Assembly (NCBI GenBank): GCA_012862575.1
Contig: BLSF01000155.1
Span: forward strand, 1-21,392
Reading direction: 5' to 3'
Length of the DNA stretch: 21,392 nucleotides
Source of the DNA: Parietichytrium sp. I65-24A
Taxonomy: Eukaryota; Sar; Bigyra; Thraustochytrida; Thraustochytriidae
A model generated the notes under the pieces. It saw nothing but the letters and a program-made list of their open reading frames with translations. It had not been told where the DNA came from and searched no databases. Of this stretch, positions 1 through 21,392 are shown piece after piece; within the stretch, counting starts at the first letter, position 1, and each line of letters opens with the position of its first letter. The translations under genes were made by a program, and so were the position numbers.

Positions 1-922
1 ACAAGGAAGGGAGCTTTCCAAACAAACGATCTTCCAATCAATCGTCTCCTCGTGTCCTCGTCTGCTCCAACACCTTCAAGCCTGTGCAAAGTTCACTTAA
101 TCAGCTCGCTCTTTCTCTGCTCTCGCGCGTATGTCTATCTGTCCGCGAGGACCTCCACATTCACAAGAACGTGAATGAATGCAATGCACAAAGCGTGTGC
201 AAAGATTTTTCAGTTTTCGAGTCAGGCTGGTAACATAGGCGCCATGTGCTGCGGCGGGGGCAATTCCCACCAGACTCGGGCGATGGCTGTTGGTGAGAAA
301 AATGTGTAGCCACTGTAGTGTGCACGTAATGTGAGGTAGTAAATCATATCTCTACTATTAGCTCATCGAGATCCGTTGCCTTCGGGAGTTGAGTGACTTC
401 TGAATTTGTGAACTGACTTTGGAATGAACAGTTTATTTAACAGTTAAGTTCAAGTTGTGAACTGGCTTCGGATGAACAGTTTTTAACAGTAAAGTTCAAG
501 TTGGCAGGGACATTTCGCGGGCGTGAAAAAGTCGACGAGGCTGGGCTGCGATGACTTGTTTTACTGCAAGGTTTGCTCGGAATCGAAGTCGCGTGATTCA
601 CCTCGCGTTTGGCTTCACAGCGATACAGGACATGTGAAAAGAAATTTCGTCGACCCTCAATTGGCTTTGGCTTTTATCGGTGCAGCATGTCCAGAGAGCA
701 CAGGAGCTAGGGTCCGAGGGGCCAAACGTAATGAAAAGGTTAAAGCTTACATACTGACACAGATGTGGAGAGTTCAAATGCGATCTCCTGTGGCCGGGCC
801 AAAGTCATTCACCAACCAAAAGACTGGACGAACGAAGCGCACGACAGGCAAGATCATAAAGTGAAAACTGAGGGTATCGCGCGGAGCGGGGGACGCACTT
901 TTGCGGGTGGCTCAACGGGAAG
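1..922. other. Gene-free 5' region upstream of the DUF389 gene
   Basis: No coding region I can support lies here. A 113-codon frame at 523-864 opens only with GTG and resembles no family I recognise. The stretch holds the tandem duplication at 408-502 and presumably the promoter and 5' UTR of the downstream gene; I see no convincing TATA box. Confidence 0.5.
408..502. repeat. Two-copy imperfect tandem duplication, units of 49 and 46 bp
   Basis: Copy 1 (408-456) and copy 2 (457-502) both begin GTGAACTG, share the core GATGAACAGT or AATGAACAGT, and end AAGTTCAAGTT. They differ by a few substitutions and a 3-4 base gap. They abut directly. The pair lies about 420 bp before the DUF389 start codon and could be simple local duplication or a doubled regulatory element. 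Confidence 0.75.
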
Positions 923-2112
923 ATGCTCAGACAAATCGAAATCTTCGTAGACGGAGACGGAAAACGGAGAGTAATGATGCTGCTCCGGGGCACGATTCAA
1001 GTTCATCGTTTGATATGCGTGAGGTGCGAAGATGACGACGAAGGATCAAAGAGGTTCTTGGTGTCGTTCGCTTGTTATGCAAAGCATTTATCCAGGATTC
1101 TGAGCCAAGTTGAAGCAGCCGGAATCGGGACCGAGAATGGCAGTATACACATTCTGTCCCTCGAAGCGGCCATTCCTTCGTTTGACAAAACCTCGTCCTC
1201 AAAATACAGACTTGCGGACCGTCGAACCGTGAGGGAGATCGAGGCAACGATCGACAGCAACAGACACCTTACCTTTGACTTCATCATGTTTGTTATCATT
1301 GCGAGCCTGATCGCAAGCATCGGCCTGTTGGCGGACTCGGCAGTAATCGTTGTTGCAGCGATGTTAGTCAGCCCGATGATGCACCCGATTGTGGCAGTGG
1401 CCTTTGGACTCTCGATTGGCCGATATGATTACGTCAAGCTCGGGTTGCGGAATGAATTTTACGGCCTGTTGATTGCCTTCATGGTTGGCACCACTTGTGG
1501 GCTCGTGGCGATTCTATTTTACAAGCCTTTGGGATTGGAGTCCTTAATGTCTCTGACTGGAGGCACAACCTTACAAAGCGAAGAGATGGAGAATCGTGGC
1601 AAGCTCATCTCACTTTTCGTTGGATTTTGGCTCGCTGTACCGAGCGGGATGGGTAAGTATTTTTCAATTACCAGCTCGTGAATGCATACGTTCAAACCTA
1701 ACATCTTTGACTCGTTACAGGCGTTGCACTAGCCACTGTGAACACATCTGTGTCGGCCTTGGTAGGCGTGGCAATATCTGCAGCACTTTTGCCGCCACTT
1801 GTAAACAGCGCGATTAATTTGTCCATGGCGTTGGTGTTTCAAATCGCCGAGGTTGAATCCCGAGAGGTGGAGCACCGGTTTGCCGTGAGCTTGATTTCGC
1901 TCATCCTTTTCTTGATCAATCTAATCACAATCGTCACCTTCGCTGTATTTGTATTCAAGATAAAGGCAATCCAAAGTCTGGAGTTTCGCAACATCGGCAG
2001 TATTGTCGGACGGCAACTAAAGAAACTTACATCCGGAATGCATGCAGATGCAGACGCGCAAGAGACAGCAGTAATTCCCGCTATTGCCTTGGAACCCATC
2101 CAAAGGGTCTAG
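923..2112 (+). CDS. DUF389 family multi-pass membrane protein, two exons (923-1652 and 1721-2112)
   Basis: Joining the exons gives a 373-residue protein. The N-terminal 90 residues form a soluble domain starting LRQIEIFVD, like the opening strand of the DUF389 (TIGR00341) family, which supports the ATG at 923. The membrane core follows from about residue 118. It contains GLLADSAVIVVAAMLVSPMM (residues 134-153), the family's most conserved segment, and after the splice LVGVAISAALLPPLVNSAIN, its second signature. About six hydrophobic segments are visible; the C-terminus is a short polar tail. The biochemical role of the family is unknown; transport is a guess from topology. It is best known from bacteria and archaea, so a spliced copy is notable. 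The nitrate transporter gene converges on it, with 195 bp between stop codons. Family assignment is firm, function is not. Confidence 0.85.
1653..1720 (+). other. Spliceosomal intron of the DUF389 gene (68 bp)
   Basis: The donor is GTAAGT at 1653, the acceptor is TTACAG ending at 1720, and a CTAAC branch-like sequence lies about 20 bases before the acceptor. Removal joins ...SGM to G (split codon) VALATVNTSVSAL in frame and restores the continuous DUF389 core. An in-frame TGA at 1679 would otherwise end the protein. Confidence 0.9.
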
Positions 2113-2307
2113 AGAAGTCAAACGCACACATTTGTCAGAACATTCTACATGCTGATAAGTGACTTGATTGGGAAACTTCGAAACAACACTACATAATATA
2201 TCTTTCTTTTTTATATAAAATGATACAAAAAACTCCGAGATGATAAAAGCCAAATACATTTATAAAGTCTTTGCGTTGGCGGCCGCGGTGCGGGACGGGG
2301 ACACCTC

Positions 2308-3903
2308 TTACACCTTTGGAAGAACGTGGGCATCATTGCTTTCAGGCTTGGGGTTGTCCAGTCCTCCGCTTACGCTAACTAGGTCTCCAACATCTTCAGA
2401 AGATTCTGACATGTTGTCAGAGTCATCTTCTGCAGTTGCTGGACTGCTGCATCCAAGCATGTAGACGCCTTGAAAGGGAATGAAAGCTGCGAGAGATGCC
2501 ACTCCCAGAATGATGAACCCAAGTGTCAAGTACGACTCTCGCTGGCTCGTCATTGCCTTAAACATGGTTGACCACGAGACTGCTCCAATGTTGCCTCCCG
2601 CCCCAACGATACCAGCGACTGCCCCGATATTCCGTTTGTTGACGAAAGGGACCAACGCAAATGTCGCCCCTTCGCTGGCTTGCACAAAGACTGAGAAAAG
2701 CGTAAGCATCGTAATTGCAAGACCGGAGGTTTGTACTCTGCTAAAAACGATGAGCATGATACCCTCACCAACGAGGCAGATGAAGAGTACCATGATGCGG
2801 CCACGCATTCCTACTTTGTGGAACATGAAATCACTGAAGATGCCACCGAGAGCGCGTGCAAAGAGATTCATCAGGCCGAACAATGAGGAGATTTGAGAGG
2901 CGGTGTCGACCCCAAACACCGAGCATTCCTCGGGATAACTGCTGCTTGTCTGAGTGGCAAGATCGGAGCATCCTTCCAAGTCAGTGTTGAAATAGCGATA
3001 CAGGAAAGAAGCCAGAGAATTGTTCAGGGCCAGCTCAACCCCGAAACATGCCGCGTATGTGACTGCAAGTAGCCATACTCGAGGGTCACGGATGACTGAC
3101 CAGTGGCTTCCACTATGCTTCGATCCTTTGGCAACGAGAGTCTGCGCTTCACCCCCCTTAAGACGTGGGTCATTGTATCGGCGGTCCTGCCATTTCCCTT
3201 GCGGAGCATCGTCGCTGAGAAAGTACATGGGGATAGCAACAAAGAACATGACAAAGCCAGGAACCACCATGGCCACCCTCCAAGCGATAGTCTCGTCAAC
3301 ACCAGCTTTTCGGATAGCTTTGATCAGCGAACCGACGAAAAACATGGCGAATCCGCCGCCGAGATTTCCCCATCCGCCAGCGAACGCGTTTGCGGAGCCC
3401 ACAACCCGCGAACTAAACATCATACTTGTCCAGTACTGGCAAGGCACGAACGCACCTCCGACAAGTCCGATGAAGAAACGAATTGCGTAAAGCCCTGAAG
3501 CACTGTCGGTGATTGCCGAAAGCATCACGAAGATGCCTCCCCCAATGAGGAGCATAACTTGAGGGCGTCGAGCTCCAAACATTTCGCAGATGGGTCCAAG
3601 CGCGAAGCGGACAAAAATTGTGCCCAGCACGCTCACTATATTGGAGGTCTTTTGAACGTCGACGGTGATGTCGTTATTCGAATCTCGAACGAGATACTCT
3701 AAGGCGGGGACAATTGCAAACCATCCTGTGAATGCCACAAAGAAGGAGATCCACGACGCGTGAAATGCTCGAAACCACGGGCGTGCGCAAGAAAAGACGC
3801 GAAACTCGGTGCTGCGACCAAACTCGTCCACCTCCACGCCGTTGTATGAGGTCAGCGCAACATCACGAGGAATTCCGCCGGTAGCGGTTTGGCAGCAAGG
3901 CAT
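2308..3903 (-). CDS. NRT2: High-affinity nitrate/nitrite transporter, NNP family (NRT2/NarK type, MFS)
   Basis: A 531-residue major facilitator protein, ATG at 3903 and TAA at 2308, no intron. It should import nitrate or nitrite with protons across the plasma membrane, the first step of nitrate assimilation. Both nitrate signatures are visible: AGGWGNLGGG (175-184) and GAGGNIGA (434-441). The two substrate-binding arginines of the family fit R99 (FVRFALGP) and R350 (FARALGG). The MFS loop motif ICEMFGARRP is at 105-114. About twelve membrane segments are present, and the length matches plant and algal NRT2. Two oddities: the loop after the seventh helix is long (about 306-336) with cysteines at 312 and 327, and the tail (487-514) is acidic and serine-rich, a plausible phosphorylation region. 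No nitrate reductase or other assimilation gene is in the window. Confidence 0.93.
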   Translation of the reverse strand: MPCCQTATGGIPRDVALTSYNGVEVDEFGRSTEFRVFSCARPWFRAFHASWISFFVAFTGWFAIVPALEYLVRDSNNDITVDVQKTSNIVSVLGTIFVRFALGPICEMFGARRPQVMLLIGGGIFVMLSAITDSASGLYAIRFFIGLVGGAFVPCQYWTSMMFSSRVVGSANAFAGGWGNLGGGFAMFFVGSLIKAIRKAGVDETIAWRVAMVVPGFVMFFVAIPMYFLSDDAPQGKWQDRRYNDPRLKGGEAQTLVAKGSKHSGSHWSVIRDPRVWLLAVTYAACFGVELALNNSLASFLYRYFNTDLEGCSDLATQTSSSYPEECSVFGVDTASQISSLFGLMNLFARALGGIFSDFMFHKVGMRGRIMVLFICLVGEGIMLIVFSRVQTSGLAITMLTLFSVFVQASEGATFALVPFVNKRNIGAVAGIVGAGGNIGAVSWSTMFKAMTSQRESYLTLGFIILGVASLAAFIPFQGVYMLGCSSPATAEDDSDNMSESSEDVGDLVSVSGGLDNPKPESNDAHVLPKV

Positions 3904-5452
3904 TTTTGGTTCTCGCTTGAGTTTTGTTCAAGGTTGTTCGGTGAACCCGTCGCACTTGATTCTCTTGCAGGTTGCTCGATTCGGGTTTTGAAATTCGCGG
4001 TCTGGTCATGCCAGCCAGTCTGCCCAATCTGGGGCAAGCAACTACATCTTCATTGGTGGGATATGCGGCCCATTCTGATTGGAAATGGACGTGTAATCAA
4101 GGGTATTTGAGGAGAAGCAGCCCGTCCGACCTCAGTTTGGCGTGTAGTTCTGTACATGCTGCTGCGCTTCCCCGACGGGACACGCATCTTCGGGAGGCGG
4201 CATTGTCAAGGATCCGCTTGTTCGTCATCGTGTGGTTTGCCAAGGACGATGGGGAAATGGCAGATGATTCAAGCACTGGAGATGTATGGTACTACCCCAT
4301 TGTACCGATGCAAACGTGCCACGGTGATAAAATGGTTTGATCTACAGGATTGCCTGATCTTGAAATCGATCGTCACACTTTGCGAGGCTTATCGTTCAGA
4401 TTCTGTCAAGTTTGCAGCTGCCATCACTACTTTGTCTGTTGACACACCATTGAAGCTCAAACGCCAGCAAAGATCTGCACAATGTCAGTTGATCGTGCGA
4501 CGCGCTCTAACGAAGAGATAGACAGCCTCGAGTGCCCGGAAATAGAAGCGCTGTCGCACCTCTTTCACTGTCAATTCGCCGCACTTGCTCATTATTGATT
4601 TCCGAAATCGAGACATACCTCGCGCCTCCCTCCGTATTTACTCGACGAAATCGGCCGACGCCTAAAGAAGCATCTGCCCCCATGCCCCAACAGACGTGAG
4701 CCCAAGATATGCACACACCTCAGCAAGCACATTTTCCACGATCAGTCCCCATTACCGGTACAAGGTAGTAGTACCCAATCTTCAAGCACCAGCACAGTCC
4801 TGCTAGAAAACTTTCAGACCCGAATCAGCACGCACAACAGCATCGCACTTTCAGAAATCAAGGCGAGAGCTACTGCAGATGAAGAGACTGACGAGGACGA
4901 AGAAAGCCCGAACCGACCTCTGGTCTTGACATGAAGACTTCCAAGTTCACGTCTTTGGGAGGCTGGCTATCCGCAATCTGACTGACTGCGTGCCTCACTG
5001 CCCTAATAACTGTCTGGGCAGTGACGGGAACTGACAGTCAAGTACCGCAAGCTAGCAAGCAAGCAGCTTCTCTCCCCGCATCTCCTACTAGAGGGAAACG
5101 GGGAGTCTCGCCAGTCTCGCCCATTCGACGGATCTGGTAAGCAGCTCCGCGTGTGTGCACCAGAGTGTCTCTCTTGTACTTTGTGGGATGCGTAGATTGA
5201 TTGTCAAAGGCGTCGAGGGAGGAATTGGGCAGTGCGCGTTGTGAAAGGGCGATGCAATGTAAGATGTAAATTGCAAGAGCTGAGCGATGTCGAACAAAGG
5301 TTGCTTGGATGCAGAGTTGAGACGTTCGAGTCTAGTAGCTAGCTATCGAGGCGGAGAAAATAAATAAGTTTTGTGTTGGTTTAACTACTCTATCGATTGG
5401 AAGATGAACAAATTTTCAGAAATTCAGAAAAACGCAGTTTCTGGTTTGAGGC
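3904..5452. other. Intergenic region without a firm gene
   Basis: This separates the divergent upstream side of the nitrate transporter from the 3' end of the AGMO-like gene. An ATG-initiated 121-codon frame lies at 4156-4521 (+) but has no recognisable family or domain and is no longer than chance frames elsewhere. The candidate at 4482-4934 is listed separately. 4935-5452 shows only short repeats around TAGCTAGC near 5336-5346. The promoter of the nitrate transporter should lie just above 3903. Confidence 0.4.
4482..4934 (+). pseudogene. Possible coding frame interrupted by one in-frame TGA (or an unresolved spliced gene)
   Basis: From the ATG at 4482 the frame runs 38 codons to a TGA at 4596-4598, then stays open a further 111 codons to a TGA at 4932. 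Residues after the first stop look protein-like: LLDEIGRRLKKHLPPCP near the start, a Ser/Thr stretch, then an acidic run ADEETDEDEESPNRP near the end. I recognise no family. It may be a decayed gene, an exon whose splice partners I cannot place, or chance. The open stretch after the TGA lacks an initiating ATG. Confidence 0.22.
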
Positions 5453-6841
5453 CTATGCCACCTTTTCTTTGAGCGTCGCTCGCGCTTTTTGGGATACTGC
5501 AAACCAAGCGACAGCATCCAAGACAGAGAGGCCTTGAAAGAAGTTGGCAGCGGACTGGCTGTCGACATGTTTCGCGAGGGAAAGCCAGCTTGAGAGACAG
5601 AGAAATGCAAGTACTCGCGCAGTATTAAATTTGCTCCCTACTTCAAAGCCATCCAGGAGACGGCCGATGCACACGTAGAGGGAAAAGCAGACGGTTTGGA
5701 TGAGTGCCATGCCCTTTGCATCTACTTTGGAAGCGGAGTCCAGCCCTGCCAATGTGCAGATCATAGCCGCGATGAAAAGCGCAAACGTATAGCCTGATAC
5801 GGCCGGGATCTTGGCTGATGGTAACCCATCATACTTTTCACGCTTGGCTGGTTTTGGCTCGGCCCACAAGCTCTTGACGGGCTTTGGTAGCGGGCGAAAT
5901 AAGTCTAGCGGCCTGAAGACGAGCTTGTGGTTTACACGGCGCTTGAACATCAATCGAAAGTAGAATGCCAAGCCCCTGGATTTCTTCGGATCCACATTGG
6001 TCTGCATCCGGCGAAGATGCTCCAGATTGGCCCAGACGGGGTCAAAGGTGTCGTACTGCTTGGCCAGCCCGTAGTAGTCAATCTGTTCGTCCTCACCAAC
6101 AAAAGTGCCAAACATGCGGTCGAAGATAATCAGCACACCTCCATAGTTGCAGTTTCCAGGCGGTCGATGGTGCATGCGATGGTGCGACGCGGTGTTGAAG
6201 ACGTACTCTAGGGGACCCAGGTGTCCAATAAACGTTGTGTGAATCCAAAACTGATAGAGCGTGTTGAGAGCGGAGTGGTGCGCAAAAATGAGAGGATGAA
6301 AAAAGAAGGCGTTCGGCAGCTTGAAAAGCCATCCAAAAAAAGGTTGCATGGCGCCTTGGCGGAGCGCCGTCGCCAGATTATAGTCTTCGCCAGAGTGGTG
6401 AAGGCTGTGCGCCGACCAAAACACATGAAAGGTGTGGGCGTACCTGTGCATCCAGTAGTATCCGCAGTCCACCAGAAGCAGGCACCCTATCCAAGTTGTC
6501 CATGACTTGGGCTCTGCGTTCACCAGGCGGAAGTGCTCGTACACGTAGCAATACGCCACTATCTCCATATATTTGAACCAATACACCCAAAGCAGCTGCA
6601 CAGATCCTTGGAGAATGCAGATGATCGTGTCGTTGAACCTGTACACGGGCCTGCCTTTGGCCACAGATACCAAAAACTCCACCGCCACCAGGAAGAAATA
6701 GCACGAGATCGCGTTCTCCACATACTTTGGAGCGCTTTGCGTCTCCAACGACTCTGCCATTTCGCTCGGTCCGACGCCGTACAGCATTGTTCGCAGCGGC
6801 AGCACGCCGTCGAGTTTGGCGGCCAACGTTGTGGAGTTCAT
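5453..6841 (-). CDS. AGMO: Alkylglycerol monooxygenase-like membrane diiron enzyme (fatty acid hydroxylase superfamily)
   Basis: A 462-residue protein from the ATG at 6841; a TTG three codons earlier is not a credible start. The opening LYGVGPSE resembles the beginning of AGMO (TMEM195), so the N-terminus looks complete. The eight-histidine iron cluster of the superfamily is visible: HRYAH (132-136), HSLHH (145-149) and HRMHH (221-225), with further conserved histidines around 182-207. Several hydrophobic segments flank it, including C-terminal helices beyond residue 345. AGMO cleaves the ether bond of alkylglycerols using tetrahydrobiopterin and oxygen, at the ER membrane; ether-lipid turnover is therefore the likely role. 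A plain sterol or fatty-acid hydroxylase is less likely because of the length and the AGMO-like ends. Its 3' end faces the gene-poor 3904-5452 stretch. Confidence 0.85.
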   Translation of the reverse strand: MNSTTLAAKLDGVLPLRTMLYGVGPSEMAESLETQSAPKYVENAISCYFFLVAVEFLVSVAKGRPVYRFNDTIICILQGSVQLLWVYWFKYMEIVAYCYVYEHFRLVNAEPKSWTTWIGCLLLVDCGYYWMHRYAHTFHVFWSAHSLHHSGEDYNLATALRQGAMQPFFGWLFKLPNAFFFHPLIFAHHSALNTLYQFWIHTTFIGHLGPLEYVFNTASHHRMHHRPPGNCNYGGVLIIFDRMFGTFVGEDEQIDYYGLAKQYDTFDPVWANLEHLRRMQTNVDPKKSRGLAFYFRLMFKRRVNHKLVFRPLDLFRPLPKPVKSLWAEPKPAKREKYDGLPSAKIPAVSGYTFALFIAAMICTLAGLDSASKVDAKGMALIQTVCFSLYVCIGRLLDGFEVGSKFNTARVLAFLCLSSWLSLAKHVDSQSAANFFQGLSVLDAVAWFAVSQKARATLKEKVA

Positions 6842-8906
6842 CTTTCCCAAGACGGAGCGAGCAAGCTCTTTGCCACCACGGCTGGACTCTTTGTGACCGC
6901 GTTTGCCAGGTATGCGACCGATCCCAGACAGCTCCGCGCTGAGTTGAAGGTCTGCAATACGGTCAGTCAGACTCCAAGTCTGCGATGAGGCGAGGTTTGT
7001 CTCTTGATCTTTTTCAAGAGAGTTTTTATTTGGTCAACACAACACCACTTAAATTTCCCCGATTCCCCCGAGTGATGTCCCATGTTGACGTACCACCTTC
7101 GCCTCCTAGAGGTATACACTGGAAGAAGCTGACAAGGTGCACCAACCTTTGCACTTGTTGCGATGCTCAAGGACGAGGACAGGTCCTTGAAAATCTATAC
7201 GAATCTCTAAAAGTTCAACATTTAAGCTTATCAGAATGAGTGCCGAAGATTCAAGACTGTCAATCGCACCCCGGACTAACCCGCTGAAACCCAATCAACC
7301 GTCTCTTTGCGCAAGTTTGGCGCTACTGCTGGTATGTTGGTATTTGCCTTAAGTGCTACTACACTAGTACCATTCTCGTGTTTAAAGAGTAGTTCCGAAC
7401 ATCGACCGCACTTTTTATTGTCCACTTCGCAATCCTTCGAAAATTCTGAATTATCATTATTCTGAATTCTGCATCTTCTGCATCTTCTGAATTCACAAGC
7501 TAGATTATCCTCGATACAATCCTTTTGGTTCACAAGTCTCACAATCTCTCGCCCAGGCTCTTACATCACTCACCTATCACTCACAGCGTCGGGGAGGGAC
7601 GGTAGAGCTAGCTAGTCGTTGTACCCTGCTTTCTTCATCACTACCTTCACCTTTCCTCGCGAGTCGGGTAGCTGTGACTACTGCACCTCTTTGCGAGTTC
7701 ACTACACACCTTTCTTTTCCTGACTGGTAATAATTTACCAGAGTTTAGAATTTAGATTTCCTGGACTGGTGGGGTTGACAAGTCAAGCAAACGCCATGAC
7801 GAGAGAAGCACCTTGAAGCTCAAAGCTTGCTACGCCAAGTCTGAACACTTTGATTTGCGCGAGTACAGTGGTACTGGTGCGGAGCGAGAACGAACGGCGT
7901 CTTCTTTGCAGTTTTTGAGTGACATGTACCGGCAAATGTAAAACTAATCTTGCCTGCAAGTCATTCTCTTTCGAAGAACACGTGCGGTTGACTCCTCGCG
8001 TGTTGCCTCATTGCGCTCGAAATTTGTGGTGTTTTTTCGATGACCTGCCTTGAACTTTTGAAAACGTGACTTATCAACGAAACGCGCATGCAAATCACTT
8101 ACCGTTAGTACGTGCCGGCCATGGCTGCTGGGACTCCGCACACGCGCTCGTAGATGCACTGTAGCTTCGGTGGCCAAGGAAAAGGTTTGGAAAAGGTCGT
8201 CAATTTTGCGACCAGCTCGAGACTTTGAGAGCTTTCGAATGGTCCTAGCGTATCTGGCTCTGAGCATTATCAGTCGCAAGGTTTGCGCAATAGGCGGGCC
8301 CCTGCGATTTTCCATGATTTGCCGAGGTTTCAACGCGTTCTTGTGCTGTCTTTCGACGGAGGTTCCGCAGGCAGCATGTCACCTTGCCACCTTGCCGTCA
8401 AGGCCGCGCGTACTCACACTGTCAGTCGGAGCTGATGGGACCATACCATCGCCACTTTCTCACCATTCTCTTCCAATTTGGATCATCTTTTGTTCTGGCT
8501 CGGGAGAACACAAATCCACTCTTGAAAAGCGTGCGCCATCATCGTCTGCGTCTGACGGTGACAAGGACAGAAGAGTAATGCGTGATAAGTTACTGTCGAA
8601 CACATCATGATCTTCGCGCCACATTCGCACAAGCACTGTACAGATGGGGAAGGAACGAACGAACGAATGAATGAATGAATGAATGAATGAAAGGTGGTGT
8701 TTAGGAGTTTAAGGAGAGAGAAAAAGGGTGGGCGTTTTGGACATTGTCGGAAAAGTGTGAATAGAGAGACACCTCGAAAAAAGGTTGGTTTGGGGATGGC
8801 GCTGCATACGAACTTGCACAGCTTGCGGAGTTGACCTTGCAAACAAACACCTTTCTTGCTTCGCGTCCTCCTGCCTCCTGCCCAAGAGTAAGCGAGACGA
8901 CTCAAA
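6842..8906. other. Gene-poor region between divergent AGMO-like and EEP genes
   Basis: Two divergent promoters must lie here. Frames of 88-146 codons exist (7276-7542 -, 7944-8333 -, 8170-8610 +), but all open with GTG or TTG and none resembles a known family. The segment 7445-7498 repeats TTCTGAATT and TTCTGCATC units. A GAAC/GAAT microsatellite lies at 8653-8691. Confidence 0.5.
8653..8691. repeat. GAAC/GAAT tetranucleotide microsatellite
   Basis: About ten consecutive four-base units: three GAAC followed by GAAT units, ending in GAAA. It sits about 215 bp before the start codon of the EEP gene. Confidence 0.9.
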
Positions 8907-9929
8907 ATGAGCGGGACGTTCACATGCCTTTCGTACAACATCCGCTACGTGCTAGACAGGCACAATGAGCGGATGCCTATGGTGCGCAACATCATCAGCG
9001 GCAAAGAGGCAGACCACGACGTTGCTTGCCTGCAAGAAGTCCAAAACGGAGGATACTATGTGGGCCAGGACAGAGAGCTCAAGCGGGAGCTCCCAGGTAA
9101 ATGGAAGGTGAACTCGGGGCCCTGCTTTCCAGCCTATCTTGAACGCCTCCCTATCGTGGGATTTCTCTTTGCGTGGTTCTTTGCCAGCACAATCGGCCTT
9201 GCGTTCAGGGATGCATATGCATATTTCAACTCGGCAGTGCTGGAAACTATCCTCAGCTACTTGGATGGACCGTTTCTTTTCCACACCCCGGTTCTTGGGG
9301 ATGTGGTGTATTTTCTTCTCGGAAGCGGATGGTCGTTCGGAAATCTCACGATTGCCAAGCAAGAGCTCTGCCCGAAGCGCTTTCGTCCGCTTCTACTAGG
9401 TGGGAAATATCGTATCGCGCAGCGCACCTTGCTCCACGTGCAGGGAGGTGGCAACCAAGAGGAGGACAGTTCACGGAGGGTTTGGGTCATCAACGTGCAC
9501 TTGTCAGACACCCCGGGTTTCCCGTCAGAGAAGGTTCGCGCGGCATGCGAGAAGGCGCGAGTAAGCGAATTTAAAAAGATCGTCGCATGGTTGTCCAAAG
9601 ACAGCAAGGTGAAAGAGTCTGATTCGGTGTTGATCATGGGAGACTTCAACAGTCCTCCGAGTGAGAAGCTTCATGTCATTGCCCAGGATCTAGGCTTCAA
9701 AAGCGCCTTCAAGGAGTGCAACGGCGAGGAGCCTGATATCACATTTCACCAAAACCACGAATGTGCAACGAAAGATCTCGGAGACGAAGAGTGCTACGAT
9801 TACATCTTCTACCGGGGCCCCATCCAGGCCGTTGCCACCAAGCTTGTGGGAGACAAGCCGCACGACCACGACAGCACCTTGTACCCTTCGGACCACTACG
9901 GCATTAGCGCCAAGTTCCAGTTTCTCTGA
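8907..9929 (+). CDS. Endonuclease/exonuclease/phosphatase (EEP, DNase I-like fold) enzyme with hydrophobic insert
   Basis: A 340-residue single-exon protein. The EEP catalytic set is in order: SYNIR (N11), CLQEV (E44, metal ligand), NVHL (H198), MGDFN (D246, N248), YDYIFY (D298) and PSDHYGI (D329, H330). These are the residues that bind Mg2+ and activate water in DNase I, exonuclease III, neutral sphingomyelinase and related enzymes. The reaction is phosphodiester or phosphomonoester hydrolysis, but the substrate cannot be read from the motifs. Between E44 and the strand GNLTIAKQEL (145-154) lies an insert of about 75 residues with a strongly hydrophobic stretch (82-100) and a second weaker one (121-141). 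This suggests membrane association and perhaps a lipid or phosphoinositide substrate (inference). There is no signal peptide. Confidence 0.88.
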   Translation: MSGTFTCLSYNIRYVLDRHNERMPMVRNIISGKEADHDVACLQEVQNGGYYVGQDRELKRELPGKWKVNSGPCFPAYLERLPIVGFLFAWFFASTIGLAFRDAYAYFNSAVLETILSYLDGPFLFHTPVLGDVVYFLLGSGWSFGNLTIAKQELCPKRFRPLLLGGKYRIAQRTLLHVQGGGNQEEDSSRRVWVINVHLSDTPGFPSEKVRAACEKARVSEFKKIVAWLSKDSKVKESDSVLIMGDFNSPPSEKLHVIAQDLGFKSAFKECNGEEPDITFHQNHECATKDLGDEECYDYIFYRGPIQAVATKLVGDKPHDHDSTLYPSDHYGISAKFQFL

Positions 9930-10798
9930 GTCCAGAAAGATATAACCTATGTGTAGCGCATAACGAGTGCGAAAACAAGAAAATGATTGCATGGACATGT
10001 GAGTCAAAAGACGCCTGGTCATTCAATCCTAGAAAATTCCTTGCTTCCCTTTGCATCTCTCTTTTTTTTTACTTGATATTCATTTGATCAGCAATTGTTC
10101 CTGCTCTGCTAAATGACGCCCACATCCAGAAACGGGTTAACGAGTACATCTGCGCTAACACTGGGTTGGTTACTGGTACTCTGAATCAGTACCGGCGAGT
10201 CCTCAGACTTGACACTGTGGCATCATGGCAGCCAAACGGTAACATTTTGATAGAAGCAGTTAAGCACTTGTAGGACAGACGCACACAGCTCAGTGAAAGC
10301 CTTGTGCAAAAAGCGCTCGCTTTTCTTTCCCCAGCATCAACGCTATCGTAGCATGGCAAACACACTTTCGCATTCGCGGCCGGTGAGCTGGTGACCCAAG
10401 CTCTAAATTCTGATTTGAATTCTTCTGAATGCTAAAATCTAGTAAGACGGAAGCTGAGCGACCCTTGCCAATACATATTAAAATCGCACACCATAAACAC
10501 TAAACGGCGGGGAAACAAGTATGGAGGGTAATTTGCAAGAATAAGGTTAAGGATAAGGATGACAAGGAAAAGAAAACGTGGGCCGGGCTTCACAGCGAAA
10601 ACAGGCCAGCTCATGCACCAAGAGGCTACTCGTGGATAGAGAAGCCGTAGGAAGCGCGGCTGTTGCAGCATCTCGAGCGTTCGAGCAAAGTCGCGAAAAC
10701 AAACGCCAGTGAATGGTCCGGTCCGGCCGTTGTTGACGAAAAGAGCCCGTAAAGAGCCCGTAATCCCCGGTCGGGCCGTCAGTCAAGGCTTGGACGCA
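9930..10798. other. Intergenic region, no gene seen
   Basis: Holds the 3' end of the EEP gene and the 5' region of the next gene. TTCTGAATT-like units recur at 10405-10432. Short frames on both strands resemble nothing. The frame of the next gene stays open upstream to a GTG at 10709, but the first ATG is at 10799. Confidence 0.5.
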
Positions 10799-12053
10799 AT
10801 GAGCCGCGCCGTGGTCTCCGAGACGAGCACGGCTCGACTTGACAGTGATGCGATCATTCGCGGCGAAACTATAGTCAGAGTTTCGGCCGGCCAAGGGGCA
10901 GAGCCGGACGAGGGAAGCGATGGGGCAGAAGAATGGAGCGAGCGCACGATGCTCGTGGTCGGGGAGAACGGTGACAGGCCGGCTCGCAGACGTGATTTGG
11001 CTCACGATGCGGCGATGCAATTTGCGAGCCTCTCCACAAAGGTATCAGCGATGTCGCTCGTAGCCGTCGCCGCAACGGCGATTTGGCTAGTGATCGCCAG
11101 CACGCCTTCGCTCAAGACGAGGTCGATTCGGATTGAGAGAAGGGAGCTCTTGCGGATGGGGGGGCATCGCAATCTTTTGCTGAAGGCAGAGGAGTCAGCA
11201 GACATGGATTCACTCCTGGCGTACGTCTACTTTTGCTCGGCCGACTGCCATTACAGCGCTGCGGTACCAGCTTGGGCGCATGCAGCAGTCGCTGCATTCT
11301 CCGTGTCGCTTGGCATTTATGTAATTACTCTCATGGCGAGGCCGTTTTTGAGCGACTCGCCCGTCCTCAAGAGCCTGAAGCAGTCCATTCTTTTTGGTGA
11401 GGGTTTGTGGCTGCTACTATCCGGAGTTAGCATGGGGATGACCTTTGTGTTTTCTCCTCGGTGCTCAACAATCCCTGTAAGTTTGAAACAGTTTGGAGAT
11501 TCCATTAATTTTGCCGGAGAAAATGAAAAAAAAAGAAATGGGCACTGACTCTCGCACTTTTATAATCCACAAGGAACTCGGCTTGAATGCTGCCGCAGTG
11601 TTGCCGTTCATCTCTGCGCCAATTTTCGACATGATTTTGATGCTTCGAACGGAGTACAATTCTCAGTTGGCGAGGACGACTTGCGCAGTATTGCTCATGT
11701 GTGCCATACTCGGCTTCACGTCGAGATCAGAATTCATCGAACTTGCGCTGTGGTCGATGTCCGTGCATTCCTTCTGTCTCATTCTCTCCCTAAGAAACCT
11801 CTTCTTCCAAAGAGCATCCGAAGAGCATGCCTTACATCACATCATCAAGTCGCCCATGGCAGAGACCAGGAGGAGAATGGACGCATGCAATTCGACTTTC
11901 ATGTCGCTGATGTCCATTCTTTTGCTATACTTCTCGAGGTATGACCTGCAGACTTCTTTTGCGATGCCGCGGTGCATCGTTTGGACAATGATATACTACC
12001 TCGTTAGATGTTCCGCAACGTGGTTCCGAGTTCAGTCAATGGTAACTTGTTAG
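10799..12053 (+). CDS. Unrecognised polytopic membrane protein, two exons (10799-11476 and 11574-12053)
   Basis: Splicing yields 385 residues. The first 75 residues are polar and acidic (probably cytosolic or disordered). Then come about eight hydrophobic segments at roughly 83-101, 160-181, 197-218, 228-248, 257-275, 279-303, 332-348 and 359-377. Between the first two is a 55-residue loop with cysteines at 146 and 150. Another polar loop (304-330) contains EEHALHHI. No motif identifies a transporter, receptor or enzyme family I know. The start is the first ATG in an open frame; upstream codons are open but only with GTG. The exon junction is phase 0 and joins two hydrophobic parts, which supports one gene rather than two. 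The AT-rich 3' flank (12054-12339) is shared with the convergent b561 gene. Confidence 0.65.
11477..11573 (+). other. Intron of the polytopic membrane protein gene (97 bp)
   Basis: The donor is GTAAGT at 11477 (phase 0 after ...TIP). The acceptor is CACAAG ending at 11573, preceded by CACTGAC and a pyrimidine-rich stretch. The downstream exon continues ELGLNAAAVLPF in frame. Unspliced, the first frame would stop at 11546-11548. Confidence 0.7.
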
Positions 12054-12339
12054 CTTATCTGCATCTTTGATTGCACGCGCTCTTCCTCGTTGCAAGCCAC
12101 TGTCTGTAAGTCACAAAGGATGATAGAGCACGCTTGCACTCTTTTCCTTCTTCGCCTTTTAAGTCGGGGAGATGATTGGTTGTCAACAAGGCGCATCATA
12201 CCTTCGCTAGTAGTCGCAAGAGGGTCAAATACAACAGCTGACATATGAAATGAGCCAAAGCTCGATAGTTTCTAGGTTACACAATACATATACTGAAAAA
12301 CTATTCTTAAGTTACTCAGGCAGACTGAGCTGCCGAGCC

Positions 12340-14538
12340 TTAGATCTCGGTGATTTGTGTTGTGTTTGGTTCGGAAGCTCGATTTGCACTCGAAGGGGTA
12401 TTGTTCTTGAATAAGGACACCTCCAAGGTGCTCTCTTCAGAACTTTCAACGTCCTCCACGATTTGGCTCCTGGATCCCGAATCCGACGGTGCCTTCCTGC
12501 CTCCGGATGTCTCTGCTACAGCAGCAGAGGCGGCAGCAGCAGCACCAGATCCGTTGCCCTCTGATGGGTCCGTCTTCATCTCACATTCTGTTTGGGGCTC
12601 TTGACGACATTTAAACAGGCGATGAAACCCCTCCAAGCAGATCGAGAAGAGCTTGCGCACTCGAGTCGGAAGTGCAAATTGTTTTTCCAGCTCTTTGTAG
12701 GCGATAATCATTGCGATGAGAGCTGTCCATCCCACAAGAAAGTCATGGATCGTGTCGCTGACCTCGAGAGTCCACGCACCAATGAAGATTTGGACGTACG
12801 CGACAATTGGAAGGGTGCGCCCTAGTACTCGATGCAGCGGGCGTGCAACGCGCTGTCGGAAATGAATGATGACAAAGTATACCCACTCTGCAGGGATCAG
12901 TGGGATGCGCGAGTCCAAATGTCTCATGACGTATCGATCTATTTCAGTACTGAGCACTTCAGGGTGCTGAATACGATCGGAGTGCAATTTTCGCAAAAAC
13001 TCGTTCCCATGGAGCTCTCCGTACGACAGCATCAGAGCCCGAGCCTCCTGTGAAAGGTTTGACTCGCCGTCTTCCTTTACCTTATTAAGAAGTGCTTTCG
13101 TCATCCGTGAGGATTCGTACATGGTCATCCCCATGAGAGCCTGAACCCACGAAGAATAGACTAGAGTTTTGCCCAGAATGCTGTGCGGGGTGGTGTTGCT
13201 CGTTTGCCACGAGTAGGTGAGAATAAAACTGGGAAGGGTAATGATTGTGCCGATGGACTGCAACGCCCGATGTGTCCCGAGCCACCAATCTGTGTGTTTC
13301 CAATATCTCGCAAGGATGGCACCAATAGTGATGAGAATGGCCCAGAGCAAATACATCATAATCCCGTGCATGATCTGGAGATCGCGTGTGTCTCGCTCTG
13401 TAGATGTGATACACTCACCAATTGAATTTGACTCGCGCAGATTCACGCTGAGGTATCCTCGATTGCCCAGCCCGTGATATTGCAAAAAGTTGTGACTTTC
13501 CAAGGAGCTCTCGGACGCCACGGAAGACGTGGCAAAGACAAGAAGCTGTTCCGCATTGGCGCCGGTGTTTAGCAGCGTGTCATAGCCGTCACCAGAAATC
13601 ACGCTCTTGTGAACACGCGCTTTGACGGTTTGACCGACGGAGGAAGATAGATACTCGCTGGCGTTTACGCCATACTCGACAAGCGAAACATCAGACGTCC
13701 CGCCGAGCTCCGAGTCGGGGCGCGGCCCATCAACGCGGTCACCAGCATAGTAATCGAAACAACCTACTTGTGTGTCAATGTGCGCGCATACGATCATATC
13801 TGCTGGAACCATACTGCCCGCAAACCCGATGCCCAAGAACCAGTTTTTCCGAAACTCTAAAGAGACTTCAAGGGTGACAGGTGTGGCGGTAGAGGTAGAG
13901 TCGATAACGTTCCCATCCGCGTCGAGTAGCCTCATGTTGACGGCTGCGTTATCATTGAGAACGAAGAGTTTCGAGCTCTCGGGAGCGCAAGTTTCCCCGC
14001 CGGAATTAAGCTGCTCCAGAGAATCGCGAGTTATGTTCCAGCTCTCCTCGTCCACAACATGCAAAACCGGGCCGACCCAAAGCCCGTGGAGGTTGCAGTG
14101 CGAGTAAGGTGTCAGCCAGTCATCGGCCACGCCGCCAACCTTGAACACTGCGCCGATATGGTCCACATCCGTTCCGTTTGTCATGGCAAGGTATACCACC
14201 TGCCCATCCTGGTCTAGCACGTATATCGTCGTGATGAAGTGCACTCCAAGGTTCATCTCATGCGGCGACGTAAAGCTCACGAACGACCCGTCCACCTGCC
14301 GTAATTCCGGCACATGTCTGAACGCCATGCTCGCCCCATCCTCGCCAAAGTATGTCTCGCTATTATCCGAAGAGTACGGAACACTTCCGCCGTATGGCTG
14401 CGTCTTGTTCGCCACTTCCGCAACGATCCCAGGCCACGCGCTCCGAGCTGGGACCCACAGCCCTCCATTGTCCACTTCCGCCGCTGCACTGCAAGCCGCG
14501 CCAAAGGCCGCCAGCACCATTACACATCCTCTCCACAT
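12340..14538 (-). CDS. Secreted/membrane superoxide reductase-like + DOMON + cytochrome b561 fusion protein
   Basis: 732 residues, single exon. A signal peptide (1-20, ending ACSAAA) leads to an extracytoplasmic domain (about 27-160) with the five iron ligands of superoxide reductase in order: H75 in RHVP, H93 and H100 in PHEMNLGVHF, C148 and H151 in CNLHGLW. A DOMON-like beta domain follows (about 195-365), a fold that binds haem or sugar. The membrane part (from about 388) has the cytochrome b561 histidines H391, H423, H452 and H569, enough for two b-haems, with a long polar loop at 476-550. The cytosolic tail (640-732) is Ser/Glu-rich with an Ala run. DOMON-b561 proteins carry electrons across membranes, usually from ascorbate. 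The inferred role is reduction of external superoxide to peroxide. DOMON and b561 calls are firm; the superoxide reductase call rests on motif order and is fairly strong. Confidence 0.82.
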   Translation of the reverse strand: MWRGCVMVLAAFGAACSAAAEVDNGGLWVPARSAWPGIVAEVANKTQPYGGSVPYSSDNSETYFGEDGASMAFRHVPELRQVDGSFVSFTSPHEMNLGVHFITTIYVLDQDGQVVYLAMTNGTDVDHIGAVFKVGGVADDWLTPYSHCNLHGLWVGPVLHVVDEESWNITRDSLEQLNSGGETCAPESSKLFVLNDNAAVNMRLLDADGNVIDSTSTATPVTLEVSLEFRKNWFLGIGFAGSMVPADMIVCAHIDTQVGCFDYYAGDRVDGPRPDSELGGTSDVSLVEYGVNASEYLSSSVGQTVKARVHKSVISGDGYDTLLNTGANAEQLLVFATSSVASESSLESHNFLQYHGLGNRGYLSVNLRESNSIGECITSTERDTRDLQIMHGIMMYLLWAILITIGAILARYWKHTDWWLGTHRALQSIGTIITLPSFILTYSWQTSNTTPHSILGKTLVYSSWVQALMGMTMYESSRMTKALLNKVKEDGESNLSQEARALMLSYGELHGNEFLRKLHSDRIQHPEVLSTEIDRYVMRHLDSRIPLIPAEWVYFVIIHFRQRVARPLHRVLGRTLPIVAYVQIFIGAWTLEVSDTIHDFLVGWTALIAMIIAYKELEKQFALPTRVRKLFSICLEGFHRLFKCRQEPQTECEMKTDPSEGNGSGAAAAASAAVAETSGGRKAPSDSGSRSQIVEDVESSEESTLEVSLFKNNTPSSANRASEPNTTQITEI

Positions 14539-14769
14539 TGCGTCGCGTGTGATTGTGCTTGTGCGTTCGATGAGACCACCGCGGCGACTTGTTTTCGCCG
14601 TGAGCTCCGAGTTTTCTCAATCCTTCAAGTCACCGACCAGAAGACTATCTGTTCGGATTGCACAGTGGAACCTGACACTTTACACCTGTACTCACAGGCG
14701 GTGCGTGGCAGCCGAGCGCTACTGCCAGTACACGTGAACGTACGCGGAGGTCCTCGCCTTGCGTACTCG

Positions 14770-14799
14770 CACACACACTCTCTCACACTCTCTCTCTCT
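14770..14799. repeat. CA/CT pyrimidine-rich microsatellite
   Basis: Alternating CA and CT units on the + strand. It reads as a GA-rich tract about 230 bp upstream of the start codon of the b561-fusion gene on its own strand. Confidence 0.85.
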
Positions 14800-15466
14800 T
14801 CGACAGAGGTTCGAGACGCCGTGGGCTTGTCGGGAGACTCCGTGTCGCTTACCTTCGGCCACGCGTCCCGGGGCGGAGGCTACGCTACTGGTTAGGGTAT
14901 ACCTTCGCAGACTGGCGCGGACGACGGGCTTCGTGTTATCGGACTCAGGGGGCTGGGTGAGCACAAGAGTGACAAGAGTGCGACTTTGCCTGGTTATCAT
15001 AGCCGTAAGCTTAGGTAATTTGGTCTAGCTGTGTATAGGACTGGCTGGAGCGAAGAGAGGCTATGATTGAGGATTAGTGCGATTTCATAGAACGGTATGT
15101 GGTAATGTAGGGGAACTTGTTGATAGTTCGTCTACCACTATCGTATTGCTTTTCTATGAAAATAACTACCATTCATTCCGACTCACTCTAATAGCAAAGT
15201 CCAAGTCCCTCTAAATTTCCTTTGGACGAAAGTTTAAAGCAAGTACTGATGAGCGTGCTTCATGGAATACTGTAAATGAAACACCGCTAACGATTGAGTA
15301 CTAGTACGAGTGCTCACGCGCAGCGAATGGAAGAGAATGAGAGATGGAAGAGACAACAAAACTGATTGTCACATTTCTTCTCGTTTGTTTCAATAAGAGC
15401 CAGGGGCCGCCTTGTCAAACGCTTTGAACAAACACTGTTCAAATCGTTCAAATGATAACTAGCAAG

Positions 15467-15480
15467 TACCGGTACCGGTA
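15467..15480. repeat. 14-bp perfect palindrome TACCGGTACCGGTA
   Basis: The sequence equals its own reverse complement and contains two overlapping ACCGGT units. It is isolated in gene-free DNA. Similar shorter ACCGGTAC strings recur in other gaps, for example near 4754. Confidence 0.8.
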
Positions 15481-16110
15481 ACTCATTCAAGTTCTTGCCA
15501 CGCTGAACTGCCAGCAATGCAGAGGACACAACTAGCTACCTCTTAACACGGCACATGAATGGCAGCTGAACATAGCTAAACGCCTTTTCCTAATACGTCC
15601 AGGTAGTCCAGATGTCCTCACTTTCCATAGTTTGCATAGATTTGTCTTCCAGCCACACGCAAAGAGAAATCGAAAGCTGTTCTGCTCAGTCAAACACATT
15701 TCAGTTCAGAGTTCAGAACAGAAGTTGGTCAGTCAGCCAATCAATCAGTCAAGACATTCCAACTTGTGTGTCCGACACGCTGAAGCCGACGATCGATAGT
15801 AGGTCATAGTACCTGCACGAATGTGGTTGCCAAGGTAAACGTTAATCTCAGTGGCGTTGGCTAGGTAAGTGGACGTACTTCTGAGGAACCCATTGGGAGT
15901 TGGCCCCGAAGTAAATCATGTGGATGACAACGGGTGACAGAACACTGACAGAACGGATCGAACCGTCCGAATTTTGTTTGAACAAAAAGACTTCGATTCA
16001 GTGTGGCGGTTTGGATCTCGTGTCTCGTCGCGTCTCAAAGGCGGCCGGCATGGTCATCACGGTCTGAGGACCAGACAGATTTGGGTTCCATGCACAACTC
16101 GGAGCTGCTC

Positions 16111-16232
16111 ATTTGTAAATAAGTCGTTCTCACCATTTCTCACCCAACGCCAAACACCCCATTTTGCAAGAGGCCTAGCCTAAACTGGCTTAAAGAATGA
16201 AATAGTCCAGTATGTCGGCTTTATTTACAAAT
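16111..16232. repeat. 12-bp perfect inverted repeat flanking about 98 bp
   Basis: ATTTGTAAATAA at 16111-16122 is matched by its reverse complement at 16221-16232. It could be the ends of a very small MITE-like element or chance AT-rich pairing; I see no clear target-site duplication. Confidence 0.4.
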
Positions 16233-16680
16233 AAAATGGTTCAATGGCCCAAGGCGGGCGACCTCTTTCCTTGCGCGAAAAGAGCGAAAAGGAAAATTCT
16301 TACCACTTACCAGGCTTTAACTCTCTACACAACAGGATAACCATCAGGAATAGCAACAAGCCTCTATCCGGCAGTTACCAGTCGTCAGGGTAAGATATTA
16401 ATGGCACTGCTACCTCTCTCTCTATCACTATATCTACACAGGTAGACGTAGACTATCAGCTAGCTAGTAGTAGACGAGAAGAGTATTTTATTTCGTAAAG
16501 TAAAGTAATGAATAGACGTTGTAATAGCTAGCTACTAGTACCACGTAACTGGGACTTCGGAATAACTTTGAAATTACATTGGGCAACGGATAAAACTTTT
16601 GATCAATCGACGAAGAATAAAGTTTTCATTTATCAAAATTGAATGTTTATTCATCACAAATCTCCATCAATGCACGGACG

Positions 16681-16718
16681 CATGCATGCATGTATGAATA
16701 GATAGATTTAGATAGATG
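16681..16718. repeat. CATG and GATA short tandem repeats
   Basis: CATGCATGCATG followed by two runs of GATAGAT-type units, just upstream of the WW gene. Confidence 0.7.
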
Positions 16719-16948
16719 GACAACGTAGAGACGAAGGCTCACAGTCAGTTGAACGATGGTGTACTAGCACTCACAGTCAGTCAGTGCGCAGTCTGTGACT
16801 TGGGAGGCAAAGCAAATTATTCAAGTTGGGCCAACCGAAAACAGGCCCATCCCAGACCAGCAGGCAAGCAGACAAGGCGTGTAGAGCCGTTCGCGTGGAA
16901 GGCAACTTGAACTTGAAGAACGATCTCGCAAGGCAAGCGCGAGGGAGA

Positions 16949-18529
16949 ATGATCCGCCACGCGCACTTGTCGGGGGACTCGCGGCAAGACCTGGAGAGCA
17001 AGAGCGACGGGAGCGAGACGGATTTCGTCAACCCTGTTGTGGATAAGCGGAGGTTGCAGCGCAAGGGATCTGGGAAGCGCTGTTCGCCAGGTGTCAGCAA
17101 TGCAAGGGAGGCAAGTGTGAACGCTCGGCCGAGGCAGCAGCGAGGAGCGGGCGTGGAAGCCACGGCAGAAGCTGTCAAGGCGCACGCGAGAGATTTGGGG
17201 ATGGACCCCGACTTGGACGCGGGGTTTCTGTGGATCGCCGAGGAAGCGCTCCTGGCGGAGCTGGAGAGACCGTGGGTGGAACTATTTGACCACAACACTC
17301 AAAAGACATATTATTACAATGAGGATACTCAGGAGAGCTTGTGGGAGAATCCCGTCGACACGTACTTTCAAAACATGTATTTGCACTTAAAGAGCGAAAA
17401 GGCAGCTGAAAGCACCCCTCCTGTTGTTGCGAGTCTTTCAAGGCGAGAATCTAGGCTCCGGCAAGAACTCGAGCGCGAGAAAGACCGGTACAAGCAGAAA
17501 AAGCAAGAGTGGAGCCACCGCGAAGCAAAACTCACCCGTCAGGCTCGCAAGAGGGAGGCAGCTCTGAGAAAGGAGGTTGATGAACTTCGCGCCAAGTTGA
17601 ATGTTATGCAAGCTCAGTCCGAGACGGACAAGGTGACTTCCAAGGACCAAATACAATTAGAAGGGATTACCGAAGAGAAGCAACAAGCCGACCTTGCTTC
17701 ACGGCAGGCCATGGAAGAGTACAAACTGACCATTTCTCAGCTGGAAACTCAAGCAAAGGACGGCAAGATCCGAGAAGAAGGTCTGCTGCGCGATTTGGAC
17801 AAAATTACAACATTGGCCGAAGAAAGGACCCAGGAGCTTGAAAAAAGCTCCAAGTTGAACCGGAACCTTGAATCAGCCCTGCAACAGGCGCGCTTGGAGT
17901 GCGAGCTTCAAGCAGAAAGGCAGAATGATCTTGTGGAAGAGAACAAGTCGCTTCATGAAAGGCTCTCCAGCAGCGGGGATTCCAGCAGCTGCCAAGATCG
18001 CGCAACAAACGCGGAAAAGCGGGCTTTTTTGAAACATGTCAAGAAGATGGAACACAAGATCAAAGCAGCGCAATCGGAAGTTTTAAAGGAGCAAGATCGT
18101 TGCAAAGTTCTTGAGTCCGGGCTTGCAGAAGCAGATGTCGTAAACTCAAAGCTCAAAATGCACTTGGTGGAAACCGAACGCGAGCTTAGTAATGCCAAGC
18201 GGCAGTCGTACTTTTCGGAGATGGAAAAGAAGCATTTAGAGGAGGAGCTCATTGTGAGGAGAATGTCTTGCGCTTGCACAGCGGGAGGCGCGAAAAAGGG
18301 TGCAGAGGTGACTCCTTCTGAAGTGGGGGAGGCATGCTATTGGTCTGACACAGAGTGCGGTCGAGCAGAAATTTTTCAAAGTGGAACGACGATTCGTAGG
18401 AGGCTCGCAATCGAGAAGTCGCACACAGAAAATGCAGAAGCGATGCTCCAGGGTGTACAGACAGAACTTCAACTGGTGAAATCTGATGCCGTTCTCCTAG
18501 TCCGCAAAAGTATGGCGGGAAACTGTTAA
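16949..18529 (+). CDS. CEP164-type WW domain and coiled-coil protein
   Basis: 526 residues from the ATG at 16949; the frame is open upstream to a TGA at 16796 but without ATG. The first 75 residues are basic and low-complexity. Residues 76-150 carry a WW module with CEP164-like flanks: AHARDLGMDPDLDAGFLWIA, then W109, YYYN at 121-124, W132 and P135, then DTYFQNMYLHLKSEK. In CEP164 this module docks kinase and ciliary partners at centriole appendages. From about 165 to at least 430 the sequence is a charged heptad-rich coiled coil, so a dimeric scaffold is likely. The C-terminal 90 residues resume as helix after a short Cys-containing linker (SCACTAGG). It is much shorter than CEP164 (about 1,460 residues), so this is a WW-module relative, not an assured orthologue. 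No intron seen. Confidence 0.75.
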   Translation: MIRHAHLSGDSRQDLESKSDGSETDFVNPVVDKRRLQRKGSGKRCSPGVSNAREASVNARPRQQRGAGVEATAEAVKAHARDLGMDPDLDAGFLWIAEEALLAELERPWVELFDHNTQKTYYYNEDTQESLWENPVDTYFQNMYLHLKSEKAAESTPPVVASLSRRESRLRQELEREKDRYKQKKQEWSHREAKLTRQARKREAALRKEVDELRAKLNVMQAQSETDKVTSKDQIQLEGITEEKQQADLASRQAMEEYKLTISQLETQAKDGKIREEGLLRDLDKITTLAEERTQELEKSSKLNRNLESALQQARLECELQAERQNDLVEENKSLHERLSSSGDSSSCQDRATNAEKRAFLKHVKKMEHKIKAAQSEVLKEQDRCKVLESGLAEADVVNSKLKMHLVETERELSNAKRQSYFSEMEKKHLEEELIVRRMSCACTAGGAKKGAEVTPSEVGEACYWSDTECGRAEIFQSGTTIRRRLAIEKSHTENAEAMLQGVQTELQLVKSDAVLLVRKSMAGNC

Positions 18530-18717
18530 ATTTTTATTTGTTGTCTAATCGAAGAAAGAGTTCTGTGCTTACAAAGCATGATTGGCAACCTTTTTGTCGC
18601 AAGACTAGAAGTCGTATTCTCAATTTCTTTTCTTCCTTGAACAAATTAAACATTAGTTCCAAATCTAATGATCTGTTTCGTTTGTTTTTCCTTCACGGAC
18701 CAGACAAAGAGAACGAC
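18530..18717. other. AT-rich spacer between convergent coding regions
   Basis: Probably the 3' UTR of the WW gene and of the minus-strand exon. Notably AT-rich, with a 74-codon frame at 18538-18762 that opens without ATG and looks random. Confidence 0.4.
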
Positions 18718-18900
18718 TTAAGGATTACATGCTTCCTGGACAAGCTTTGCAAGGATGAATGAGAGAACTGCTGACGCGCCCGCCAAGCCCGCCGTTCCCG
18801 ATGTGGGCTCCTGTGTAGCACCTGAAGATGTTGTCGGAGTTTGAGTCTCTCCATCAGCTGTCGGTTGAGGTGTTCGTGGCGGCGAGGTTGGCCCGTAGCC
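18718..18900 (-). CDS. Candidate 3'-terminal exon: Pro/Thr-rich stalk with hydrophobic (GPI-anchor-like) C-terminus
   Basis: Read on the minus strand, 60 codons end in TAA at 18718. The 5' part is Pro/Thr/Ser-rich (YGPTSPPRTPQPTADGETQ, then TPTTSSGATQEPTSG). The 3' part is a small-residue region and a hydrophobic segment GLAGASAVLSFILAKLV. This order (Thr/Pro stalk, small residues, hydrophobic end) is typical of GPI-anchored or type I surface proteins. The frame is closed just upstream by TAG, placing a possible AG splice acceptor exactly at its start. I cannot find the upstream exon, so the gene is incomplete here, or this is a remnant. An alternative ATG frame at 18693-18908 in another register looks less protein-like. 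Confidence 0.35.
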   Translation of the reverse strand, partial: GYGPTSPPRTPQPTADGETQTPTTSSGATQEPTSGTAGLAGASAVLSFILAKLVQEACNP

Positions 18901-19437
18901 CTATTCATCCTAGCATATCCTCTAGCTAGCTAGAGTAGCAAATATGTTAGTAGAGCGGGGAGAGTAGGAGATAGCACACAACTTTTGAGCTGTAATGCTT
19001 CTCTTATGATTTATCCTAACAGACGGACTTCATTTTGGGTTCTTAGTGGGTACTTTGATTGCCTAGGTTTGTTCTTAACGGTACCCGTACTAGGTTTCAA
19101 AGTTGATAGGTTCTCAGTGGCTTCCCAGCGGGTTCTCGGTGGGTTCTTGTTTTGTGAATTCTGAATTCTGTACTTCAACAACTTGTTGAAACAGTTTTCA
19201 GAGTTTCGAAAGGATTCAGAGTTCAGATTTCGATTTGATGATGTTGTGATCTCAATATTCCGGAGTGGGCAACGGGGAAAGGAGATCTCCTGGACTCACA
19301 GCTGAGTGATTGGACCTAATTGTGAATGAAATTGTTCCTGACACTTAGGTCATGCGTGCTTTATTTTAAACAGCTGCAAATGCTTTAGGGGCTAAAGACC
19401 ATTAATACAACAAGCCAGTGTGCCCTCAAAAGAAAGA
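18901..19437. other. Gene-free spacer with palindrome and TTCTGAATTC units
   Basis: No coding region seen. It contains a 16-bp perfect palindrome CTCTAGCTAGCTAGAG (18920-18935), a run of GTGGGTTCT-like units near 19041-19147, and TGAATTCTGAATTCTG at 19155. If the exon at 18718-18900 is real, this may be intron. Confidence 0.4.
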
Positions 19438-20087
19438 TCAGGACAAAGACTGGTTTGACTGAGCTGATGCAAAGTAACTGAACCCGTAGAATGCCGAAAA
19501 ATTAGAATCAGCCCCAGCGCCAGCCAATACTCCGAGGAGAGCACCATGCGCAGCGGGGCGAGAAGCCACGAGCGGGAGTTCTCGCAGGCCCATGCCTCCT
19601 CCCAATACAGCGCCAGCTCCTACTCAAGGCGATCGGTGCGCTCGATGCGTGACATGCCATCCTCCCCTTCTCCCTCATTTTGGCTCTGCTGTTCCACTTC
19701 CCGTGTCGCTTCTAGTGTCGCTCCGACCCTGGCCCACGTGGTCTCGCACGCGGTCGAGGGGCGGGTCCACTCCAGGGAGCCGACGGCCGCAACCGTGGTG
19801 AAGATCGCCCAGCAGGCCACCGGTGCCGCCAGATTCGGGAGGTGTGCCACTTCCTCACTCGCTCTCACCGACTCACCCGCATCAATTTGACAATGCCGGA
19901 CAATGACACACGACCACGCCACACCGACGACCATAAAGAAGATCACAAACTTGGCAGCGATGGGCTGGGATCGGTGCAGCGCGCAGAAGCAGAATATGCT
20001 CCCGGAAATCACGAGCGATACCAAACCGATTAGAATGAATGAGGGAAAGGCGATACAGAGGCAGAATTCAACTCGATCTAGATTCAA
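19438..20087 (-). CDS. Candidate partial or spliced membrane protein gene (no ATG found)
   Basis: The minus-strand frame 20087-19620 (155 codons) is strongly hydrophobic in places: SFILIGLVSLVISGSIFCFC, KFVIFFMVVGVAWSCVIV and LAAPVACWAIFTTVAAVG, followed by a charged tail with EGEGEDG. The pattern suggests three membrane helices, but no family is recognisable. There is no ATG before the first helix and a stop lies just upstream, so a preceding exon is needed. After the TAG at 19620 another register stays open to a TGA at 19438 and encodes a Gly/Ala-rich hydrophobic stretch (AAHGALLGVLAGAGADSNFS), which may be a further exon. I could not identify convincing splice sites. A plus-strand ATG frame at 19546-19890 overlaps and is Ser/Arg-rich; it looks like the shadow. 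Confidence 0.3.
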
Positions 20088-20720
20088 CTCGATTCACAAC
20101 TCTACTCGGTTCACGAATCAACTCCACGACGACGCCCCACCGACGACCGGACGACCGAGAGACACACGGGGGGTGGGGGCGCATCCGTACCGTATCTGTC
20201 AACAACAAATCTTAACTCTCTCTCTCCCTGACAATGAAACGGCTCAACAACATAATATCTCTCTCTGTCTGTCTCTGTCTCTCTCCCTGACAATGAGCCG
20301 GTTCATTCGCTACCAATTTCGTCTCAAGACGACACCACAAAATTAAAAACATAACATATAAATCGAAATTGATAATCCTGATCAACCAAATTAGTTCAAT
20401 GAATTGTTCTGGAATAAAACACCCGCCCAGGTGACAAGGCCTCGCGGCAGACCTAAGCCCAGCGTCAGTTTTCTTTTGGGATGATGATGATGACTTCTTC
20501 AAACGTTGGATATGCGGAAACAACTTCTTGCCGGAGTGTTTTGATGGCTCGGTCTTTCTGGTCTTAAATATTTCTGTTTGAAATGAGCGCGACCATCCTC
20601 CACATCCTCTTCCGCTGCTTTGTTCACCCTGAGCTAGGATACAAAAGGACTGTGCGAGAGACTTTTTAAGAATTAAGAACGAGCGTGTCAGTCAAGGTCA
20701 AGAACGTTCCGGGTTCAGCG
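20088..20720. other. Low-complexity gene-free region
   Basis: Contains short ATTCAACTCGAT repeats (20065-20090 onward) and a CT-rich tract with a doubled CTCTCTCCCTGACAATGA unit, then ordinary AT-rich sequence. No coding region is supported. Confidence 0.45.
20214..20300. repeat. CT-rich microsatellite with a 59-bp direct duplication
   Basis: CT and CTGT units on the + strand. The string CTCTCTCCCTGACAATGA occurs twice, offset by 59 bp (CCCTGACA at about 20226 and 20285), each followed by a CGG-containing segment (AACGGCTCA, GCCGGTTCA). Confidence 0.75.
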
Positions 20721-21392
20721 AGGTACAAAATTTTATGAACTTTATCACCAAGTCAGTGCCAAAGTCACACGTACTCCATACAGTCAGCGCAGCGTTCTTC
20801 TCCGACGCGCGGCCAATCGCTGATGCTGCTTCTTTGCCAATGTCATTCTCAGAAAGACTGGTTCATTGCACAGAGACATAAAATCGTCAGCCATTAAGTC
20901 AGAGAAAGTATAGCAAGGTACTTCAAATTTTCACCAAACTGGTGTCAACATCACACGTACATCAATTTAGTCAGCGCAGTGTTTTTCTCCAACGCGCGAC
21001 CAATCGCTGATGCTCCTTCATCGCCAATTTTGTTGAAACCAAGGCTATTTCATGAAATAGACAAGAAATGTCAGCAACCAAGCATGACCAAGTTTAGCGA
21101 AATACTAAACGCTATCACCACATCAGTGCCAAAGGAACACGTACTTCAACAAAGTCAGCGCAGTGTTCTTCTCCAACGCGCGACCGATCGCCGATGCTCC
21201 TTCATCGCCAATGTTGTTGGACCCAAGACTATTTCGTTGCAAAAGCACATCAGTCATCGAGGTACACAACGTTTTCACCAAACCGGTGTCAAAGTCACAC
21301 GTACTCCAATGTATTCAGCGCAGTGTTCTTCTCCAACGCGCGACCGATCGCTGATGCTCCTTCAGCGCCAATCTTGCTAGCACGAAGACTAA
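20721..21392. repeat. Diverged tandem satellite, at least four units of 160-195 bp, continuing past the window
   Basis: Units start at about 20721, 20916, 21099 and 21260; the last is cut by the window end. Each has a conserved block (TCAGCGCAGTGTTCTTCTCC, then ACGCGCGACCGATCGC and TGATGCTCCTTC), at 20784, 20971, 21155 and 21315. Each also has an upstream block with TCACCAAA, AGTGCCAAAGTCACACGTAC or close variants. Spacings of 187, 184 and 160 bp are not all multiples of three, so the 133-codon frame at 20979-21380 changes register between units and is unlikely to be coding. Confidence 0.88.

Follow-up and report, generated by a model that had tools for sequence, protein, structure and literature searches.

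Superoxide reductases (SORs) need separate electron donors, and rubredoxin is the usual soluble one. In published accounts they are short proteins found in anaerobes and microaerophiles, where they act on cytoplasmic superoxide (PMC3116461, PMC11869295); they spend one electron per superoxide and yield peroxide (PMC11869295). The SORGOdb collection holds 325 SORs, three of them eukaryotic. Its classes include TAT-exported SORs and ten 'atypical' ones, one of which is fused to CXXC at its C-terminus; membrane fusions do not figure among the classes as presented in that paper (PMC3116461). A 2019 data set comprises Fornicata and prokaryotic sequences only (PMC6934886), and there is published SOR work on the diplomonad Spironucleus.

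The second system of relevance is the CYBDOM family, represented by HYP1/CRR of Arabidopsis and CG8399/SDR2 of animals. HYP1 moves electrons outwards from cytosolic ascorbate via three modelled b hemes, and oocytes have served to measure the currents of a CYBDOM protein (PMC10784544). Here we analyse a gene that appears to join the two systems. In the open-licence texts available to the search we found no description of an SOR fused to cytochrome b561 or DOMON; as far as we searched, the architecture is a new one made of known parts.

Predicted layout of the gene

The gene lies in a window of 21,392 bases (the whole stretch of DNA that was analysed), with the following features:

12340..14538, minus strand: whole gene, one open frame of 732 aa with a leader, a superoxide-reductase-like (SORL) domain, DOMON, cytochrome b561 and a C-terminal tail
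14479..14538, minus strand: hydrophobic leader, likely a signal peptide, aa 1-20 (hydropathy peak at aa 4-22)
14068..14343, minus strand: SORL domain (desulfoferrodoxin centre II), aa 66-157, from profile, alignment and structural matches
13459..13971, minus strand: DOMON domain, aa 190-360 (PF03351; outer limits set by eye)
13114..13407, minus strand: b561 helices 1-3 with H391, H423 and H452, aa 378-475, from alignments, profiles and model
12892..13113, minus strand: insertion between b561 helices 3 and 4, aa 476-549, from the alignment with C29 and C6, two other b561 proteins of the genome
12679..12891, minus strand: b561 helices 4-5 with H569, aa 550-620, from alignment and model
12343..12621, minus strand: C-terminal tail, aa 640-732, rich in Ala, Ser and Glu

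Pfam matches followed one another along the protein in the order PF01880 (Desulfoferrodox), DOMON and a weak Cytochrom_B561, and no Pfam family matched the tail (aa 640-732). A layout of leader, SORL domain, DOMON and five-helix b561 core (the CYBDOM layout) is supported by the sequence. The first-pass annotation had proposed just such a SORL-DOMON-b561 fusion, and the domain tests agree with it, although the b561 part scores below the Pfam cut-off and is matched by the genome's own b561 profile. All nine residues that it had singled out (H75, H93, H100, C148, H151, H391, H423, H452 and H569) lie exactly at the positions it gave.

We wondered whether such a frame could arise from a contaminant contig, or from two separate genes mistaken for a single one. 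The contig measures only 21,392 bases, and the b561 part alone stays under its Pfam cut-off. However, a single open frame spans all three domains, other contigs carry related DOMON/b561 genes, and the neighbours look eukaryotic: one encodes a WW-domain protein and another has an apparent GT-AG intron, judged by eye. In codon usage, eight other loci of the genome span r values of 0.71-0.93, and the gene falls between these limits at 0.87; as a test of contamination this is weak, because one antisense frame scored nearly as high (0.84). An artefact of annotation or assembly is therefore scarcely credible.

Homology of the N-terminal domain to superoxide reductases

We scored the N-terminal domain against the PF01880 profile, a check proposed earlier for its assignment to the SORs. 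An SOR-family match was obtained: the isolated domain reached 24.5 bits, above the cut-off of 22.2, and the whole protein 21.7 bits, just below. In a six-frame search of the genome (42.5 Mb, 172 contigs), the SORL domain was the sole PF01880 match found (25.2 bits, E 7e-4). When PDB sequences were searched with phmmer, the five best matches were SORs, four at E 0.0013-0.042 and one at E 1.1; the two remaining matches (E 1.3 and 1.4) were unrelated. The phmmer alignment with 1dfx placed all five predicted iron ligands in register.

Relatives were sought with an alignment of the SORL domain and three SOR fragments against genome_contigs (one genome per species, 84,980 species). From at least 589 motif matches, tblastn with the SORL domain as query confirmed 21 SOR relatives, 20 bacterial and one archaeal. 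They sit in frames of 91-197 codons, carry the SOR motifs in 21 of 21 translations and are 28-36% identical to the SORL domain. An hhalign comparison of the SORL domain with the 21 SORs gave a probability of 97.6 (E 4.3e-12).

We then compared HMMs of three sets of SORs, using 40 of 41 references (L034 was omitted for unknown letters in its motif). The SORL domain scored 40.0 bits with the 21 fetched SORs (best of 2000 shuffles, 7.4), 24.1 bits with 13 TAT-type SORs (best of 2000 shuffles, 8.0) and 12.3 bits with six neelaredoxin-type SORs (best of 2000 shuffles, 10.0), a ranking that is biased because the 21 rows were fetched with the SORL domain as query. In a tree of 41 SORL rows the candidate fell among the 21 query-fetched SORs. 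Its branch measures 3.25 changes per column, versus a median end branch of 0.29, and was flagged unsafe; we therefore claim no donor lineage.

Among known SORs, the candidate has much in common with the desulfoferrodoxins (class I Dx-SORs, centre II; for example 1dfx and 1y07): they are the best-scoring set, with the query bias just described, and its five ligands are in register with theirs. Dx-SORs carry an N-terminal desulforedoxin domain with the pattern CXXCX15CC (SORGOdb, PMC3116461). The candidate differs in lacking this Cys4 domain: CXXCX15CC was not found, and the only cysteines ahead of the SORL domain are residues 5 and 16, both in the leader. It also differs by the leader sequence itself, by the fusion to a membrane electron carrier, by the loss of a Glu-Lys pair and by one residue inserted before H100. 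By eye, a few of the 21 query-fetched SORs are without intact desulforedoxin cysteines. Like the TAT-SORs of SORGOdb, the candidate would be an exported SOR; unlike it, the 13 bacterial sequences that we compared, whose leaders appear to be of the twin-arginine kind, read as small proteins with such a leader and nothing after the SORL domain, and the candidate's leader, MWRGCVMVLAAFG, is without RR.

The predicted iron site and the residues around it

The first-pass annotation had read five residues in the ligand order of an SOR iron site, and each of them fell in a column that is invariant among the 21 SORs:

14314..14316, minus strand: H75, predicted Fe ligand (RHVP), column invariant in 22 rows
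14260..14262, minus strand: H93, predicted Fe ligand, invariant column
14239..14241, minus strand: H100, predicted Fe ligand, invariant column after a one-residue insertion
14095..14097, minus strand: C148, predicted Fe ligand (CNLHGLW), invariant column; references fetched by the same motif
14086..14088, minus strand: H151, predicted Fe ligand, invariant column; references fetched by the same motif

The SORL domain shares all five ligand columns with 21 of 21 reference SORs; in SOR structures, these columns hold the Fe(His)4Cys ligands. In all, 16 columns are invariant among the 21 SORs and the SORL domain retains 12 (D67, H75, P77, H93, M95, H100, C148, N149, H151, G152, L153 and W154). The stretch from C148 to W154 was partly pre-selected, as the scan required that motif, while H75, H93 and H100 were not.

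Beside the first ligand, both Glu and Lys of the EKHVP motif are lost: R74 replaces the Lys, so that the charge is kept, and Met/Phe stand at the place of the Glu. Two further invariant columns are changed, from Pro to Glu94 and from Leu to Met119. H75 and H93 are 18 positions apart and H93 and H100 seven, versus 20 and six in the L012 reference; the candidate thus has two residues fewer in the first interval and one more in the second.

Are such changes compatible with activity? In three of the 13 TAT-type SORs that we compared, the position of the Lys beside the first ligand is taken by Ser, Thr or Gly. The title of PDB entry 4brj names T24K in the SOR of Ignicoccus hospitalis, which must therefore be without that Lys. 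According to the title of a paper cited in PMC3116461, the neelaredoxin of N. equitans is without the Glu and reduces superoxide. The Glu-Lys pair is thus common among SORs and missing from some, not a defining feature. Because the I. hospitalis and N. equitans proteins miss Lys or Glu, the changes around the SORL ligands need not, by analogy, abolish activity.

The very long branch of the SORL domain raises another issue: the domain could be a degenerate, metal-free sandwich used for spacing or adhesion, comparable to the reeler of animal CYBDOM proteins. Some CYBDOM proteins do bear other N-terminal modules, such as the reeler (PMC10691727), and other outer modules occur on b561 proteins of the same genome. 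Yet decay would not be expected to leave five of five ligands in place at 28-36% identity, and we consider a metal-free domain distinctly improbable. The N-terminal domain is very probably an SORL homologue with an iron site.

Structure models of the SORL domain

An AlphaFold2 model of aa 20-195, built on an alignment that included the 21 SOR rows, had a mean pLDDT of 61.6, with averages of 60-90 in ten-residue blocks of the core (about aa 70-169). All 17 Foldseek matches in the PDB at E <= 0.001 were SORs, for a model built on SOR rows. By VIA, the closest solved structure was the Giardia SOR 4d7p (Z 11.2, rmsd 1.9 over 85 residues). Non-SOR sandwiches (SoxYZ, FN3-like) reached Z 8-9.8, and the sandwich itself is therefore common. 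Because the alignment contained the 21 SOR rows, the match in fold is a sign of consistency and no independent proof. The Giardia protein is alike in being a eukaryotic SOR; it differs in being a small protein (a chain of 111 residues) of a microaerophilic protozoan (PMC3116461).

A longer model (aa 20-640; mean pLDDT 53.8, most of DOMON under 40) again contained the SORL domain, followed by five long b561 helices; the DOMON fold was absent. Its five best PDB matches were SORs (best E 3e-3), and the model was too poor for the packing of the domains to be judged.

The DOMON domain and the cytochrome b561 core

The DOMON domain scored 33.5 bits in isolation and 33.6 bits in the six-frame search, over the cut-off of 32.7, and 30.9 bits in the full protein. 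No match to the DOMON part was found among PDB sequences. Two candidate heme ligands were located in it:

13810..13812, minus strand: M243, predicted DOMON heme ligand, in one alignment column with the Met of four CYBDOM proteins encoded by the same genome
13474..13476, minus strand: H355, predicted DOMON heme ligand, in one alignment column with the His of four CYBDOM proteins encoded by the same genome

The Met/His pair is present in all animal CYBDOM proteins aligned in PMC10691727 and is also described as a DOMON heme pair in PMC10784544. The candidate's DOMON is predicted to retain it; another alignment, with the b561 proteins C29 and C6, set H349 instead of H355 at the place of the His.

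The b561 core alone scored 18.9 bits, below the Pfam cut-off of 23. We therefore turned to the genome's other b561 proteins. A profile of five of them (C2 twice, C91, C6 and C29; four of the five carry DOMON) matched the protein with 43.2 bits (E 1.4e-12; best of 1000 shuffles, 6.1). C76, a single-domain b561, and C37, cut at the end of its locus, were left out of this profile. Among its members, C2 (twice) and C91 exceed the Pfam b561 cut-off (PF03188), a family that did not match C29 or C6. The core matched C29 directly at E 1.5e-4, and hhalign of the C29 and C6 alignment gave E 1.3e-6 over 71 columns. In these comparisons H391, H423, H452 and H569 aligned with the four heme histidines of C29 and C6; the wider five-protein alignment did not place H569. 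Searched against PDB sequences, the b561 part matched ion channels only (best E 0.13).

In HYP1, the modelled heme pairs are H211-H278 and H245-H314, so that histidines one and three form one pair and histidines two and four the other (PMC10784544). The candidate resembles HYP1/CRR and CG8399/SDR2 in its leader, its DOMON Met/His pair and its five-helix b561 core with four histidines. It differs in the SORL domain ahead of DOMON, a larger loop between helices 3 and 4, changed ascorbate residues and a long tail. The insertion in that loop is about 75-80 residues long and is expected, by analogy, on the cytosolic side, where the donor should bind. At offsets -7 and -3 from the fourth histidine, the HYP1 ascorbate residues R307 and N311 (PMC10784544) correspond to Q562 and R566 here. 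Ascorbate may serve as the donor, as it does in other CYBDOM proteins; a different donor is also possible, because the residues of the ascorbate site have changed and the cytosolic loop is larger. The architecture, the homology of each domain and the retention of the ligands are evident at the sequence level.

Genome context

We searched the same genome for other proteins that might produce or consume superoxide. Eleven matches to Cu/Zn-SOD and two to Fe/Mn-SOD were found, together with ten ferric-reductase/NOX-type proteins, which could be sources of superoxide. Rubredoxin had no match in the genome; the same search matched in 7 of 14 control genomes. Chlorophyll a/b-binding (light-harvesting) proteins also had no match in the genome, and the source organism is for that reason probably not an alga; the reference to 'other algae' in the first-pass annotation is not supported. 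A PUFA-synthase model, tried as a clue to the organism, gave 13 matches in the genome, each below its cut-off, and it also matched in 11 of 14 control genomes, which makes it uninformative.

DOMON gave ten matches in the genome, the SORL-bearing protein included. Other fusions comprise tandem CYBDOMs, proteins that read as DOMON-ferric reductase and, by eye, as monooxygenase-DOMON-b561 and Kelch-b561. With several DOMON/b561 fusions in one genome, outer modules on b561 are a recurrent theme, of which the SORL domain is one more case.

Was the same fusion present elsewhere? Viral contigs gave no match to whole-protein patterns, and the SORL alignment gave 32 pattern matches there, none confirmed. 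A tblastn search of plasmids returned one match only, at E 0.2. An orthologue of SORL-DOMON-b561 was found neither in the viral contigs nor among the 21 bacterial and archaeal loci. PF01880 matched in 283 of 395 genomes of one bacterial phylum, and no bacterial SORL-b561 fusion was seen among the matches listed for these genomes. The three longest frames among the matches listed (483, 397 and 275 codons) were inspected as possible bacterial SORL fusions and rejected: judged by eye, each is a small SOR whose frame runs on, two of them having twin-arginine leaders and the third being of neelaredoxin type with unknown letters inside.

Discussion

We propose, at a probability of roughly 0.55, that the protein is a transmembrane superoxide reductase in which electrons from a cytosolic reductant pass through hemes to the SORL iron and on to superoxide. 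We infer its topology, its loading with metal and heme, the order and direction of electron flow and the substrate. The leader would set the N-terminal part outside the cytosol, at the plasma membrane or in a compartment that is topologically outside. A cytosolic reductant would hand electrons to the b561 core, and these would cross the membrane via two b hemes, held by H423/H569 on the cytosolic side and by H391/H452 on the outer side. From there they would move to the DOMON b heme (M243/H355) and then to the mononuclear Fe(His)4Cys centre (H75, H93, H100, C148 and H151), where the SORL iron would reduce superoxide to hydrogen peroxide outside. The redox potentials would be compatible with this order, SOR iron lying at about +200 mV or more and b561/DOMON hemes lower. 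The CYBDOM part probably delivers electrons to the SORL iron, and it is plausible that superoxide reduction is fed by the protein's own b561 core. That superoxide is the main substrate seems slightly better than an even bet.

The identity of the substrate is where a different reading enters. CYBDOM proteins of known activity are ferric/cupric reductases (PMC10784544, PMC10691727), and the candidate could likewise be a metalloreductase or general electron exporter, its SORL iron serving for ferric or cupric chelates, for NO or peroxide, or for sensing oxidants. The altered residues next to the SORL ligands and the presence of SODs in the genome are in line with this. However, the five ligands as well as N149, G152, L153 and W154 are kept at about one-third identity, and the recorded SORs include some that lack the conserved Glu or Lys (N. 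equitans, PMC3116461; Ignicoccus, 4brj). We regard this possibility as somewhat unlikely.

The direction of flow could also be reversed, superoxide being oxidised and its electrons taken inwards. There is a precedent in E. coli CybB, a four-helix diheme b561 that oxidises superoxide to O2 and, like the candidate, is a membrane b561 protein that meets superoxide (PMC11869295). CybB differs in feeding its electrons to quinone, and it has only four helices, two hemes and no outer domains; SOR centres, on the contrary, reduce superoxide (PMC11869295), and HYP1 exports electrons (PMC10784544). A reversed flow is very improbable.

Returning to the transmembrane superoxide reductase, we tentatively extend it, with a little less than even confidence, to a self-contained SOR wired to the membrane in a eukaryote that also has SOD genes. 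Its single chain would hold four predicted redox centres (two b561 hemes, one DOMON heme and one Fe(His)4Cys site), and it would make peroxide externally without releasing oxygen. If true, superoxide at a membrane could be handled by a third means in addition to SOD and superoxide oxidase, and the redox state of the cytosol would be coupled to peroxide outside the cell.

Other genes in the window

Window 923-2112, + strand: DUF389 membrane protein, spread across two ORFs
Window 10709-12053, + strand: hydrophobic, membrane-protein-like gene in two overlapping ORFs
Window 11477-11573, + strand: apparent GT-AG intron, identified by eye, dividing the 10709-12053 gene into its two ORFs

The two ORFs of the DUF389 gene cover Pfam profile positions 1-87 and 90-136, and the gene is probably divided by a short intron. 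A Pfam scan found no match for the 10709-12053 gene.

SOD-like and SOR genes

Contig C27 of the source genome (G000), 494557-499012: three Cu/Zn-SOD-like matches

A 509-codon frame contains two of these matches and a 527-codon frame the third; the frames perhaps encode multi-domain SOD-like proteins. Apparent twin-arginine leaders were seen in 13 bacterial SORs (loci L033, L035 and L040-L050), three of which lack the Lys adjoining the first iron ligand.

Other DOMON and b561 fusions

Further fusion genes of the source genome lie at loci L053 (contig C2), L054 (C91), L005/L011 (C6), L003 (C29) and L004 (C45), tandem CYBDOM genes among them. Reading by eye suggests a DOMON-copper monooxygenase-DOMON-b561 layout in two proteins and a Kelch-like-b561 fusion; a DOMON-ferric reductase fusion is also encoded.

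Together, these electron-carrying membrane proteins bear a range of outer modules.
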